A program made the position numbers and the translations under genes. Positions 1 to 64,000 of a stretch of DNA of 64,000 nucleotides are shown one piece after another. The notes below the pieces were generated by a model. The model saw nothing but the letters and a program-made list of their open reading frames with translations, had not been told where the DNA came from and searched no databases. Source of the stretch: Streptomyces qaidamensis (GTDB lineage Bacteria > Actinomycetota > Actinomycetes > Streptomycetales > Streptomycetaceae); assembly GCF_001611795.1 (NCBI RefSeq), contig NZ_CP015098.1:1736001-1800000 (forward strand). Reading direction: 5' to 3'. Numbering within the stretch: the stretch's first letter is position 1; the number at the start of each line of letters is the position of its first letter.

Positions 1-355
1 CGTCGGCCGGGGTGAGGACCTCGGACTCGTCGATGTAGTCGACGCCGAGGGACTGCAGGACCTGGGCCTCGACGAAGTGGCCGATGCGGGACTTGGCCAT
101 GACCGGGATCGAGACGGCCTCGATGATGCCCTCGATCATGTCCGGGTCGGACATGCGGGCGACGCCGCCGTCCTTGCGGATGTCGGCGGGGACCCGCTCC
201 AGGGCCATGACGGCGACGGCGCCCGCGTCCTCGGCGATCTTGGCCTGCTCCGGCGTGACGACGTCCATGATGACGCCGCCCTTGAGCTGCTCGGCCATGC
301 CGCGCTTCACTCGGGCGGTGCCGGTCTCGGGAGCCTGGTTTTCGGAGATGGACAC
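1..355 (-). CDS. pdxS: PdxS, pyridoxal 5'-phosphate synthase lyase subunit (5' part)
   Basis: The first 118 codons of PdxS run off the left edge. PdxS with the glutaminase PdxT makes pyridoxal 5'-phosphate from ribose 5-phosphate, glyceraldehyde 3-phosphate and ammonia in the cytoplasm. The visible protein starts [19 protein letters not shown] and contains the conserved early strand GGVIMDVV, which carries a substrate-binding aspartate, then [13 protein letters not shown], and MAKSRIGHF with the first Schiff-base lysine. GTG at 355 is chosen because GAGG lies 7 bases upstream and the N-terminus fits the actinobacterial family. The C-terminal two thirds lie outside the window. Confidence 0.97.
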
Positions 356-490
356 GGGTGACCTCGCTGATGGGAAAGAGGGTTTCTGCAGCACTGAGGA
401 AACGTGAGAGAACCAGGCCACAGCAAGGGCCAATGGGAACGCCGTGGATCCTTTTGCGACGGACGGCCGGAAAACGACAGGTGAACGAGC

Positions 491-1042
491 TCAGGCGGCC
501 CGGTCCACCAGGGCCACCGGAGGCTCGTCGTCCATCTCGAAGGCCATCGGGAAGGGCGCGTGACCGGCCAGGCGGAACCAGCGCACCTTGCGGTGCCGGC
601 GCAGGGCCCGGGCCGCCCGTACGGTGTCGTTGTGGAACCGGCGGGCCATCGGCACCCTGCGGACCGCCTCGGTGAGTTCCCGGGCCGCTTCCTCTCCCCC
701 GGGCGCCTCCCGCACCGCCTCCACCTGCGGAGCCTCTCCGAAGACGGCCCGCAGCGCCTGGCTCAGCTCGCTCTCGGCGATCTCCCGCTGTTCCTGCTGG
801 GCCTGCCGGGCGGCGTGCGCGGCCTCGTACAGCACGATCGAGGCGGCCGGGTCCAGGACCCCGGAGGTCGCCAGTTCCTGCGCCACCGAGGCCCGGCGCA
901 GCAGCTGCGCGTCCAGGGCGGCCCGGGCGGCGTCGATCCGGGCGTGGAGACGGTCGAGCCGGCCGGCGGTCCAGCTCAGGTAGAGCCCGATCGCGACCAG
1001 GGCGACGGCGATCCAGATGAGAGTGGTGGTCACGGGCGGCAA
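491..1042 (-). CDS. LemA-like membrane-anchored protein
   Basis: This 183-residue protein has one N-terminal membrane segment (about residues 7-24, LIWIAVALVAIGLYLSW). A long charged Arg/Ala/Glu-rich helical part follows that could form an antiparallel bundle. The C-terminal stretch with RRFHNDTVRAARALRRHRKV resembles the end of LemA proteins (a Y/F-N-D-x-V pattern). No enzymatic motif is visible. The gene lies between pimA and pdxS on the same strand, 135 bases before pdxS, and could be co-transcribed with it. Function is unknown; the LemA assignment is by pattern and moderately sure. Confidence 0.8.
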   Translation of the reverse strand: MPPVTTTLIWIAVALVAIGLYLSWTAGRLDRLHARIDAARAALDAQLLRRASVAQELATSGVLDPAASIVLYEAAHAARQAQQEQREIAESELSQALRAVFGEAPQVEAVREAPGGEEAARELTEAVRRVPMARRFHNDTVRAARALRRHRKVRWFRLAGHAPFPMAFEMDDEPPVALVDRAA

Positions 1043-1143
1043 GGCTAGCGGCAGGCGCGGCCACGCCGTTCACCCCGCCCCGCCCGTGGCCGGCGGCTGC
1101 GGCGGGCGACTCCGGGCGGCCCGGGCCTCGGTCCGGGCCAGGG

Positions 1144-1244
1144 GCGGCCCATCGACCGGGCCCGCGGTACCGACCAGGCCGGGCGACCCGTCGACCCAGC
1201 CCTCACCAGCAGCCGGTCCAAGCGACCCATCGACCCGGCCCTCA
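1144..1244. repeat. Degenerate 39-bp tandem repeat, three units, at the 3' end of pimA
   Basis: Three copies of a unit beginning GCG(A/G)CCC(A/G)TCGACC start at 1144, 1183 and 1222, exactly 39 bp apart. The last copy runs into the stop codon of the mannosyltransferase gene at 1242-1244. The unit is in frame with itself (13 codons) but lies after the stop. It is probably replication slippage in an intergenic spacer. Confidence 0.7.
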
Positions 1245-2405
1245 GTCCCGGGCGAACCCCAGCCGCCCCCAGAGCCCGGTCGTCCGCTCGTCCTCGGCGA
1301 CCGCCGCCGCTCCGGCCGTCACCGTCTCGTAGACGGACAGGATGTCCGCGCCGACGGTCGACCAGTCGAAGCGCCGTACGTGGGCGCTGCCCCGCTCGCG
1401 CAGCTCCGCCCGCCGCTCCGGGTCGGCCAGCAGCCGTACGGCCGCGTCGGCCAGGGCGTCGGCGTCCTCGTTGGGGAACAGTTCACCGGCCGCCCCCCGG
1501 TCCAGGACCTGGGCGAAGGCGTCCAGGTCGGAGGCGAGGACAGGGGCTCCGGCGGACATCGCCTCGACGAGGATGATGCCGAAGCTCTCGCCGCCGGTGT
1601 TGGGCGCGACGTACAGGTCGACGCTGCGCAGGAAGCGGGCCTTGTCCTCGTCGCTGACCATGCCGAGGAACTCGACGCGGGAGCGCAGCTCGGACGGCAG
1701 GGACTCCACGGCCTCCTCCTCGTCACCTCGCCCGGCGACCAGCAGCCTGGTCTGCGGGCGCGCGGCGAGGATCTTCGGCAGGGCCCTCATCAGCACTGGG
1801 AGTCCCTTGCGGGGCTCGTCGATGCGCCCTATGAAGCCGATCGTGTCGCCCTGCCACTCCGACTTGGGCTCGGCCTCCGCGAAGAAGTCGACGTCGACGC
1901 CGTTGGGGATCACGACGGCGTCCCCGCCGAGGTGCTCGACCAGGGTGCGGCGGGCGTACTCACTGACCGCGATGCGGGCGCTGATCTTCTCCAGGGCGGC
2001 CTGGAGGATCGAGTACGCGGCGATCATCGCGCGGGAGCGCGGGTTGGAGGTGTGGAAGGTCGCCACGATCGGACCCTGGGCGGCCCAGCAGGTCAGCAGG
2101 CCCAGCGAGGGTGAGGTCGGCTCGTGGATGTGGATCACGTCGAACGCGCCGTCGTGCAGCCAGCGGCGCACCCGGGCGGCGCTCAGGAAGCCGAAGTTCA
2201 GCCGGGCCACCGAGCCGTTGTACGGCACCGGCACCGCGCGCCCGGCCGAGACGACGTACGGCGGCAGCGGGGTGTCGTCGTCGGCCGGGGCGAGCACGGA
2301 CACCTCGTGGCCGAGGCGGAGGAAGTACTCGGCGAGGTCCCGGATGTGGAACTGGACGCCGCCCGGTACGTCCCAGGAGTACGGGCAGACGATGCCGATT
2401 CTCAC
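1242..2405 (-). CDS. pimA: Phosphatidylinositol alpha-mannosyltransferase (PimA-type GT4)
   Basis: This 387-residue GT-B glycosyltransferase is predicted to move mannose from GDP-mannose to phosphatidylinositol on the inner membrane face, the first step of phosphatidylinositol mannoside synthesis. It begins VRIGIVCPYSWDVPGGVQFH, the typical PimA start with the glycine-rich acceptor/GDP loop. It later has GFIGRIDEPRKGLPVL and, near residue 275, ESFGIILVEAMSAGAPVLAS, the GT4 E-x7-E nucleotide-sugar motif. GTG at 2405 is preferred over a longer frame because it overlaps the TGA of the upstream acyltransferase (GTGA), indicating translational coupling. It is the third gene of the pgsA-acyltransferase-pimA operon. 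Confidence 0.95.
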   Translation of the reverse strand: MRIGIVCPYSWDVPGGVQFHIRDLAEYFLRLGHEVSVLAPADDDTPLPPYVVSAGRAVPVPYNGSVARLNFGFLSAARVRRWLHDGAFDVIHIHEPTSPSLGLLTCWAAQGPIVATFHTSNPRSRAMIAAYSILQAALEKISARIAVSEYARRTLVEHLGGDAVVIPNGVDVDFFAEAEPKSEWQGDTIGFIGRIDEPRKGLPVLMRALPKILAARPQTRLLVAGRGDEEEAVESLPSELRSRVEFLGMVSDEDKARFLRSVDLYVAPNTGGESFGIILVEAMSAGAPVLASDLDAFAQVLDRGAAGELFPNEDADALADAAVRLLADPERRAELRERGSAHVRRFDWSTVGADILSVYETVTAGAAAVAEDERTTGLWGRLGFARD

Positions 2406-3310
2406 GGGCGCCCCTTCTCGGCGTCGAGGTCCGCGAGCCACAGGCGCTGCAGCATGTGCCAGTCCTCCGGATGCTCGGCGATGCCGCTGGCGAAGGCGTC
2501 GGCCAGCGCCTGTGTCATGGCAGACGTCTTCTCGGCGCGCGTACCTGACTCGGGCACCTCGACCGGCGGGTGGACGCGGCCCCGCATCACGGGCGATTCG
2601 TCGTACCAGAGCGTGACGGGCAGCAGCAGGGCGCCGGTCTGCTGGGCGAGCAGGGCGGGTCCGGCGGGCATCCGGGCCGTGTCGCCGAAGAAGTCCACCT
2701 CGACGCCCGAGGCGGACAGGTCGCGGTCGGCGACCAGGCAGACCAGGCCGCCGTCGCGCAGCCGCCGGGCCAGGGTGCCGAAGGCGGTGCCGCCGCTGTG
2801 CGGCAGGACCTCCATGCCGAGGCCCTCGCGGTAGGCGACGAACCGGTCGTAGAGCGTCTCGGGCTTCAGCCGCTCGGCGACCGTGGTGAAGGGGAGGCCG
2901 AGCTTCGTGGTGAGCCAGGCACCGGCGAGGTCCCAGTTGGCCAGGTGCGGCAGGGCGAGGACGACGCCCTTGCCGGCGGCGAGGCCCTCGGTGAGGTGGT
3001 GCAGGTCCTTGACCTCGACTCCGCCCTTGATCCGCTCAGCGCTCCAGGCCGGGAGGCGGAAGGACTCGATCCAGTAGCGCAGGTAGGAGCGCATGCCCAC
3101 GCGGGACAGCTCGGCGAGGCGCTCGGGGCTCGCGCCGGGCACCACGCGCGCGTAGTTGCTCTCCAGGCGCTGGACGCCCTTGCCGCGCTGCTTCCAGGCC
3201 AGGTCGGCGATGGTCCGGCCGAGCCGTGCGGCGACCGGCTCGGGGAGCTTCTTGACCGTGCTCCAGCCGAGGCCGTACAGCGCGTCCGTCAGCCGGTCCT
3301 GTGCGCTCAC
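2402..3310 (-). CDS. Phosphatidylinositol mannoside acyltransferase (LpxL/HtrB-like)
   Basis: This 302-residue membrane-associated acyltransferase is predicted to acylate the mannose of phosphatidylinositol monomannoside. It has the HX4D motif in ALPHLANWDLAG (about residue 119), expected of the LpxL/HtrB/PatA lysophospholipid acyltransferase superfamily, and a conserved Asp/Arg region VADRDLSASGVEVDFFG. Both ends overlap neighbours by four bases: its GTG at 3310 overlaps the stop of the CDP-alcohol phosphatidyltransferase, and its stop overlaps the pimA start. This strongly supports a single polycistronic PIM operon. Confidence 0.93.
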   Translation of the reverse strand: MSAQDRLTDALYGLGWSTVKKLPEPVAARLGRTIADLAWKQRGKGVQRLESNYARVVPGASPERLAELSRVGMRSYLRYWIESFRLPAWSAERIKGGVEVKDLHHLTEGLAAGKGVVLALPHLANWDLAGAWLTTKLGLPFTTVAERLKPETLYDRFVAYREGLGMEVLPHSGGTAFGTLARRLRDGGLVCLVADRDLSASGVEVDFFGDTARMPAGPALLAQQTGALLLPVTLWYDESPVMRGRVHPPVEVPESGTRAEKTSAMTQALADAFASGIAEHPEDWHMLQRLWLADLDAEKGRP

Positions 3311-4014
3311 GTGGCCGCCTCGCTCCCGTGGGAGGCGTTCTGCTGCTCGTCCCCGTCATCCTGCTCGCCCTGCGCGGCCGCCTCTGCCTCGGCCTCGGCG
3401 GATTCCCGGCGGACCGTGACGACCCGCTGGATCAGCGTGACGAGGCTGCCGACCGCGACGATCCACAGGGCGACGGGCAGCAGGTACTGGATCCCGGGCA
3501 CACCGAACGCGTGCAGGCCCGCGAGCCCGGCCGCGACCAGGGAGATCACCAGACGCTCGGCCCGCTCGACGAGCCCGTTGACCGCGACCGGCAGACCGAT
3601 CGACTCGCCCCGGGCCTTGGTGTACGACACCACCTGGCCGCTGGCCAGGCAGAAGATCGAGACGGCGCACAGGACGAGATCGTCGCCCCCACCGGCGTAC
3701 CACAGGATGAAGCCGCCGAAGATCGCGCCGTCGGCGACCCGGTCGAGCGTGGAGTCCAGGAAGGCGCCCCAGCGGCTGGAGCGGCCGAGCTGACGGGCCA
3801 TGTTGCCGTCGACGAGGTCGGAGAACACGAAGAGTGTGATCACGACCGTGCCCCAGAAGAACTCGCCCATGGGGTAGAAGACCAGCGCGCCCGCCACCAC
3901 ACCGGCCGTGCCGATGAGTGTGACGGCGTCGGGGCTGACGCCCCGCCGGATCAGAAACGCGGCGAACGGTGTGAGGACACGCGTGAAGAATGCACGCGCG
4001 TACTTGTTCAGCAT
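3307..4014 (-). CDS. pgsA: Phosphatidylinositol-phosphate synthase (CDP-alcohol phosphatidyltransferase)
   Basis: This membrane enzyme joins CDP-diacylglycerol to inositol 1-phosphate, giving phosphatidylinositol phosphate for the PIM pathway encoded downstream. It carries the full family signature: DLVDGNMAR, then eight residues, G, three residues, D, three residues, D (in RWGAFLDSTLD). Several hydrophobic segments surround it. I use ATG at 4014 (MLNKYARAFF), with GGGAAGG just upstream, giving 235 residues. An in-frame ATG at 4071 would add 19 residues but has no visible ribosome site, and the frame stays open to 4269 without family resemblance. It is first in the PIM operon and divergent from the EF-G-like gene. 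Confidence 0.92.
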   Translation of the reverse strand: MLNKYARAFFTRVLTPFAAFLIRRGVSPDAVTLIGTAGVVAGALVFYPMGEFFWGTVVITLFVFSDLVDGNMARQLGRSSRWGAFLDSTLDRVADGAIFGGFILWYAGGGDDLVLCAVSIFCLASGQVVSYTKARGESIGLPVAVNGLVERAERLVISLVAAGLAGLHAFGVPGIQYLLPVALWIVAVGSLVTLIQRVVTVRRESAEAEAEAAAQGEQDDGDEQQNASHGSEAAT

Positions 4015-4289
4015 GGCCTTCCCGAGGGTCGGTGTCGCCGTCTGGCCCCTGCTGGCCACCGGCTGGCCCATCGTAGTCACGCGCGCGCGTGGGCGAGGCG
4101 CGGGCACCCGCACCCCTTTCGGGGGAACCCGCGAGCCGCTGGTGGGCGGCGCGGTCACGTCGTTCGTATGGACGCACCGTGACGGGAGTGGGAAGGTCGA
4201 ATGACCGCGGGCGTCGCCGGAGCCGCACCGCACGCGGATCCCGCGTGTCCGCGCCCACAGGGACCTCACCGTGCACGGGAGGCAGGATC

Positions 4290-6488
4290 ATGGGCGACAA
4301 GGCACAGACACACCCTGGGGCCGCCGGCAGGGCACAAGCGGCCGACCACCCTCAGTCCGTACGGAATGTGGTGCTGGTCGGCCACTCCGGATCGGGCAAG
4401 ACCACGTTGGTGGAAGCCCTCGCGCTGACGGCGGGGGCGGTGAACCGGGCGGGCCGCGTCGAGGACGGCGGCACCGTCTCCGACTACGACGACATCGAGC
4501 ACCGGCAGCAGCGCTCGGTACAGCTCTCCCTGGTGCCCGTCGAGTGGGACGGCATCAAGGTCAATCTCCTCGACACCCCCGGATACGCCGACTTCGTCGG
4601 TGAACTCAGGGCCGGTCTGCGCGCGGCGGACGCGGCCCTCTTCGTCGTCTCGGCCTCGGACGGCGTGGACGGCTCGACCCGCATGGTGTGGGAGGAGTGC
4701 GCGGCCGTGGGCATGCCCCGGGCCATCGTCGTCACGCACCTGGAGTCGGCGCGTTCCGACTTCGAGGAGATGACCCGCAGCTGCGCCGAGGCCTTCGGCG
4801 CGGACGACCCCGACGCGGTCCTGCCGCTCTACCTGCCGCTGCACGGCCCCCAGGCGGGCGACGGACACGCACCCGTGACCGGGCTGATCGGGCTGCTGTC
4901 GCAGAAGCTGTTCGACTACTCGACCGGCGAGCGCAAGGAGTCCGAGCCGGGCGAGGACCAGCTGCCGCTGATCGAGGAGGCCCGCAACCGGCTCATCGAG
5001 GGGATCATCGCCGAGAGCGAGGACGAGACCCTCATGGACCGCTACCTCGGCGGGGAGCCGGTCGACGTCAAGACGCTCATCGAGGACCTGGAGCGGGCCG
5101 TCGCGCACGGGGTCTTCTTCCCCGTCCTGGCCGCCGCCCCCGCGGCCGAGGGCTCACGGCAGGGACTCGGCACGGTGGAGCTGCTGGAGCTGATCACGCG
5201 GGGCTTCCCGACGCCGCTGGAGCACGAGACGGTGCGGGTGACGACCATCGACGGCAAGCCGCGCGAGCTCAAGCCGTGCGACCCGGACGCCCCGCTGGTC
5301 GCGGAGGTCGTGAAGACCTCCTCGGACCCGTACGTGGGCCGGCTGTCGCTGATCCGCCTGTTCTCCGGCACCCTGCGCGCCGACCAGACGGTCCATGTCT
5401 CCGGGCACGGCCTGGCCGACCGCGGGCACGAGGACCACGACGTCGACGAGCGGATCGGCGCCCTGTCCACGCCGTTCGGCAAGCAGCAGCGCCCGGTGTC
5501 GCACGTCATCGCGGGCGACCTGGCCTGCGTGGCCAAACTGAGCCGTGCCGAGACCGGCGACACCCTGTCCGCCAAGGACGACCCGCTGCTGATGGAGCCG
5601 TGGCAGATGCCCGACCCGCTGCTGCCGCTGGCCATCCAGGCGCACAGCAAACCCGACGAGGACAAGCTGTCCCAGGGCCTGGCCCGGCTGGTGGCCGAGG
5701 ACCCGACGATGCGGCTGGAGCAGAACCAGGACACCCACCAGGTGGTCCTGTGGTGCCTGGGCGAGGCGCACGCCGACGTCGCCCTGGAGCGGCTGCGCAG
5801 CCGGTACGGCGTCCAGGTCGACGTCGTCCCCCACCGGGTGTCCCTGCGCGAGACGTTCGCGGACAAGTCGGCCGGCCGGGGCAGGCACGTCAAGCAGTCC
5901 GGCGGGCACGGGCAGTTCGCGATCTGCGAGATCGAGGTCGAGCCGCTGCCCGGCGGGTCCGGCATCGAGTTCGTCGACAAGGTCGTGGGCGGCGCGGTGC
6001 CCCGGCAGTTCATCCCGTCGGTGGAGAAGGGCGTCAGGGCCCAGGCGGCCAAGGGAGTGGTGGCCGGGTATCCGCTCATCGACGTACGGGTGACCCTCCT
6101 GGACGGCAAGGCGCACTCGGTGGACTCCTCCGACGCCGCCTTCCAGACGGCCGGCGCGCTGGCGCTGCGGGAGGCCGCGGCCGACGCGAGGATCCATCTG
6201 CTGGAGCCGGTCGCCGAGGTGTCGGTGCTGGTCGGCGACGACTTCGTGGGCGCGGTGATGAGTGACCTGTCGGGGCGGCGCGGCCGGGTGCTCGGCACCG
6301 AGCAGACTCCGGGCGGGCGCACCCTGATCCGGGCCGAGGTGCCGGAGATCGAGATCGGCCGGTACGCGATCGACCTGCGGTCGATGGCGCACGGCACGGC
6401 GGGGTTCAGCCGCCGGTACGCGCGCCACGAGCCGATGCCGCAGCAGGTCGCGGACCGGGTGCGTGAAGAGGAGCGCAAGGCCTCGTAG
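4290..6488 (+). CDS. Elongation factor G-like GTPase (EF-G2 type)
   Basis: This 732-residue paralogue of EF-G has a P-loop GHSGSGKTT near residue 34, a switch-2 region DTPGYADF, and the later EF-G domains II-V (RETFADKSAGRG..HVKQSGGHGQF is typical of domain IV). The G4 motif, normally NKxD, reads THLE (VVTHLESARSD), so base recognition is altered. Mycobacterial EF-G2 is known to bind GTP but to lack ribosome-stimulated GTPase, so this is probably not the main translocase. ATG at 4290 follows GGGAGGCAGG at optimal spacing. The longer frame upstream overlaps the divergent promoter region. Confidence 0.93.
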   Translation: MGDKAQTHPGAAGRAQAADHPQSVRNVVLVGHSGSGKTTLVEALALTAGAVNRAGRVEDGGTVSDYDDIEHRQQRSVQLSLVPVEWDGIKVNLLDTPGYADFVGELRAGLRAADAALFVVSASDGVDGSTRMVWEECAAVGMPRAIVVTHLESARSDFEEMTRSCAEAFGADDPDAVLPLYLPLHGPQAGDGHAPVTGLIGLLSQKLFDYSTGERKESEPGEDQLPLIEEARNRLIEGIIAESEDETLMDRYLGGEPVDVKTLIEDLERAVAHGVFFPVLAAAPAAEGSRQGLGTVELLELITRGFPTPLEHETVRVTTIDGKPRELKPCDPDAPLVAEVVKTSSDPYVGRLSLIRLFSGTLRADQTVHVSGHGLADRGHEDHDVDERIGALSTPFGKQQRPVSHVIAGDLACVAKLSRAETGDTLSAKDDPLLMEPWQMPDPLLPLAIQAHSKPDEDKLSQGLARLVAEDPTMRLEQNQDTHQVVLWCLGEAHADVALERLRSRYGVQVDVVPHRVSLRETFADKSAGRGRHVKQSGGHGQFAICEIEVEPLPGGSGIEFVDKVVGGAVPRQFIPSVEKGVRAQAAKGVVAGYPLIDVRVTLLDGKAHSVDSSDAAFQTAGALALREAAADARIHLLEPVAEVSVLVGDDFVGAVMSDLSGRRGRVLGTEQTPGGRTLIRAEVPEIEIGRYAIDLRSMAHGTAGFSRRYARHEPMPQQVADRVREEERKAS

Positions 6489-6671
6489 TTGGCGCCGGGC
6501 GCCGCCAAGTGCCCTCCTGACGGCTCCCCTCCGCGGGGGCGGGCGGCTTGACAGGCCACCCGCCCCCGCCTGCCGGTCCGGACGGATACGCTGATGACCT
6601 GATCAACAGGTGTGCGGAGCGCGGAAGTCGGGAAGGCCGCAGATGCGGATGCGGCAGCGATGGGGGCGGCA

Positions 6672-8327
6672 GTGACGGACGGATTCGACTTCAGCCCTGG
6701 GGCCCAGGTGCCCCTGGCGGGTGCGAGCGGCCAGACGGCGGCGACCTATGCGCTGGCCGCGGCGGCGTACCGCGACGACGAGGTCACCAAGATCCTGGCC
6801 GCCGACAACGAGTGGCACCAGTCCAAGGTGACTCCCCCGCGCCCCTGGGCGAAGATCTTCCGCCCCCGGTTCGGCGAGGCCTTCTCCCGTGCGGTGATCG
6901 ACCGGATGCTGGGCGCCGGGCGCAAGCCGGTCATCCAGTCCTTCGGCATCGAGCCCCAGGTCGTCGTGGAGCACTGCCTCGCGGCCCACCGCATCCGCCG
7001 CGACCGCGACAACTGGCTCTCGGCGATCACGGTGATCTGCGGGGTGCTCTTCCTGCCCGGCTTCCTCGTGTGGCTGCTGGTGTTCACGCTGCGCACCACC
7101 ATGGCCAAGCGCGAGGACAAGCGCGCGGGTGCCCTCGCCACGACGCTGCTGGTCGCCGTGGGCGCGCTGGCCGTGCTGTTCCTGATCCGCATGCCGTTCA
7201 CCGGATTCTGGGCCCTGTACGGACGCGCGGCGGTGATCATGCCGGTCGTCGGCTGGTTCTGGGCCAAGCAGATCTGCGAGCGGACCGCCCGCGACCTGCG
7301 GGAGCGCTGGTCGAGTCTGCTGTCGGGCGGTGGCGTGGGCGCCAAGATCCCCGAGGCCGTCCCCGGCAACCCCGGTGACGCGGCCGAGCAGGTCCGCAAG
7401 GAGCTGGCCCGCCTCGCCGCCGAGCAGCGGTCCAACTCGGTCTTCTACGCCGGTCCCAAGGGCATACTCGGCATGGGCACGCGCTGGGGCAGCTGGCAGC
7501 TGGCCGAGGAGCTGGTCTCCGCCGACCCGGACAAGGAGTTCCACCCGTTCCGCAGCTGGGACGTCATCGTGGCGATCCAGGGCGGTCTCGGCATGCTGGA
7601 GCGCACGTCGATCAACACCGGCGGTTTCCCCAAGCCGTCCATCACGCACTGGGTCGTCACACCGATCGGCGAGAAGGCCACGGAGGTGTCCCGGCCGAGC
7701 GGCACGGACGTCGACGCGTACACGGTCCGGACGCACGCCGTACAGGACATCTGCAACAAGCAGCAGTTCGGCAGCGGCGACCGCCACTACCTGGGCGTGC
7801 AGTGGACCTTGTGGGACGGGCATCTGGTGATCACGATGCTGATCACGGTGACGGTGCTGCACGACACGCTGCGCATCGAGGTCACCGGGCACGCCCTGGG
7901 GCCGGTCAACCCGCTGTTCAACGAGAAGCCGGCGGCCAAGGAGAAGGCGGTGCAGAAGGCTTTCCGGTTCTGGGAGACCCGCACCGTGAAGCTCCCGCTG
8001 ATCGACGCCGACGAGGTGGTACGGCTGGCAGCGCGCGCTCCGCTGACCTGGTACCCGCCGCTGCTGAAGTGGCTCGGCGGCAGTCTGACGCTGCCGGAGC
8101 CGTTCGGTCTGCGGCACGCGTGGGCCGACCAGCCGTGGCGGCACCGGTTCATGGCCGACGACGCGCTGCGGGCGGCCACGCCTGTGCTGCGGGTGGTGCA
8201 CACGGCGGCGCTGAAGGTGCTGCGGGAGAACGGGGTCGACGTGGAGAAGTTCGGGTCCAGGTCGGCGGCGCTCAGCGGGGCGGTTCAGGATGCGGCGCCG
8301 AAGAAGGCCGACGTCTACGACGCCTAG
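6672..8327 (+). CDS. Large conserved membrane protein of unknown function
   Basis: This protein of about 551 residues starts MTDGFDFSPGAQVPL with GTG at 6672 (purine-rich GGGGGCGG just upstream); ATG at 6660 and GTG at 6612 are alternatives. It has a cytoplasmic N-terminal part and hydrophobic segments around NWLSAITVICGVLFLPGFLVW and ATTLLVAVGALAVLFLI, and further ones at GFWALYGRAAVIMPVVGWF and DGHLVITMLITVTVLH. The rest is long and soluble-looking. No catalytic motif is recognised. It matches by position the unknown integral membrane protein beside EF-G2 in S. coelicolor (recalled synteny). A spacer of about 180 bases suggests its own promoter. Confidence 0.85.
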   Translation: MTDGFDFSPGAQVPLAGASGQTAATYALAAAAYRDDEVTKILAADNEWHQSKVTPPRPWAKIFRPRFGEAFSRAVIDRMLGAGRKPVIQSFGIEPQVVVEHCLAAHRIRRDRDNWLSAITVICGVLFLPGFLVWLLVFTLRTTMAKREDKRAGALATTLLVAVGALAVLFLIRMPFTGFWALYGRAAVIMPVVGWFWAKQICERTARDLRERWSSLLSGGGVGAKIPEAVPGNPGDAAEQVRKELARLAAEQRSNSVFYAGPKGILGMGTRWGSWQLAEELVSADPDKEFHPFRSWDVIVAIQGGLGMLERTSINTGGFPKPSITHWVVTPIGEKATEVSRPSGTDVDAYTVRTHAVQDICNKQQFGSGDRHYLGVQWTLWDGHLVITMLITVTVLHDTLRIEVTGHALGPVNPLFNEKPAAKEKAVQKAFRFWETRTVKLPLIDADEVVRLAARAPLTWYPPLLKWLGGSLTLPEPFGLRHAWADQPWRHRFMADDALRAATPVLRVVHTAALKVLRENGVDVEKFGSRSAALSGAVQDAAPKKADVYDA

Positions 8328-8373
8328 GCCTCCGGCGGTCGAGCCGATCAGCCGCGGGCCGGCGGTGGCTGGT

Positions 8374-8447
8374 GCCCCCGGGGGCTTCGCCCCCAGACTC
8401 CCATCGGCCTGAACGGCCTCGTCCTCGAACGCCGGACGGACTGGGGG
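8374..8447. repeat. Dispersed Streptomyces intergenic repeat with GC-rich hairpins
   Basis: The spacer between two convergent genes contains GGGGGCTTCGCCCCCAGAC, then CGGCCTGAACGGCCTCG and ACGCCGGACGGACTGGGGG. From memory, a near-identical sequence recurs in intergenic regions of many Streptomyces genomes. The first block is a perfect GGGGGC/GCCCCC hairpin. Placement between convergent ends suits a bidirectional terminator. Confidence 0.7.
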
Positions 8448-8463
8448 TGTGCACCCGCCGGAA

Positions 8464-9012
8464 TCAAGCAGTCGGCCAGGACTCCGCCAGCATCTTCCTC
8501 GTGTCCGCCAGCAGCTGCGGCAGCACCCGCGTGTGCCCCACCACCGGCATGAAGTTCGTGTCCCCACCCCAGCGCGGCACGATGTGCTGGTGCAGGTGCG
8601 CGGCGATGCCCGCGCCCGCGACCGTGCCCTGGTTCATGCCGATGTTGAAGCCGTGCGCGCCGGAGGCCGTGCGCAGGGCCGTCATGGCCTGCTTGGTGAG
8701 CTCGCCGAGCTCGGCGGTCTCCCCCGCCGTGAGGTCGGTGTAGTCGGCGACGTGCCGGTAGGGCACGGTCATCAGGTGCCCGCCGTTGTACGGGTAGAGG
8801 TTGAGCACCGCGTAGACCTGTTCGCCGCGCCGGACGACGAGCCCGTCCTCATCGGACTTGGCCGGGATCGAGCAGAAGGGGCAGCCGTCGTCGGCACCCG
8901 GGCCGGTGGGCTTGTTCTCGCCCTGGATGTAGGCCATCCGATGGGGCGTCCACAGACGCTGGAACGCGTCCTGCGTCCCCACTCCCAGCTGCTGCTCCGG
9001 CTCACTCGTCAT
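8464..9012 (-). CDS. HIT-family nucleotide hydrolase/phosphorylase-like protein
   Basis: This 182-residue histidine-triad protein has the active-site pattern HLHQHIV (about residue 143) and an N-terminal zinc-type CPFC motif, as in the actinobacterial HIT group related to Ap4A phosphorylase. Members split nucleoside phosphoramidates or dinucleoside polyphosphates; the substrate cannot be told here. ATG at 9012 (MTSEPEQQLG) is chosen because the family begins there and upstream residues are rich in His and Arg. It lies 79 bases downstream of thrS on the same strand and may form an operon with it. Confidence 0.92.
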   Translation of the reverse strand: MTSEPEQQLGVGTQDAFQRLWTPHRMAYIQGENKPTGPGADDGCPFCSIPAKSDEDGLVVRRGEQVYAVLNLYPYNGGHLMTVPYRHVADYTDLTAGETAELGELTKQAMTALRTASGAHGFNIGMNQGTVAGAGIAAHLHQHIVPRWGGDTNFMPVVGHTRVLPQLLADTRKMLAESWPTA

Positions 9013-9091
9013 GCAGTGCAGCATATGGCGTCGAGCTGGGGGGGACGGCAAAGGCCCCCGGGATCTCCCCGGGGGCCCGAACGCCGTGTGA

Positions 9092-11068
9092 TCAGACCTG
9101 CGCGCGCTCCTCGACGACCTTCAGGATCTTCGCGATGGCCTCGTCGAAGGGGATGCCGTTCTCCTGCGAGCCGTCGCGGTAGCGGAAGGACACGGACTCG
9201 TGGGACATGTCCTCGTCGCCCGCGATGACCATGAAGGGCACCTTCTGCTTCTGGGCGTTGCGGATCTTCTTCTGCATGCGGTCGGAGGAGGAGTCGACCT
9301 CGACACGCAGGCCCTTCTTCTTGGCCGCGGCGGCGAACTTCTCCAGGTATTCGACGTGCGCGTCACCGATCGGGATGCCGACCGCCTGTACGGGGGCGAG
9401 CCACGCCGGGAAGGCACCCGCGTAGTGCTCCAGGAGCACCGCGAAGAACCGCTCGATGGAGCCGAACAGCGCGCGGTGGATCATGACGGGGCGCTGCTTG
9501 GAGCCGTCGGGGCCGGTGTACTCCAGGTCGAAGCGCTCCGGCAGGTTGAAGTCGAGCTGGATCGTCGACATCTGCCAGGTGCGGCCGATGGCGTCCTTGG
9601 TCTGGACGGAGATCTTCGGGCCGTAGAAGGCGGCGCCGCCCGGGTCGGGCACCAGGGGCAGGCCCTGCTTCTCGGCGACCTGGCGCAGCGTCTCCGTGGC
9701 CTCTTCCCAGGCCTCGTCCGAGCCGACGAACTTCTCCGGGTCCTTGGTGGACAGCTCCAGGTAGAAGTCGGTCAGGCCGTAGTCGCGCAGCAGGCCGAGG
9801 ACGAAGGTGAGCGTCTTGTCGAGCTCCTCCGACATCTGCTCACGGGTGCAGTAGATGTGCGCGTCGTCCTGCGTGAAGCCTCGGGCCCGGGTCAGGCCAT
9901 GCACGACGCCCGACTTCTCGTAGCGGTACACCGTCCCGAACTCGAAGAGGCGCAGCGGCAGTTCACGGTAGGAACGCCCGCGCGCGTCGAAGATCAGGTT
10001 GTGCATCGGGCAGTTCATGGGCTTGAGGTAGTAGTCCACGCCCTCGTCGAGCTGCATGGGCGGGTACATGCCGTCGGCGTACCAGTCCAGGTGGCCCGAG
10101 GTCTCGAAGAGCTTCCCCTTGGTGGCGTGCGGGGTGTAGACGAACTCGTAGCCCTCTTCCTCGTGGCGGCGGCGCGAGTAGTCCTCCATGACCCGGCGGA
10201 TGATGCCGCCCTTGGGGTGGAAGACGGCGAGGCCGGAGCCGATCTGCTCCGGGACGGAGAACAGGTCGAGCTCGCTGCCGAGCTTGCGGTGGTCGCGCTT
10301 CTCGGCCTCGGCGAGGAACTCCAGGTGCGCCTTCAGCTCGTCCTTGGTGGGCCAGGCGGTGCCGTAGATGCGCTGGAGCATGGGGTTCTTCTCGCTGCCG
10401 CGCCAGTAGGCGGCCGCGTTTCGCATCAGCTTGAACGCCGGGATGGCACGGGTCGACGGCAGGTGGGGGCCCCGGCAGAGGTCCTTCCAGCACAGGTCGC
10501 CGGTCTTGGCGTCCAGGTTGTCGTAGATCGTCAGCTCGCCGGCGCCGACCTCGACGTCCGCGCCGTCGTCGGACGAGGCGGAGCCCTTGAGGCCGATCAG
10601 CTCCAGCTTGTAGGGCTCGCCGGCCAGCTCCTCACGGGCGGCCTCGTCGGTCACCACGCGGCGGGAGAAGCGCTGCCCCCGCTTCTGGATCTCCTGCATC
10701 TTCTTCTCGATGGCCTTGAGATCCTCGGGCGTGAACGGCTTCTCGACGTCGAAGTCGTAGTAGAAGCCGTCCTTGACGGGCGGGCCGATGCCGAGCTTGG
10801 CCTCGGGGAAGAGCTCCTGCACGGCCTGCGCCATGACGTGCGCGGTGGAGTGGCGCAGGATGTTCAGGCCGTCCTCGGAGGAGATCTCGACGCCCTCGAC
10901 CTCGTCGCCCTCGGACAGGGCGTACGACAGGTCCCTGAGCTCGCCGGCCACGCGCGCGGCGATGATCGAGCGCTCGCCGGCGAAGAGCTCGGCGGCCGTA
11001 GTGCCCGTCGTCACCACGCGTTCTTCCCGCTCGGAATCGCGCTGGATGATCACACGGACGTCTGACAC
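9092..11068 (-). CDS. thrS: Threonine--tRNA ligase
   Basis: ThrS, 658 residues, charges tRNA-Thr with threonine. Domains in order are an N-terminal TGS domain (about 1-65), the editing domain with HSTAHV, the class II catalytic core, and the C-terminal anticodon-binding domain starting near [10 protein letters not shown]. The zinc-binding Cys is visible in KPMNCPMHN, one His in [17 protein letters not shown] context, and another in [14 protein letters not shown]. The GTG at 11068 has a strong AGGAGAG site 6 bases upstream. It follows two coupled unknown genes after 92 bases, so it could be read from its own promoter. Confidence 0.98.
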
Positions 11069-11160
11069 CGGTCTCTCCTGACTGAAGGGGGCTGCGGGCG
11101 CCATACCGGAGCGCGCGCACGAGTAAGGATCGTACCGACCCGGGACCACCCTTCGCGAAA

Positions 11161-12390
11161 TCAGTCCTCGCAGTCCCCTCCGCAGGCCTCCTCGAAGAAG
11201 GCCGCGACCCCGGCGTTCTCCTGCAGCGCCTTCATCAGCCGGTCCCGCTCGGCGTCGTCGAGCTGTACGGGTACGACGCCGTGGGCGCCGGTGAGGCGGC
11301 GGAATCCGCCCCGGCTCTCCAGCCGCCCCTGCACGCGCACCGGGAGTCCGACGAGGTGCGCGTGCCCGGCGATCCGGTAGCCCTCCTCGTCGAGGGTGAT
11401 CCGGACGTTGGGCACGTCGGCCCCGGCCAGCACGCGCAGCCGTACGGTGCCGTCGCCGCGCGGCCCTGACCTGCGCAGCCGTACCACCGCTCCTGTGATC
11501 CGCACCGGGACGGCGGGTTCCTCGCGCAGGTAGCGGGCGCCCGCCTCGCGCAGCACGGCCAGGTCGCCGGGCGAGAACTCGACGGGCTCGGCGGAGGGCG
11601 CGCAGCCCTCGGGCACACCGGCGGCAGGCGCCCACTCGACGGCGATCCGGGCGCCCTCCGTTCCGCGGACGAGGGCGACGAGCGCCTCGGTGAGGTCATG
11701 GCTCACGCCTGCCTCGACGGCGGCGTCGAAGGCGTCCATGCCGCCGGTGGCCCGCTGGTAGTCGATGGCCTCGCGGGCGGCGAAGAGGGCGTGGTGGAGG
11801 CGTACGGCCAGGGGGCGGCCGCCGGCGACGGGCACGAAGGCGGTGAGGCGGCCGTCGGCGGCGGAGCCGACCAGGACGTGTCGCAGGGCCGCGGCGGCGG
11901 AGCGGCGGTGGCGGGCGCCGTGGTAGCCGGCCCGGGCTCGGGTGGCGAGGGCCGCCGCGAGCAGCATCCGGCGGGCGGCGCCGCGCAGCCGGTCCTCGAC
12001 GGTCCAGGAGGCCGCGCCGGCGGGTCCGGCGGGGACGTCGTGCCACCAGCGGATCTCGTCGCTGGGCACGGCCAGGGAGACGAGGACCTCGCGGGCGGAG
12101 GGCGAGCCGCTGCGGGACAGGGCGAGCAGGGCCTCGCCGAGCAGGTCGTCGCTGTCGGGGAAGGCGCGGGTCTCGGGCACCAGGAGGCTGGTGCCGCTGC
12201 CGCCGGGGCCGGGCGGGGTCCAGCGGCCGTAGCGTCCGGGGGCGCCGCCGCGCCGCTGCCAGCCGTGCCGGCGCAGCAGGGCGCTGAGCACCGCCGGGTC
12301 GACCTCGGCGGGTTCGGGTGAGGGGCCGGCCGTGTCGACGGGGTGGGGCCGCACGGGCCTCAGGGGTTCCTCGGTCGGGCGGTGCGTCAC
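11161..12390 (-). CDS. Hypothetical protein coupled to a DUF4365 gene
   Basis: This 409-residue soluble protein begins [17 protein letters not shown]. Its N-terminal half includes [18 protein letters not shown] and a helical Ala/Arg-rich part ([20 protein letters not shown]). The C-terminal half (about 290-409) looks like a beta-rich domain with [21 protein letters not shown] and ends in an acidic Cys-containing tail (ACGGDCED). I recognise no named family. GTG at 12390 overlaps the TGA of the DUF4365 gene (GTGA), so the two are translationally coupled. The conserved pairing suggests a shared role, which is inference. Confidence 0.82.
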
Positions 12391-12953
12391 GGTTTCCCTC
12401 CCGTCCCGACCCGCGTCATGATCTCGCACAGGGCCCGGTCGTCGAAGATGCGTGAGGTCGGTATGCGCACGGTGGTGCGGCGGCGGCCGGTGATCGGCTG
12501 TCCGGCGAGGTTGGTCCAGTAGCAGCAGTGCCTCAGGTCGAGCCGGTCGTGGCCGGCGCGCAGCCAGTCGTCCTGGGCGCGCGGCACCAGCATCACCACG
12601 AGGATCTTGTGCACCGACACGGGTGTGCGGGCGAGCTTCGCCAGGTGGTCGTTGTCGAGCGTGAAGGAGAAGGTGCGGCCCGGCGGGTTGGGCGGGACCT
12701 GGTACGTGGCCTTGAGCTGCACCTTGATGGTGACCTCGTCGTCGACCGTGTGCCCGGGGGCGCTGTGGCTGACATGCCAGTCGATGCCGTTGTCGGGAAA
12801 GGGCTGGGACAGCGAGCAGCCGGCGGCCGCCGCGACGGCGTGCAGATAGCCGACCTGCAGTGTCTCCATGCAGGCGGTGGTGGCGAGAGTGCCGCGAGAG
12901 GGAGCCGTGCGCTCGGGCAGCAGCCCGCCCCGTTCGGGCTGCGCTATGGCCAT
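12387..12953 (-). CDS. DUF4365 domain protein
   Basis: This 188-residue protein matches the DUF4365 pattern. The core DWHVSHSAPGHTVDDEVTIK followed by VQLKATYQ resembles the D..D/E..QLK arrangement of restriction-endonuclease-like (PD-(D/E)xK) folds, to which DUF4365 has been related. The later part includes ILVVMLVPRAQDDWL and a CCYWTNLAG motif. ATG at 12953 follows GGAAGG 9 bases upstream. It is divergent from the exonuclease gene and overlaps the next gene by four bases. A nuclease role is plausible but untested. Confidence 0.82.
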   Translation of the reverse strand: MAIAQPERGGLLPERTAPSRGTLATTACMETLQVGYLHAVAAAAGCSLSQPFPDNGIDWHVSHSAPGHTVDDEVTIKVQLKATYQVPPNPPGRTFSFTLDNDHLAKLARTPVSVHKILVVMLVPRAQDDWLRAGHDRLDLRHCCYWTNLAGQPITGRRRTTVRIPTSRIFDDRALCEIMTRVGTGGKP

Positions 12954-13122
12954 GGCCAACAGCCTTCCAGAACAAGTGATTCCCCGCTGCGGGCCGCTGA
13001 ACTGCAACAACCCGTACTCCTGTTGTCTCCTTCCGGCGTACGGCGCAAACAGCCCGGGTATCACCGAATCGGGCAGCGGACGGTGCGTCAACTGCCGAAG
13101 GTGAACGAGGGGTTGTGTGGCT

Positions 13123-13851
13123 ATGACGACGTGCTGGTTCGAGGGGCCGCTGGCCGCCTTCGACACGGAGACGACGGGCGTGGACGTCGAGACCGACCGG
13201 ATCGTGTCGGCCGCCGTCGTCGTCCAGGACGCGCCGGGCATCCGGCCGCGGGTGAGCCGTTGGCTGGTGAACCCGGGGGTGCCGGTGCCGGCCGAGGCGA
13301 CGGCGGTGCACGGGCTGACGGAGGAGCACCTGCGGCTCAACGGGCGGTGGCCGGCGCCGGTGATGTACGAGATAGCGCAGGCGCTGGCCGAGCAGGCGCA
13401 CGCCGGGCGCCCGGTCGTGGTGATGAACGCGCCGTTCGATCTGACCATGCTGGACCGGGAGTTGCGCCGCCATCGCGCCTCGGCGCTCGGCCGCTGGTTC
13501 GAGTCGGCGCCGCTGTCCGTGCTCGACCCGCGGGTTCTGGACAAGCACCTGGACCGCTACCGCAAGGGCCGCCGGACTCTCACCGATCTGTGTGCGCACT
13601 ACGGGGTCGCCCTGGAGGGTGCGCACGACGCGGCGGCCGACGCCGTGGCGGCGCTGGAGGTCACCCGGGCGGTGGGCCGCCGGTTCGCGTCCCGGCTGGA
13701 GCGTCTCGCCCCGGGTGAGCTGCACACCCTGCAGGCGGTGTGGCACGCGGCGCAGGCGCGGGGCCTGCAGGCGTGGTTCGCGCGCAGCGGCGTGGACGAG
13801 GCGGTCGACCCGGCGTGGCCACTGCGTCCGGACCTGCCGGCGGCGGCCTGA
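13123..13851 (+). CDS. 3'-5' exonuclease of the DEDDh (DnaQ-like) family
   Basis: This protein of about 242 residues has all three exonuclease motifs: Exo I AAFDTETTGVD (metal-binding D and E), Exo II in VVMNAPFDLTML (N..FD), and Exo III in AHDAAADAVAAL with the catalytic His and Asp, so it is the DEDDh subclass. It could act in DNA repair or proofreading. ATG at 13123 and GTG at 13117 share the same purine-rich GAACGAGGGG; either is possible. It ends 90 bases before the minus-strand tRNA-Val gene. Confidence 0.92.
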   Translation: MTTCWFEGPLAAFDTETTGVDVETDRIVSAAVVVQDAPGIRPRVSRWLVNPGVPVPAEATAVHGLTEEHLRLNGRWPAPVMYEIAQALAEQAHAGRPVVVMNAPFDLTMLDRELRRHRASALGRWFESAPLSVLDPRVLDKHLDRYRKGRRTLTDLCAHYGVALEGAHDAAADAVAALEVTRAVGRRFASRLERLAPGELHTLQAVWHAAQARGLQAWFARSGVDEAVDPAWPLRPDLPAAA

Positions 13852-13902
13852 GCACCGGCCCGGGCCCGCGAAGGCATACCCGGCACGGCGCCCGAGGGCA
13901 TG

Positions 13903-13931
13903 AAAAAACCGGTCCGTCTGTGACGGACCGG
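13903..13931 (-). terminator. Intrinsic terminator of tRNA-Val(CAC)
   Basis: A perfect 10-bp stem CCGGTCCGTC / GACGGACCGG (13909-13918 and 13922-13931, 3-base loop) is followed on the minus strand by six T residues. It lies 10 bases after the 3' end of the tRNA gene and also meets the end of the exonuclease gene from the other side. Confidence 0.85.
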
Positions 13932-13941
13932 CTGTTTCCGG

Positions 13942-14013
13942 TGGGCGATACTGGGTTCGAACCAGTGACCTCTTCGGTGTGAACGAAGCGCTCTCCCACT
14001 GAGCTAATCGCCC
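13942..14013 (-). tRNA. tRNA-Val (anticodon CAC)
   Basis: The 72-base gene folds into a full cloverleaf: acceptor GGGCGAT/ATCGCCC, D-arm GCTC..GAGC, anticodon stem CTTCG/CGAAG with loop TTCACAC (anticodon CAC, reading GUG), and T-arm ACTGG-TTCGAAC-CCAGT. The discriminator base is A and CCA is not encoded. An identical gene lies at 29987-30058. Confidence 0.98.
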
Positions 14014-14052
14014 GGGAACGCACTGAACCATACAGGTCCGGGCACGCTTCCT

Positions 14053-14499
14053 TCAAACCGCTTCGAGGTGCGTGAGGAGTCCGCGCCGCCCGGACCGCAT
14101 CATCAGCGCGTGGTTGGCGCGGAAGACGGGCCGTCCCGGTACGGCGAGCCGCCGCAGCAGCGGCTTGTGCACGCTGACGACCTGGTCGTACCGTGCCAGG
14201 CTGCCCGTCCCGTACGGTGTGACGGTCCAGCGCGCCCAGCCCTCGATGTCCCCGGACAGGGCGGTCTCCAGCACGCCGTCCGCGGGATCGCGCCCCACCT
14301 CCCGCGCCGTGAAGGTCATGTCGTACGGCAGGGCGGAGCGGATGCGGATCACCCCGGTGGTGCCGTCGAGCCGGGTCACCTCCCGAACCTGGGGCCACCA
14401 GCGCGGGTAGTCCTCGGGGCGCTCCAGCACGTCGTAGACGGTGGCGGGCGGTGCGGGCAGGGTCCACAGGCTGCGGAAGCGGTAATGGTTCCAGTCCAT
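14053..14499 (-). CDS. SRPBCC (START-like) family protein
   Basis: This 148-residue protein begins MDWNHYRFRSLWTLPAPP and shows the helix-grip pattern of polyketide cyclase/dehydrase-type SRPBCC proteins: VYDVLERPEDYPRWWPQVREV early, then beta strands such as VIRIRSALPYDMTFTA, and a long C-terminal helix ending NHALMMRSGRRG. It probably binds a hydrophobic ligand; no catalytic residue can be assigned. ATG at 14499 is preferred over ATG at 14562 because the family starts there. It is divergent from the SCO7613-type gene with a 97-base shared promoter region. Confidence 0.85.
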   Translation of the reverse strand: MDWNHYRFRSLWTLPAPPATVYDVLERPEDYPRWWPQVREVTRLDGTTGVIRIRSALPYDMTFTAREVGRDPADGVLETALSGDIEGWARWTVTPYGTGSLARYDQVVSVHKPLLRRLAVPGRPVFRANHALMMRSGRRGLLTHLEAV

Positions 14500-14596
14500 G
14501 CCCCAAGTCTGCCCAGGAGCGACGCGGACCGTCTGAGTACGCGCCTGAGTATCCGCACTCATGTCGTGCGGGGTGACGCGGACCACACTGCGAGCC

Positions 14597-16981
14597 ATGA
14601 CCCACTTTCCGCCCCCGGCCGAGGAATTGCGGCTCCTCGATGCCGAACTCTGGCAACTGGACGCCCGGCGCGCCCAGTTGCTGACTCGTCGCGCCTGGCT
14701 GGTAGCGGCCCTGAACCAGACGCAGTGGCAGTCGCGGGCCCAGGCCTCGACCCAGCCGCCGCCCACCGCGGCGCCCCGCCCGGAGACGGCCGCGCCGAGC
14801 GTTCAGAACGTGCTGCTGGTCCTCGGCGGTGTCCTGCTGACCCTCGCTGCGGCGGTGTTCACCCTGGTCAGCTGGGGGCACATGGGGATCGCCGGGCGTG
14901 CCCTGGTGCTCGGCGCGGTCACCCTGGCCACGCTCGCCGCGCCCGTGGCTCTGCTGAAGCGGGGGCTGCGGTCGACGGCCGAGTCCGTGGCGGGCCTCGG
15001 GCTCGCCCTGACGGTCCTCGATGCCTACGCACTGCACGCGGCGGCCCTGTCCGGGACGGACGGCACCGGGTACGCGGCGGCCGCGTCCGCGGTGCTGGCG
15101 GTGACCTGGTCGGCGTACGGCCTGCTGCCGGTCACGGCCGCGCTCCGTCTGCCCCTGCCGTGCGCCCTGGCCGCGGCCCAGTTCCCGCTGTTGCTGTGGG
15201 CCATGTCCGCCGACGCGGGTGCGTATGCGGTCACGGCCGCGCTGCTGGTGACGGCCGGGCTCGACGCGGTGGCGGTGGTGCGGCTGACGGCCGGGGCCAC
15301 GCGGATCACCGCCCTCGTCGGTGCGTACGGCATGGGTGGCTGGGGTGTTCTGGGGGCCGGCTGGCTGTCCTTGACGGCCGGCGGTCCGGGCGACGCTTCC
15401 CGTGCCGGGGCGCTGCTCCTGCTGGCGGCGGCGATCGCCCTGGGTACGGCCCGGCAGGAGCCGGGCAAGGAGCACGCCCTCGGCCTCACGGTCGCGTCCG
15501 GGCTGCTCGTGGTGGCCGCGCTCGGCGGAGTGGCCCGTTCCGGGGTGCCCTCGGAGTGGGCGGTTCCGGCTCATCTGGTCGTCGGTGTGGCCCTGTTGGG
15601 GGCGGTACGGGCCGAACGGCTCCCGGACGCGATGCGCAGGGGCTTCGCCTGGGCGTCCGGTGTCGTGCAGGCGCTGGCGGTGCTGTGGACGCTGCCCGTC
15701 GTCGCCGTGGTGCTGCTGGGTCCGGCCGTCCGGCTGGACCGGGTGTGGAGCGGTGCTCCGACGGACGCCCGTGCGGCGGTGGCCGCCGATGTGCCCTGGC
15801 CACCGGACGCGGCACCGGCTCCCCTGGTGCTGGTGGCTGTCGCCGCGGTCCTCGCCCTGGCGGTCCGCGCGCAGGAGTGGCGTGGGCGTGCCCGGCTGGG
15901 TGCCGCGGGGCTGCTCTGGGCCACGGCTCTGATGCTCCCCTCGGTCTTCGAGGCTCCGTACCTCGCGGGGATGCTGGTCCTGGGCGCCATCACGGCGGTC
16001 GCGCTGTACACGTGCCGGCTCACGGAGGGGGCCGCGCAGATCACGGCCCTCGTCCTCGCCCTGGTCACGGCCGCCGGCCTCACCCTGGTCTCACTCGCCT
16101 CGCAGTCCGCGACCCTGGTCGTGCTGTCCGCGCTGACGGCGTTGTTCGCAGCGGCCTCGTGGCGGGCGGGCGTCGCCCCCTTCACCACTCCGGCCGCTCT
16201 CGCGCACGCCGCCGCGCTGGCCGCTGCGTCCGGTGCCGCGGCGGACTGGCCGCCGGCCCGAACCGCCCTGCTGGTGCTGGCCGTTGCCGGTGCCGCCGCC
16301 CTGCTGGCGGCGCGCTTGGGCGCCTCCCGGACGACGCTGCCGGTCGAGGCCGTGGGTGCCGCCGCCGGTCTGTTCGCCGTGGCTCTCACCGTCACCGACC
16401 CGCCGATGCTCGCCCTGGTGCTGGCCCTGTGCGGAGTGATCGCCGCGGGCACGGCCCTGCGCGAGGAGCGCCGTCCCGTCGGCTACGCGGCCACGGCCCT
16501 GTTCGTGCTGGCCGCGTGGGTACGCCTGGCGGCCTGGGACGTGGGCACGCCCGAGGCGTACACGCTCCCGGTGACCGTCCCGGCCCTGCTCGTCGGTGCC
16601 CTGCGCCGGCGCCGCGACCCGCAGGCCTCCTCCTGGACGGCGTACGGCGCCGGCCTCACCGTCACGCTCCTGCCGAGCCTGGTCGCGGCCTGGGCCGACC
16701 CGCACTGGACACGGCCACTGCTGCTGGGCGGTGCGGCGCTGCTGGTCACGCTGCTGGGTGCCCGGCACCACCTCCAGGCACCGCTGGTGCTCGGCGGCTC
16801 GGCCCTGGCCCTGGTCACCCTGCACGAACTCGCCCCGTACGTCGTGCAGGTGACGGGGGCGCTCCCCCGCTGGGCACCTCCCGCCCTCGCCGGGCTCCTG
16901 CTGCTCGCCCTCGGGGCGACGTACGAGAAGCGGATCCGGGACGTCCGTCGGGTGCGGGAGACCCTGGGGAGGATGGACTAG
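14597..16981 (+). CDS. SCO7613-type polytopic membrane protein
   Basis: This 794-residue protein has a short soluble N-terminus (MTHFPPPAEELRLLDAELWQ), a probable coiled part around residues 10-35, and then more than twenty Ala/Leu/Val-rich membrane segments. The start VLLVLGGVLLTLAAAVFTLVSW is typical of the Streptomyces family with the SCO7613 C-terminal domain. No transport or enzyme motif is visible and the function is unknown. The final codons read ATG GAC TAG, and that TAG belongs to a CTAG target duplication made by the adjoining mobile element, so the coding length is preserved. Confidence 0.9.
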   Translation: MTHFPPPAEELRLLDAELWQLDARRAQLLTRRAWLVAALNQTQWQSRAQASTQPPPTAAPRPETAAPSVQNVLLVLGGVLLTLAAAVFTLVSWGHMGIAGRALVLGAVTLATLAAPVALLKRGLRSTAESVAGLGLALTVLDAYALHAAALSGTDGTGYAAAASAVLAVTWSAYGLLPVTAALRLPLPCALAAAQFPLLLWAMSADAGAYAVTAALLVTAGLDAVAVVRLTAGATRITALVGAYGMGGWGVLGAGWLSLTAGGPGDASRAGALLLLAAAIALGTARQEPGKEHALGLTVASGLLVVAALGGVARSGVPSEWAVPAHLVVGVALLGAVRAERLPDAMRRGFAWASGVVQALAVLWTLPVVAVVLLGPAVRLDRVWSGAPTDARAAVAADVPWPPDAAPAPLVLVAVAAVLALAVRAQEWRGRARLGAAGLLWATALMLPSVFEAPYLAGMLVLGAITAVALYTCRLTEGAAQITALVLALVTAAGLTLVSLASQSATLVVLSALTALFAAASWRAGVAPFTTPAALAHAAALAAASGAAADWPPARTALLVLAVAGAAALLAARLGASRTTLPVEAVGAAAGLFAVALTVTDPPMLALVLALCGVIAAGTALREERRPVGYAATALFVLAAWVRLAAWDVGTPEAYTLPVTVPALLVGALRRRRDPQASSWTAYGAGLTVTLLPSLVAAWADPHWTRPLLLGGAALLVTLLGARHHLQAPLVLGGSALALVTLHELAPYVVQVTGALPRWAPPALAGLLLLALGATYEKRIRDVRRVRETLGRMD

Positions 16982-17540
16982 TAGTGCTTCGTTGGGTTCT
17001 GCTCTGTCTGCGGCGATTGCGTTGGGTGAGTAGCGGCGGCTGCGTTGGGTGAGTAGGGGGCGTCCGCAGGTGGTGCAGGTAGCGGCCCAGCACCTCATTA
17101 GGTCCTGGAGGAGATCGAGGACCTGGTAGAGGGTCAGGCCGGTGTGGGGACTTCTGGGCCGAGCCGCCTGAGGGTGAGGAATGCCTGGGCGGCGGTGACG
17201 AGGGTGACGTGGTGGTGCCGGCCGCACCATGTGCGGCCTTCGAAATGGTGGACCGGCAGCGGATCCCACGGCGACTGGTTCACGAACTGCCGCAGGGCCT
17301 GCGTGTTCCCGTCCGGCAGCCGCTCCGCCATCGGCTGGATCGACTTCCGCCGGCCGTCCGGCATCAGGCCCCGCCCATAACACTCACCCCACCGCCGCTG
17401 ATCCCGCCGCGGCAGCGAGGCGAACACATCGGCAACGAACTCCGCCAACTCGTCCCGGTGCCGTTCCACCTCCCCCAGCCTCATGCCAGAGCGTTGCCCA
17501 CCACGAGCCGGGATCACTCAACGTAACGAAGCACTACTAG
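16978..17540 (-). mobile_element. Internally deleted IS701-type element (555 bp) with CTAG target duplication
   Basis: The element proper is 16982-17536. Its ends form a perfect 12-bp terminal inverted repeat, TAGTGCTTCGTT on the left and AACGAAGCACTA on the right. It is flanked on both sides by CTAG (16978-16981 and 17537-17540), fitting the YTAR targets and 4-bp duplications known for the IS701 family. Inside is a fused remnant of the transposase N- and C-termini without the DDE core, so the copy is non-autonomous. Two copies of GCGTTGGGTGAGTAG sit near 17025-17055. Intact duplications suggest a fairly recent insertion. Confidence 0.9.
17060..17484 (-). pseudogene. IS701-family transposase remnant, internal deletion and frameshift
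   Basis: From ATG at 17484 the frame reads the usual IS701-family N-terminus (RLGEVERHRDELAEFVADVF, then FASLPRRDQRRWGECYGRGL and QFVNQSPWDPLPV). It jumps directly to C-terminal sequence HHFEGRTWCGRHHHVTLVTA and stops at 17134. The true C-terminus, LTLYQVLDLLQDLMRCW and CTTCGRPL, continues in another frame. The catalytic centre of roughly 250-300 residues is missing, so no active transposase can be made. Confidence 0.85.
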
Positions 17541-17632
17541 AGGGCTCGGGCCGTCTCGACTGCGGACTCGTCCCGTGATGTCATACGTTCCCCGATCTGC
17601 CGCCGCGACAGCGGCACGCTCGGGCAGAGGCC

Positions 17633-17652
17633 GGGGGGCGGGGGGCGGGGGG
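17633..17652 (+). promoter_or_regulatory. Three runs of six G in the ribosome-binding region of the PucR gene
   Basis: Three GGGGGG runs separated by single C residues end 4 bases before the ATG at 17657, where a Shine-Dalgarno site is expected. The runs can pair with the 16S tail only partly and could fold as a G-quadruplex, which would affect translation. Slippage here could change spacing between strains. Confidence 0.5.
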
Positions 17653-17656
17653 CATC

Positions 17657-19318
17657 ATGACGGACCTGCAGGATTCGGCGGGCCGGGGCACGGGATCCGT
17701 GGACCAGGGGACACTGGAGCGCCTGCTTTCGGTGGTGGGGGCGGGGGCCGTGGAGTTGCACACGGCCCCGGAGGGACTGCGGACGCAGGTCACCGGTGTA
17801 CATGTGCTGGACGCCCTGGAACCGGTCATCAGACCGCGGGAGTTACTGCTCGCGGTCGGCGTCGACCCGGGCTCGGCGCACGCGGTCGACGTCGTGCGCC
17901 GGGCCGGTGCGGCCGGTGCGGCGGGGGTGGTGTTCGGTCCGGGACGGCCGGAGCCCACCGCACGGGCGCTGCAGGCGGCCGCGGAGGAGGGCGGCACGGC
18001 GGTGCTCTTCCGCACCGCCTGGTGCACCTGGGCACAGCTCGTGGGAGTGCTGAGGGCCGGACTGGCCGCAGCGGGTGCTCCCCCGATGCCCGCTGCCGGC
18101 GGCGTAGCCCTGGGCGATCTGGACTCCCTGGCCGATGCGGTGGCCGCTCTGGTGGGAGGCTCGGTGACGATCGAGGACACGGAGTCGCGGGTGCTGGCGT
18201 ACTCGTCCACCGAGGAGAACGTGGACGAGATGCGCCGGCTGACCATCCTCGGCCGCCGGGTGCCGCCCTGGCGGGTGGCGGCCATGCGGGAGGCGGGGTT
18301 CTTCCAGGCGCTGTGGGGTGCGGGCGACGTGCTGCACCGGCCCGCTCACGGGCAGGACCCGGAGCGGCTGGTGGGCGCCGTGCGGGCGGGCGGGGAGGCG
18401 CTCGGGTCCATCTGGGTGGCGGCGGTGGCCGGCCGCCCGCTGGCGCCGAACGCCGCGGAGACGCTGCGCGCGGCGGCCCGGATCGCCGCCGCCCATCTGC
18501 TGCACCACCGCACCCACAGGTCGGACGGCCGGCTGGTGGAGGATGCGACCCGGGCTCTGCTGGAGGACCGTGGGTCCGTCGAGGTGCTCGCGGAGCGGGC
18601 CTCGCTGCCGCCCCGGGAACCGTGTGCCGTCCTGGCGGTGGGCATCGGGTCCGGCCACCCCACGGACGACGGCCCGTCCGGGCTGTACGGCCTGCTGACC
18701 CTGCACTGCGCGGCCCTGGGCCACCGCGTCGTGGTGGTCCCGGCGGGCGGCGGGGCCTGGGTGCTGGTGAGCGGGCTGGAGCGCGAGGCACGGCGGGCCG
18801 ACGGCCAGGTGAGGCGGCTGGGGAGCGCACTGGCCGAACAGCTGTCGGCGACGGTCGGCTCGACGGTGAAGGCCGGGCTCGGCGACGTGGTCCCCGGCCT
18901 GGCGGGGGCGCCCGCATCACGCCGGTCGGCCGAGCGGGCCCTTCGGGCGCTCCTTGCGACCGCCGGACCGCACACCGTCGCACGGGTCGAGGACGTCGCG
19001 GACACCGTGGGCATCCTCCAGGTCGTCGAGGCCCTGCGCGAGGTGACGCTGCCGCCGCGGACCTCGGTGGCGCGGCTGAGGGAGTTCGACGCCGATCACG
19101 GCGGCAGTTGCCTGGTGGAGACCCTGCGCGCCTACCTCGACCACTTCGGTGACGTGACCGCCGCCTCGCGCGCACTGGGCGTGCACGCCAACAGTCTGCG
19201 CTACCGGTTGCGCAGGATCAGGCAGGTGTCGGGGCTGGACCTGGAGAGTCCCGACGCCCGGCTGCTCGCCCAGGTGCAGCTGCGTCTGGGCGCAGAGGCC
19301 GACGGCGCACGTCCCTGA
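17657..19318 (+). CDS. PucR-family transcriptional regulator with a TTA codon
   Basis: This 553-residue regulator has an N-terminal purine-catabolism-type domain (about 20-140, HVLDALEPVIRPRELLLAVG), a central GGDEF-like/CdaR part, and a C-terminal PucR helix-turn-helix (about 485-545, LVETLRAYLDHFGDVTAASR, then GVHANSLRYRLRRI). Such proteins usually activate nearby catabolic genes. Codon 63 is TTA (17843-17845), the codon read by the bldA tRNA, so full-length protein may appear late in development. It stands 249 bases before the PLP-decarboxylase gene on the same strand, a possible target. Confidence 0.93.
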   Translation: MTDLQDSAGRGTGSVDQGTLERLLSVVGAGAVELHTAPEGLRTQVTGVHVLDALEPVIRPRELLLAVGVDPGSAHAVDVVRRAGAAGAAGVVFGPGRPEPTARALQAAAEEGGTAVLFRTAWCTWAQLVGVLRAGLAAAGAPPMPAAGGVALGDLDSLADAVAALVGGSVTIEDTESRVLAYSSTEENVDEMRRLTILGRRVPPWRVAAMREAGFFQALWGAGDVLHRPAHGQDPERLVGAVRAGGEALGSIWVAAVAGRPLAPNAAETLRAAARIAAAHLLHHRTHRSDGRLVEDATRALLEDRGSVEVLAERASLPPREPCAVLAVGIGSGHPTDDGPSGLYGLLTLHCAALGHRVVVVPAGGGAWVLVSGLEREARRADGQVRRLGSALAEQLSATVGSTVKAGLGDVVPGLAGAPASRRSAERALRALLATAGPHTVARVEDVADTVGILQVVEALREVTLPPRTSVARLREFDADHGGSCLVETLRAYLDHFGDVTAASRALGVHANSLRYRLRRIRQVSGLDLESPDARLLAQVQLRLGAEADGARP

Positions 19319-19567
19319 GCGTCCGGCACCGAAACGCGAGCGGGCGCGGGCCGGCATTCGTTCAGCCGGGGCCACCATCGCGGGGCCTCACTTTTGTCGT
19401 ATCGTCCAACGCCTGTGTGCGGAAGAGGAGTTGTTGCGCCCGACCGCCGTAGGTGAGGCGCGGGTCTTTGACGACTCGACGAAGACGCCGCCCCGGTGCG
19501 GGCCGGAGCCTGGTGGTGCACCCGGGGCGGTCCCGGGCGCCTCGCGTACGACACCGGAAGGCTCACC

Positions 19568-20923
19568 ATGACCGGACTGACCCCCGCCGCCGAGCGGCGG
19601 ACACGGATCCTCCAGGAAGCGGTGCGACAGGGGCTGCTGGACGCCGGGCGGTCCCAGCTGGCCGCCTTCGTCGACCTCGACGGCGTCGCCGCGACCGTCG
19701 CGTCCCTGCACCGCGCCTTCCCCTCCGCACCGCGCGTGCTGCACGCGTTCGCCGCCAAGGCGAACTGCCTGGTGCCGGTACTGGCGGAGCTGCGGCGGCT
19801 CGGCATGGGCTGCGAGGTGGCCACCGCGGGTGAGCTGGCCCGCGCGCTGGCAGCGGGATTCGCGCCGGACCGGATCGTCTTCGACTCCCCCGCCAAGACG
19901 GAGGCCGAGCTGCGGCACGCCCTCGACCTGGGTGTGGCCGTCAACGCGGACAACTACCAGGAACTGGCGAGGATCGACCGGGCGCTGGGCGGCCGCGTCC
20001 CGGTCTCGCGGATCGGGGTGCGGGTCAACTCCCAGCTCGGCGGTGGCAGCATCGCCGCGATGAGCACGGCGACGAGCACCTCGAAGTTCGGCGTCCCCTT
20101 GGCGGACCCGGGAAGCCGGCAGCGGCTGCTGCGCGCCTACCACGACCACCCGTGGCTGACCTGGGTGCACACGCACGCCGGTTCGCAGGGCTGCCCGCTC
20201 GACCTCATGGCCGGCGGGGTCGGGCAGGCCGTGGCGTTCGCCGAGGAGGTCAACGCCTCGCTCGGGCGGCGCCAGGTCGTCGGCATCGACATCGGCGGCG
20301 GACTGCCCGTCAACTTCGCCGACGACGAGACCACGCCGACCTTCGACACGTACGTCCGGCAGTTGCGCGCCCAGGCTCCCGCGCTGTTCTCCGGCGGGTA
20401 CGAGATCGTCACCGAGTTCGGGCGGTCCGTCCTGGCCAAGAACGGGTTCACCGCCGCGTACGTCGAGTACACCAAGAGCATGGGCGGGCGGCCGATCGCG
20501 GTCACCCACGCCGGTGTGCAGGTGGCCACCCGGACGGTGTTCAACCCCGACGCCTGGCCGCTGCGGATCGAGGCGCACGACGGAAGCGGCCGGGCCAAGC
20601 GGGGCGGCCCGGTCCGCCAAGACATCGCGGGACCCGCCTGCTTCGCGGGAGACCTGCTGGCGCGTGACCGCGCGCTGCCGCTCCTGGAACCGGGTGACCT
20701 CATCACCGTCCCGGACACCGGCGCCTACTACTTCTCGACGCCCTTCCACTACAACAGCCTGCCCGAACCCGCCGTGTACGGGGTCAGGACGAGTGGTGAC
20801 GGCGGCGGTGTCCGCTTCGAACTCCTGCGTCCCGCGCAGGATCCGTGGGACGTGCCGGGCCCGGACGGGCACGCCGTCCCCGGGCGGCGGCGGGAGTACG
20901 AGCCCGTTCACGGCGTCGGGTAA
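19568..20923 (+). CDS. PLP-dependent decarboxylase, diaminopimelate/ornithine decarboxylase-like (fold type III)
   Basis: This 451-residue alanine-racemase-fold decarboxylase has the PLP lysine in HAFAAKAN (about residue 62), the histidine region TWVHTHAGSQG, the phosphate-binding loop GIDIGGGLPVNF, a modified EPGR-type motif TEFGRSV, and the catalytic cysteine pattern GPACFAGD. The C-terminal DTGAYYFS and YNSLPEPAVYG match DapDC-type enzymes. The substrate is not clear; the EFGR change and lack of a lysine pathway neighbour argue against lysA itself. ATG at 19568 follows GGAAGG. Its neighbour upstream is the PucR regulator. Confidence 0.88.
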   Translation: MTGLTPAAERRTRILQEAVRQGLLDAGRSQLAAFVDLDGVAATVASLHRAFPSAPRVLHAFAAKANCLVPVLAELRRLGMGCEVATAGELARALAAGFAPDRIVFDSPAKTEAELRHALDLGVAVNADNYQELARIDRALGGRVPVSRIGVRVNSQLGGGSIAAMSTATSTSKFGVPLADPGSRQRLLRAYHDHPWLTWVHTHAGSQGCPLDLMAGGVGQAVAFAEEVNASLGRRQVVGIDIGGGLPVNFADDETTPTFDTYVRQLRAQAPALFSGGYEIVTEFGRSVLAKNGFTAAYVEYTKSMGGRPIAVTHAGVQVATRTVFNPDAWPLRIEAHDGSGRAKRGGPVRQDIAGPACFAGDLLARDRALPLLEPGDLITVPDTGAYYFSTPFHYNSLPEPAVYGVRTSGDGGGVRFELLRPAQDPWDVPGPDGHAVPGRRREYEPVHGVG

Positions 20924-20934
20924 GGGGCGCCGAG

Positions 20935-21141
20935 GTGGCACAGGCCAACCGTCGGCGGCCCGGCGGGGACGGACCGCTCCTCAGCCAGCGCACCGCGATC
21001 GTCTTCCTGCTGGCAGCCCTGACAGGCATCGGTGCCACTGTTCTGGCGGCGCTGGCCGGCAACGTGTGGCCGGTCGCGGTGAGCGTCGGAGGCGGGGTGG
21101 TGGCCCCGGCCGTCCTGTTCTTCCACCAGATCATCGACTAG
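20935..21141 (+). CDS. Small two-helix membrane protein
   Basis: A 68-residue protein starting VAQANRRRPGGDGPL with GTG at 20935, eight bases after AGGGG and eleven bases after the stop of the decarboxylase, so the two are probably co-transcribed. It has a basic N-terminus and two hydrophobic segments (AIVFLLAALTGIGATVLAAL and PVAVSVGGGVVAPAVLFF). No family is recognised. Confidence 0.7.
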   Translation: MAQANRRRPGGDGPLLSQRTAIVFLLAALTGIGATVLAALAGNVWPVAVSVGGGVVAPAVLFFHQIID

Positions 21142-21144
21142 GAC

Positions 21145-21182
21145 GAGCGGTTCCCGCCGAGGCGTCGCCACGGGAACCGCTC
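21145..21182. terminator. Hairpin between convergent genes
   Basis: A perfect 12-bp stem GAGCGGTTCCCG / CGGGAACCGCTC with a 14-base loop sits between the end of the small membrane protein gene and the end of the lyase gene. There is no long T run, but position and stem strength suit a bidirectional terminator. Confidence 0.7.
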
Positions 21183-21212
21183 CTTCCGGCTTTCCGCTCG
21201 TTCAGCTTCCCG

Positions 21213-23948
21213 CTACGGCATCCTGTCGCCGAGCAGCGCCAGGTTCTCGATGGCTGCGAGGCCGTACAGCGCGGTGTCGTTCGTGGACACCCAGGTGGCC
21301 TCGTTGCCGGGGACCAGCGCGACGGGGCCGCTCAGCTTCTCCGTCCGCCAGGGCGCCGACTCCTTGTAGCCGTCGGAGTTGTAGAACTTCTCCCACGCCC
21401 GCTTGGCGAGCTTCTCGTCGCCGGTCTTGACGGCCGCGTAGGCGTCGAGGCGCGAGTGCCCCTGGAAGAGCAGCAGGTTGCCGAAGTTGGAGCCGTAGCG
21501 GGCCGCCTGCTCGGCCTTGGTGGCGTTGAAGTAGCGGCAGTAGTCGAAGTACGCCTCGTTGAACTTCGGCATGTCGACCAGGTCGATGAGCTCGGCGCAC
21601 AGCTCGTTGAGGCCGAAGACCGCCGACAGGTGCGAGACCTCCACCTTGGGTGCCCCGGCGACGGCGAACCTGCCGGTGTCCAGGTCGTACAGGCCGCTGC
21701 CCTGGACGAAGCCGTTGGGCTGGGCGGCGATCGTCTCCATCGTGGACAGCACGCGTGCCTTGGCCTTCTCCCACTTCGGGCCCTTGCGCTCCCATTCCGT
21801 CAGCCAGGCCGACACCAGGCCGCTCCAGTCCGTGCCGAAGCCGATCGACAGGGCGTGCCGGTCGGGCGTGTACGGCTCGGTGCGGATCTTGCGCAGCGGG
21901 TCGAGGGCGAGGAACGTCTCGTCGGAGTCGACGTTGGCGTGCATGAGGTCGCCGACGCGTTCGTCCGCCGTGAGGAAGTAGTAGTAGCGCCGGTAGGTGG
22001 TGTTGGCGATGCGCTGCTGCTTGGCACTGTCGGCGAAGTGCTGCACGCCGTGCCGGGTGCCGAGACCCGCCCATTTGCCCAGGTGGTAGACGTCGACCTC
22101 GCCGGTGTGCCGGGTCATCGCCTCGGCGAAGCGGAAGATGTCGGCGCGGCCGGAGCGCAGGTAGGCGAACCAGAGCCACAGGTCCGGCGACAGCTCGGAG
22201 TTGTCCCAGGCGTAGCCGCCGATGTCGTAGCGCCACTGGTGCCGGAACGTGTCGTAGGTGTGCATGATGTCGCCGTAGTCCCAGAAGCCGTACCAGCGAC
22301 GCTGCTCCACCTGGTCCTTGTAGTAGGTGAAGAGGAAGTCGAGGTGGTCCTCGATCTTCGCCTTGGCGGGGGTGGAGCGGTCGGGCTCGGAGTACAGGCC
22401 CGGTCCGAAGACCTTGGCCTTGATGAGCTGCTTGGGCGGGGCGGCCAGCTGCGGCAGTACGCGGACGGCCTCGACCTGCTCGGCGAACCGGTCCGGGCTC
22501 GGTGTCGACTCGCCGGCCCAGAAGAGGAGTTCGGAGGTGCGGGCGATGCCGTACGGGGTGCCGAACTCCGGCTCGTAGTCCTCGTAGGTGATGTTGAGGC
22601 CTTCGAGCTGCTCCGGGAAGGTGTCCTGGCCCATGCCGTCGTGGTAGAAGCGCATGTCCATGGGCTGTGCCTCGGGCGACCAGAGCCAGAGGGTCACCTC
22701 GGCCTCGTCGGTGTGGGCGTCCCGGATGTCGAGCTGGGCGGGGAACTTCTCCCAGAAGTCGCGCAGCCCGAAGGAGAACCCGCCGCTCGCGCCGCCGACG
22801 TAGCCGAAGCCGGAGGCGCGCCGGCCACCGCCCGCCGCGACCCAGCCGTGCCCCTTCTTGGTGCGCTTGCGCAGCGTGAAGCCGTCGGCGGACAGCTGGG
22901 AGAGGGTGTAGTCGCCCCACTCGGGGATGTACTGCAGCCGGGTCGTCACCCGCTGGTCCCAGGTGGCGGGGTCGGGCAGCTTCTTGCCCTCGAACTGGGC
23001 CGCCTGCACGGCCGCGCCCGGGTCCCGGCGCAGTCCGGTGATGCCCTTGACGGCTTCGCGCAGCAGGCCGGTGCCGTCGCCGCCGATGCGGATGTGGCGG
23101 TCGTACGACTCGTCGCGCATCGGCACGGTGAAGCGGACTCCGAGGCCGCGGATGAAGTCACCACTGGCCTTGCCCGGCTCCTGCTTGCCGTCGTAGGTGA
23201 TGGTGTGCACCATGCGGAAGGAGTCGGCGCCCGCGTAGAAGTAGAGCCTGATCGAGAAGGGCAGCCAGCTGCGGCCGCCCTTGCGGTGCTTGCCGTCGAT
23301 GCGGACGACCGCGCGGACCGGGCCCGCCTGCTCGACCTCGACCTTGGAGATCGCGCCGTCGAAGCGTTCGGTCTTGACCGCTCCCTGGTCCTCGTCCTCG
23401 ATCTCGGGCTGGCGGATCAGCACGAGCCGACCGTTCTTCGCGATCTCCGTGGAGCCCCGGGTGACGGACTTGACGAGCGTGGAGCCGGACGTGCCGATCC
23501 TCGCGGTGATGACACCGGTCGAGATGTCGATGGTGCCGCCGCGCTTGACGACGGTGACCTTCTTCTCGGGAGCGGCGGGTGTCCCGGCGGCGAGGGTGAG
23601 CTTGCCCTCGCCCGAGGCGACCGCGTGCGCGGTCCACTTGAGGGAGCCGTCGGGCCAGTAGGCGATCGGCCAGGACTGCACGGGTACGGCCTTGCCGGCG
23701 GCGTCCGTCAGCGCGAAGGTCTGGTCCTTCCGGTACGCGCCCTTGGGCCAGGGCACGCCGACGGTGGAGCCGGGTGCGGCGCCGAGGCCGCCGTCCTCCA
23801 GCCAGTCGAGGGTCACCGGGTCGGCTTCGGCGGTTTCGGCTCCGGGCGCGGCCTGGGCGTCCTGGGCTCGCAGCGCCCAGCTGAACTGGGCGGCGGCTCC
23901 GGCGACGGCGGCTGCCTGGAGGAGGGATCTGCGGGGGATGGGAGACAT
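21213..23948 (-). CDS. Exo-rhamnogalacturonan lyase-like secreted enzyme (PL26 type)
   Basis: This 911-residue exported protein has a Tat-type signal (PRRSLLQAAAVAGAAAQF, cleavage probably near AQAA). It resembles the family of exo-unsaturated rhamnogalacturonan lyases (PcRGLX, polysaccharide lyase 26). The N-terminal beta domain has DWLEDGGLGAAPGSTVGVPW and SWPIAYWPDGSLKW; the C-terminal half is an alpha toroid with WYGFWDYGDIMHTYD and GTDWSGLVSAWLTEW. It would cut unsaturated ends off rhamnogalacturonan I of pectin. It is the last gene of the uptake operon, so transport and cleavage go together. Catalytic residues cannot be assigned by eye. Confidence 0.85.
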   Translation of the reverse strand: MSPIPRRSLLQAAAVAGAAAQFSWALRAQDAQAAPGAETAEADPVTLDWLEDGGLGAAPGSTVGVPWPKGAYRKDQTFALTDAAGKAVPVQSWPIAYWPDGSLKWTAHAVASGEGKLTLAAGTPAAPEKKVTVVKRGGTIDISTGVITARIGTSGSTLVKSVTRGSTEIAKNGRLVLIRQPEIEDEDQGAVKTERFDGAISKVEVEQAGPVRAVVRIDGKHRKGGRSWLPFSIRLYFYAGADSFRMVHTITYDGKQEPGKASGDFIRGLGVRFTVPMRDESYDRHIRIGGDGTGLLREAVKGITGLRRDPGAAVQAAQFEGKKLPDPATWDQRVTTRLQYIPEWGDYTLSQLSADGFTLRKRTKKGHGWVAAGGGRRASGFGYVGGASGGFSFGLRDFWEKFPAQLDIRDAHTDEAEVTLWLWSPEAQPMDMRFYHDGMGQDTFPEQLEGLNITYEDYEPEFGTPYGIARTSELLFWAGESTPSPDRFAEQVEAVRVLPQLAAPPKQLIKAKVFGPGLYSEPDRSTPAKAKIEDHLDFLFTYYKDQVEQRRWYGFWDYGDIMHTYDTFRHQWRYDIGGYAWDNSELSPDLWLWFAYLRSGRADIFRFAEAMTRHTGEVDVYHLGKWAGLGTRHGVQHFADSAKQQRIANTTYRRYYYFLTADERVGDLMHANVDSDETFLALDPLRKIRTEPYTPDRHALSIGFGTDWSGLVSAWLTEWERKGPKWEKAKARVLSTMETIAAQPNGFVQGSGLYDLDTGRFAVAGAPKVEVSHLSAVFGLNELCAELIDLVDMPKFNEAYFDYCRYFNATKAEQAARYGSNFGNLLLFQGHSRLDAYAAVKTGDEKLAKRAWEKFYNSDGYKESAPWRTEKLSGPVALVPGNEATWVSTNDTALYGLAAIENLALLGDRMP

Positions 23949-24059
23949 GGCGATGCTGCCTTTCCTTGTCCGTGCGGGAAGCGAATCCGTACGCTGGTCA
24001 GGGGCATGACATAGAGAGGTGCGGCGCCGGGCACCGACCTGGAGTGGAGGCACGGCCGT

Positions 24060-24650
24060 TCAGCGGTGTCGGTACCGCTCCTCCACGGCGACGGCCGCCG
24101 CCGCGACGGCACCGAGGACCGCGACCGCCAGCGGCGCGGCGAACCAGGCGGACGCGGCCACCACGGCCAGCCCGCCGACGATCAGGAAGGACCCGGCCGG
24201 ATCGAGCACCGTGCGGCGCCCGGCCCCGGCCAGCAGGGTGCGCCAGCGGGCTCCCGGCGTCCAGACCGCCGCCGCACGCAGCCCGGCCACGACGAGCCCG
24301 ATCAACGCGACCACCCCGACGGCCCCGACGAGCGGCCCGCCGGGAATCCCCGCCCGGGCCGCCTGCACGTCCACCCAGACCGCGGCCACCGCCGCCCACC
24401 CGGCGAGCCCGGCGAGCCACCCGCCGCGCAGAGCCGTGCGGAAGTCGGCGGCGAACTCCCGCCAGCCACCGCCCTCATGAGCGGTACGGCGCCGCAGATG
24501 CCGCGCGCCGGCGGCGAACGCGGCGGGATAGGTGACGACTCCCAGGGAGGCCACCGCGATCCACACACCGGTCAGCAGACACTCGGCGAACACCGCGAAC
24601 CGCTCGGCGATGACCGACTCCCCCCGCGCCTTCACCCGTGTCCCGGCCAT
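24060..24650 (-). CDS. YesL-like (DUF624) membrane protein, tentative
   Basis: This 196-residue protein has about five hydrophobic segments and, near residue 42, YPAAFAAGARHLRRRTAHEG followed by WREFAADFRTALRGG, an arrangement seen in DUF624/YesL proteins. YesL-like genes commonly accompany carbohydrate ABC transporters, including the Bacillus yes rhamnogalacturonan cluster. It starts 7 bases after the permease stop and precedes the lyase gene by 111 bases. The role of these proteins is not known. Confidence 0.7.
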   Translation of the reverse strand: MAGTRVKARGESVIAERFAVFAECLLTGVWIAVASLGVVTYPAAFAAGARHLRRRTAHEGGGWREFAADFRTALRGGWLAGLAGWAAVAAVWVDVQAARAGIPGGPLVGAVGVVALIGLVVAGLRAAAVWTPGARWRTLLAGAGRRTVLDPAGSFLIVGGLAVVAASAWFAAPLAVAVLGAVAAAAVAVEERYRHR

Positions 24651-24657
24651 GCCCGCC

Positions 24658-25545
24658 TCAGCCCTTCAGACCCGACGTGGCCATGCCGTCGATCAGATAC
24701 CGCTGGAAGGCGAGGAAGAAGGCGAGCACCGGCAGCAGCGCCACCAGCGACATGGCGATCATGCCGCCGTAGTTGGCCAGCCCTTCCTGGTCGACGAACA
24801 TCTTCAGGCCGAGCGAGACCGTGTACTTGTCGGGCTCGTTGAGGTAGATCAGCGGGCCCATGAAGTCGTTCCAGGAGTTGATGAACGTGAAGATCGCACT
24901 GGTGATCAGGGCCGGCCGGCTCAGCGGCAGGACGATCGACCAGTAGATCCGGAAGTGCCCGCAGCCGTCGAGGCGGGCCGCCTCGTCCAGCTCCTTGGGC
25001 ATGTTGCGCATGAACTGCACCATCAGGAAGATGAAGAACGCCTCGGTGGCCAGGTACTTCCCGAGCAGCAGCGGTGTGTAGGTGTTGATCATCTCCATGT
25101 TGCGGAACAGCACGTACTGCGGGATCAGCAGCACGTGGTACGGCAGCAGGAGCGTCCCGATCATCAGCGTGAACAGCAGATTGCGGCCCGCGAACCTGAT
25201 CCTCGCGAAGGCGTAGGCCGTCAGCGAGCAGGACACCAGGATGCCGATGACCGAACCGACCGCCAGGAAGAGCGAGTTGAAGAAGAACGTGGAGACCGAG
25301 ATGTCGGCGATGCCGTCGGCGAGGCTCTTGTAGTTGTCGACGACCGGGTCACCCGGGAAGAGATCCAGACTGCCGACGATGTCCTCGCTCTTCTTGAAGG
25401 ACCCGCCGACGACCCAGATCACCGGGTAGAGAATCACCGCGAGGATCAGCAGGGACCCGAGATGCCAGGCGAGGGAGCCGGGCAGCTTGTGGCGCAGCGC
25501 TCCGCCTCCGGTGGCGGGCTTGATGTCGGTGGCCTGCGCACTCAT
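24658..25545 (-). CDS. Carbohydrate ABC transporter permease (second, MalG-type)
   Basis: This 295-residue inner-membrane permease has six membrane segments and the EAA loop ELDEAARLDGCGHFRIYWSI (about 195-214), which contacts the ATPase. No ATPase gene is nearby, so a shared MsiK-type ATPase, known to serve many Streptomyces sugar importers, is likely. ATG at 25545 has GAGGAGGG upstream and overlaps the previous stop (ATGA). It probably works with the adjacent permease and lipoprotein to import rhamnogalacturonan fragments. Confidence 0.93.
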   Translation of the reverse strand: MSAQATDIKPATGGGALRHKLPGSLAWHLGSLLILAVILYPVIWVVGGSFKKSEDIVGSLDLFPGDPVVDNYKSLADGIADISVSTFFFNSLFLAVGSVIGILVSCSLTAYAFARIRFAGRNLLFTLMIGTLLLPYHVLLIPQYVLFRNMEMINTYTPLLLGKYLATEAFFIFLMVQFMRNMPKELDEAARLDGCGHFRIYWSIVLPLSRPALITSAIFTFINSWNDFMGPLIYLNEPDKYTVSLGLKMFVDQEGLANYGGMIAMSLVALLPVLAFFLAFQRYLIDGMATSGLKG

Positions 25546-26549
25546 CGGGCGCCCTCCTCGTAGTGCACCCAGCGCTTCTGGGACCAGAACAGCACCGCCG
25601 TCACCAGGGCGACCGCGATCAGCAGGAGCCAGGCCATCGCGGAGGCCAGACCCATGCGGCTGTTCTCGAAGCCCTGGACGTAGAGGTAGCAGGTATAGAC
25701 CATCGAGCCGTCGGCAGGGCCGCAGGCGTTGCCCCCCGCACCGCCGCCGACGATGTACGCCGAGCTGAAGATCTGGAAGGAGTGGATCGTCTCCAGCAGG
25801 ACGTTGAAGAAGAGGACGGGGGAGATCATCGGCAGCGTGATGTTCCAGAAGCGGCGCATCTTGCCCGCCCCGTCGACCTCGGCCGCCTCGTACAACTCGC
25901 GCGGGACCTGCTTGAGGCCGGCCAGGAAGATGACCATGGGGGCGCCGAACTGCCAGACGGTGAGCGCCACCAGGCTGTAGATGATCATGTCCGGGTCGCC
26001 GGTCCAGCCGCCGACGTCGATCCCGAAGATCTTCTGGGCACGGTCGACGACCGCGTCGTCCGAGAAGATCGCCTTCCACACGATCGCGATGGAGACGCTC
26101 GCGCCGATGAGCGACGGCGCGTAGAAGGCGGCCCGGTAGAAGGCCTGACCGCGCCGGCTCTGGGCGAGCAGCAGCGCCACACCGAGGGCCGCGAGCAGCT
26201 TCAACGGCGTGCCGACGGCGACGTACCAGAGCGTCACCTGCACCGAGTGGCGCCAGCGCGGGTCCCCGAACATCTCGGAGAAGTTGTCGAAGCCGATCCA
26301 CTTGGGCGCGTCGAACAGGTTGTAGTCGGTGAAGGCGTAGTAGAGCGAGGCGATCATCGGTCCCGCGGTGAGCAGCAGGAACCCGGCGATCCACGGGGAC
26401 ATGAAGAGATAGCCGGCCAGGTTCTCCCGGCGCCGCCGCCGCTTGAGGGCGGCGGGGCGCGGGGAGTCCACCGGACCGTGCCGCGGCTCGGAGCCCTTGC
26501 CCTTGGGCAGGTCCTCCATCGCTGGGGCGTGCGTCACGGTGGTTCCCAT
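25542..26549 (-). CDS. Carbohydrate ABC transporter permease (first, MalF-type)
   Basis: This 335-residue permease has a basic N-terminal tail (LKRRRRRENLAGYLFMSPWI) and six membrane segments. Its EAA loop reads PRELYEAAEVDGAGKMRRFW. Its ATG at 26549 shares a base with the stop of the binding-protein gene (TGATG) and its stop overlaps the next permease by four bases, so the three genes are tightly coupled. It forms the membrane pore with the second permease. Confidence 0.93.
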   Translation of the reverse strand: MGTTVTHAPAMEDLPKGKGSEPRHGPVDSPRPAALKRRRRRENLAGYLFMSPWIAGFLLLTAGPMIASLYYAFTDYNLFDAPKWIGFDNFSEMFGDPRWRHSVQVTLWYVAVGTPLKLLAALGVALLLAQSRRGQAFYRAAFYAPSLIGASVSIAIVWKAIFSDDAVVDRAQKIFGIDVGGWTGDPDMIIYSLVALTVWQFGAPMVIFLAGLKQVPRELYEAAEVDGAGKMRRFWNITLPMISPVLFFNVLLETIHSFQIFSSAYIVGGGAGGNACGPADGSMVYTCYLYVQGFENSRMGLASAMAWLLLIAVALVTAVLFWSQKRWVHYEEGAR

Positions 26550-27838
26550 CAGCTGCCGAGAGCCGTCTTCGACTCGGTGAAGAACTGCTTGACGGCCTCG
26601 TCCACCGAGCGCTTGCCCAGGCCGACTTCCTCGCCGATGCGCAGGAAGGCGGCCTCACAGACGTCCGCGCCGTTCGGGTGCGGGGTGATGGGCTCCAGGA
26701 CGCCCGCCTCGACGAGGGACTCCTCGTACGCGGCGATCGCCTTGTTGACCTCGTCGGTCGGCTTGTACGCGTCGTACTGCGCCTGCGTCGCGGGCACGCC
26801 ACGGTCGTAGCCCATGATCTTGGCGACCTCGGGGTCGTGCACCATGAAGTCGATGAACTGGGCGACCTCCTTCGGGTGCTGAGTGCGCTTGGAGGCGCTC
26901 AGCATGAGGGAGCCGAGGTACTGGCCGGTCTTCTTGCCGTCCGTGGTCGGGATGGGGGCCAGGCCGTACTCGCTCTTGCCCTCGGAGGTGTAGCGGACGG
27001 TGAAGTTGTCCCAGGTGAACTCGCCGCCGGCGAGCTCGCCGGCGACCGCCGACTTGGGCTTGATCTGGGCGACCTTCTTCTGGTTGGCGTAGCTGCCGTC
27101 CTCGACGCCCTTCTTGGCCTTCGTCCACCAGTCCGTCAGGTCCGCCTCGGTGAAGCCGAGCCCGTCCTCGGTGAAGAACGCCTTGCCGTTCTGGCGCAGG
27201 TACAGGTCGTAGAGGTACATGACGTTGTACGGGCCGGTGTCACCGGCACGTCCCGTCTTCTCGCGGATCTTCTTCATCGCCGCGTGGTAGTCGTCCCAGG
27301 TCCAACCCTGCTCCGGCTTCACCCCGGCCCGCGCGTAGACGGGCTTGTCGATGACCAGAGCCATGGAGTTCGAACCGACAGGAACGCCGAGGAGCTTGCC
27401 GTCGATCTCGCCGAACTTCTCCAGGCCCGCGCGGAATCCCTCCATCCGGAGGTTGCCCGCCTTCGCCTGCTCGCTCAGATCCAGCAGCACGTTCTTCGCG
27501 TCGTATTTCCGGAGGAAGCCGATCGCATTCTGGAACACGTCCGGCGGATTTCCGCCGGAGGCCTGGGTGTTGAACTTCTTCCAGAAGTCGAGATAAGGCT
27601 GGAAGTCCGTTTTCACCTTGATCTTCGGGTACTTCTTCTCGAAGAGCGCGATGGTCTTGTTGATTCTCTGGGCGCGGTCCTCCGCACCCCACCACGCGTA
27701 ACGGATCGTCACCGTCCCGTCCGCGGAGGCCCCTCCGTCGCCACCGCAGCCGGTCGTCGCGGCCAGTCCCAGCGTGGCTGCCGTGGCTCCGGCCGCCTTC
27801 AGGATGGTGCGTCTCTCAACATTCCTGCCGTTCACCAC
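26549..27838 (-). CDS. Sugar-binding lipoprotein of an ABC importer (family 1)
   Basis: This solute-binding protein of about 429 residues has a twin-arginine-like lipoprotein signal (VERRTILKAAGATAATLG, cysteine near residue 31 in ATTGC). The mature part starts TIRYAWWGAEDRAQRINKTI and has the family 1 pattern of carbohydrate-binding proteins. GTG at 27838 lies 7 bases after GGGGAGG; a second GTG follows at once. It is the first gene of a five-gene operon (binding protein, two permeases, YesL-like, lyase) and is preceded by LacI-type palindromes. A pectic oligosaccharide ligand is inferred from the lyase. Confidence 0.92.
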   Translation of the reverse strand: MVNGRNVERRTILKAAGATAATLGLAATTGCGGDGGASADGTVTIRYAWWGAEDRAQRINKTIALFEKKYPKIKVKTDFQPYLDFWKKFNTQASGGNPPDVFQNAIGFLRKYDAKNVLLDLSEQAKAGNLRMEGFRAGLEKFGEIDGKLLGVPVGSNSMALVIDKPVYARAGVKPEQGWTWDDYHAAMKKIREKTGRAGDTGPYNVMYLYDLYLRQNGKAFFTEDGLGFTEADLTDWWTKAKKGVEDGSYANQKKVAQIKPKSAVAGELAGGEFTWDNFTVRYTSEGKSEYGLAPIPTTDGKKTGQYLGSLMLSASKRTQHPKEVAQFIDFMVHDPEVAKIMGYDRGVPATQAQYDAYKPTDEVNKAIAAYEESLVEAGVLEPITPHPNGADVCEAAFLRIGEEVGLGKRSVDEAVKQFFTESKTALGS

Positions 27839-27871
27839 GGTTGGACCTCCCCGCACGTCGTCCCGCTCGCA

Positions 27872-27894
27872 TGAATCGTTTCAAGTAAGCGCTT
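27872..27894 (-). promoter_or_regulatory. LacI-type operators before the rhamnogalacturonan operon
   Basis: Two palindromes stand 34-56 bases before the GTG of the binding-protein gene. TGAATCGTTTCA (27872-27883) has TGAA/TTCA arms around a central CG, and AAGCGCTT (27887-27894) is perfect. Both match the style of LacI/GalR-family operators in Streptomyces sugar operons. On the coding strand they read AAGCGCTT then TGAAACGATTCA. No LacI-family gene is in the window, so the repressor is encoded elsewhere. Confidence 0.7.
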
Positions 27895-27949
27895 GCTGGC
27901 ACAAGGTACGGAGGGGCTGAGGGTGCGTCAATGATTCGGACAAGAATTT

Positions 27950-29942
27950 CTTACCGACGGGGCGGGCGGCGGAGCGGGCCGAGAGGGCGGGGCTGGAAGC
28001 GGAGCCGGACGACGTCCCTGGTGACGGCCATGCGTCCGAAGCGCCGAACGGTGAGGGGCGGGCCGGGTTGGTTCCGGGCGCGACCGAAAGACGACGGGGG
28101 GGTAGAGGGCGGGGCCGGGGTGGGCTTGGGACTGGGGTTGCGGAGAGCAGGGGCCGGATTCGGCCATGTGGCGTCGGAGTGAGGGGTTTCGTGGACGTGG
28201 AGCTCGGTTTTGGCCATGTGGCGTTGAGGCGAGGGGTGTTGTGGGGGGTGGGTCGGTGAGGGTGACTGCGACCGAGCGTGACGGGGGCGTAGCCGGGTGG
28301 AGGGGGTGGGTAGGCGGTGGGTGGTGAGCCCGTGAGCGGACAGCGCGGCGGTGGCGCGGTGCGGATGGGGCGGATGGGGCGGATGGGGTGGTGCCCGGGG
28401 CTACGGACGTGGGGCCGACCGAGGGGGCGGCTTGGGTGAGCCGGCGTCCGAGCTCGGTGATCAGTACGGCCGGCTGAGGAGTCGGCGGCACGGAAGGTGG
28501 GTGCTCGGGCCGCGGGGCTCGGTGACCGAGCGGGCGACAGAGGCGGCCGCGAGTCCGGGCGGCCTGACGCCCAGGACTCGGTGGCTGTACGGCTGGCCGA
28601 GGGGGTTGAGGCCAGGCGGTCCGGGGCTCGGGGCTCGGTGATCGTCTGGGAGGTCGTCCGGGCGGTGGTGCGATGGGCAGGGTCGGGGCGGGTGCCTGGG
28701 TGGGTGGGGGCGGCCTGACGGCGGACCGGTCGGCCCGATGGCTGGATCCCGTCGGGTAGCCGGCTCGGGCGGGGCGCGAGCGGTTCGAAGGGCAGGGGGC
28801 GCGGGATGGCCTGCCCGAGGCGGGTACCGGCCTCGCCTGGCCCAGCGGCGGGATCTCGCCACGGGCCCCCGACGGGGCGACGGCGTGAGCGGTTCAACGG
28901 GCAGGGTGGGGCACGCCCTGCCCCGAGCGGTATCGACCCTGCCTGGCCGGGAGCGGGACTCACCACCAGCCGGCTCCCGACGGACGTGACGGCGAGGCAT
29001 GCCCTGCCCACGGGGAGGCATCGACCCTGTTTGCGCCGGGAGCGCGGGGTTCGCTGGACTCGCCACCAGCCGGCTCCGGCGGGGCGACGGCCTGCCCGGG
29101 CCATGGCGCGCACCGCGCCGAACCGGCCCGACGGCGGAATCAGGACACCCGGCCCATGGCGGTGTCGGCGCCGGCAGGTCCGAGGGGCCCGCCGCCGCCC
29201 GGCTTGGCGCGCGGCAGTGCGAGCGGTTCACCGGGGAGGCAGGGTCTTGGCAGCCTCGGCCCGGGCGAAACTCGGTCACGAAGCGGGACCGACGGGCAGA
29301 TCTCAGCCTCTGTCAGCTCGACGACAGGGTCAGCGACCACGGGTCGCCTGGTACGCCCCGCTCGGGGTGAATCTCGCCATCAGTCGCAGCCCCTAGCGGG
29401 TATCGACGCCGGCAGGGACCAGGGATCTCGCCCCGCCCGGTGCGCGTGGCTCGCAGGGCGAGGGCGGCCCCGGCAGGCTCTACTCGGATCGGATCTCGGC
29501 GCGACACACCCTGCTCGGCGCGCATCTCAAGTCCGTCCATGGGCCAGGGGCGGCTCCTCGTCACCAGCCGGCTCGACGGGGGCGCCAGGGCGAGAAGCCG
29601 ACTGACACGGGCTTCCCGGCTTACGCGGGCCATGGCGGCATCGGCGCCAGCCGCCCCGAGGAGCCCGCCGCCCGGCTCGGCGCGCGGCGGTGCGAGTGAC
29701 CCACCTGGCAAGGACGCCCGAAGGCGCGGACCGGGCGGATGCCGGCCACCAGTCGGCACAGCGGAGAGCTCTCGGCTCCAGGCCCCGCCCCGGCCCCGGG
29801 CCGGCCCGTCTCAGCCTTCACCGGCGCCTCCGGCCTGGCCACAGAGGTCGCCGTCCGGGCGCTCCCGCCCGGCGGGCTGCCATGAGGCCCCACGCACAGA
29901 CCGACAGCCCGATAACCCCAGCCCCTCAGCCCCCACACAACA
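27950..29942. repeat. Approximately 2-kb repeat-filled region without a supportable gene
   Basis: This stretch carries long open frames in several directions, but none has a plausible start with a ribosome site or a recognisable domain; all are Pro/Arg/Gly/Ala-rich shadows. Degenerate repeats are visible instead: CGGATGGGG three times (28362-28388); GGCCATGTGGCGT at 28162 and 28212 (50-bp spacing); CACCAGCCGGCTC at 28964, 29064 and 29562; and a diverged copy of about 75 bp at 29152 and 29629. The left part is strongly G-biased on the plus strand. It ends at the terminator of the second tRNA-Val gene. I see no RNA gene in it. Confidence 0.65.
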
Positions 29943-29980
29943 CCGACGGCCCACCTGCGCAATCGCAGATGGGCCGTCGG
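29943..29980 (-). terminator. Hairpin after the second tRNA-Val(CAC)
   Basis: A 17-bp stem with one mismatch (CCGACGGCCCACCTGCG at 29943-29959 against 29964-29980, 4-base loop) begins 7 bases downstream of the tRNA 3' end on the minus strand. It is followed by TGTTGTGTG rather than a clean T run. Function as terminator is likely. Confidence 0.7.
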
Positions 29981-29986
29981 TCCGGG

Positions 29987-30058
29987 TGGGCGATACTGGG
30001 TTCGAACCAGTGACCTCTTCGGTGTGAACGAAGCGCTCTCCCACTGAGCTAATCGCCC
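29987..30058 (-). tRNA. tRNA-Val (anticodon CAC), second identical copy
   Basis: This 72-base gene is identical to that at 13942-14013, with acceptor GGGCGAT/ATCGCCC and anticodon loop TTCACAC. Identity extends a few bases beyond both ends. It lies downstream of the TIGR02611-type gene on the same strand. Confidence 0.98.
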
Positions 30059-30104
30059 GGACGCAGGAAGAACATTACCCCATGTCAGGGGGTACCTGTG
30101 ACGC

Positions 30105-30563
30105 TCACTGGTCCTTGAGCTTCCACGGCATGGTGATGCCGAATTTCCAGAGGTAGATGCCGACCAGCACGCCGATGATCACCAGCCCGATCGACGTCAG
30201 GATGATGTTGCGGCGCCGCACCTTGGGATCGAGGGCGCGCTGCGCCGCCTCGGTGACCTTCCGCTTGGTCCAGCGCAGCACCAGCTGGGCCCAGACGAAC
30301 TCCGTCGCCCAGATCGCCATGCCGCCGAAGATCACGACCCACCCCGGTCCGGGCAGTGGCAGCATGATGATGCCGGTCACGACGACCGCGAATCCGATGA
30401 TGAAGACGCCGACCTGCCAGCTGAGGTGCAGCGCCCGGCGGGCCTTGATGAACTCCGGCGCACGCGAGCCGAGCCCGCGATCCTGCTCGCCGTGTGCCTC
30501 GCCCGTCCCCGTCTCGTTCGACGCCACGGCCACCTCGCCCGGCTCGTTACTCCCCGTATTCAT
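30105..30563 (-). CDS. TIGR02611-type (PGPGW motif) membrane protein
   Basis: This 152-residue protein has an acidic N-terminal tail, two membrane segments around VFIIGFAVVVTGIIMLPLPG, the diagnostic PLPGPGWVVIFGG motif (about residue 72), and a third segment near the C-terminus (ILTSIGLVIIGVLVGIYLW). The family is common next to ssgB in Streptomyces but has no known function. ATG at 30563 gives the expected length. It is divergent from ssgB. Confidence 0.9.
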   Translation of the reverse strand: MNTGSNEPGEVAVASNETGTGEAHGEQDRGLGSRAPEFIKARRALHLSWQVGVFIIGFAVVVTGIIMLPLPGPGWVVIFGGMAIWATEFVWAQLVLRWTKRKVTEAAQRALDPKVRRRNIILTSIGLVIIGVLVGIYLWKFGITMPWKLKDQ

Positions 30564-30754
30564 ACGGGGAGACACTACCCGAGCGAAACCAGTCACCGGA
30601 ATGGACGCAGGGCGCGAACGATCCCTCGGCCGGAAGAGTTACGTAAAGCCACGCAAAACACTCAGAGGGGTTTACAACGGCACCGTAGGTGGCATGTCGA
30701 TTTCGCCGACGTGCGAATCCCCGAGCGCACACTGAGCGAAAGGCCCTGGCGCTT

Positions 30755-31168
30755 ATGAACACCACGGTCAGCTGCGAGCTGCACCTGCGCCTCGTTGTGT
30801 CGAGCGAGTCCTCCCTGCCTGTCCCCGCAGGCCTGCGGTACGACACGGCCGACCCCTACGCCGTGCACGCCACCTTCCACACCGGAGCCGAGGAAACCGT
30901 CGAGTGGGTGTTCGCCCGCGACCTCCTCGCCGAGGGACTTCACCGCCCTACGGGCACCGGCGACGTCCGCGTCTGGCCGTCGCGCAGTCACGGCCAGGGC
31001 GTCGTGTGCATCGCCCTGAGCTCGCCGGAGGGCGAGGCCCTGCTAGAGGCCCCGGCACGGGCCCTGGAATCCTTCCTGAAGCGGACCGACGCCGCCGTGC
31101 CGCCCGGCACGGAACACCGGCACTTCGACCTCGATCAGGAGCTCTCGCACATCCTGGCGGAAAGCTAG
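30755..31168 (+). CDS. ssgB: SsgB, sporulation-specific cell-division regulator
   Basis: This 137-residue protein starts MNTTVSCELHLRLVVSSESS and carries the very conserved SsgB sequence (RYDTADPYAVHATFHTGAEE, then VEWVFARDLLAEGL). SsgB, positioned by SsgA, recruits FtsZ to future septa in aerial hyphae during sporulation, and it is found only in morphologically complex actinomycetes. ATG at 30755 fits the family length. Upstream, GGTTTA at about 30669 followed 13 bases later by GGTGGC might be part of a stress-sigma promoter, since ssgB of S. coelicolor is known to depend on SigH; the match is weak. Confidence 0.98.
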   Translation: MNTTVSCELHLRLVVSSESSLPVPAGLRYDTADPYAVHATFHTGAEETVEWVFARDLLAEGLHRPTGTGDVRVWPSRSHGQGVVCIALSSPEGEALLEAPARALESFLKRTDAAVPPGTEHRHFDLDQELSHILAES

Positions 31169-31535
31169 GGCGAGGCCCTCACAAAGCCGCCCGGCGCCGT
31201 CGACTCGGGGAGACGGCTCGGGCTCGGACAACCGCATACGGGATGACACCGGCGCCGGCACCGCGGATCACGCGGTACGGCGCCGGTTCGCGTGGGAGCG
31301 CCCCTGCCCGGGCGTCCCTCCCCCGGTGCCCCGCCGCCGATGTCGCGCCGGCGGTGTCGCGCCGCACGGGGAACCCTGGCGGGCCGGAAGCGTTCCGCAC
31401 GGGGTACCCCGGCGGGCCGGGAGGCGTTGCATTCGAAGCCATGTGCGGGCATGAGGCGGTCCGGCGGAGGTGGAGCCGTTACCATCGGCCAGCATCGGCG
31501 GGCGCCCGCCCGACCCTCAGGCCAGGGAGCGAATC
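31169..31535. other. 367-base spacer after ssgB with a 33-bp tandem repeat
   Basis: The spacer between ssgB and the CGNR gene contains no supportable gene. It holds two tandem copies of a 33-bp unit starting CGCACGGGG (31363-31395 and 31396-31428, about 29 of 33 bases alike) and other CCGGCG-rich sequence. The promoter of the CGNR gene should lie in its last 100 bases, but no clear -35/-10 pair is seen. Confidence 0.6.
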
Positions 31536-32096
31536 GTGCTGATCACCCACGACACCCGGTGCGCCCTCGACACCGTGGTCGATCTGGTGAACACCGCACC
31601 GGAGGACGACACGGCCCCGGACGGGCTGCCGGACGTGGCGACCCTCGTGGACTTCGTGCGGAACCACGAGATCAGCGATGTCGGGGTGCTCTCGGACTTC
31701 GACCTCTCGGCGGTGCGCAAGATCCGCGGGCGCTTCGCCGCCGTCTTCGCCGCTCCGGACGCCCGGGCCGCGGCCGGGCAGATCAACGAGCTGGTCGCGG
31801 CGGCCGGCACCACGCCCCGGCTCACGGACCACGACGGCTACGACTGGCATGTGCACTACTTCGCGCCCGGTGCCTCCGTAGCCGATCACCTCGCCGCCGA
31901 CTGCGGGATGGCGCTGGCGTTCTTCGTGGTCGCCGGGGAGCAGGAGCGCCTGCGGCGGTGCGAGGCACCGGACTGCCGGCGCGCCTTCGTCGACCTGTCC
32001 CGGAACCGCTCGCGGCGGTACTGCGACAGCCGCACCTGCGGAAACCGCCTCCACGTGGCCGCGTACCGGGCGCGCCGCAAGGAGGCGGCGGGCTGA
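31536..32096 (+). CDS. CGNR zinc-finger regulator (ABATE-domain type)
   Basis: This 186-residue protein begins VLITHDTRCALDTVVDLVNT with the N-terminal stress-regulator (ABATE) domain. It ends in the CGNR zinc finger: CEAPDC, then YCDSRTCGNRLHVAAYRARR, giving four cysteines to bind zinc. Such proteins are putative DNA-binding transcription factors. GTG at 31536 lies 6 bases after GGGAG, which decides against the longer frame from 31470. It stands alone on the plus strand. Confidence 0.92.
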   Translation: MLITHDTRCALDTVVDLVNTAPEDDTAPDGLPDVATLVDFVRNHEISDVGVLSDFDLSAVRKIRGRFAAVFAAPDARAAAGQINELVAAAGTTPRLTDHDGYDWHVHYFAPGASVADHLAADCGMALAFFVVAGEQERLRRCEAPDCRRAFVDLSRNRSRRYCDSRTCGNRLHVAAYRARRKEAAG

Positions 32097-32180
32097 CGCC
32101 CGGCGCCGGGCCGCGGGGCTGTGGAGGGTGTCGATGCCGACGCGGCCCCGGCGGGTGGCGCCGGGTACCGCGGGTAAGGC

Positions 32181-32357
32181 TCACAGCAGCAGCAGATCGT
32201 GCAACGAGGCCATGAGCAGCAGACTCCCGATCACCGCCAGGAAGATCATCAGCGGTGGCTGGGAGAGGGCGAAGAGGCAACCACGTGGCTCGTCCTGCCG
32301 GGGATGTGGCTCATCCTGCGGCGGTGCGGGGTCGCTCTGTTTCGTCGTGTCCAGCAT
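32181..32357 (-). CDS. Small membrane protein, 58 residues
   Basis: This short frame reads MLDTTKQSDPAPPQDEPHPR, then a link with CLFALSQPP, and one strong membrane helix, LMIFLAVIGSLLLMASLHD, ending in LLLL. The acidic, proline-rich N-terminus and clean C-terminal helix look like a real small protein rather than a shadow. No good Shine-Dalgarno site precedes ATG at 32357, so a later start is possible (the inner ATG before the helix). Function is unknown. Confidence 0.6.
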   Translation of the reverse strand: MLDTTKQSDPAPPQDEPHPRQDEPRGCLFALSQPPLMIFLAVIGSLLLMASLHDLLLL

Positions 32358-32513
32358 CTCGCGGCGATGATGACGCAGTCCCCCCGCCGGGCGCGATCAG
32401 CGGCCTCGTTCCGTGCGGGAGTGCACCGATTCCGCGAGGTCCGGTTCAGGTTGTGATCACTTCCGCGCACCGGCGGACCCACTGTGACGATTCGGCCCCG
32501 GGCGGGGCCGCCT

Positions 32514-32951
32514 TCATATGCCGTGCTTCTTGAGAATGGCCTCGATGTCGCTGAAGTCGTCGTCGCGGGACGCCGTCGCCGGCCTGGTCGCCGGGCGGGA
32601 GCCCTGGCTCAGGGAAGGCGCCGAGGCGGCGGGGGCCACCGTGTCGGGCCGGTCGGCGGCGCGCGCCGCCGCCCTGCGCTCCTTGCGGGTGCCGCCGCGA
32701 CGGCGCTCCACGGCTCGTGTGGTCATGAAGAGCACCCATGCGAGGCCGAGCACACCGAACCCGGCCCAGGCCGTCGGGCTGAACGCGGTGTCGGCCAGCC
32801 ACTCGACGACCCCGGTCATCACGAGGCCGATCGGGACGAGGGAGTAGGCGGCGACACGGACCGCGGCGAGGTACCGCTTGCGGTACGCCGTGACGATCGC
32901 AATGCCCAGGCCTGCCGCGGACACGGCGGAGCAGACGGTCTCGGCAATCAT
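32514..32951 (-). CDS. Small membrane protein with charged C-terminal tail
   Basis: This 145-residue protein begins MIAETVCSAVSAAGLGIAIV and has about three membrane segments in the first 85 residues. A basic linker (RRRGGTRKERRAAARAAD) and an acidic end DDDFSDIEAILKKHGI follow. The conserved-looking acidic helix at the end could bind a partner. GGAGG 5 bases before ATG at 32951 supports the start. It is divergent from the DsbA-like gene. No function is recognised. Confidence 0.85.
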   Translation of the reverse strand: MIAETVCSAVSAAGLGIAIVTAYRKRYLAAVRVAAYSLVPIGLVMTGVVEWLADTAFSPTAWAGFGVLGLAWVLFMTTRAVERRRGGTRKERRAAARAADRPDTVAPAASAPSLSQGSRPATRPATASRDDDFSDIEAILKKHGI

Positions 32952-33127
32952 CCGGTCCTCCAGGCGTGGCGCGGTCGGGTCGGGTCACTTCGTCCCTTCC
33001 ATCCTGCACCCGCCGCACCCCGCCGGGCCATGCTCCGGCCCGACATCAGGGACATCTCCGGGTCACCTCCTCCGCAGGTGCCGGTGCGGGCTGCGCCTCC
33101 GGCCGCGGCTGCTGGGAGACTGTCGGC

Positions 33128-33652
33128 ATGAGCGACTCCTCCCCCGACCGTTCCGCCGCCCCCGTCCTCGAGGTCTGGTGCGACCTCCAGTGCCCGGACT
33201 GCCGTACCGCGCTGGACGATCTCCATGCCTTGCGCGCCCGCTACGGCGACCGGCTGGAGCTGCGGCTGCGGCACTTCCCGCTGGAGAAGAACAAGCACGC
33301 CTTCGCCGCCGCCCAGGCCGCGGAGCAGGCGTGGGAGCAGGGCCGGGGATGGCCGTACGCCGAAGCCCTGCTGGGGCGGGTCGAGGAGCTGGCCCGTAAG
33401 GGCGAACCCTTCCTGGTCGAGATGGCCCGGGAACTGGGCCTGGACGCCGAGGAGTTCGACACCGCGCTGATCGACGGCCGGCACATCCTGATCGTGGACG
33501 CCGACCAGGCCGAGGGCAAGGCGATCGGTGTGACCGGCACCCCGACGTACGTCATCGGCGGGGAGCGGCTCGACGGCGGCAAGAGCCAGGAGGGGCTGCG
33601 CGAGCGGATCGAGGAGATCGCGGACCGGCTGCTGGCCGGGCAGGAGCACTGA
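33128..33652 (+). CDS. DsbA-family thioredoxin-fold protein
   Basis: This 174-residue protein has the redox motif CPDC in LEVWCDLQCPDCRTAL (about residue 22), the FPLEKNKHAFAAAQAA region, and the cis-proline loop GVTGTPTYVIGG, all typical of DsbA/FrnE-like disulfide oxidoreductases. No signal peptide is visible, so it probably acts in the cytoplasm. ATG at 33128 is the first that leaves the domain intact; the longer frame from 32966 is Ser/Arg/Gly-rich shadow. Confidence 0.92.
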   Translation: MSDSSPDRSAAPVLEVWCDLQCPDCRTALDDLHALRARYGDRLELRLRHFPLEKNKHAFAAAQAAEQAWEQGRGWPYAEALLGRVEELARKGEPFLVEMARELGLDAEEFDTALIDGRHILIVDADQAEGKAIGVTGTPTYVIGGERLDGGKSQEGLRERIEEIADRLLAGQEH

Positions 33653-33683
33653 TAGCCCTCGCCCGGCCGGCGGCTCCGGGCCG

Positions 33684-34508
33684 CTACAGCAGCGGTTTGT
33701 ACAGGGCGTACCGTTCGGTCTCGTAGCCGAGTGAGGCGTAGAGCCGTTCGGCCGGGGTGTTGCCCGCGAAGACATTGAGGCCGAGGGTCCGCCTGCCCTC
33801 GGCGATGGTCTGGGCCTCGGCCAGCAGCATCAGGGTGCGGCCGTGGCCCTCCCCCCGGTGGGCGGCGTCGGTCTCGACGTCGAAGACGAAGGCGCTGCTC
33901 TCGCGCACCGCGAGCCACAGCGTTCCCACGGGCGTCCCCAGGTGTTCGACGACGCTGATGAGCATGCCCGGGGTGGCGAGGCCGTCGGGCAGCAGGGTCG
34001 CGTGGTCGCGCTCGGACTTGACCCGGGCCTCGGCCTCCGGGACGCCCCGGTCGATCCAGCTGCGCGCGTAGTGCTCCTTGCCCTTCTCCAGCCAGGGGCC
34101 GAACTCCGCCTCGGTCATGGGCCGGGCACGGCTGCCCTCCGGCAGCTCGGGCGGGGTGTCGCCGAGCTGCTTCTCCATGCCGCGGTTGCGGACGACGTAG
34201 CCGAGCGCCGTGGCGAGCCGGAGCCCGGCCTCGGACGTGGCCGGGACCACGGCCTCGATGCGACGGCACCCCCAGCCGCGCGCCACCTCCTCGGCGGCGA
34301 GCGCTGCGACCGTGCCACGGCCCCGCCTGCGATCCGCTTCGTCGATGTGCAGCTTCGTGATCCGGGCCACCGCGGTGCCGAACACGGGATGCGTGTCGAG
34401 GTGTATCGCCCCTACGGGACGGCTGTTCACACATACCTGGTAGCGGCGTGAGCGCGTCCCGTCGGCGTTCTGCTGAAGCGGCTCGGTCGGCCGCAGGGTC
34501 GTGGTCAT
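33684..34508 (-). CDS. GNAT N-acetyltransferase, two tandem domains
   Basis: This 274-residue protein has two acetyltransferase halves. The first (about 20-110) carries ITKLHIDEADRRRGRGTVAA with an acetyl-CoA-binding R-x2-G-x-G-like loop. The second (about 150-274) has VFDVETDAAHRGEGHGRTLM and ends LNVFAGNTPAERLYASLGYE. Such double GNATs include mycothiol synthase-like and antibiotic-modifying enzymes; the substrate here is unknown. ATG at 34508 (MTTTLRPTEP) is chosen. It converges with the DsbA-like gene. Confidence 0.9.
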   Translation of the reverse strand: MTTTLRPTEPLQQNADGTRSRRYQVCVNSRPVGAIHLDTHPVFGTAVARITKLHIDEADRRRGRGTVAALAAEEVARGWGCRRIEAVVPATSEAGLRLATALGYVVRNRGMEKQLGDTPPELPEGSRARPMTEAEFGPWLEKGKEHYARSWIDRGVPEAEARVKSERDHATLLPDGLATPGMLISVVEHLGTPVGTLWLAVRESSAFVFDVETDAAHRGEGHGRTLMLLAEAQTIAEGRRTLGLNVFAGNTPAERLYASLGYETERYALYKPLL

Positions 34509-34562
34509 CAGGGGTGTTCTACCCGCAACCACGGTCCCGGTCAGCCGATTTCGCCGACACTG

Positions 34563-35384
34563 TCAGGGGTCGAGGTCGTGCCCGGCGCGCTCCTCGAAGA
34601 TCCGCATGGCCTTGGCGGTCACCGGGCCCGGCGCGCCGGGCAGCTCACGGCCGTCGACGCGGTGCACGGCCTGCACGTCCCGCAGGGTGGACGTCAGGAA
34701 GACCTCGTCGGCCCGCTCCAGGACGTCCAGCGGCAGGTCGGTCTCCCTGGCGCCGGTCCATTCGGCCGTCAGCGCACGGGTGATGCCCGCGAGGCAGCCC
34801 GAGGCGAGCGGCGGGGTGTGGATCTCGCCGTCGAGGACGACGAAGACGTTCGACCCGGTGCCCTCGCACAGCTGCCCCACGGTGTTGCCGAACAGTGCCT
34901 CCGACGCGCCCTGTTCACGGGCCCGGGCGAGAGCGACGACGTTCTCGGCGTACGAGGTGGTCTTGAGACCGGTGAGCGCACCGCGCTCGTTTCGGGTCCA
35001 GGGGACCGTGATCACGGCGGTGGAGTCGGGGCGGCGGGTCGTCTCGCCGAGGGCGACGACGAGGGTCGGGCCGTGCTCGCCGCGGTCGGATCCGAGCGGG
35101 CCGTGGCCGCCGGTGTAGGTGATGCGGAGGCGGCCGAGCGGCGCGGGGTTGGCGTCGAGGACGGCGGCGCAGGCGCGGCGCACCTCGTCGTGGTCCGGAT
35201 CCGGCAGGCCGAGGCCGCGCGCGGAGCGGGTCAGCCGGTCGAGGTGCCGGGTGAGCGCGAACGGCCGGCCGGCCACGGCCTTGACCGTCTCGAAGATGCC
35301 GTCGCCCACGGTCAGCCCGTGGTCGAAGACGGAGACGCGGGCGGACTCGGTGTCCTGCAGCCCGCCGTCGAGCCAGATCTTCAC
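34563..35384 (-). CDS. pabC: Aminodeoxychorismate lyase (PabC-like), PLP fold type IV
   Basis: This 273-residue protein begins VKIWLDGGLQDTESARVSVF, then DHGLTVGDGIFET, the usual start of class IV PLP enzymes. The PLP lysine is in LTGLKTTSYAENV (about residue 145), and CEGTGSNVFVV and VFLTSTLRDVQAV match the 4-amino-4-deoxychorismate lyase group. It removes pyruvate to give 4-aminobenzoate for folate. GTG at 35384 overlaps the stop of the chorismate-binding gene (GTGA). The coupling to pabB supports PabC over a branched-chain aminotransferase. Confidence 0.9.
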   Translation of the reverse strand: MKIWLDGGLQDTESARVSVFDHGLTVGDGIFETVKAVAGRPFALTRHLDRLTRSARGLGLPDPDHDEVRRACAAVLDANPAPLGRLRITYTGGHGPLGSDRGEHGPTLVVALGETTRRPDSTAVITVPWTRNERGALTGLKTTSYAENVVALARAREQGASEALFGNTVGQLCEGTGSNVFVVLDGEIHTPPLASGCLAGITRALTAEWTGARETDLPLDVLERADEVFLTSTLRDVQAVHRVDGRELPGAPGPVTAKAMRIFEERAGHDLDP

Positions 35385-36424
35385 GTCAGGTCCTCTCCAC
35401 TCACCTCGTACGTTCCCGACGCTATCGCGAGCAGCCGGGCCGCCTTGAGCTCGGTCTCCCGCCACTCCCCTTCGGGATCGGAGCCCCAGGTGATGCCGGC
35501 GCCGGTGCCGAAGCGCAGTACGCCATCGGCCCGGTCGATCCAGAAGGTGCGGATGCCGACGGCCAGCTCTCCGGTTCCCCGGTCGGCGTCGACCCAGCCG
35601 ATCCCGCCGCAGTACGGCCCCCGGGGCGCCGTCTCCAGCGCGTCGATGATCCGCAGGGCGCTGGACTTGGGCGCGCCCGTGACCGAGCCGGGCGGAAAGG
35701 CGGCGCCGAGCAGCTCGGGCCAGCCGGCCCCGTCCGCCAGCTCGCCGCGGACCGTCGAGACGAGGTGGACCAGCCCGGGGTGCTTCTCGACGGCACACAG
35801 GTCGGGCACCGTAACGCTGCCCGTGGCGCACACCCGTCCGATGTCGTTGCGGACCAGGTCCACGATCATCACGTTCTCGGCGAAGTCCTTCTCCAGCAGG
35901 TCCGCCTCGGTCCGGCCGGTGCCCTTGATCGGCCCGGACGCGACGACCCGGCCCTCGCGCCGCAGGAACAGTTCCGGGGAGGCCGTGGCGATCTCGACGC
36001 CGTGCCCGGGTAGGCGGATCGTTCCTGCATAGGGCGCCGGGTTGCCGTGGGCCAGCAGTGCGGTGAGGGCGTCCACGTCGGCGCCGGGTGCGACGGGCGC
36101 GGACAGCACCCGGCACAGGTTCGCCTGGTAGACCTCGCCGGCCGCGATGTGGTCGCGGATCCGTCGTACGGCGGCCGTGTACGCGGCGCGGTCGAGCGAG
36201 GACGTCCAGTCACCGGCGGCCGGTCCGCGCCATGCGCCGGGCACGGGAGCCGGTACGTCCGCCGCCCGGACCTCCGCGAAGCGGGCGCAGGTCAGACGGC
36301 CCTCGAAGTCGGCACAGACGGCCCAGAAGCCGCTGGAGTCCAGGGCCTCGGGATCGTCGGTGACGTCGAGGAGCCCGGTGGCGACGCGGTCGCCGAAGCG
36401 GGCGAGAGGAGGGAGGTCGAGCAC
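35381..36424 (-). CDS. pabB: Chorismate-binding enzyme (aminodeoxychorismate synthase component I)
   Basis: This 347-residue protein begins VLDLPPLARFGDRVATGLLD. It contains the chorismate-binding core: ASPELFLRREGRVVASGPIK, GTGRTEADLLEKDFAENVMI, VDLVRNDIGRVC, and PPGSVTGAPKSSALRIID. It lacks the amidotransferase domain, so a separate glutaminase is needed. It makes 4-amino-4-deoxychorismate for the adjacent pabC product. GTG at 36424 is chosen because the longer frame runs into the tRNA promoter region. Confidence 0.9.
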   Translation of the reverse strand: MLDLPPLARFGDRVATGLLDVTDDPEALDSSGFWAVCADFEGRLTCARFAEVRAADVPAPVPGAWRGPAAGDWTSSLDRAAYTAAVRRIRDHIAAGEVYQANLCRVLSAPVAPGADVDALTALLAHGNPAPYAGTIRLPGHGVEIATASPELFLRREGRVVASGPIKGTGRTEADLLEKDFAENVMIVDLVRNDIGRVCATGSVTVPDLCAVEKHPGLVHLVSTVRGELADGAGWPELLGAAFPPGSVTGAPKSSALRIIDALETAPRGPYCGGIGWVDADRGTGELAVGIRTFWIDRADGVLRFGTGAGITWGSDPEGEWRETELKAARLLAIASGTYEVSGEDLT

Positions 36425-36533
36425 GCAGTCGAGTCTATGGCGGGGGCCCTGCGGGTGACCGGGGGATGTCCTGTCAGGCGGTCCTGTGACCCACCTGAGC
36501 AGGGCAAGCGCAGCACGCTGCACAAACGCGTTT

Positions 36534-36561
36534 TTGTGCTGGCCCCGGAATCCGCTAGAGT
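36534..36561 (+). promoter_or_regulatory. Probable promoter of the tRNA cluster
   Basis: TTGTGC (36534-36539) and TAGAGT (36556-36561) with a 16-base spacer form a good housekeeping-sigma promoter of the kind seen before Streptomyces stable RNA genes. The first tRNA begins 41 bases after the -10 box. Confidence 0.6.
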
Positions 36562-36602
36562 TCAACACGTCGCCGGGCCGCGAAGGCGGACCGAAACGAC
36601 AG

Positions 36603-36675
36603 GCGGACGTAGCTCAGTTGGTAGAGCGCAACCTTGCCAAGGTTGAGGTCGCGAGTTCGAACCTCGTCGTCCGCT
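36603..36675 (+). tRNA. tRNA-Gly (anticodon GCC)
   Basis: 73 bases; acceptor GCGGACG/CGTCCGC, D-arm GCTC..GAGC, anticodon stem CAACC/GGTTG with loop TTGCCAA (GCC), T-arm GCGAG-TTCGAAC-CTCGT, discriminator T. First gene of a five-tRNA cluster. Confidence 0.98.
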
Positions 36676-36712
36676 CGTAGGAAGAGGGGGCTTCCCGGCC
36701 CCCTACACTCCT

Positions 36713-36783
36713 GGTGGAGTGGCCGAGAGGCGAGGCAACGGCCTGCAAAGCCGTCTACACGGGTTCAAATCCCGTCTCCACCT
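36713..36783 (+). tRNA. tRNA-Cys (anticodon GCA)
   Basis: 71 bases; acceptor GGTGGAG/CTCCACC, anticodon stem ACGGC/GCCGT with loop CTGCAAA (GCA), T-arm ACGGG-TTCAAAT-CCCGT, discriminator T. It lies 37 bases after tRNA-Gly. Confidence 0.98.
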
Positions 36784-36787
36784 CCAA

Positions 36788-36859
36788 GGACGATTAGCTC
36801 AGCGGGAGAGCGCTTCCCTGACACGGAAGAGGTCACTGGTTCAATCCCAGTATCGTCCA
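36788..36859 (+). tRNA. tRNA-Val (anticodon GAC), copy 1
   Basis: 72 bases; acceptor GGACGAT/ATCGTCC, anticodon stem CTTCC/GGAAG with loop CTGACAC (GAC), T-arm ACTGG-TTCAATC-CCAGT, discriminator A. It starts 4 bases after tRNA-Cys. Confidence 0.98.
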
Positions 36860-36883
36860 CTGGATCCCCCGGGATCCCAGCCC

Positions 36884-36955
36884 GCGCGATTAGCTCAGCG
36901 GGAGAGCGCTTCCCTGACACGGAAGAGGTCACTGGTTCAATCCCAGTATCGCGCA
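36884..36955 (+). tRNA. tRNA-Val (anticodon GAC), copy 2 with altered acceptor stem
   Basis: 72 bases, the same body as copies 1 and 3, but the acceptor stem reads GCGCGAT/ATCGCGC. Positions 2 and 3 have changed on both strands (G-C to C-G and A-U to G-C), so pairing is kept. Discriminator A. Confidence 0.97.
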
Positions 36956-36998
36956 CGCAGTGCCCATGATCCGCCGCACTCGGTGTTCATGGTCCCGA

Positions 36999-37070
36999 GG
37001 ACGATTAGCTCAGCGGGAGAGCGCTTCCCTGACACGGAAGAGGTCACTGGTTCAATCCCAGTATCGTCCA
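36999..37070 (+). tRNA. tRNA-Val (anticodon GAC), copy 3
   Basis: 72 bases, identical to copy 1 over its whole length. Last gene of the cluster; a strong terminator hairpin follows 10 bases later. Confidence 0.98.
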
Positions 37071-37080
37071 CACCACAAGG

Positions 37081-37110
37081 AGCCCCCGGCCGTTCGCGGC
37101 CGGGGGCTTC
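37081..37110. terminator. Terminator after the tRNA cluster
   Basis: A perfect 12-bp stem AGCCCCCGGCCG / CGGCCGGGGGCT (37081-37092 and 37097-37108) with a TTCG tetraloop, followed by TTCTGTG. It lies between the tRNA cluster and the end of the opposing zinc-ribbon gene, and can serve both. Confidence 0.85.
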
Positions 37111-37124
37111 TGTGATGTCACGGC

Positions 37125-37415
37125 TCAGGACGAGAACAGCATCCGGCCGAAGCTCTTGTTGCGGTGGTGACCGTGGTGGCCGTGATGACCGTGGCCGCCG
37201 TGCGGGGCACCCCAGGCGGGGGCCGGAGGGGCGGGGTAGGCCTGCGGGGCGGGCGGGGGCGGCGGGGCGGCCTGGGACCACTGGGCCTCAAGGCGGGTCA
37301 GGGACTCCAGCTCGCCGTAGTCGAGAAAGATCCCGCGGCACCCGCTGCACTGCTCGATCTGGACACCGTTGCGGTTGTACGTGTGCATCGGCGCACGGCA
37401 CTTCGGACACTGCAT
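37125..37415 (-). CDS. TFIIB-type zinc-ribbon protein with His-rich tail
   Basis: This 96-residue protein begins MQCPKCRAPMHTYNRNGVQI and has two cysteine pairs (CPKC and CSGC) of the zf-TFIIB ribbon, with GIFLDYGELESLTRLE after the second pair as in the family. A Pro/Ala linker (QAAPPPPPAPQAYPAPP) leads to a histidine-rich stretch (HGGHGHHGHHGHH) that probably binds metal. Function is unknown. It stands alone, converging with the tRNA cluster. Confidence 0.93.
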   Translation of the reverse strand: MQCPKCRAPMHTYNRNGVQIEQCSGCRGIFLDYGELESLTRLEAQWSQAAPPPPPAPQAYPAPPAPAWGAPHGGHGHHGHHGHHRNKSFGRMLFSS

Positions 37416-37494
37416 GGTCGTTCAACTCCTCGCCGGTCGGTCCTGCTTCACATCTCGCCAGGACAGACTCTGTCCCGCTGTGCTCGGTTGCACC

Positions 37495-38436
37495 CTACTT
37501 CGCGTGTTCCTGCACCAACTGGGGCGGGACGGTAGCCATTCGGTCACAGGCGTCCACAACCGTCTGCTCCACCTCGTCCAACGGGCGCCCGGCCGCAACC
37601 GCCTTGGCGACGGCCCGGGCCGCGGTCTGCGCGGTGAGGGCACGCGCGGGGACGTCGAGGGCGGGCCAGGGGTCGCCCTCGACGGGGACGGCCGGGCCGC
37701 CGGCCTCCCGATAGGCGGTGAGGAACCGGGTCCATGCGCCGGGCGGGAGCAGACCACAGGCATACCAGGCGGCGGGGCGGGCGAGGTCCCAGGCGGGGAC
37801 ACCGACGCCGAGGTCGTCCACGTCTATCAGCAGCCAGGGCCCGTCGGCTGCGGGGTGTCGTACGAGCTGGCCGAGATGGAGGTCGCCGTGGCAGAGGGTG
37901 GCGGTGTGCGGCATCGGGGCCTCGGCCCGGGCCCAGGGCGGGAGGGTGGCCCAGGCGCGCAGGACGGGTGCGACCGCCGGGTGCGGTCCGGCCTCTCGGA
38001 GCCGGGCGACGGCCCGGGCCGCTTTGGCGGGGCCGCGCATGACGGGCAGGCCTTCCGGAGCCGGGCTGCGGTGGAGACGGGCGAGGAGTGCGGCGGCGGC
38101 TTCCCAGGGTGCGGCGTCCGGGTCGTCGGGATCCACCGGCGTGCCGTACGGCCAGAACGTCACCAGGCGGCCGTGCAGGTCGACCGGGGTGGGATCCAGT
38201 GGGGGCAGGAGGATGCCGGGGTGGCGGGCGGCGAGGGTGAGGCGGCCGGTGAGCTCGGCGGGGGTCGCGTCCAGGGGGTGGGCCTTCGCGACGGTGTCCG
38301 CATGGCGTACGACAGTGCCGTCCGGGCGGTCCGCGAGCGTGGCCGCGCCGCAGGGGCAGGCCGGTGAGCGGGCGTGGGCGGTGGCTCGGGCCTGGGCGGT
38401 GAGGCCGGTCAGGAGCGGGCCGGGGGCGGAGTTCAC
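37495..38436 (-). CDS. Aminoglycoside phosphotransferase-like kinase
   Basis: This 313-residue protein has the APH/choline-kinase catalytic pattern LCHGDLHLGQLV (about residue 195) and the metal-binding LIDVDDLGVGVPAWDLARP. The usual Asn of HGDxxxxN is replaced by Gln. The N-terminal lobe is present but lacks a clear P-loop. The substrate is unknown; these families phosphorylate small alcohols, sugars or antibiotics. GTG at 38436 (VNSAPGPLLTGL) gives the family length; the longer frame starts inside the downstream hairpin repeat. A coding role in resistance cannot be assumed. Confidence 0.85.
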   Translation of the reverse strand: MNSAPGPLLTGLTAQARATAHARSPACPCGAATLADRPDGTVVRHADTVAKAHPLDATPAELTGRLTLAARHPGILLPPLDPTPVDLHGRLVTFWPYGTPVDPDDPDAAPWEAAAALLARLHRSPAPEGLPVMRGPAKAARAVARLREAGPHPAVAPVLRAWATLPPWARAEAPMPHTATLCHGDLHLGQLVRHPAADGPWLLIDVDDLGVGVPAWDLARPAAWYACGLLPPGAWTRFLTAYREAGGPAVPVEGDPWPALDVPARALTAQTAARAVAKAVAAGRPLDEVEQTVVDACDRMATVPPQLVQEHAK

Positions 38437-38508
38437 CGGGTGAGAGTACGCGCAGACGGGAGCCGGCTGGAGGGGGGACGGGTCCGTTCCGGGTGCTCCG
38501 TGCCGGGG

Positions 38509-38553
38509 CAAAGCAATGCCGGCGCAGCTCCCCAGCTGCGCCGGCATTTTTTG
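38509..38553. terminator. Strong hairpin in the spacer at 38.5 kb
   Basis: A 15-bp perfect stem AATGCCGGCGCAGCT / AGCTGCGCCGGCATT with a CCCC loop, followed on the plus strand by a T run. An outer GGCAAA/TTTGCC pair extends it. On the minus strand it lies 85 bases after the end of the small membrane protein gene, so it could end that transcript, although the T run faces the other way. Confidence 0.7.
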
Positions 38554-38637
38554 CCGTCCGCCGCACCCCCGTCCCCACGGGGTTTCATGGTCGGGATGTC
38601 CCCGCCCGGACCGCTCTTCCGGGCCTGGGGTCGCCGC

Positions 38638-38847
38638 TCAGCGCCCCAGCATCTCGCCCACGGACGACGCCTGTGTGGCCACTGTCTCCCACCCGTCGAA
38701 GACGAGGAGGAGCAGGACCGCCAGGGGAAGGGCCATCAGGGTCGCCACCAGCGGGTGGCGACGGCCCTGGCGGCGGGGGCGGAACGCGGCGGCGTACACC
38801 TTGCGTCCCTCCTCGCGGAGCAGTGTCCGCGGAGCCGTCTGGGCCAT
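38638..38847 (-). CDS. Small single-helix membrane protein
   Basis: A 69-residue protein, MAQTAPRTLLREEGRKVYAA at the start, with a basic N-terminal half and one membrane helix (VATLMALPLAVLLLLVFDGW) near the C-terminus, so probably an inner-membrane protein with cytoplasmic N-terminus. AGGAGAGG 4 bases before ATG at 38847 makes the start sure. No family is known. Confidence 0.8.
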   Translation of the reverse strand: MAQTAPRTLLREEGRKVYAAAFRPRRQGRRHPLVATLMALPLAVLLLLVFDGWETVATQASSVGEMLGR

Positions 38848-39081
38848 GGTCCCTCTCCTGACCTGTATCGGTTGTCGTTGGCAGCGGCGGGCGTCTGACC
38901 TCGGGGGACGAGTGCTGCACCCGCCGCTTGACCTCAAATCTAGGTGTCCGGCCCTTTCCCGGCGTCATGCCCTCGTACCGATTGCCGGGCCTCCCGGAGG
39001 ATGAGCCGCCACCTGCGATGTACTCCCCTGGGTGGAGACGGGGACGCACGTCTCAGGGTCTTCCCCGAGGGGGCGCCCGGA

Positions 39082-39321
39082 TCAGCCCTCTTTGTCCGAG
39101 CTCTCCTCCCGCGGAATCGGCTGTTCCACCAGGGCCAGCACCCGATTCGCCATGAAGCGGGCGGTACGTACAACCGTCCCGCTTCGGGTGACTTCGCTCA
39201 CTTCCACGACACCTCGGCGTACCGCCGTCTCCACCCTGCGGCCCGCCCTGCTCGCCACCACCTCATACGTGCGCGTCGTGTCTCCCGCGTCCACGACTAT
39301 CTCCACACGGTCACCCTTCAC
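39082..39321 (-). CDS. Hypothetical small beta-rich protein
   Basis: A 79-residue protein starting VKGDRVEIVVDAGDTTRTYE with alternating hydrophobic residues through VVEVSEVTRSGTVVRTARFM, suggesting beta strands, and an acidic end EESSDKEG. GTG at 39321 follows AAGGGGG by 10 bases. It is divergent from the kinase gene. No family is recognised. Confidence 0.72.
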   Translation of the reverse strand: MKGDRVEIVVDAGDTTRTYEVVASRAGRRVETAVRRGVVEVSEVTRSGTVVRTARFMANRVLALVEQPIPREESSDKEG

Positions 39322-39516
39322 AGGACCAATCCCCCTTCTGCGACGGGTGGTTGGGATCACTCACCACGCGAAGTCCGCCTCTTCGCGCCCTCCCTGACCA
39401 CCTTTCAAGTCTCCCACCCACCACTGACAATCCATCACCCTGAGAGGGCGCGGCCTCTGCGCGCGGGCGGCCGTGGAAACGTAAGCTGTGGCTCGTCACA
39501 GGACCGGGCAGCGGGG

Positions 39517-40974
39517 ATGAACATGGCGATGATGCGCCTGAGGCGCGAGGACCCGCGCGTCGTCGGCTCGTTCAAGCTTCACAGACGGCTCGGCGCGGGC
39601 GGGATGGGCGTGGTCTACCTGGGCTCCGACAAGAAGGGGCAGCGGGTCGCGCTCAAGGTCATCCGCCCTGACCTGGCGGAGGATCAGGAGTTCCGTTCGC
39701 GGTTCGCCCGTGAGGTGTCGGCGGCGCGGCGGATCCGCGGCGGCTGCACGGCCCGGCTGGTGGCCGCCGACCTCGACGCGGATCGGCCCTGGTTCGCCAC
39801 GCAGTACGTGCCCGGCCCCTCCTTGCACGACAAGGTCGCGGCCGAGGGCCCGCTCGGCGCGGCCGACGTCGCGGCCGTCGGTGCCGCCCTGTCGGAGGGC
39901 CTGGTCGCGGTGCACGAGGCCGGGGTGGTGCACCGGGATCTGAAGCCGTCGAACATCCTGCTGTCCCCGAAGGGGCCGCGGATCATCGACTTCGGCATCG
40001 CCTGGGCGACCGGCGCCTCGACGCTCACCCACGTCGGCACGGCGGTCGGCTCGCCCGGCTTCCTCGCGCCGGAGCAGGTGCGCGGGGCGGCCGTCACACC
40101 GGCCACGGACGTCTTCTCGCTCGGTGCCACGCTCGCGTACTCCTCAATGGGCGACTCGCCCTTCGGGCACGGCAGTTCCGAGGTGATGCTGTACCGCGTG
40201 GTGCACGAGGAGCCGCAGCTGCACGGCGTGCCCGACGCACTGGCCCCGCTCGTCCGGGCGTGCTTGGCGAAGGACCCCGAGGAGCGGCCCAGCACGCTCC
40301 AACTGTCGTTGCGGCTCAAGGAGATCGCGGCCCGGGAGTCCCAGGACCTCGCCGGTGTCCGGCCGCCCGCGCCCCGTGGTGCCGAGACCGAGCGGCTCGC
40401 CGACACCTACCCCGAGCGCACCCGGCGTCCGCAGGGGCAGCAGGGTGCCGGGACGTCCGGGGCGCAGCGGGGCCGGGGCACTCCCCCGCCGCGGGGGTCG
40501 GCTCCCTCCCGGGACGGCCATCCGTCGCCGGACGGCCCGGCCTCCCAGAGCGGGTCCGGTTCGCGCGGCGGAGCCCGGCCGGGCGGGAGCGGGAACCGGT
40601 CGACGGGGGGCGGAAACCGCGGCAGGACTCCGGTGCGCGGTTCCGGCGCCCCGCGCGGCGGGACCCCGTCGCGGTCCGGGTCGCGGCCGACGCCCACCGG
40701 GCGCAACGGGCCACGGTCGGCCAGCGGCAGCCGTCCCGCCCCGCACAGCGGCACCGGGCGTCCGGCGTCCCGGAGCACGGGGACCGGGCTGCGGCCCGCC
40801 AATCCCCGGTTGCTGCGGCAGCGGCTGTTCGTGTTCGTCGTAGTGACGCTGCTGGTGGCGGTCGGTATCGCGCTGGTGCAGGGGTGTCAGGGGCCGGCGC
40901 GGGGGCTCGGCGGCGACGGAGGCGGAGCACGGCAGGAGCGCGTCCAGCCGTACGACCGTCCTCAAGACTTCTAG
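39517..40974 (+). CDS. Serine/threonine protein kinase (PknB-like catalytic domain, no PASTA)
   Basis: This 485-residue kinase has a full catalytic domain (about 18-275): Gly loop LGAGGMGVVYLG, ATP lysine in VALKVI (K47), catalytic VHRDLKPSNILL, DFGIAWA and APEQVRG. A Gly/Ser/Arg/Pro-rich linker of about 170 residues follows, then one membrane helix (FVFVVVTLLVAVGIALV) and a short outer tail that starts QGCQG. No sensor domain such as PASTA is present, so input is unclear. ATG at 39517 sits directly after GGGG; ATG at 39523 would have better spacing. Confidence 0.93.
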   Translation: MNMAMMRLRREDPRVVGSFKLHRRLGAGGMGVVYLGSDKKGQRVALKVIRPDLAEDQEFRSRFAREVSAARRIRGGCTARLVAADLDADRPWFATQYVPGPSLHDKVAAEGPLGAADVAAVGAALSEGLVAVHEAGVVHRDLKPSNILLSPKGPRIIDFGIAWATGASTLTHVGTAVGSPGFLAPEQVRGAAVTPATDVFSLGATLAYSSMGDSPFGHGSSEVMLYRVVHEEPQLHGVPDALAPLVRACLAKDPEERPSTLQLSLRLKEIAARESQDLAGVRPPAPRGAETERLADTYPERTRRPQGQQGAGTSGAQRGRGTPPPRGSAPSRDGHPSPDGPASQSGSGSRGGARPGGSGNRSTGGGNRGRTPVRGSGAPRGGTPSRSGSRPTPTGRNGPRSASGSRPAPHSGTGRPASRSTGTGLRPANPRLLRQRLFVFVVVTLLVAVGIALVQGCQGPARGLGGDGGGARQERVQPYDRPQDF

Positions 40975-41007
40975 CCGTGTGACGACGGCCCGCCGGCCGG
41001 CGGGCCG

Positions 41008-41400
41008 TCAGAGCTCCGGCAGGATCCGCTCGAAGAACTCCCGGTCGCCGGCGAAGACCGGGTCCAGGGCCAGGAACTGCCGCGGGGTGACCCAGCGGGT
41101 CTCGGCGACCTCGTGCGGGTCGGGGACCACCTCGCCCGTGTCGGCGCGGGCGGTCCACCAGTGGAGCCGGAAGCGGTGGTCGTCGGTCTCCGACTCCCAG
41201 ACCTTCGCCTCCGGTACGACGGTGAGGCCGACCTCCTCGCGGACCTCCCGGACGACCGCCTGCTCCTGGGTCTCGCCCGGCTCGACCTTGCCGCTGAGCG
41301 GCTGCCAGTAGCCGGGGCGGGCGACCCCGGGGCCGCGCCGGATCGCGAGCAGGCGTTCACCGCGCAGGAGTACGGCTACGACGGCCTCGCGCTGTTCCAT
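41008..41400 (-). CDS. NUDIX hydrolase
   Basis: This 130-residue protein begins MEQREAVVAVLLRGERLLAI and contains a complete Nudix box (G-x5-E-x7-REVREEVGL, about residues 37-59). It would hydrolyse a nucleoside diphosphate linked to another group; the exact substrate is unknown. The stop lies 9 bases before the end of the kinase-side spacer, and the gene starts 10 bases after the stop of the SpoU methyltransferase gene, so the two probably form an operon. Confidence 0.93.
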   Translation of the reverse strand: MEQREAVVAVLLRGERLLAIRRGPGVARPGYWQPLSGKVEPGETQEQAVVREVREEVGLTVVPEAKVWESETDDHRFRLHWWTARADTGEVVPDPHEVAETRWVTPRQFLALDPVFAGDREFFERILPEL

Positions 41401-41409
41401 GTGCCGCCC

Positions 41410-42228
41410 CTAGGTCTGGGGCCGGCCGGTGGCCACGGCGTAGAAGGCGACGGCTGCCGCCGCGCCGACGTTGAGGGAGTCGACGCCGTGGGACATGGGG
41501 ATGCGGACCCATTCGTCGGCGGCGACCAGGGCCTGGGTGGAGAGGCCGTCGCCCTCCGCGCCGAGCATGAGGGCGACGCGGTCCATGGTGTGCGGGGCGG
41601 CCTCGTCGAGGGGCCGGGCCTTCTCGTCGGGGGTGAGGGCGAGGAGGGTGAAGCCCGCCTCGCGGACCGACTCCAGGCCCTTGGGCCAGGTGTCCAGGCG
41701 GGCGTACGGGACGGAGAAGACCGCGCCCATGGAGACCTTCACGCTGCGGCGGTACAGGGGGTCGGCGCAGTCCGGGGAGAGCAGAACGGCGTCCATGCCG
41801 AGGGCCGCGGCCGAGCGGAAGATGGCGCCGATGTTGGTGTGGTCGTTGACCGACTCCATGATGACGACCCGGCGGGCGGTCCGGAGCAGGTCGGCGGCGG
41901 TGGGCAGGGGTTTGCGCTGCATGGACGCGAGCGCGCCGCGGTGCACGTGGTAGCCGGTGACCTGCTCGGCGAGCTCCGGGCTGACGGCGTAGACCGGGGC
42001 GGGAAGTTCGTCGATGACGTCGCGCATGACGTCGACCCACTTGGCCGAGAGCAGCATGGACCGCATCTCGTAGCCGGCCTCCTTGGCCCTTCTGATGACC
42101 TTCTCGCCCTCGGCGATGAACAGTCCCTCGGCGGGTTCGCGCTTGCGGCGCAGCTCCACGTCGGTCAGGCCGGTGTAGTCGCGCAGACGCGGGTCGTCGG
42201 GATCCTCGATGGTGATGAGATCGGCCAC
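41410..42228 (-). CDS. TrmH/SpoU-family RNA 2'-O-methyltransferase
   Basis: This 272-residue protein has an N-terminal substrate-binding domain and the C-terminal SPOUT knot with motif 1 ESVNDHTNIGAIFRSA, motif 2 VALMLGAEGDGLS, and motif 3 IPMSHGVDSLNVGAAAAVAF. These are the family's S-adenosylmethionine and RNA-binding signatures. The target could be rRNA or tRNA. Start at ATG 42228 (MADLITIEDPDDPRLRDY). It follows the siroheme/cobalamin gene after 64 bases on the same strand. Confidence 0.93.
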   Translation of the reverse strand: MADLITIEDPDDPRLRDYTGLTDVELRRKREPAEGLFIAEGEKVIRRAKEAGYEMRSMLLSAKWVDVMRDVIDELPAPVYAVSPELAEQVTGYHVHRGALASMQRKPLPTAADLLRTARRVVIMESVNDHTNIGAIFRSAAALGMDAVLLSPDCADPLYRRSVKVSMGAVFSVPYARLDTWPKGLESVREAGFTLLALTPDEKARPLDEAAPHTMDRVALMLGAEGDGLSTQALVAADEWVRIPMSHGVDSLNVGAAAAVAFYAVATGRPQT

Positions 42229-42292
42229 AGGGTGATACTGCCTTGTCCTGGGTGCGGTGCCAACGGCTCGGTACGGGTTGTGTTACCCGGGG

Positions 42293-43534
42293 TTACTTTC
42301 GGGGCGCGGGGGTCGCGGGGCCGACCCTCACGACCTCGCCGATGACGATGACCGCCGGGGGCTTCACGTCCTCGGTCCGCACGGTCTCCGCGACCGTCGC
42401 GAGCGTGGCGTCGACGCGGCGCTGGCCGGCCGTCGTGCCTTCCTGGACCAGGGCGACGGGTGCGTCCGGGGACTTGCCGTGGACGATGAGCGTCTCGGCG
42501 ACCTTGCCGATCGTGCTGACGCCCATGAGGATCACCAGGGTGCCGGTCAGCTTGGCCAGGGACGGCCAGTCGACCAGGGAGCGCTCGTCGTCGGGGGCGA
42601 TGTGGCCGCTGACCACGGTGAACTCGTGGGCGACGCCCCGGTGGGTCACCGGGATGCCGGCGGCGCCCGGGACCGAGATGGAGCTGGAGATGCCGGGCAC
42701 GACCGTGCACGGGATGCCGGCCTCGGCCAGGGCCTGGACCTCCTCCATGCCGCGCCCGTAGACGAAGGGGTCGCCGCCCTTGAGCCGGACGACCGACTTG
42801 CCCTTGCGGGCGTGCTCGATCAGGGCGTCGTTGATGGCTTCCTGCGCCATGAACCTGCCGAAGGGCAGCTTCGCCGCGTCGATCACCTCGACGCCCGGGG
42901 ACAGTTCGGCGAGCAGGTCGCGCGGGCCGAGGTGGTCGGTGATGACCACGTCGGCCTCGGCGAGCAGACGGCGGCCGCGCACGGTGATCAGGTCCGGATC
43001 GCCGGGTCCGCCGCCGACCAGGGCGACGCCGGGGGTGCGGGTGCGGTGGTGCGGGGCGACCAGCGTGCCGTCGCGCAGGCCCTCGACGACGGCGTCGCGG
43101 ATGGCGGCGGTGTGGCGGGGGTCGCGCCCCTTGGCGTCGGTGGTGAGGACGGCGACGGTGACGCCCTCGCTGTGGCCGGTGGCCGGGGTCCAGGCGGTGG
43201 CCTGGTCGGCGTCGTCGGAGCGGACGCACCAGACGCGGTGGCGATCGGCCTCGGCGGAGGCGGCGGTGTTGGCGTCGGGGTCGCTGGTGGCGATGAGGGC
43301 GTACCAGGCGTCCGCGAGGTCGCCCTCCTCGTACGGGCGACGGTGCCAGGTGATCTCGCCGGCGTCCGCCATGGCCTCGACGGAGGGGGTGGCCTCGGGG
43401 GACACCAGGAGGACGTCCGCGCCCGCCGCGATCAGTGCCGGAAGGCGGCGCTGGGCGACCTGGCCGCCGCCGAGGACGACCACGCGACGGCCGGTGAGGC
43501 GGAGGCCTACGGGGTAGGCGGGGTGTTCGGCCAT
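42293..43534 (-). CDS. cobA: Uroporphyrinogen-III C-methyltransferase fused to precorrin-2 dehydrogenase
   Basis: This 413-residue enzyme joins two steps of siroheme and cobalamin synthesis. The N-terminal part (about 8-165) has the NAD-binding VVVLGGGQVAQRRL of precorrin-2 dehydrogenase. The C-terminal part is SUMT with GVALVGGGPGDPDLITVRG, VVRLKGGDPFVYGRG, and VVPGISSSISVPGAAGIPVT. It methylates uroporphyrinogen III twice with S-adenosylmethionine and oxidises the product. ATG at 43534 follows AGGAGCC by 8 bases. It sits next to cobT and cobL, supporting a cobalamin role; no separate chelatase part is seen. Confidence 0.95.
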   Translation of the reverse strand: MAEHPAYPVGLRLTGRRVVVLGGGQVAQRRLPALIAAGADVLLVSPEATPSVEAMADAGEITWHRRPYEEGDLADAWYALIATSDPDANTAASAEADRHRVWCVRSDDADQATAWTPATGHSEGVTVAVLTTDAKGRDPRHTAAIRDAVVEGLRDGTLVAPHHRTRTPGVALVGGGPGDPDLITVRGRRLLAEADVVITDHLGPRDLLAELSPGVEVIDAAKLPFGRFMAQEAINDALIEHARKGKSVVRLKGGDPFVYGRGMEEVQALAEAGIPCTVVPGISSSISVPGAAGIPVTHRGVAHEFTVVSGHIAPDDERSLVDWPSLAKLTGTLVILMGVSTIGKVAETLIVHGKSPDAPVALVQEGTTAGQRRVDATLATVAETVRTEDVKPPAVIVIGEVVRVGPATPAPRK

Positions 43535-43718
43535 GAGGTGAGGCTCCTGTTGCGGCGGTGTTCGATGCCCTGACGTGCGGATTTTAGTGGGCAGGGGGGA
43601 GGGCGGCGCGGGTGGTCCGGTGACTGGGCACCCCGCCCGTCTGCCGGGGCGTGGGCCGTGGGCGGGCGTTTTGTCGTGCGGGACGGCCGCCCACGGCATC
43701 ACATCGGCTGCGGGAGCC

Positions 43719-46700
43719 CTACTTCTCGGTCACGCCCGCCGAATCGAACGTCGCCACCTCGTGCATCGCCCTGGCCGTGCTCTGGACCAGCGGGAGGGCG
43801 AGCAGGGCGCCGGTGCCCTCGCCGAGGCGGAGGTCGAGGTCGACCAGGGGGCGCAGGCCCAGCTTGTTGAGGGCGGCGACGTGGCCCGGCTCGGCGCTGC
43901 GGTGGCCCGCGATGCACGCGGCCAGGACCTCGGGGGCGATCGCGCGGGCGACCAGGGCGGCGGCTCCGGCGCTGACGCCGTCCAGGATGACCGGCGTACG
44001 CAGGGAGGCGCCGCCGAGGAGGAGGCCGACGATGGCGGCGTGCTCGAAACCGCCGATCGCGGCGAGCACGCCGATCGGGTCGGCCGGGTCCGGCTGGTGG
44101 AGTTCCAGGGCGCGGCGCACGACCTCGGTCTTGCGGGCGAGGGTCTCGTCGTTGATGCCCGTGCCCCGGCCCGTCACCTCGGCCGGGTCGGCGCCCGTGA
44201 AGACGGAGATCAGGGCGGCGGACGCGGTGGTGTTCGCGATGCCCATCTCGCCGGTCAGCAGGGCCTTGTTGCCGGCGGCGACCAGGTCGCGGGCGGTCTC
44301 GATGCCGACCTCGATGGCCTGCCTGGCCTCCTCGCGGGTCATCGAGGGGCCGGTCGTCATGTCGGACGTGCCGGCCCGGATCTTGCGGGGCAGCAGGCCC
44401 GGGGTGGCCGGGAGGTCGGCGGCGACGCCCACGTCCACGATGCAGACCTCGGCACCGACCTGGGTGGCGAAGGCGTTGCAGACGGCACCGCCGCCGAGGA
44501 AGTTGGCCACCATCTGGGCCGTGACCTCCTGCGGCCAGGGGGTGACGCCCTGGGCGTGCACTCCGTGGTCGCCCGCGAAGATCGCGACGGCCGCGGGTTC
44601 CGGGATGGGCGGCGGGCACTGGCGGGACAGGCCGGACAGCTGCGCGGAGATGATCTCCAGCATGCCCAGCGCTCCGGCCGGCTTGGTCATACGCTTCTGG
44701 CGCTCCCACGCCTCGCCGAGCGCCTTGGCGTCCAGCGGGCGAATCTGCGCGACGGTCTCGGCGAGCAGGTCGTGGGGTTCCTCTCCGGGCAGGGCACGGC
44801 GGCCGTATGTCTCTTCGTGCACGGCCCAGGACAAGGGGCGGCGCTTGGACCAGCCGGCCTGCAACAGCTCGGGCTCGTCCGGGAACTCGTCGACGTAGCC
44901 GACGCACAGGTAGGCGATGATCTCCAGGTGCTCGGGCAGACCGAGGGCGCGGACCATCTCGCGCTCGTCGAAGAAGCTGACCCAGCCGACGCCGAGGCCC
45001 TCGGCGCGGGCGGCGAGCCACAGGTTCTCCACGGCCAGGGCCGCCGAGTACGGGGCCATCTGGGGCTGGGTGTGGCGGCCGAGGGTGTGCCGGCCGCCAC
45101 GGGTCGGGTCGGCGGTGACCACGATGTTCACCGGCGTGTCGAGGATGGCCTCGATCTTCAGTTCCTTGAACTGCTTCGCCCGGCCCTTGGGCAGGGACTT
45201 CGCGTAGGCGTCGCGCTGGCGCATGGCCAGTTCGTGCATCGCGCGCCGGGTGTCGGCGGAACGGATGACGACGAAGTCCCACGGCTGCGAGTGGCCGACG
45301 GAGGGCGCGTGGTGGGCGGCCTCCAGGACGCGGAGCAGCACCTCGTGCGGGATGGGGTCACTGCGGAAGCCGTTGCGGATGTCGCGGCGTTCGCGCATGA
45401 CCTTCAGGACGGCCTCGCGCTCGGCGGGGTCGTAGCCGGGGGCCGCGGGGCCGGTGGACTGTCGGGCTTGTGCCACTGCGGCCGCACTCTCTTCTCGGCG
45501 TTCCTGGTCGGCGATGTCTTCCTGTTCGGCGGCCCGGGTGTCCAGGTCGTCGGCGTTCTGGGCGAGTTCGGCGTCGCCGTCGCGCGGAGCCGGGACCGTG
45601 GCCGCGGGTGCGGGGGGCTCCAGCGTCTCGGGCGCCGCCGGCTGGGACCGCTGCGGGCCCTGCACCGGGTGCCCGGCCTGCTCTGCCTGCCCCGCCTGCT
45701 CCTGCGCGGCCGGGGCGGGGAGTACGACGGTGACGTCCTCGCTGGGCGCCGGGGCGTCGGGGGCGGCTCCCTGAGAGGCGGGGGCGAGCTCGGCGGCTTC
45801 GGCGACGGGGGTGGCTGCGGCCGGATCGGGGGCCTGAGCCGGGGCCGGCGCTTCGGCGGCGGGGGCGGATGCGAGGGGCGCGGGAGCCTCGGGGGCCGAA
45901 GGTGCCTCGGGCGCCTCGGGTGCTTGAGCGGGTGCGGCGGCCTCGGTGGGCGTCGGTTCCGGGGAGGGCTGAGCCAGGGTGGTCACCTCCGGGGCGGTCA
46001 CCTCCGGGGCGGTCTCCGGCGTGGCGGCGTCGGGGGCGGCCTCGGCATCTGCGTCGGCCGGCGCTGCGGCCTGGGCTGCCGGGTCCGGTGTCGGGGCCGG
46101 GGCGGCGACGGTCTCCGCCGCCGGGGCCGGGCCCGGGGTGGCGACGGACTCGGCGGCCGGTTCCGGGGCAGGTACAGCGGCAGCGGCAGGTTCGGCGGGT
46201 GGAACGGGCGCGGGTGCTTCCTGGCCGACCGGCTCGGCGGGTGTGGCCGGCAGTTCCTGGGCGACCGGCTGGGCGGGTGTGGCCGGCGGTTCCTGTGCGA
46301 CCGGCTGGGCAGCAGGAGCGGCCGGTTCCTGTGCGACCGGCTGGGCAGCAGGAGCGGCCGGTTCCTGGACGACCGGCTCGGCTGCCGGGGCGGCGGTGAC
46401 CTGGCCGGGGGCTTCCGGGACAGGAACGGTGGGCTGCGGAACCATCGCCTCGGGCTCCTGCGCGACCGCGGCCGGCGCGGCGTCAGTTCCCGCAGAGGGC
46501 TGGGGTGCAGCCTCTTCGGCGGTGACCTCCGGCTCCGGCACGACGGCCTCGGAGGCCGCCGTGTCCGGGCCCGGTGCGGCGGCCTCGGGGACAACGCCCG
46601 CTGCCGGCACCTGCGCAACGGGCTCCGGGGCTGCTACGTCGGGTGCGTGAACGGCGGCGGCCGGTACCTGGGCGGGGGCCTCTCCACCGGTGGCCACGGG

Positions 46701-47876
46701 CGGAGTGACGACGGCGGACTCCGGGGCCACTGCGGCCTCAGGGAACGGGACCGCTTCCGGAACCTGACCGGCCTCCGGAGCAGGAGCCGGTGCGGCGGCC
46801 TGCTCGGCGACTGTCACCGGGACCTGGTCGCCGGCGGCGTCCGACGCGGGAAGCTCTGAAGAAACACCGACAGGTTCACCGCCCTGCGCAGCGCCGTCCA
46901 CGGCGGGCCCGGGCTCCGACGCCGACGGCACAACAGCTGCCGGGGCGGCCACGGTCCCGGGCTGGGCGGCGGCCGCTCCGGCCGCCACCGCGTCCACGTC
47001 TGGCTCCGCGGGGTCTGCCCCCGGTACGGGCATGACCTGCTCCACGGCGGCCACTTGGGCTCCGTCCGGGCCGGCGCCCGCACCCGCGGGGCCGGACTCG
47101 GCCGGCTGACCGGCCTCGGCCTCGGCTGCGGCTGCGGCTGCGGCTGCCCGACCTTCGACCGGGCCGACGCCCGGACCGACGGGGTCGCCCGTGTGGGCCT
47201 GCCCGGCCTCGGCCGGCGCCGGAGGTGTCGTGTGGCTGGTCTCCGTCATCACACTCGCCGCGACCGCCTGGGCCGTCCCCGGCGGTTCCGCTGCCGTCGG
47301 CTCCGCGGCCGGAACAACCGTTTCCGCAGGCGCCGCCCCGGCGCTCACCGGGGCCGGGGCCGTGGCTGTGGCCGGTACGCCCCAGGAGGCGGCGGGCTGC
47401 GTGGGCATCTCGGGTGCCCGGGGGCCGTCGAGGTACTCGGGGCCCGCTGCGGACGGCACCGGCTGGCGCACGGGCGCGTCCGCGGGGCCGCGGTCGGCGA
47501 GGGAGCGGACCGGACTGGCGGAGCTGTTGGGCAGCGGCGGGCCGAGGTGCAGGGGCCTGCGCGGGGTGACGGGCGGGATCGGCGGCGGGTCGGGCAGACG
47601 GACGCCGCCGAGGTCGACCGACCCGCTGTCGCGGCCGGAGATCTCGTGCGGGCCCGGCTGGTGCACGGTCTCGAGGACCGGCTCGGGCGCGGGCGGGGGG
47701 ACCTCGTTGCCCCAGGCGCCCTGGGCGCCCGGCAACAGCAGCAGGTCTTCGTCCTCGGCCTCGGCGGTGGTCTCGGAGAGGTAGGTGTACGCACCGGGCG
47801 CGGGGGCGCCCGGCTGCTCCACCATGCCTGCACTCTCCGGCAGCCCCTCGCCCGGGACCTGGCCGGTGTCGGTCAT
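43719..47876 (-). CDS. cobT: BluB-CobT fusion with long Pro/Ala-rich N-terminal region
   Basis: This 1385-residue protein has three parts. Residues 1 to about 810 are low-complexity (Ala, Pro, Glu, Val) with tandem repeats. About 812-1030 is a nitroreductase-fold BluB domain (EREAVLKVMRERRDIRNGFR and HAPSVGHSQPWDFV), which makes dimethylbenzimidazole from FMN. About 1031-1385 is CobT, which attaches phosphoribose to that base (AIFAGDHGVHAQGVTPWPQE, GEMGIANTTASAAL, and catalytic Glu in RLGEGTGALLALPL). The fusion couples base synthesis and activation. ATG at 47876 has GAGGGG upstream. Some N-terminal repeats may differ between strains. Confidence 0.93.
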   Translation of the reverse strand: MTDTGQVPGEGLPESAGMVEQPGAPAPGAYTYLSETTAEAEDEDLLLLPGAQGAWGNEVPPPAPEPVLETVHQPGPHEISGRDSGSVDLGGVRLPDPPPIPPVTPRRPLHLGPPLPNSSASPVRSLADRGPADAPVRQPVPSAAGPEYLDGPRAPEMPTQPAASWGVPATATAPAPVSAGAAPAETVVPAAEPTAAEPPGTAQAVAASVMTETSHTTPPAPAEAGQAHTGDPVGPGVGPVEGRAAAAAAAAEAEAGQPAESGPAGAGAGPDGAQVAAVEQVMPVPGADPAEPDVDAVAAGAAAAQPGTVAAPAAVVPSASEPGPAVDGAAQGGEPVGVSSELPASDAAGDQVPVTVAEQAAAPAPAPEAGQVPEAVPFPEAAVAPESAVVTPPVATGGEAPAQVPAAAVHAPDVAAPEPVAQVPAAGVVPEAAAPGPDTAASEAVVPEPEVTAEEAAPQPSAGTDAAPAAVAQEPEAMVPQPTVPVPEAPGQVTAAPAAEPVVQEPAAPAAQPVAQEPAAPAAQPVAQEPPATPAQPVAQELPATPAEPVGQEAPAPVPPAEPAAAAVPAPEPAAESVATPGPAPAAETVAAPAPTPDPAAQAAAPADADAEAAPDAATPETAPEVTAPEVTTLAQPSPEPTPTEAAAPAQAPEAPEAPSAPEAPAPLASAPAAEAPAPAQAPDPAAATPVAEAAELAPASQGAAPDAPAPSEDVTVVLPAPAAQEQAGQAEQAGHPVQGPQRSQPAAPETLEPPAPAATVPAPRDGDAELAQNADDLDTRAAEQEDIADQERREESAAAVAQARQSTGPAAPGYDPAEREAVLKVMRERRDIRNGFRSDPIPHEVLLRVLEAAHHAPSVGHSQPWDFVVIRSADTRRAMHELAMRQRDAYAKSLPKGRAKQFKELKIEAILDTPVNIVVTADPTRGGRHTLGRHTQPQMAPYSAALAVENLWLAARAEGLGVGWVSFFDEREMVRALGLPEHLEIIAYLCVGYVDEFPDEPELLQAGWSKRRPLSWAVHEETYGRRALPGEEPHDLLAETVAQIRPLDAKALGEAWERQKRMTKPAGALGMLEIISAQLSGLSRQCPPPIPEPAAVAIFAGDHGVHAQGVTPWPQEVTAQMVANFLGGGAVCNAFATQVGAEVCIVDVGVAADLPATPGLLPRKIRAGTSDMTTGPSMTREEARQAIEVGIETARDLVAAGNKALLTGEMGIANTTASAALISVFTGADPAEVTGRGTGINDETLARKTEVVRRALELHQPDPADPIGVLAAIGGFEHAAIVGLLLGGASLRTPVILDGVSAGAAALVARAIAPEVLAACIAGHRSAEPGHVAALNKLGLRPLVDLDLRLGEGTGALLALPLVQSTARAMHEVATFDSAGVTEK
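46239..46376. repeat. 36-bp tandem repeats inside cobT
   Basis: Two identical 36-bp units (46287-46322 and 46323-46358) with degenerate copies on both sides encode a 12-residue repeat of the type AAPAAQPVAQEP. All are in frame and lie in the disordered N-terminal region, where expansion or contraction would not shift the frame. Confidence 0.8.
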
Positions 47877-47989
47877 GCGTACCCCTCGCCCATCGGTTAG
47901 TGCTCCTACGACCTGCTCGCCCGGAACGGCGCACCGACCGCCCCGCAGTGAAGAACGAGCGTGCGTCCCCAGCGGCACGAACGGTCCGC

Positions 47990-48027
47990 CCCGAAAAGGC
48001 GACAAAGCCATTCACTGGCATTGTCGC
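47990..48027 (-). terminator. Terminator-like hairpin in the cobL-cobT spacer
   Basis: On the minus strand GCGACAA, one mismatch, GCCA, a 5-base loop, TGGC, one mismatch, TTGTCGC form an 11-bp stem (47999-48027), followed by C and four T. It lies 217 bases after cobL and 123 bases before the cobT start. It may end the cobL transcript or act as an attenuator of cobT. Confidence 0.6.
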
Positions 48028-48040
48028 GGCCGTACCACCC

Positions 48041-48085
48041 TCACGGCAGCTTGATCCGCGACGGTTCCGCTGTGGACTGCGCCAC
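48041..48085 (-). CDS. Possible short upstream ORF before cobT (14 residues)
   Basis: GTG at 48085 with GGAGGG 8 bases upstream opens a frame encoding MAQSTAEPSRIKLP and stopping at 48041, just before the terminator-like hairpin. Strong initiation signal plus hairpin resembles a leader-peptide arrangement, but the peptide has no run of a regulatory amino acid. It may be chance. Confidence 0.3.
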   Translation of the reverse strand: MAQSTAEPSRIKLP

Positions 48086-48243
48086 GTTGCGCGCCCTCCG
48101 GTTCTGCCGTACCACACACACCCCAAAACGGGCGCGTTTTCCGGACATTGGCCGACGAAGCGCCGGGCGTCCTTGTGCGGTGCAGCGATCGGCCAGCCTA
48201 CCGCGCGCAGTACGACAAGCCGATCACGGGGACGGCGGCGGGA

Positions 48244-49464
48244 TCAGGCGCTGCGCCGCGGGAGCACGCCGCTGAGCAGGAACGCGACGCTCCGTTCCTT
48301 CTCCGTCCAAGCCCTGGTGTCGAGTTCGACGGACTGCAGCAGAGCGCACTCGACGGCGTAGCCGTGCTCGGTGAGGTCGCGGCCGATGAGTTCGGCGGCG
48401 TCGCGGGTGGCGGCGTGCGTGACGATGCGCTGCGGGCGCCGGTCGGCGACCGCCGAGACGACGGCCGCTCCCCCGCCGCCGACCCGGACGACATCGGGTT
48501 CGGGGAGGTTCTCCAGGATGTGCGGGGCGGTGCCGTGCACGATCTGGAGCTGGACGCCGAGGCGGCGGGCGGCGGCGTCGGTGCGGGCACAGGCTGCCCG
48601 GTCCCCGTCGACGGCGAGCACGGCGGCGCCGGCGCGGGCGGCCTCGACGGCGAAGGCGCCGCTGCCGCAGCCGATGTCCCAGACGAGGTCGCCGACGCGG
48701 GGGCCGAGGCGGGCGAGTTGGGAGGCGCGCAGCAGCTGGGTCTCGCCCTCGCCGAGGTCCGCGCCGTAGGCGTCGGCGGGCAGGGTCCAGCCGCGTGGTC
48801 CGGCGGACGGGTCGCGGCCGGAGATCCAGCCGCCGGCCTCTCCCGCCGTGCCCGGCCGGGCCGGGCCGCCCAGGACGATGACGACGTTGGGGTCGCGCCA
48901 GGTGTAATCGGCGGCCTTGTCGGAGGTGACGACGGTGACCCGCTCGCGGGTGGTGCCGAGTTCCTCACAGATGACGAAGGAGCGGTGGACTCCTTCGAGG
49001 AGCAGACCGAGTTCGGCGGGGCCGGCGCCGGGTGAGGTGAGGACCGCGACCTTGGTGTGGGCGCGGCATACGTTGACGGCGCGTCGCAGCGTGCGGGGGT
49101 GTGCGGCGACCACTTGTGCGTCGTCCCAGGGCATACCGGCGCGAGCGAAGGCGGCGGCGACGGAGGAGACGGCGGGGACGACCTCCACCTCAAGGCCGAA
49201 CTCGGGGGCGCGCAGGGTGCGTACGACGCCGAAGAAGCCGGGGTCGCCGTCGGCGAGCACGACGGCCGTGCCGCGGTGGCCGGCGATGCGGCGGGCGGCG
49301 AGGGCGACGCTGCCGAGGCGGATGCGCTCGGCGCCGGCGGGTACCTCGGGGAGCGCCAGGTGGTGGGCGGCACCGGCCACGAGCGTGGCGGCACCCAGGG
49401 CGGCGCTCGCCGCGGCGGTCGGCGGCGAACCGTCCCAGCCGATCACCGTGACCCGGTCGGCCAT
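48244..49464 (-). CDS. cobL: Precorrin-6Y C5,15-methyltransferase (decarboxylating), CobL/CbiET fusion
   Basis: This 406-residue bifunctional methyltransferase begins MADRVTVIGWDG. The N-terminal CbiE part (about 1-210) has the corrin methyltransferase fold with VVLADGDPGFFGVVRTL and VVPAVSSVAAAFARAG. The C-terminal CbiT part has the Rossmann motif GDLVWDIGCGSGAFAVEAAR. Together they methylate C5 and C15 and decarboxylate precorrin-6B in the aerobic cobalamin pathway. It is upstream of cobT on the same strand, separated by 367 bases. Confidence 0.93.
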   Translation of the reverse strand: MADRVTVIGWDGSPPTAAASAALGAATLVAGAAHHLALPEVPAGAERIRLGSVALAARRIAGHRGTAVVLADGDPGFFGVVRTLRAPEFGLEVEVVPAVSSVAAAFARAGMPWDDAQVVAAHPRTLRRAVNVCRAHTKVAVLTSPGAGPAELGLLLEGVHRSFVICEELGTTRERVTVVTSDKAADYTWRDPNVVIVLGGPARPGTAGEAGGWISGRDPSAGPRGWTLPADAYGADLGEGETQLLRASQLARLGPRVGDLVWDIGCGSGAFAVEAARAGAAVLAVDGDRAACARTDAAARRLGVQLQIVHGTAPHILENLPEPDVVRVGGGGAAVVSAVADRRPQRIVTHAATRDAAELIGRDLTEHGYAVECALLQSVELDTRAWTEKERSVAFLLSGVLPRRSA

Positions 49465-49609
49465 CGTCGTCAGTCTCCAGGGGTTTTCGCAGGTCGTCTG
49501 CGTGGCGTTGTGGGGAGCAGCCCGGGGGCGGGCTCCGTGAGGGTACCCGGTGGAGGTGGCGGAGGGAGCTTCGGTGTCGTCGTCACCGTCGTCCTCCGGG
49601 TGGTTGCGG

Positions 49610-50242
49610 TCAGTTCCAGTCGCCGAAGGACGTGAAGCCGTCCCGCAGCTGCTCGCCGACGCCTTCCAGGTCCTCGGGGAGCAGGCTCCAGACGATGAAG
49701 TCGGTGCGTACGTCGGTCCACGTGCCGTCCTCGGCACGGGCCCGGGCTATACAGGCGTTGCGCAGCACGCCCTCGCTGATACAGCCGATCTTCTGCGCGA
49801 CCTGCTGGGAGGCGGTGTTGTCGGCCGCCGTGCGCAGTTCGATGCGCTCGAACTTCTGGTCCGTGAAGAGCCAACGGGCGGTGACGAGGGCGGCCTCGGA
49901 GGCGTAGCCCTCGCCGCGGGCCCAGGGGGCGATGATGTACGACAGTTCGGTGGAGCGTACGCGCCAGTTGGTCTTGGCGAGCTGGATGACGCCGACCAGG
50001 CGCTGGGTGAGGAACTCGGTGACGGCGAAGGCGATTCCGCGTCCTCCGGTGCGCTCGGCGGGGGCGTACTCGGTGATCCAGGTGCGGGCGCCGTCCTCCG
50101 TGAAGGGCTGGGGGACGGAGGTCCAGGCCGCCACCTGTTCGTCGTTCATCATCGCGGCCAGGGAGGCGACATCGTCTTCGTCGAGGGGACGCAGCACCAA
50201 CCGCTCCGTGCTGATGGAGACGTTGGGGAAGGTGCTCGTCAT
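49610..50242 (-). CDS. GNAT N-acetyltransferase, RimJ/RimL-like
   Basis: This 210-residue protein starts MTSTFPNVSISTERLVLRPL, the usual RimJ/RimL N-terminus. It has STELSYIIAPWARGEGYASE with the acetyl-CoA loop, and ERIELRTAADNTASQQVAQK, the C-terminal family motif. It acetylates an N-terminal or small-molecule amine; the target is unknown. ATG at 50242 is the first that gives the family length. Confidence 0.92.
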   Translation of the reverse strand: MTSTFPNVSISTERLVLRPLDEDDVASLAAMMNDEQVAAWTSVPQPFTEDGARTWITEYAPAERTGGRGIAFAVTEFLTQRLVGVIQLAKTNWRVRSTELSYIIAPWARGEGYASEAALVTARWLFTDQKFERIELRTAADNTASQQVAQKIGCISEGVLRNACIARARAEDGTWTDVRTDFIVWSLLPEDLEGVGEQLRDGFTSFGDWN

Positions 50243-50382
50243 GCGCCGCTCCGTAACCTTCGGTGAACCTTCAGGGCATGCTGAACTGCCCAGCATGCAG
50301 CATGAAAGCACTGATCCGCACCACGGGACCCTCCCCACCGGGTGGGGGAAGGGCCCCGTGCGCGCGGGTGCCGGGCGTGGGC

Positions 50383-51201
50383 TCAGAAGGAGGCGAGCAC
50401 GGAGCCGGCGTACTTGTCCTGGATGAACTTCTTCACCTCGGGCGAGGTGAGGAGCTTCGCGAGCTTCTTCACGCGCGGGTCGTCCTCGTTGCCCTTCTTC
50501 ACGGCGAGGAAGTTGCCGTAGGGGTTGTTCTTCGGCGACTCCAGGACGAGGGCGTCCTTGGAGGGCTTGAGGTCGGACTCGATGGCGTAGTTGCCGTTGA
50601 CGACGGCGGCGTCCACGTCGTCGAGGGAGCGCGGGGTCTGGGCCGCCTCCAGCTCCTTGAACTTCAGGTTCTTGGGGTTCTTGGTGATGTCGGAGGGTGT
50701 CGCCTCGTTGCCGACGCCCGCCTTGAGGGTGATGAGCCCGTCGGCGGCGAGGAGCTTGAGGGCGCGGGCCTCGTTGACCGTGTCGTTGGGGATGGCGACG
50801 GTCGCACCGCTCTTCAGGTCGTCGGCCTTCTTGACCTTGTGGGAGTAGAGGCCGAGCGGCTCCAGGTGGACCGTGACGACGGGCACGATGTCGGTGCCGT
50901 TCTTCTTGTTGAAGTCGTCGAGGTACGGCTTGTTCTGGAAGTAGTTGGCGCCGACGGAGCCGTCCTGCGTCGCCGTGTTCGGCGTGACGTAGTCGGTGAA
51001 CTCCTTGACCTGGAGGTCCAGGCCCTCCTTCTTCGCCAGGTTGTCCTTCACGTAGGTGAGGATCTCGGCGTGCGGGACGGGGCTGGCGGCGACGATCAGG
51101 GGGCCGTCGGTGGACGAGCTGTCGGCGCCGCAGGCGCTGAGCCCGAGGGTGAGGGCTCCGGCGGCGAGGACGGCGGTGGTGATCTTGGCGGTGTTACGCA
51201 C
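50383..51201 (-). CDS. metQ: MetQ, methionine-binding lipoprotein of ABC importer
   Basis: This 272-residue lipoprotein has a signal with lipobox LSAC (Cys24) and a NlpA/MetQ domain: PLIVAASPVPHAEILTYVKD, NYFQNKPYLDDFN and VAIPNDTVNEARALKLLAAD. It binds D- or L-methionine outside the membrane and delivers it to MetI. GTG at 51201 (VRNTAKITTAV) is chosen. It is last in the metN-metI-metQ operon, 62 bases after metI. Confidence 0.95.
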   Translation of the reverse strand: MRNTAKITTAVLAAGALTLGLSACGADSSSTDGPLIVAASPVPHAEILTYVKDNLAKKEGLDLQVKEFTDYVTPNTATQDGSVGANYFQNKPYLDDFNKKNGTDIVPVVTVHLEPLGLYSHKVKKADDLKSGATVAIPNDTVNEARALKLLAADGLITLKAGVGNEATPSDITKNPKNLKFKELEAAQTPRSLDDVDAAVVNGNYAIESDLKPSKDALVLESPKNNPYGNFLAVKKGNEDDPRVKKLAKLLTSPEVKKFIQDKYAGSVLASF

Positions 51202-51263
51202 GAAAAGTGCCTTTCCTTATGGCCTTGCGGGTGGTGCGACCCCGTTGTGGGTGTACGGGGGGT

Positions 51264-51971
51264 TCAGGAGGCGGCTTTGAGGAGCCGCAGTTTGGGGGCG
51301 GGTCCCGAGTGGGCGCCGCGGCGGTGCAGGGAGCGGGCCGCATAGTCGCCGGCGAACTGGATGACCGAGATGACGACGGCGAGGATCGCGACGGTGATCC
51401 ACATCAGCTGCGTCTCGAAGCGCTGGTAGCCGTAGCGGATGGCGATGTCGCCCAGGCCTCCGGCGCCGACGGTGCCCGCCATGGCCGAGTAGCCGATGAG
51501 GGCGACGACCGTGGTGGTGGTGCTGGAGATCAGCGACGGCAGGGACTCGGGGACGAGGACCTTGCGGACGATGGTCCAGGTGTTGCCGCCCATGGACTGC
51601 ACGGCCTCGACGAGCCCGTGGTCCACTTCGCGGACGGCCGTCTCGACCAGGCGCGCGAAGAACGGGATGGCGCCGACGGCGAGCGGCACGATGGCCGCCT
51701 CGACACCGATGGTCGTCCCGGTGATCGAGCGGGTGAAGCCCATCAGCGCGACCATCAGGATGATGAACGGCAGGGAGCGGGCGATGTTCACGACCTGCCC
51801 TATGACCTTGTTGGCGGCGAGGTTCTGCAGGAGGCCGCCGCGGTCGGTGAGGACCAGCAGGATGCCGAGCGGCAGTCCGCCGACGACGGCGATGAGCGTG
51901 GACCAGCCGACCATGTAGAGCGTCTCCCAACACGCCTGCTCCAGCAGGGGCTGCATCTCGGACCAGGTCAC
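51264..51971 (-). CDS. metI: MetI, methionine ABC transporter permease
   Basis: This 235-residue permease begins VTWSEMQPLLEQACWETLYM and has five membrane segments. The EAA loop is AVREVDHGLVEAVQSMGGNT, then a conserved part IVRKVLVPESLPSLISST, both typical of MetI. Its GTG at 51971 overlaps the metN stop by four bases, so the two are coupled. Confidence 0.95.
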   Translation of the reverse strand: MTWSEMQPLLEQACWETLYMVGWSTLIAVVGGLPLGILLVLTDRGGLLQNLAANKVIGQVVNIARSLPFIILMVALMGFTRSITGTTIGVEAAIVPLAVGAIPFFARLVETAVREVDHGLVEAVQSMGGNTWTIVRKVLVPESLPSLISSTTTTVVALIGYSAMAGTVGAGGLGDIAIRYGYQRFETQLMWITVAILAVVISVIQFAGDYAARSLHRRGAHSGPAPKLRLLKAAS

Positions 51972-53002
51972 TTGGCACCTTCCTTCACCGGTTCGGAGTC
52001 GTGGCCCAGGAGGTCGATCTGGAGGCCCTTTTCGCGCAGGAAGCCGATGGGCACGACGTTGTCCTCGTAGCGGCCGGGCAGTTCGATGCGCATCCGGCCG
52101 ACCTGGAGGCCGCCGACGGTGTCGATGGCGGCGCCGAGGATCGATATGTCGATGTTGTAGGTGCGGGCCAGCTGCGAGATGACGGGCTGGGTGGCGCTCT
52201 CGCCCTGGAAGGTGACGTCGACGACGGTGCGGTCCTCGCCGGAGGCCTCGCCGTCGAGCGGGAACAGCGCCGAGGCGAGTTCCGAGCCGGGGGTCGCGAG
52301 GAGCTCGCTGACCGTGCCGGACTCCACGATGCGCCCGTTCTCCATGAGGGCGGCGGAATCGCAGACCGACTTCACGACGTCCATCTCGTGGGTGATGAGC
52401 AGGACGGTCAGGCCGAGTTGCCGGTTGAGGTCGCGCAGCAGCGCCAGGATCGAGCGGGTGGTCTCGGGGTCGAGGGCGCTGGTGGCCTCGTCGGACAGCA
52501 GCACCTTCGGGTCACCGGCGAGCGCGCGGGCGATGCCGACGCGCTGCTTCTGGCCGCCTGAGAGCTGCGCCGGGTAGGACTTCGCCTTGTCGGCGAGGCC
52601 CACCAGGTCGAGCAGCTCCAGCGCCTTGCGGGAGCGTTCCTGCCCGGACTTGCCGAGGATCTCCAGCGGGAGTTCGACGTTGTCCTGGACGGTCCGGGAG
52701 GACAGCAGGTTGAAGTGCTGGAAGACCATGCCGATGCGGCTGCGCGCCTGCCGCAGTTCCTTTCCGGCGCGCGGGCCGCGGCCTGCCAGTGCAGTGAGGT
52801 CCTGCCCGGCGACGGTCACGGTGCCGGCCGTGGGGCGTTCCAGCAGGTTGACGCAGCGGATGAGCGAGGACTTGCCGGCGCCGGACTGGCCGATGACGCC
52901 GTACACCTCGCCTTCGCGGACGTGCAGGTCGACGCCGTCCAGGGCGGTGACCTCGCGGCCGCGTGCACGGTAGACCTTGGTCAGGCCCGAGGTGGTGATC
53001 AC
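51968..53002 (-). CDS. metN: MetN, methionine ABC transporter ATPase
   Basis: This ATPase of about 344 residues has Walker A GQSGAGKSS, the signature LSGGQKQRVGIARAL, Walker B VLLSDEATSALD, and the H-loop LLITHEMDVV. The C-terminal ACT-like regulatory domain (about 270-344, NIDISILGAAIDTVGGLQVG) is known in MetN to sense methionine and inhibit transport. GTG at 53002 (VITTSGLTKVYRARG) is the family start; GTG at 53050 would add 16 residues. A leader ORF with Cys and Met codons precedes it by 204 bases. Confidence 0.94.
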   Translation of the reverse strand: MITTSGLTKVYRARGREVTALDGVDLHVREGEVYGVIGQSGAGKSSLIRCVNLLERPTAGTVTVAGQDLTALAGRGPRAGKELRQARSRIGMVFQHFNLLSSRTVQDNVELPLEILGKSGQERSRKALELLDLVGLADKAKSYPAQLSGGQKQRVGIARALAGDPKVLLSDEATSALDPETTRSILALLRDLNRQLGLTVLLITHEMDVVKSVCDSAALMENGRIVESGTVSELLATPGSELASALFPLDGEASGEDRTVVDVTFQGESATQPVISQLARTYNIDISILGAAIDTVGGLQVGRMRIELPGRYEDNVVPIGFLREKGLQIDLLGHDSEPVKEGAK

Positions 53003-53206
53003 TGGGATTCCGTCACTGTCGAGTGCGCGGGCGTGGGTGTGCCCGGGCACAGGTGCATTCGGTCAGGGACGCGACACGGTTCTCGCTGGGGAGTGGAACC
53101 GGGGAGAACAGGTGCGCGGGGCGGCTTCGGGTCGCAGCGCTCAGGGCGTGCGGACGGGCCGCGTCTCGCTTCGGGGCGCGAGCTCAGGGGGTGGTGCGGG
53201 GGCCCT

Positions 53207-53251
53207 CTAGAAGGCGCACATTCGACACATACAACGAGCACCGGGCGTCAT
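53207..53251 (-). CDS. Cys/Met-rich leader peptide before metNIQ
   Basis: On the minus strand an ATG at 53251 with GAGG 6 bases upstream opens a 14-residue frame reading MTPGARCMCRMCAF and stopping at TAG 53207. Three Cys and two Met codons (besides the start) fall in six positions (CMCRMC). An in-frame ATG at 53293 would make a 28-residue form but lacks a ribosome site. Between it and metN are possible hairpins (GTTCTC/GAGAAC at 53079-53109; CTCGC/GCGAG at 53165-53182). It looks like a sulfur amino acid attenuator; this is inference from arrangement. Confidence 0.6.
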   Translation of the reverse strand: MTPGARCMCRMCAF

Positions 53252-53375
53252 GGTCGCCTCGGTCGCGGGGATGCGGTCGCTCGTCGTGGTCATGCCGTCA
53301 GTAAAACACGCGTACGGTCCTTACCGGCCCTCCGCTGTCCGGATGCTGGACGGCGGTGGACAGGGTCCCGGTCTG

Positions 53376-54026
53376 TCAGCGGCGCAGGGAGATCTCCACG
53401 CCCTGCTCGGTGACCAGTGCGGACAGGACCGACAGGTTCTCGACGACCAGATCGGCGTCCAGTTCGTGGGCCTGGTGGGTTGTGGTCAACGCCACGGTGG
53501 TCATGCCGGCGGCGCGGCCGGACGCCAGGCCCGCGGGGGCGTCCTCGAAGACGACGCAGCGTGCCGGGTCGACACCGAGGGCGCGGGCGGCGAGGAGGTA
53601 GGGCTCGGGGTCGGGCTTGCCGCGCGTGATGTCGTCGGCGGCGACGAGGGTCTTGGGCAGGATGCCGACGGCGTCGAGCCGGGCCTCGGCGAGGCGCCGG
53701 GTGGCGGAGGTGACGACGGCCCAGCGGTCACCGGGCAGAGAGTCGAGGAAGCCACGGGTGCCGGGCAGCAGGTGCACACCGCCGCCCGGCACGTCGTCGA
53801 CCTCCAGGTCCTCGATGCGGGCGACGGCCTGCGGGACGATCTCGGCGGGCAGCAGGTCGGCGGCTATCTCGGCGGCCGGCCGGCCGTGCAGCTCGACCCG
53901 GGCGAACTCCTCGGCCGTGATCCCGTACTCCGTGGCCCACCGTGTCCAGCAGCGGTCCACCGACGCGAGGGAGGAGACGAGGGTTCCGTCGTTGTCGAAC
54001 AGCAGGGCCTGCGCGTGGATCGTCAT
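53376..54026 (-). CDS. HAD-superfamily sugar-phosphate phosphatase-like hydrolase
   Basis: This 216-residue hydrolase has motif I ALLFDNDGTLVSS, motif II VVTSATR, a lysine in TRGKPDPEPYLLAA, and motif III VVFEDAPAGLASGRAAG. These resemble the phosphatase group acting on small sugar phosphates (YfbT/HxpA-like). The protein has the alpha-helical cap between motifs I and II. ATG at 54026 gives MTIHAQALLFDNDG. It is upstream of, and co-directional with, the metNIQ leader. Confidence 0.92.
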   Translation of the reverse strand: MTIHAQALLFDNDGTLVSSLASVDRCWTRWATEYGITAEEFARVELHGRPAAEIAADLLPAEIVPQAVARIEDLEVDDVPGGGVHLLPGTRGFLDSLPGDRWAVVTSATRRLAEARLDAVGILPKTLVAADDITRGKPDPEPYLLAARALGVDPARCVVFEDAPAGLASGRAAGMTTVALTTTHQAHELDADLVVENLSVLSALVTEQGVEISLRR

Positions 54027-54095
54027 GCCCTCGACCCTACGGTGCAGGCCAGGGCCGCAGGCATCGGGCCTTTTCGGCCGTAATAAGGTCGCAGC

Positions 54096-54455
54096 ATGCT
54101 TGATGCCCTGACGCTGGTGACCGGCGTCGCCGCGCTGCTGCTCGCCGCCTGGTGCGGCTGGGCCGCCTACCGCGACCAGCCGACGAAGGACTGGCACTTC
54201 ATCGGGATGGCCGTGGTCACGCTGCTGACACTGATCCAGCTCGTGGCCGGGATCGTGCTGCTCGCGCAGGGCGAGAGGCCGGAGCAGGGCACGACGATCT
54301 TCGTGGCGTATCTGCTGGGGGCGTTCACGTGCGTCCCGGCGGCCGGGTTCATGTCGCTGGCCGAGCGGACCCGGTGGGGGTCGGTGACGGTGGCCGCCGG
54401 CGGTGTGGTGCTGGCGGTGCTGGAGGTGCGCCTCTATGACATCTGGGGAGGCTGA
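54096..54455 (+). CDS. Four-helix membrane protein of unknown function
   Basis: A 119-residue protein starting MLDALTLVTGVAALLLAAWC with four membrane segments and no recognised motif. One base separates its stop from the start of the next membrane protein, so they are co-transcribed and probably act together. Confidence 0.85.
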   Translation: MLDALTLVTGVAALLLAAWCGWAAYRDQPTKDWHFIGMAVVTLLTLIQLVAGIVLLAQGERPEQGTTIFVAYLLGAFTCVPAAGFMSLAERTRWGSVTVAAGGVVLAVLEVRLYDIWGG

Positions 54456-54456
54456 G

Positions 54457-54864
54457 GTGAGCCGACGCCGGCTGATCAGCGGGCCGGGCACGCTGCTGGT
54501 GTGGCTGTACGGCGTGATGGTCGTGGGGGCGGTGTCGCGGTCCGCGTATCAGATCGCGACGGAGTTCGACCGGGCTCCGCTCGCGTACTCGCTGTCGGCG
54601 GTGGCCGGCGTCGTGTACGGGTTCATCACGTACTCGCTGGTGCGGGGTGGGGAGACGGCACGGAGGATCGCCCTGGCCTGCTGTGTCGCCGAGTTGGTGG
54701 GGGTGTTGACGGTGGGGACCTGGACCTTGGTCGAGCCGTCCGCCTTCCCGGACGCGACCGTGTGGTCCGACTTCGGGATGGGGTACCTCTTCATTCCCGT
54801 GCTCTTGCCGCTGTCCGCCATCTACTGGTTGCGGAAGGGTGCGCCTCGGGAGGGTGCCGCCTGA
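54457..54864 (+). CDS. Four-helix membrane protein, partner of the preceding gene
   Basis: A 135-residue protein, VSRRRLISGPGTLLVWLYGV at the start, with about four membrane segments. GTG at 54457 has GGGAGG 5 bases upstream; ATG at 54436 lies inside the previous gene and is less likely. The end VLLPLSAIYWLRKGAP is the last helix. Function unknown. Confidence 0.85.
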   Translation: MSRRRLISGPGTLLVWLYGVMVVGAVSRSAYQIATEFDRAPLAYSLSAVAGVVYGFITYSLVRGGETARRIALACCVAELVGVLTVGTWTLVEPSAFPDATVWSDFGMGYLFIPVLLPLSAIYWLRKGAPREGAA

Positions 54865-54893
54865 GGTTCGTCAGGCGGCCGCGGGCCGTGTGT

Positions 54894-54958
54894 GGTTGCT
54901 CGCGCCCACGCGGCTCAGCCGCACAGGGACAGAGCCCCGCGCCCCTCAAGGGGCGAAG
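54894..54958. repeat. Dispersed Streptomyces repeat, copy 1
   Basis: A sequence with GTTGCTCGCGCCCACGCGGC, AGCCGCACAG and AGCCCCGCGCCCCTCAAGGGGCG lies between two convergent genes and has a related copy at 61831-61890. From memory it is a common intergenic repeat of Streptomyces; the CCCCT-CA-AGGGG end can form a hairpin and may stop transcription. Confidence 0.7.
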
Positions 54959-54959
54959 A

Positions 54960-55457
54960 TCAAGCCGTCGCCGCGTAGGTGCCGGCCGGCTTCTCCAGGA
55001 CGATCATCGGTACGCCGTCGGAACCCTGGGACGTGCCCACCGTCTCGTAGCCGACCTTGCGGTAGAGGCGGAGGTTGCCCTCGCTGCGGTGGCCGGTGTG
55101 GAGGCGGAAGCGGGTGGCGCCGTGCTGGTCGGCGAGGGCTGATTCGGCTGCCCGGAGCAGTCGGGCGCCGATGCCGTGCCCCTGGAGGCGGGGGTGGACG
55201 CAGAGCTTGCCGATACCGGCGGCGCCGTCCTCGCTGACCGACCCGCGGACCGAGCCGACGACCTCCTCGCCGAGCCGGGCCACGAAGACGCAGTCGCGGG
55301 TGACCTCCTCGCGGACCGAGTCGAGGGTTTGGACGAGCGGGTCGATGCGGTAGTTCCCGTACAGCGCCGCCTCCGGCTGGAAGCACAGGTACTGCAGTCT
55401 GAAGATCTGCTCCGCGTCCTGCTCGGTCGCCGCAGAGATGGTCACGCTCATGCCCAT
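54960..55457 (-). CDS. GNAT N-acetyltransferase
   Basis: This 165-residue protein has the GNAT acetyl-CoA-binding region GIGKLCVHPRLQGHGIGARL (Q/R-x2-G-x-G/A) and a C-terminal NLRLYRKVGYETVG. It acetylates an unknown amine. ATG at 55457 has GGGAGG upstream; ATG at 55451 is equally possible. It ends one base after a dispersed repeat. Confidence 0.9.
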   Translation of the reverse strand: MGMSVTISAATEQDAEQIFRLQYLCFQPEAALYGNYRIDPLVQTLDSVREEVTRDCVFVARLGEEVVGSVRGSVSEDGAAGIGKLCVHPRLQGHGIGARLLRAAESALADQHGATRFRLHTGHRSEGNLRLYRKVGYETVGTSQGSDGVPMIVLEKPAGTYAATA

Positions 55458-55514
55458 GTGCGCACGCCTCCCGCTCATCTGATCACCGGTTGTTCCCCAC
55501 TCCTATCCCCGTCC

Positions 55515-56009
55515 TCAGCGGGCCCCAACCTCCGGTGTGAGCAATCTTCGGAGACATCCCAGGCATCTGGAACGTTCCGGACCAAGACTCCCCTGTGAGA
55601 TACCCAACTCCCCTGCGATTTCCCGGTATGTCAGGTCCTCAGGCGAGAGCAGGGCCTCCATCAGCCGGGGGCAGCGACCCGGGAGGCGGCGCACGGCCTC
55701 GCGCAGGGCCCGGCCGCGGGCCGCGGCGAGGGCGAGCTGTTCGGGATCGCGGTCCGGGTCGTCGACCGGCTCACCTGCGTACGGCCGTTCGAGACGGCTC
55801 GTACGGCGGGTGCGGCGCACCTCGGAGCGGACGGCACGGCGGAGCCACCGCTGCGGGTCGAGCGGCGGGCCCTCGGCGTCGAGGCGCTCCAGCAGGCGGA
55901 GCCAGACCGCCTGCTCCAGGTCACCCGGCTCGGTTCCGGCGGAATATGCCTCCGCGGAGGCCTCGGCGGTGAGCAGCGGGCGCAGGGCGGTGACCAGGTC
56001 GTGCGTCAT
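55515..56009 (-). CDS. ECF sigma factor-like protein
   Basis: This 164-residue protein has a degenerate region 2 (about 25-75, DLEQAVWLRLLERLDAEG, then PQRWLRRAVRSEVRRTRR) and a well-formed region 4 helix-turn-helix (LTYREIAGELGISQGSLGPE, then SRCLGCLRRLL). It resembles small actinobacterial sigma-70 family members. No anti-sigma gene lies beside it. ATG at 56009 (MTHDLVTALRPLLTAE) is the only good start. Confidence 0.88.
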   Translation of the reverse strand: MTHDLVTALRPLLTAEASAEAYSAGTEPGDLEQAVWLRLLERLDAEGPPLDPQRWLRRAVRSEVRRTRRTSRLERPYAGEPVDDPDRDPEQLALAAARGRALREAVRRLPGRCPRLMEALLSPEDLTYREIAGELGISQGSLGPERSRCLGCLRRLLTPEVGAR

Positions 56010-56099
56010 ATGCGGAGCGACGCTGCCGCCCGGGCGGCAGGTTGCCCGGGCGGCCGAAGCTCACTCGACCGAGGGGTCTGAACTCGGGTGTTGACTGAC

Positions 56100-57275
56100 T
56101 CAGCCGTTGAAGTCCTCGCGGGCCAGCAGACCCGTGTCGGGCTGGTCGGTGAAGACGCCGTCGATGCCGGTCGCGAAGTACGCCTTGTACGCGCCGAAGA
56201 CGTCACCGTAGGCGTCCGGGTCCGTGCCGGTGCGGAAGTCGGCGGGCAGGAAGGGGTTCTCGTTGCGCATCGTGTACGGGTGCAGGATCAGGCCGACCTT
56301 GTGCGCGTCGGAGACGAGCGTCGTGGGCCGGGTGAGGTTGCCCTGGGCGTCGCGCGGGATGACCAGGTCCAGGGTCGGGCCGATGCCACGCGCGTAGGAG
56401 GCGATCTCCCTGAGGCCGGCCGGCTTGACCAGGTCGGCGACCGTGCGCGGGTCACCGGTCTCGACGAAGTCCCAGGGGCGGGAGCCCGCCGAGGACAGCA
56501 GGACGACCAGCGGGTTGTCGACGAGCTTGTGCAGGCGCTGGACGCTGGTCGGCTCGAAGGACTGGAGGATGACCGGGGAGGTGCGCCGGTCCTTGCGGTA
56601 CTTGCGGAGCAGCTTGGCGACGCGCTCCTCCAGCGGGAGGCCCTGCTTGCGGAAGTAGGTGGGGTGCTTGAGCTCGGGGTAGATCCACACCTGCTTGCCC
56701 CGCTTGCGGGTCTGCTCGTCCTGCCATCCGAGGACCTCTTCGAAGGTGGGGATCTCCCAGCGGCCGTCGTAGAGGGTGTTGTGCGGACGGTTGGCCGGGA
56801 TGCGCTCGACGGCGCGCAGCGTCTTCAGCTCGGCGAGCGTGAAGTCCTCGGTGAACCAGCCGGTGGTGGAGACGCCGTCGAGCAGCTTGGTCTTCTTGCG
56901 GCCGGCGAACTCGGGGTGGTCGGCGACGTCCGTGGTGCCGCCGATCTCCGGCTCGTGACGGCAGACCAGGTGCCCGTCCCTGGTCGGGACCAGGTCGCCC
57001 GCCTCGACGATGTCGGCGCCCATGTCGAGGGCCAGCTGGTACGAACCGAAGGTGTGCTCCGGGCGGTAGCCGCTGGCGCCGCGGTGGCCGATGATCGTGG
57101 GCTTGGGCAGGCTTGCCGGCCCGCCGCCGTGCCGGGCGCCGTCCGCTCGCGCGGTGCCGGCCATGCCGAGGACCGCTCCCCCGGCACCGAGTACCGCCGC
57201 GCCGAGCAGGGCCCGCCGTCCGGTCCCGCCCGCTCCGGTACCGCTCGTTTCTTCGTTCGACTCCTGCGTTCCCAT
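56100..57275 (-). CDS. glpQ: Secreted glycerophosphodiester phosphodiesterase
   Basis: This 391-residue protein has a Tat-type signal (GRRALLGAAVLGAGGAVLG, cleaved probably near ARA-DG). The catalytic HRGASGYRPEHTFGSYQLA and VEAGDLVPTRDGHLVCRHEP carry the two His and the metal-binding Glu and Asp of GDPD enzymes. It cleaves glycerophosphodiesters to glycerol 3-phosphate and an alcohol outside the cell. In S. coelicolor the syntenic glpQ1 is known to be under PhoP control; I could not find a clear PHO box upstream. ATG at 57275. Confidence 0.94.
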   Translation of the reverse strand: MGTQESNEETSGTGAGGTGRRALLGAAVLGAGGAVLGMAGTARADGARHGGGPASLPKPTIIGHRGASGYRPEHTFGSYQLALDMGADIVEAGDLVPTRDGHLVCRHEPEIGGTTDVADHPEFAGRKKTKLLDGVSTTGWFTEDFTLAELKTLRAVERIPANRPHNTLYDGRWEIPTFEEVLGWQDEQTRKRGKQVWIYPELKHPTYFRKQGLPLEERVAKLLRKYRKDRRTSPVILQSFEPTSVQRLHKLVDNPLVVLLSSAGSRPWDFVETGDPRTVADLVKPAGLREIASYARGIGPTLDLVIPRDAQGNLTRPTTLVSDAHKVGLILHPYTMRNENPFLPADFRTGTDPDAYGDVFGAYKAYFATGIDGVFTDQPDTGLLAREDFNG

Positions 57276-57661
57276 GAGCGCCCTCCCTGCCGTTCGGCTC
57301 GTCAGTGCGGGCCGATCGTAGGGGCGCGTACATGACCGATGGGAGACCTCGGACCGAACACGCGGGTGATGTCGGATGTCGTAGTGGCTGGTGGGGAAGA
57401 TGAATTGACGGTTCGTCGTGTCTGTTCGATTCGGTCCCGCGGTTCTGGGAACGCGTTGCGATGTGCTCCGGGGCGATGTGTGTCACATCGTGTCGGCCGC
57501 GTTTCGTCCTTCCGGCGGCGCGCCACCGCAGGTAAACACGCGTCAACAATGCGTAAGACCTCGGTGAAGTCGCCGCGCCCGATGTGCGCGATGCCCTGGG
57601 CCACGAGTATCGTCCTCACCTGCACAGACTCATACAGAACCCCTTGACACCGGAGGGTCCG
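57276..57661. promoter_or_regulatory. 386-base divergent promoter region with a perfect palindrome
   Basis: The region between glpQ and the acyltransferase gene holds no gene I can support. It contains CGATGTG-TGT-CACATCG (57474-57490), a perfect 7-bp inverted repeat resembling Crp/GntR-type operators, and GATGAATTGACGG near 57400 that could be part of a promoter. TTGACA at about 57643 lies too near the TTG start to serve as its -35 box. Confidence 0.5.
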
Positions 57662-58336
57662 TTGTCCCGCTTCGCACTCATCAAGGCAGTGCTCGGCCCG
57701 GTCATGCGCCTGATGTTCCGCCCACAGGTGGAGGGTGCGGAGCACATTCCCGGCAACGGCCCGGTCATCCTCGCCGGCAATCACCTGACGTTCATCGACT
57801 CGATGATCCTGCCGCTGGTCTGCGACCGTCAGGTCGTCTTCATCGGCAAGGACGAGTACGTGACCGGCAAGGGCCTCAAGGGCCGGCTGATGGCCTGGTT
57901 CTTCACCGGCGTCGGCATGATCCCGGTGGACCGCGACGGCGGGCGCGGCGGTGTCGCCGCGCTGATGACCGGCCGTCGGGTGCTGGAGGAAGGCCGGATG
58001 TTCGGCATCTACCCGGAGGGGACGCGGTCGCCCGACGGACGGCTGTACCGGGGGCGGACGGGGATCGCCCGGCTGACCCTGATGACGGGTGCGCCGGTGG
58101 TGCCGTTCGCCATGATCGGGACGGACAAGTTGCAGCCGGGCGGGGCGGGGCTGCCGCGGCCGGGCAAGGTCACCGTGCGGTTCGGTGAGGCGATGGAGTT
58201 CTCCCGGTACGAGGGGATGGACCGGGACCGGTATGTGCTGCGGGCCGTGACCGACTCGGTGATGGCAGAGGTCATGCGGTTGTCCGGGCAGGAGTACGTG
58301 GACATGTACGCGAGCAAGGCGAAGGAAGCGGCGTAG
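57662..58336 (+). CDS. 1-acyl-sn-glycerol-3-phosphate acyltransferase (PlsC-like)
   Basis: This 224-residue membrane-bound acyltransferase has the NHX4D-type motif in ILAGNHLTFIDSMI, the FIGKDEY region, and FGIYPEGTRSPDGRLYRG with the EGTR substrate motif. It makes phosphatidic acid from lysophosphatidic acid. A TTG codon at 57662, 4 bases after GGAGGG, is the likely start; the longer frame from ATG at 57584 lacks a ribosome site and family similarity. Confidence 0.92.
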   Translation: MSRFALIKAVLGPVMRLMFRPQVEGAEHIPGNGPVILAGNHLTFIDSMILPLVCDRQVVFIGKDEYVTGKGLKGRLMAWFFTGVGMIPVDRDGGRGGVAALMTGRRVLEEGRMFGIYPEGTRSPDGRLYRGRTGIARLTLMTGAPVVPFAMIGTDKLQPGGAGLPRPGKVTVRFGEAMEFSRYEGMDRDRYVLRAVTDSVMAEVMRLSGQEYVDMYASKAKEAA

Positions 58337-58404
58337 GTTTTCCGGGGCGTGGATGGCGTCGGGTGGCTGGGGACCGTTGACGGTGCGGGTTTGTGGGGGC
58401 TAGT

Positions 58405-58577
58405 CGCGCGGTTCCCCGCGCCCCTTCAGGGCATGAAGTCAAGGGGCGTGACCGGGTGGAGCCCCGGGCCTGTTTTCGCGCAGTTCCCCACGCCCCTGAC
58501 GGCATGACCCCACGGGCGTGACCAAGTGGAATCCCGTGCCCGTTTCGCAGTTCCCCGCGCCCCTGAGGGCGTGGCTC
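58405..58577. repeat. Three tandem degenerate copies of a CCCCGCGCCCCT-type repeat
   Basis: The motif (CG)CAGTTCCCCGCGCCCCTG or a close variant starts near 58405, 58477 and 58545, a period of about 70 bp, each with a GGGCGTGACC-like follow-up. It is related in its core to the dispersed repeats at 54.9 and 61.8 kb. It sits between convergent genes and is probably a terminator array. Confidence 0.75.
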
Positions 58578-60113
58578 CTACGCGTGTTCCGTTCCGCCGT
58601 CTTCCAGCTTCTGGCCCCGTAGCAGGAACCACGCCGCCACCGCCGCGGCCAGGAGGACCGTCGCGCCCACGCCCGCCGCGAGGGCCAGGCCGTCGACGAA
58701 GGACGTGCGGGCCGCGTCCAGCATCACTCCTGCGCTGTGGGCGGGCATGTGCGCCGCCGCCTCGACCGCGCCGCCCAGCGACTCGTGGGCCGCGGCCGGG
58801 GTGTTTGCGGGGCCGGTGAAGTCGCGGTAGACGCCGGTCACGATCGAGCCGAGCGCTGCGATGCCTAGCGCTGCACCGAGTTCGTACGCCGTCTCGGACA
58901 CGGCGGAGGCCGAACCCGCCTGCTCCTTGGGCACGCTGGAGAGGATCACGTCGGCGGTCACGGTGAACGAGAAGCCGGCGCCCACGCCGACCACCAGCAG
59001 CGCGGTTCCGAGCAGCGGATAGCCCGTGGACTGGTCGAGCACCGTGAGCGCGGCCAAGGCCAGGCCTATCGCCGCGAGGCCGCCGGAGACGACCGCCCGC
59101 ACCGAGAAGCGCCGGGCCGCACGCCCCGCGACGAGTCCGGCCACCACCGCGCCGACCGCCGCGGGCAGTTCGGCCAGCCCGGCCTCGAACGGGCGCCTGC
59201 CCTGGACGAGTTGCAGGTACTGCGACAGGAAGAACACCAGCCCGGACAGGCCGAGGATGGTCAGCAGATCGGCCAGCACCGCCCCGCTGAAACCGCGGTT
59301 GCGGAACAGCCGCATGTCCAGCAGCGGCGTCGGGAGACTGAGCTGACGGCGGACGAACCCGTACAGGGCGGCCGCACCCAGCAGGCCCGCGGCCAGGCTG
59401 GTCCACGCGAAGCCGTGGGTCGCCGCCTCCTTGATCGCGTACACGACGGCGATCATGCCGACCAGCGACAGCACGACGCTGACCAGATCCCAGGGGCCGG
59501 GGTTCGCGGTGCGCGACTCGGGCAGCAGCTTGATCCCGACCAGGACCAGCACGGCCATCACGGGCAGGTTGATGAGGAAGACCGACCCCCACCAGAAGTG
59601 CTCCAACAGGAACCCGCCGACGATCGGGCCGACGGCCGTACCGGCGGAGGCCGTGGCGCCCCAGATGCCGACGGCGAGACTGCGCTCGCGCGGGTCGTGG
59701 AAGAGGTTGCGGATCAGGGCGAGCGTGGCCGGCATCAGGGTCGCACCGGCGACGCCGAGCAGTGCCCGCGCGACGATCATCATCTCGGGGGTCGTGGCGT
59801 AGGCGTTGAAGACGGATACCGCGCCGAACGCCGTGGCGCCGACGAGCAGGATCCGCTTGCGGCCGATGCGGTCGCCGAGGCTGCCCATGGAGACGAGCAG
59901 ACCGGCGATGACGAACGAGTAGACGTCGCCGATCCACAGCAGCTGGGTGCCGGAGGGCTGGAGGTCCTCGCTGATGTAGGGGGTCGCGAGACCGAGAACG
60001 GTCGCGTCGACGGCCACCAGCAGCACGGCGAGCACGAGGACGCCGAGCGCGAGCCAGCGGGCCGGGCGCTCCACCGCCTCGGTCGTCGACGCCGGCTGCA
60101 GGGTGCTGGTCAT
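58578..60113 (-). CDS. MFS drug-efflux transporter, 14-helix DHA2 type
   Basis: This 511-residue transporter has about 14 membrane helices. The DHA2 features are LLVAVDATVLGLATPYISED, the motif A loop GSLGDRIGRKRILLVG, and motif C-like GATASAGTAVGPIVGGFLLE. It resembles SmvA/LfrA/EmrB efflux pumps for cationic drugs. ATG at 60113 overlaps the stop of the TetR gene by four bases (ATGA), so regulator and pump are one operon. Confidence 0.94.
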   Translation of the reverse strand: MTSTLQPASTTEAVERPARWLALGVLVLAVLLVAVDATVLGLATPYISEDLQPSGTQLLWIGDVYSFVIAGLLVSMGSLGDRIGRKRILLVGATAFGAVSVFNAYATTPEMMIVARALLGVAGATLMPATLALIRNLFHDPRERSLAVGIWGATASAGTAVGPIVGGFLLEHFWWGSVFLINLPVMAVLVLVGIKLLPESRTANPGPWDLVSVVLSLVGMIAVVYAIKEAATHGFAWTSLAAGLLGAAALYGFVRRQLSLPTPLLDMRLFRNRGFSGAVLADLLTILGLSGLVFFLSQYLQLVQGRRPFEAGLAELPAAVGAVVAGLVAGRAARRFSVRAVVSGGLAAIGLALAALTVLDQSTGYPLLGTALLVVGVGAGFSFTVTADVILSSVPKEQAGSASAVSETAYELGAALGIAALGSIVTGVYRDFTGPANTPAAAHESLGGAVEAAAHMPAHSAGVMLDAARTSFVDGLALAAGVGATVLLAAAVAAWFLLRGQKLEDGGTEHA

Positions 60114-60661
60114 GATTCCTCTCTCCTGAGTGCGCCGCCGAGCAACAGCTCGACGATCATGTGCTGGAAGTCCTTGGGGGCGCCCTTGCCGCTGTGCACC
60201 AGCCAGGCGCCGGAGGCCAACAGGCCGTACAGCGCCTCGGTGAGCCAGGCGGGCGTGAGGTCGATGCGGAACTCGCCGCTGAGCTGGCCGCGCCGGAACA
60301 GGGCGGAGATCCGGTCGTCGATCAGGGCCCAGCCCGCGTGCTGCTCCTCGCCCTCGAACAGCTGGTTCTCGGTGTAGAGGAACGCGAGCAGTCCGGCGGC
60401 CGGCTCGACGGCTCCGACCAGTCGGCGTACGGCATCGCTCGCGGTCCCGTCGTCGAGCCGGGCCGCGTCCAGCGCGGCCTCGCACTCCGCTATGCCGAGC
60501 GCCTCCAGCGCCCGGACGAGGGCGTCACGTCCGGCGAAGTGGCGGTGCAGCGTGGCCCGGCTGATCCCGGCGGCCTTGGCGACCTCGTCCATGGTCGCGG
60601 TGGATTTGCGGGTCAGCAGGGCGGCGGCGGCGCGCAGCACGTGCTCAGGATCGACAGCCAT
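60110..60661 (-). CDS. TetR-family repressor of the adjoining efflux pump
   Basis: This 183-residue protein has an N-terminal helix-turn-helix, TMDEVAKAAGISRATLHRHF (about residues 23-42), and a helical ligand-binding part ending in VELLLGGALRREES. It is predicted to repress its own gene and the efflux gene until a drug binds. ATG at 60661 gives MAVDPEHVLRAAAALLTRK. A strong palindrome lies 18 bases upstream, and a half-site (CATGAGACA) overlaps the start codon. Confidence 0.93.
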   Translation of the reverse strand: MAVDPEHVLRAAAALLTRKSTATMDEVAKAAGISRATLHRHFAGRDALVRALEALGIAECEAALDAARLDDGTASDAVRRLVGAVEPAAGLLAFLYTENQLFEGEEQHAGWALIDDRISALFRRGQLSGEFRIDLTPAWLTEALYGLLASGAWLVHSGKGAPKDFQHMIVELLLGGALRREES

Positions 60662-60678
60662 GAGACAACCGTACCCCA

Positions 60679-60700
60679 CATGAGACATCACTGTCTCATG
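60679..60700 (-). promoter_or_regulatory. TetR operator palindrome
   Basis: CATGAGACA-TCAC-TGTCTCATG is a perfect 9-bp inverted repeat with a 4-base spacer, between the aldo/keto reductase stop and the TetR start. A further half-site CATGAGACA lies at 60659-60667. Size and place fit autorepression by the TetR protein. Confidence 0.85.
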
Positions 60701-60748
60701 CGGGGCATGCGTGACTCACGGTTGCGGCACGGTGCGGGCCAAGGGTGA

Positions 60749-61720
60749 TCAGTGCCAGGGCAGCTGCGCGCGCCGCTCCCAGTACTCCTGCGGATCCTCG
60801 GCCAGGGTGGCGAGGCGGGTCAGCTGGTCGTCGTCGAGATCGACGACCGCAGCGTGCAGGTTCGAGGCGAGCTGGTTGGTGGTCGCGGCACCGGAGAGGA
60901 CGACACCGGCCCAGGGCTGCCGGAGGATGACGGCCAGGGCGACGGCGTCGCAGCCCAGCCCGGCCTGTTCGGCGATCTCCCGCACGATCTTCGGGGCGTG
61001 CGGCCCGGCCAGTCGGCCGTTGGCCATGCCCTCCTTGACGATCACCGTGAGCCCGGCGTCGTGCGCCTCGGCGAGCGCGGGGGCGGCGGAGGTCTCCAGC
61101 GCGTTGTACGTGGACTGCACCGCGCGGAAGAGGGGTTCGCCGTCGACCGTCACGGCGAGGGCGGCGCGGATCGCCTCCGCCTGCGCGGGGCCGCTGGTGG
61201 AGAAGCCGACGGTGAGGCCCCGCTCGGCGGCTTCGGCGAGCCTGGTGTGCAGTTCCTTGTCGGTGAGGGCCGGGCTGTCCGGGGTCACCGAGTGGATCTG
61301 GTAGAGGTCGAGCCGGTCGCCGAGCAGCGTCTCGCTCTCCGCGCGCTGCCTCTCGTAGGCGGCGAGGGTGTGGTCCTTGACCTCGTGCTTCTCGGCGTCC
61401 GTGGACCAGTCGGCGGTGTAGGTGTAACCCCACTTGCTGCCCACGACGATGTCGCCGAAGGCCGGCCTGGCCTTGAGCCATTCGGCGAGGAACTCCTCGG
61501 AGCGGCCGTAGGAGCGGGCGGCGTCGAAGTAGCGGACGCCCTGGGCGTAGGCGGCGTCGAGGAGTTCGTGGGTGCGGGTGCGGAGCGTCTCGACGCTGCG
61601 GTCCTCTCCCAGATCTCGGTCCCGTCCGAGGTTGATATAGCCGGGGCGTCCTACGGCGGCAAGGCCCAGTCCGATGTGGCAGGTGGGGGTCGTTGCGGTC
61701 GCCAGTCGAGCGAAGGGCAT
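60749..61720 (-). CDS. Aldo/keto reductase
   Basis: This 323-residue NADPH-dependent oxidoreductase has the catalytic tetrad: Asp and Tyr in RYFDAARSYGRSEEF, Lys in VGSKWGY, His in LDLYQIHSV. The N-terminus reads MPFARLATATTPTCHIGLGL with the GLGLAAVGRPGYINLG region. It reduces a carbonyl compound of unknown identity. ATG at 61720 is chosen; the upstream frame passes through a dispersed repeat. It is upstream of the TetR-MFS pair on the same strand but separated by its operator. Confidence 0.92.
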   Translation of the reverse strand: MPFARLATATTPTCHIGLGLAAVGRPGYINLGRDRDLGEDRSVETLRTRTHELLDAAYAQGVRYFDAARSYGRSEEFLAEWLKARPAFGDIVVGSKWGYTYTADWSTDAEKHEVKDHTLAAYERQRAESETLLGDRLDLYQIHSVTPDSPALTDKELHTRLAEAAERGLTVGFSTSGPAQAEAIRAALAVTVDGEPLFRAVQSTYNALETSAAPALAEAHDAGLTVIVKEGMANGRLAGPHAPKIVREIAEQAGLGCDAVALAVILRQPWAGVVLSGAATTNQLASNLHAAVVDLDDDQLTRLATLAEDPQEYWERRAQLPWH

Positions 61721-61830
61721 CGCGGGCTCCGTTGGGTCGGGTCCGGTACGGCTTCCGACCAACGTACCCGCGATGACCTTCGTCTCAGAGCTCGGCCGTC
61801 GCGGTGTCTCGGCGAGTGCGGGTCGTCTTC

Positions 61831-61890
61831 GCCTGTTCGCGCCCGCACGGCGGAGCCGCAGTTCGATACAGCCCCGCGCCCCTGAGGGCG
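61831..61890. repeat. Dispersed Streptomyces repeat, copy 2
   Basis: Contains TTCGCGCCCGCACGGCGGAG, CCGCAGTTCGATACAGCCCC and GCGCCCCTGAGGGCG, related to the copy at 54894-54958. It lies just beyond the argH stop, so it probably ends argH transcription. Confidence 0.72.
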
Positions 61891-61896
61891 ATGCCC

Positions 61897-63477
<1,581 letters not shown>

Positions 63478-63554
63478 TTACCCGTACCTCTCGCCGAACG
63501 CAGGCGCCGCGTTACGACACCGACGACACCCCCGACCCCTAGTGAGGCATCCGC

Positions 63555-64000
63555 ATGTCCAGGGCTCTTCCGAAGTACAACAAGCGTCGCGTCACGTTCA
63601 TCGGCGGCGCCGCCGCGGTGGCACTGTCCGGCACCGTGATCGCCGGCTTCGCCCTCGCCGGGGAGACGCCCGACAGCGGTGGCGCGAACGCCCGGACGCT
63701 GGCGGGCCCCGGCACCATCACCTGCCCGGACGTCACGGGCCAGCTGCCCGCGGTCCCCGCCTCGGCGAAGGCGGAGGTCGACAGCAACCTCGCCCAGCTG
63801 AACACGCAGATCCAGGAGGCCAACAAGCGCCTGGTCGACACCGTCGGCCAGGGCGGGCCCAACTTCGTCCAGAACGCCATCCTCGGCCCGCTGGAGGACA
63901 AGCGCGTCGCGGCCCTGAACCGCATCGAGACCGCGATCGGGCGAGCCGCCGCGAAGCCCGAGGGTCTGGAGGCCTTCGCCGCCTGCCAGCTCAACGCCGA
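63555..64000 (+). CDS. Secreted protein, N-terminal part
   Basis: A protein starting MSRALPKYNKRRVTFIGGAA with a basic N-terminus and a hydrophobic signal segment (AVALSGTVIAGFALAG), then an exported mature part with helical stretches (SNLAQLNTQIQEANKRLVDT). It is open at the right edge after 148 codons. GAGG 8 bases before ATG at 63555 supports the start. I do not recognise a family; it is divergent from argH, 224 bases apart. Confidence 0.85.
   Translation, partial: MSRALPKYNKRRVTFIGGAAAVALSGTVIAGFALAGETPDSGGANARTLAGPGTITCPDVTGQLPAVPASAKAEVDSNLAQLNTQIQEANKRLVDTVGQGGPNFVQNAILGPLEDKRVAALNRIETAIGRAAAKPEGLEAFAACQLNA

Follow-up and report, generated by a model that had tools for sequence, protein, structure and literature searches.

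A conserved and apparently leaderless upstream ORF with a Cys/Arg/Met box precedes the methionine importer genes metNIQ in Streptomyces

Introduction

Attenuators of the trp, his and ilv type carry leader codons for the amino acid that is handled by the genes downstream. In mycobacteria, polycysteine leaderless short open reading frames (ORFs) were reportedly described by Canestrari in 2020. The available text of another paper terms their mode of action translation attenuation (PMC13236596). Candidate leaders with Cys codons have also been proposed for actinobacterial cys and cbs operons, with a role for Rho suggested; in its accessible text, the same survey describes no conserved RNA structure upstream of methionine operons (PMC1262725).

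The closest described system is found in Streptomyces lividans TK24, whose reannotation lists metL (SLIV_29928), encoding MSTTSDRTPATEATTTPGARCMCRRMCAF, upstream of metNIQ. According to the accessible part of that study, metL has a leaderless start and several hairpins but no typical Rho-independent terminator, and it is called a methionine-dependent attenuator, with Met and Thr, not Cys, as the amino acids named (PMC8079986). The study concerns one strain, and its available text describes neither an RNA junction nor the spread or nucleotide-level conservation of the leader. Both the leader and the view that it is an attenuator are therefore already published for S. lividans, and ours is not the first report. 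A literature search beyond that paper returned no other paper on the metL leader among the matches listed.

Here we analyse the corresponding locus in a window of 64,000 nucleotides from Streptomyces qaidamensis (NZ_CP015098.1), whose genome comprises 9.08 Mb in a single contig. The locus shares the metNIQ context of S. lividans metL and encodes a near-identical peptide. As in attenuators of the trp, his and ilv type, the leader codons appear to fit the amino acid of the downstream genes. Unlike those systems, metL has no terminator hairpin with a U-tract, and its conserved structured RNA is predicted to be the leader ORF itself. Like the mycobacterial polycysteine leaders, it is a short, apparently leaderless ORF that carries Cys codons and precedes a sulfur-related operon; it differs in that its box also contains Met and CGA codons, its Cys codons are separated and the gene downstream belongs to a methionine importer. 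The cys and cbs leaders likewise have Cys codons near the stop and no obvious terminator, but, in the text accessible to us, they contain Cys runs and belong to cys and cbs operons (PMC1262725). A search of metL against the NCBIfam leader peptide families NF042934 and NF042936 gave no family hit at E cutoffs of 1 and of 10.

Results

The three genes downstream of the leader had been annotated as a methionine importer, and this assignment holds: all are best matched by methionine-transporter models (Table 1). MetI alone scores above its cutoff, the metN score being under the curated TIGR02314 cutoff of 499.7 and metQ reaching 190.5 bits against a cutoff of 374.

Table 1. Features of the metL-metNIQ region, in window coordinates
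Feature	Position	Strand	Basis
15-bp dyad GTCCAGCATCCGGAC, NdgR (IclR-family)-like operator	53337..53351	-	58-44 nt before leader ATG
TTTACT, candidate -10 element of leaderless promoter	53300..53305	-	conserved ATG spacing
metL leader ORF, 28 codons + TAG, MTTTSDRIPATEATMTPGARCMCRMCAF	53207..53293	-	homologue of SLIV_29928 metL
Predicted three-way junction within ORF	53223..53292	-	RNAalifold, 159 sequences
Sensor box, codons 21-26 TGT ATG TGT CGA ATG TGC (C M C R M C)	53216..53233	-	RM[C/R], Cys, Met in 112/112 peptides
Leader-metN spacer, C-rich, G-poor	53003..53206	-	C > G in relatives
Post-stop hairpin CUCGC-GCCCCGAA-GCGAG, loop conserved, no U-tract	53165..53182	-	GCGCCCCGAAGC exact in 161/174 loci
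Predicted hairpin GUGC...GCAC, directly 5' of metN initiation region	53023..53050	-	RNAalifold, 142 sequences
metN, ATP-binding subunit, methionine importer, GTG start	51968..53002	-	TIGR02314 best match, 389 bits
metI, permease	51264..51971	-	NF008049, above cutoff
metQ, substrate-binding lipoprotein	50383..51201	-	NF008285 and TIGR00363 best matches, below cutoff

The initial annotation had proposed a 14-residue leader peptide with its own ribosome site. As read in the window, this frame (MTPGARCMCRMCAF followed by TAG) occupies 53251-53207 on the minus strand, and its stop is separated by 204 nt from the metN GTG at 53002 on the same strand. A CMCRMC-bearing ORF at this distance is thus present as claimed, but the real ORF is longer: the frame stays open upstream to the ATG at 53293. 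The internal ATG encodes Met in only 37 of the 81 distinct 28-codon leaders and was ruled out as the leader start because of this poor conservation. The GAGG proposed as its ribosome site forms part of a predicted RNA stem and is not conserved as a Shine-Dalgarno sequence.

To locate start and frame across relatives, we used DNA anchors that impose neither a start codon nor a frame. Both anchors were found in 170 of 175 Streptomyces and Kitasatospora loci, one being missing in the other five (L021, L123, L131, L148 and L150). An ATG at a distance from the box divisible by three was present in 123/123 distinct leaders, the distance taking ten different values, each a multiple of three, and start and frame were likewise kept in 109/109 when loci chosen through the core were left out. 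We therefore regard the ATG at 53293 as the conserved start. The lengths of the spacer between leader and metN are spread across all three phases (57/51/49). Taken from sequence comparison, these results are strong evidence that the leader ORF is under reading-frame selection and is translated, which is in line with the earlier suggestion that the short peptide is real.

Exact CMCRMC-coding DNA was found in 86 of 199 genus genomes, compared with 1/199 for a reversed-pattern control. We found metN in 192 of these 199 genomes and read the DNA upstream of it for part of the 192, chiefly those lacking the exact core, together with further genus members and with Streptomyces and Kitasatospora records from a genome collection; the matching genomes listed are part of the 192, and the least similar genus members are covered only in part. 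The leader was recognised in 174 of the 175 loci (159 distinct over the leader plus 80 nt), and in 143/144 when the 31 loci selected through the core pattern (L001-L031) were omitted. L147, the sole locus missed by the recognition pattern, does carry a leader, MTTTSSRTPATEATLTPGARCSCRMRAF. This pattern demanded both the box and an in-frame distance, so its counts of frame and of RM are circular; we replaced them by the frame-blind test and by 112 peptides scored on start and middle, for which the core was not needed. Some loci represent two fetches from one genome, and numbers of distinct sequences are used where counted. A second exact core in one genome (G086, L193) has no leader by ORF score and was taken as chance.

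The joint presence of Cys and Met codons in a leader before metNIQ, an earlier claim on this DNA, was found in all 112 distinct peptides. At least one Cys and at least one Met lie within the last 12 residues of each, and each has RM followed by C or R near its C terminus. Cys is present in every leader, at shifting positions, and in two leaders the last 12 residues hold just a single Cys and a single Met. Among the 81 distinct 28-codon leaders, Met25, which lies outside the P1 stem of the RNA structure described below, is invariant, Met22 is replaced by Leu, Thr, Arg, Gly or Ser in 18, and codon 26 encodes Cys in 58 and Arg in 23. Several codons are near-fixed in this set, less used ones included (CGA 81/81, GGT 80, GCT 79). 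CGA accounts for 27 of 231 Arg codons in nine window frames taken as genes, and a slow CGA codon ahead of Met may help the ribosome to pause.

Differences from the consensus codons in the leaders comprise 51 synonymous and 365 nonsynonymous changes, a synonymous share of 0.123 compared with a neutral expectation of 0.234. In the first ten codons of metN at the same 94 loci, 144 changes are synonymous and 56 nonsynonymous (0.72). The signature that the initial annotation predicted, constant in amino acids and free in synonymous change, is thus reversed. As judged from these alignments, conservation of the leader acts at the nucleotide level.

Folding of 159 sequences with RNAalifold predicts a three-way junction within the ORF, in which P1 joins nt 2-15 with 55-71, P2 spans nt 19-30 and P3 spans nt 31-54. 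At the base of predicted P1, nucleotides of the start codon pair with the CGA codon. Folding of a set of 35 sequences (36 selected minus L045) recovered 22 of the 26 junction pairs. Over 86 distinct 28-codon leaders, 97.6% of cells are paired compared with 23-41% in slid controls, and the 35-sequence set again gave 97.6%. When 127 leaders were folded singly, the median z was -1.96, with 61 below -2; z fell between -0.7 and 0.5 for L229, L231, L232, L233, L045 and L241. Of these 127 folds, 68 pair the start codon, and none forms the U2-G71 pair, which joins U2 to the CGA codon.

Compensatory change was scarce. In the 35-sequence set, 2 of 910 cells carry a double change, both from L234 (C-G to U-A in P2 and G-C to A-U in P3), a number matched by 29-38 of 500 shuffles. 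In the 86-leader set, six pairs show a single double change apiece, a number not attained in any shuffle; three of the six stem from the diverged row L045, which was aligned ungapped, and a slid control (-2) gave eight double-change pairs. A three-way junction in the leader ORF is likely, not proven, the support coming from complementarity and stability, with weak covariation.

Elsewhere in the genome, one partial match to the RNA model (L322; G000:C1:890195-890235, minus strand) has 42 nt identical to metL leader nt 14-55, the part covering P2 and P3. It sits inside another gene, whose reading frame is apparently interrupted there, and was set aside for its position.

Downstream of the stop codon, the stem pairs of the post-stop hairpin are preserved in most of the 159 rows. 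In the hairpin at 53023-53050, one pair is G-C in 125 sequences and A-U in 13, and the next is U-A in 130 and C-G in 2; these counts refer to sequences, not to independent events. The spacer contains more C than G in 157/157 relatives (mean C 0.463, G 0.287), and the C minus G value of the window's own spacer is attained in 39 of 2554 windows of the same length. With Rfam 15, nothing in the window except tRNAs scored above the gathering score, the best sub-threshold match within 52950-53380 being a caulobacter sRNA on the opposite strand (E 0.45). Neither the folding alignments nor the leader-metN comparison yielded an alternative helix supported by covariation, in a search that was not exhaustive.

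Of 160 distinct upstream regions, 157 have the TTTACT hexamer ending 6 nt (84 regions) or 7 nt (73 regions) ahead of the ATG; because of this spacing the metL transcript is apparently leaderless at the ATG at 53293. For S. lividans, the available text states that the transcription start was mapped (PMC8079986).

Farther upstream, the 15-bp dyad is the sole match to its pattern in the window (0.13 expected). Among 160 distinct relatives, 157 have the more general form GTCC-N(4-10)-GGAC no more than 120 nt upstream, compared with 193 of 3700 control windows, and in 144 relatives it starts at -56 to -58. The accessible text of a ChIP-seq study gives a 15-bp motif for NdgR, [GT]T[CT]CAC[CA][CTA][TC][GC][TC]GGAC (PMC4340878). 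Our dyad matches 14 of its 15 positions; the dyads of relatives match at least 12 positions in 157/160, and 14 or 15 in 63. To look up the metN genes in that study we used the gene numbers SCO1557-SCO1559, which we take to be theirs. These numbers are absent from the main text available for the study, which covers one condition in another species (PMC4340878). The conserved dyad suggests an NdgR-like operator as a second layer of control.

A covariance model of the leader matches S. oceani (L043, E 8e-13) and Kitasatospora (L044, E 6e-6; L045, E 0.001). Its matches in order-level relatives are weak (L233, E 0.006; L231, E 0.009; others above 0.04), and 118 class-level genomes gave nine matches, eight of which belong to the genus and one of which has E 0.003. 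Leaders such as MIDTQSSRTSAAILAPRMMCGMPMCRMCSC are present in 7/7 order-level loci (L227-L233); a TATAGT hexamer stands 7 nt ahead of the ATG, and every one of the seven boxes contains TGYCGAATGT. In two of them, UCGACACG pairs with CGUGUCGA (L228) or UGUGUCGA (L230), so that the 5' segment differs from that of Streptomyces and pairing with a segment ending in CGA persists. Folding in L229 and L231-L233 does not stand out clearly from shuffles.

Defining a Cys/Met-rich leader as an ORF with at least five Cys plus Met in its last 18 codons, a threshold fixed after a first look, we found one before metN at 12 of the 29 loci outside the genus that could be tested, compared with 0.1 expected from shuffles. 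These comprise 7/7 order-level and 5/22 class-level loci; 7 of the 36 loci outside the genus were dropped, six without a resolved metN start and one that was too short. In 15 of the 22 class-level loci there is either no candidate ORF or one with only 2-3 Cys plus Met.

Three class-level loci (L253, L254 and L255) have longer Met-rich leaders before metN, as in ...VMCRGMRRCGTSRMCAMGGMPSMR of L253, which suggests the same sensing by unrelated sequence.

Discussion

Taken together, we consider it reasonably probable that metL is a leaderless, translated upstream ORF that controls metNIQ through the pace of the ribosome over the Cys/Arg(CGA)/Met box, and a ribosome-stalling leader that senses Met and/or Cys is the most likely description of it. 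A shortage of charged Met- or Cys-tRNA would make the ribosome halt on the box. The box overlaps the 3' strand of P1, so a halted ribosome would block closure of the junction and metNIQ would stay on. When Met and Cys are plentiful, the ribosome would depart and the junction would close over the start codon, hindering re-initiation. The C-rich spacer, now left bare, could then lead to an early end of transcription, most likely by Rho, or to poor translation of metN. A regulator of the NdgR type at the upstream dyad probably also sets transcription.

The initial annotation had drawn hairpins between leader and metN as the means of attenuation, which stays unproven: no intrinsic terminator was found within 52900-53450, and modelled stalling fails to free the metN ribosome site. 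Placing a ribosome on the box or on the stop codon in 72 of 143 sequences changes modelled access to that site by 0.0015 to 0.0175 (mean). The proposed Rho step gives no account of how stalling would shield a spacer that lies downstream, and this tempers the ribosome-pace explanation of metL. In a more specific version, the start codon is locked by the CGA-AUG segment that itself encodes the Met/Cys box, so that leader translation and junction folding are mutually exclusive and a single ORF forms a terminator-less switch reading two sulfur amino acids. We consider this version unlikely, its odds being slightly lowered by the single-sequence folds, only about half of which pair the start codon.

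An occlusion of the mycobacterial style would place the decision at metN itself: base pairing to the leader core would occupy the metN initiation region until a ribosome halts on the box and releases it. Within the box, UGUCGA is the complement of a near-invariant UCGACA just upstream of metN, and a ribosome placed at Met25 lifts the modelled access to the UCGACA zone from 0.25 to 0.40. However, placing it at the stop codon gives much the same value, 0.38, which leaves little difference between the two states, and modelled access to the metN ribosome site, beside which such pairing is possible, does not change. We compared the two partners in 158 of 175 loci (144 distinct), 17 being dropped where the patterns missed metN or the leader start. 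Changes are uncompensated, with partners reading TCAACA, TCGAGA or TCGAAA and leaders with TGC or CTC before CGA left unmatched. The extended long-range pairing UGUCGA-AU-GUGCGC / GCGCAC-UCGACA, strong in the window, is likewise uncompensated across the 144 distinct sequences and was kept as a rival only. Translation attenuation is thus, in our view, rather unlikely.

The freeze at the nucleotide level could instead mark the binding site of a structured RNA that recognises a metabolite or a protein, like a riboswitch, with the ORF secondary. Synonymous sites constrained beyond neutral while amino acids vary, the predicted three-way junction and the conserved loop of the post-stop hairpin would all fit, and Rfam has no matching family. 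We nevertheless find such an RNA distinctly unlikely. A start kept true to frame across many leader lengths is needless in an untranslated RNA, the variable parts are the loops of P2 and P3, and Met/Cys-rich peptides also occur in L253-L255 and L258, where the RNA model finds no convincing match. A further reading, in which the conserved DNA serves as a long transcription-factor site or another DNA element and the ORF is a by-product, is very improbable: near-invariant DNA does follow directly after the presumed start site and a conserved dyad lies upstream, but start and frame are kept in 123/123 leaders and self-complementarity extends across 70 nt. Least probable of all is a functional Cys-rich micropeptide, for example one that binds a metal or a thiol. 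Selection on the frame and a CxC-like core in most relatives speak for it, and against it stand the change from Cys to Arg at codon 26 in 23/81, the two leaders with a single Cys and a single Met in the last 12 residues, and N-terminal residues that are retained along with their exact codons. Such a peptide is unlikely because amino acids vary while codons stay.

If control by ribosome pace over the box holds, a Streptomyces importer would be governed by a leader that fuses coding and RNA-folding constraints, which differs from the terminator or riboswitch logic of methionine genes elsewhere. The leader would then offer a compact system, conserved widely, in which to test leaderless translation and joint sensing of Met and Cys, as well as attenuation in high-GC bacteria that uses no intrinsic terminator.

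A new NdgR target would also be predicted. Loosely similar dyads number 30 in the window's own genome, compared with 18 for a reversed control, and among ten of the 30 sites inspected, the metL site included, two precede leuB and sulfite reductase, both named by eye. The available text of the ChIP-seq study counts leuB and sulfite reductase among NdgR targets (PMC4340878).

At the first of these two sites (L285; G000:C1:6339402-6339418), a perfect dyad, TGTCCGTGATGCGGACA, lies shortly before a putative 3-isopropylmalate dehydrogenase, assigned by eye; the gene for this enzyme is a known NdgR target in S. coelicolor, according to the text available (PMC4340878). At the second (L308; G000:C1:7092701-7092717 and the next 270 nt), an NdgR-like dyad stands 251 nt before a putative sulfite/nitrite reductase, again assigned by eye, and ends 40 nt before an ORF encoding MSGTGIALVSRRHVDLGRMSSAICPAH. 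This ORF matches the NCBIfam family NF042934, 'putative leader peptide', above its cutoff and NF042936 below it. The layout, a dyad followed by a Cys-containing leader, is much like that of the metL locus.
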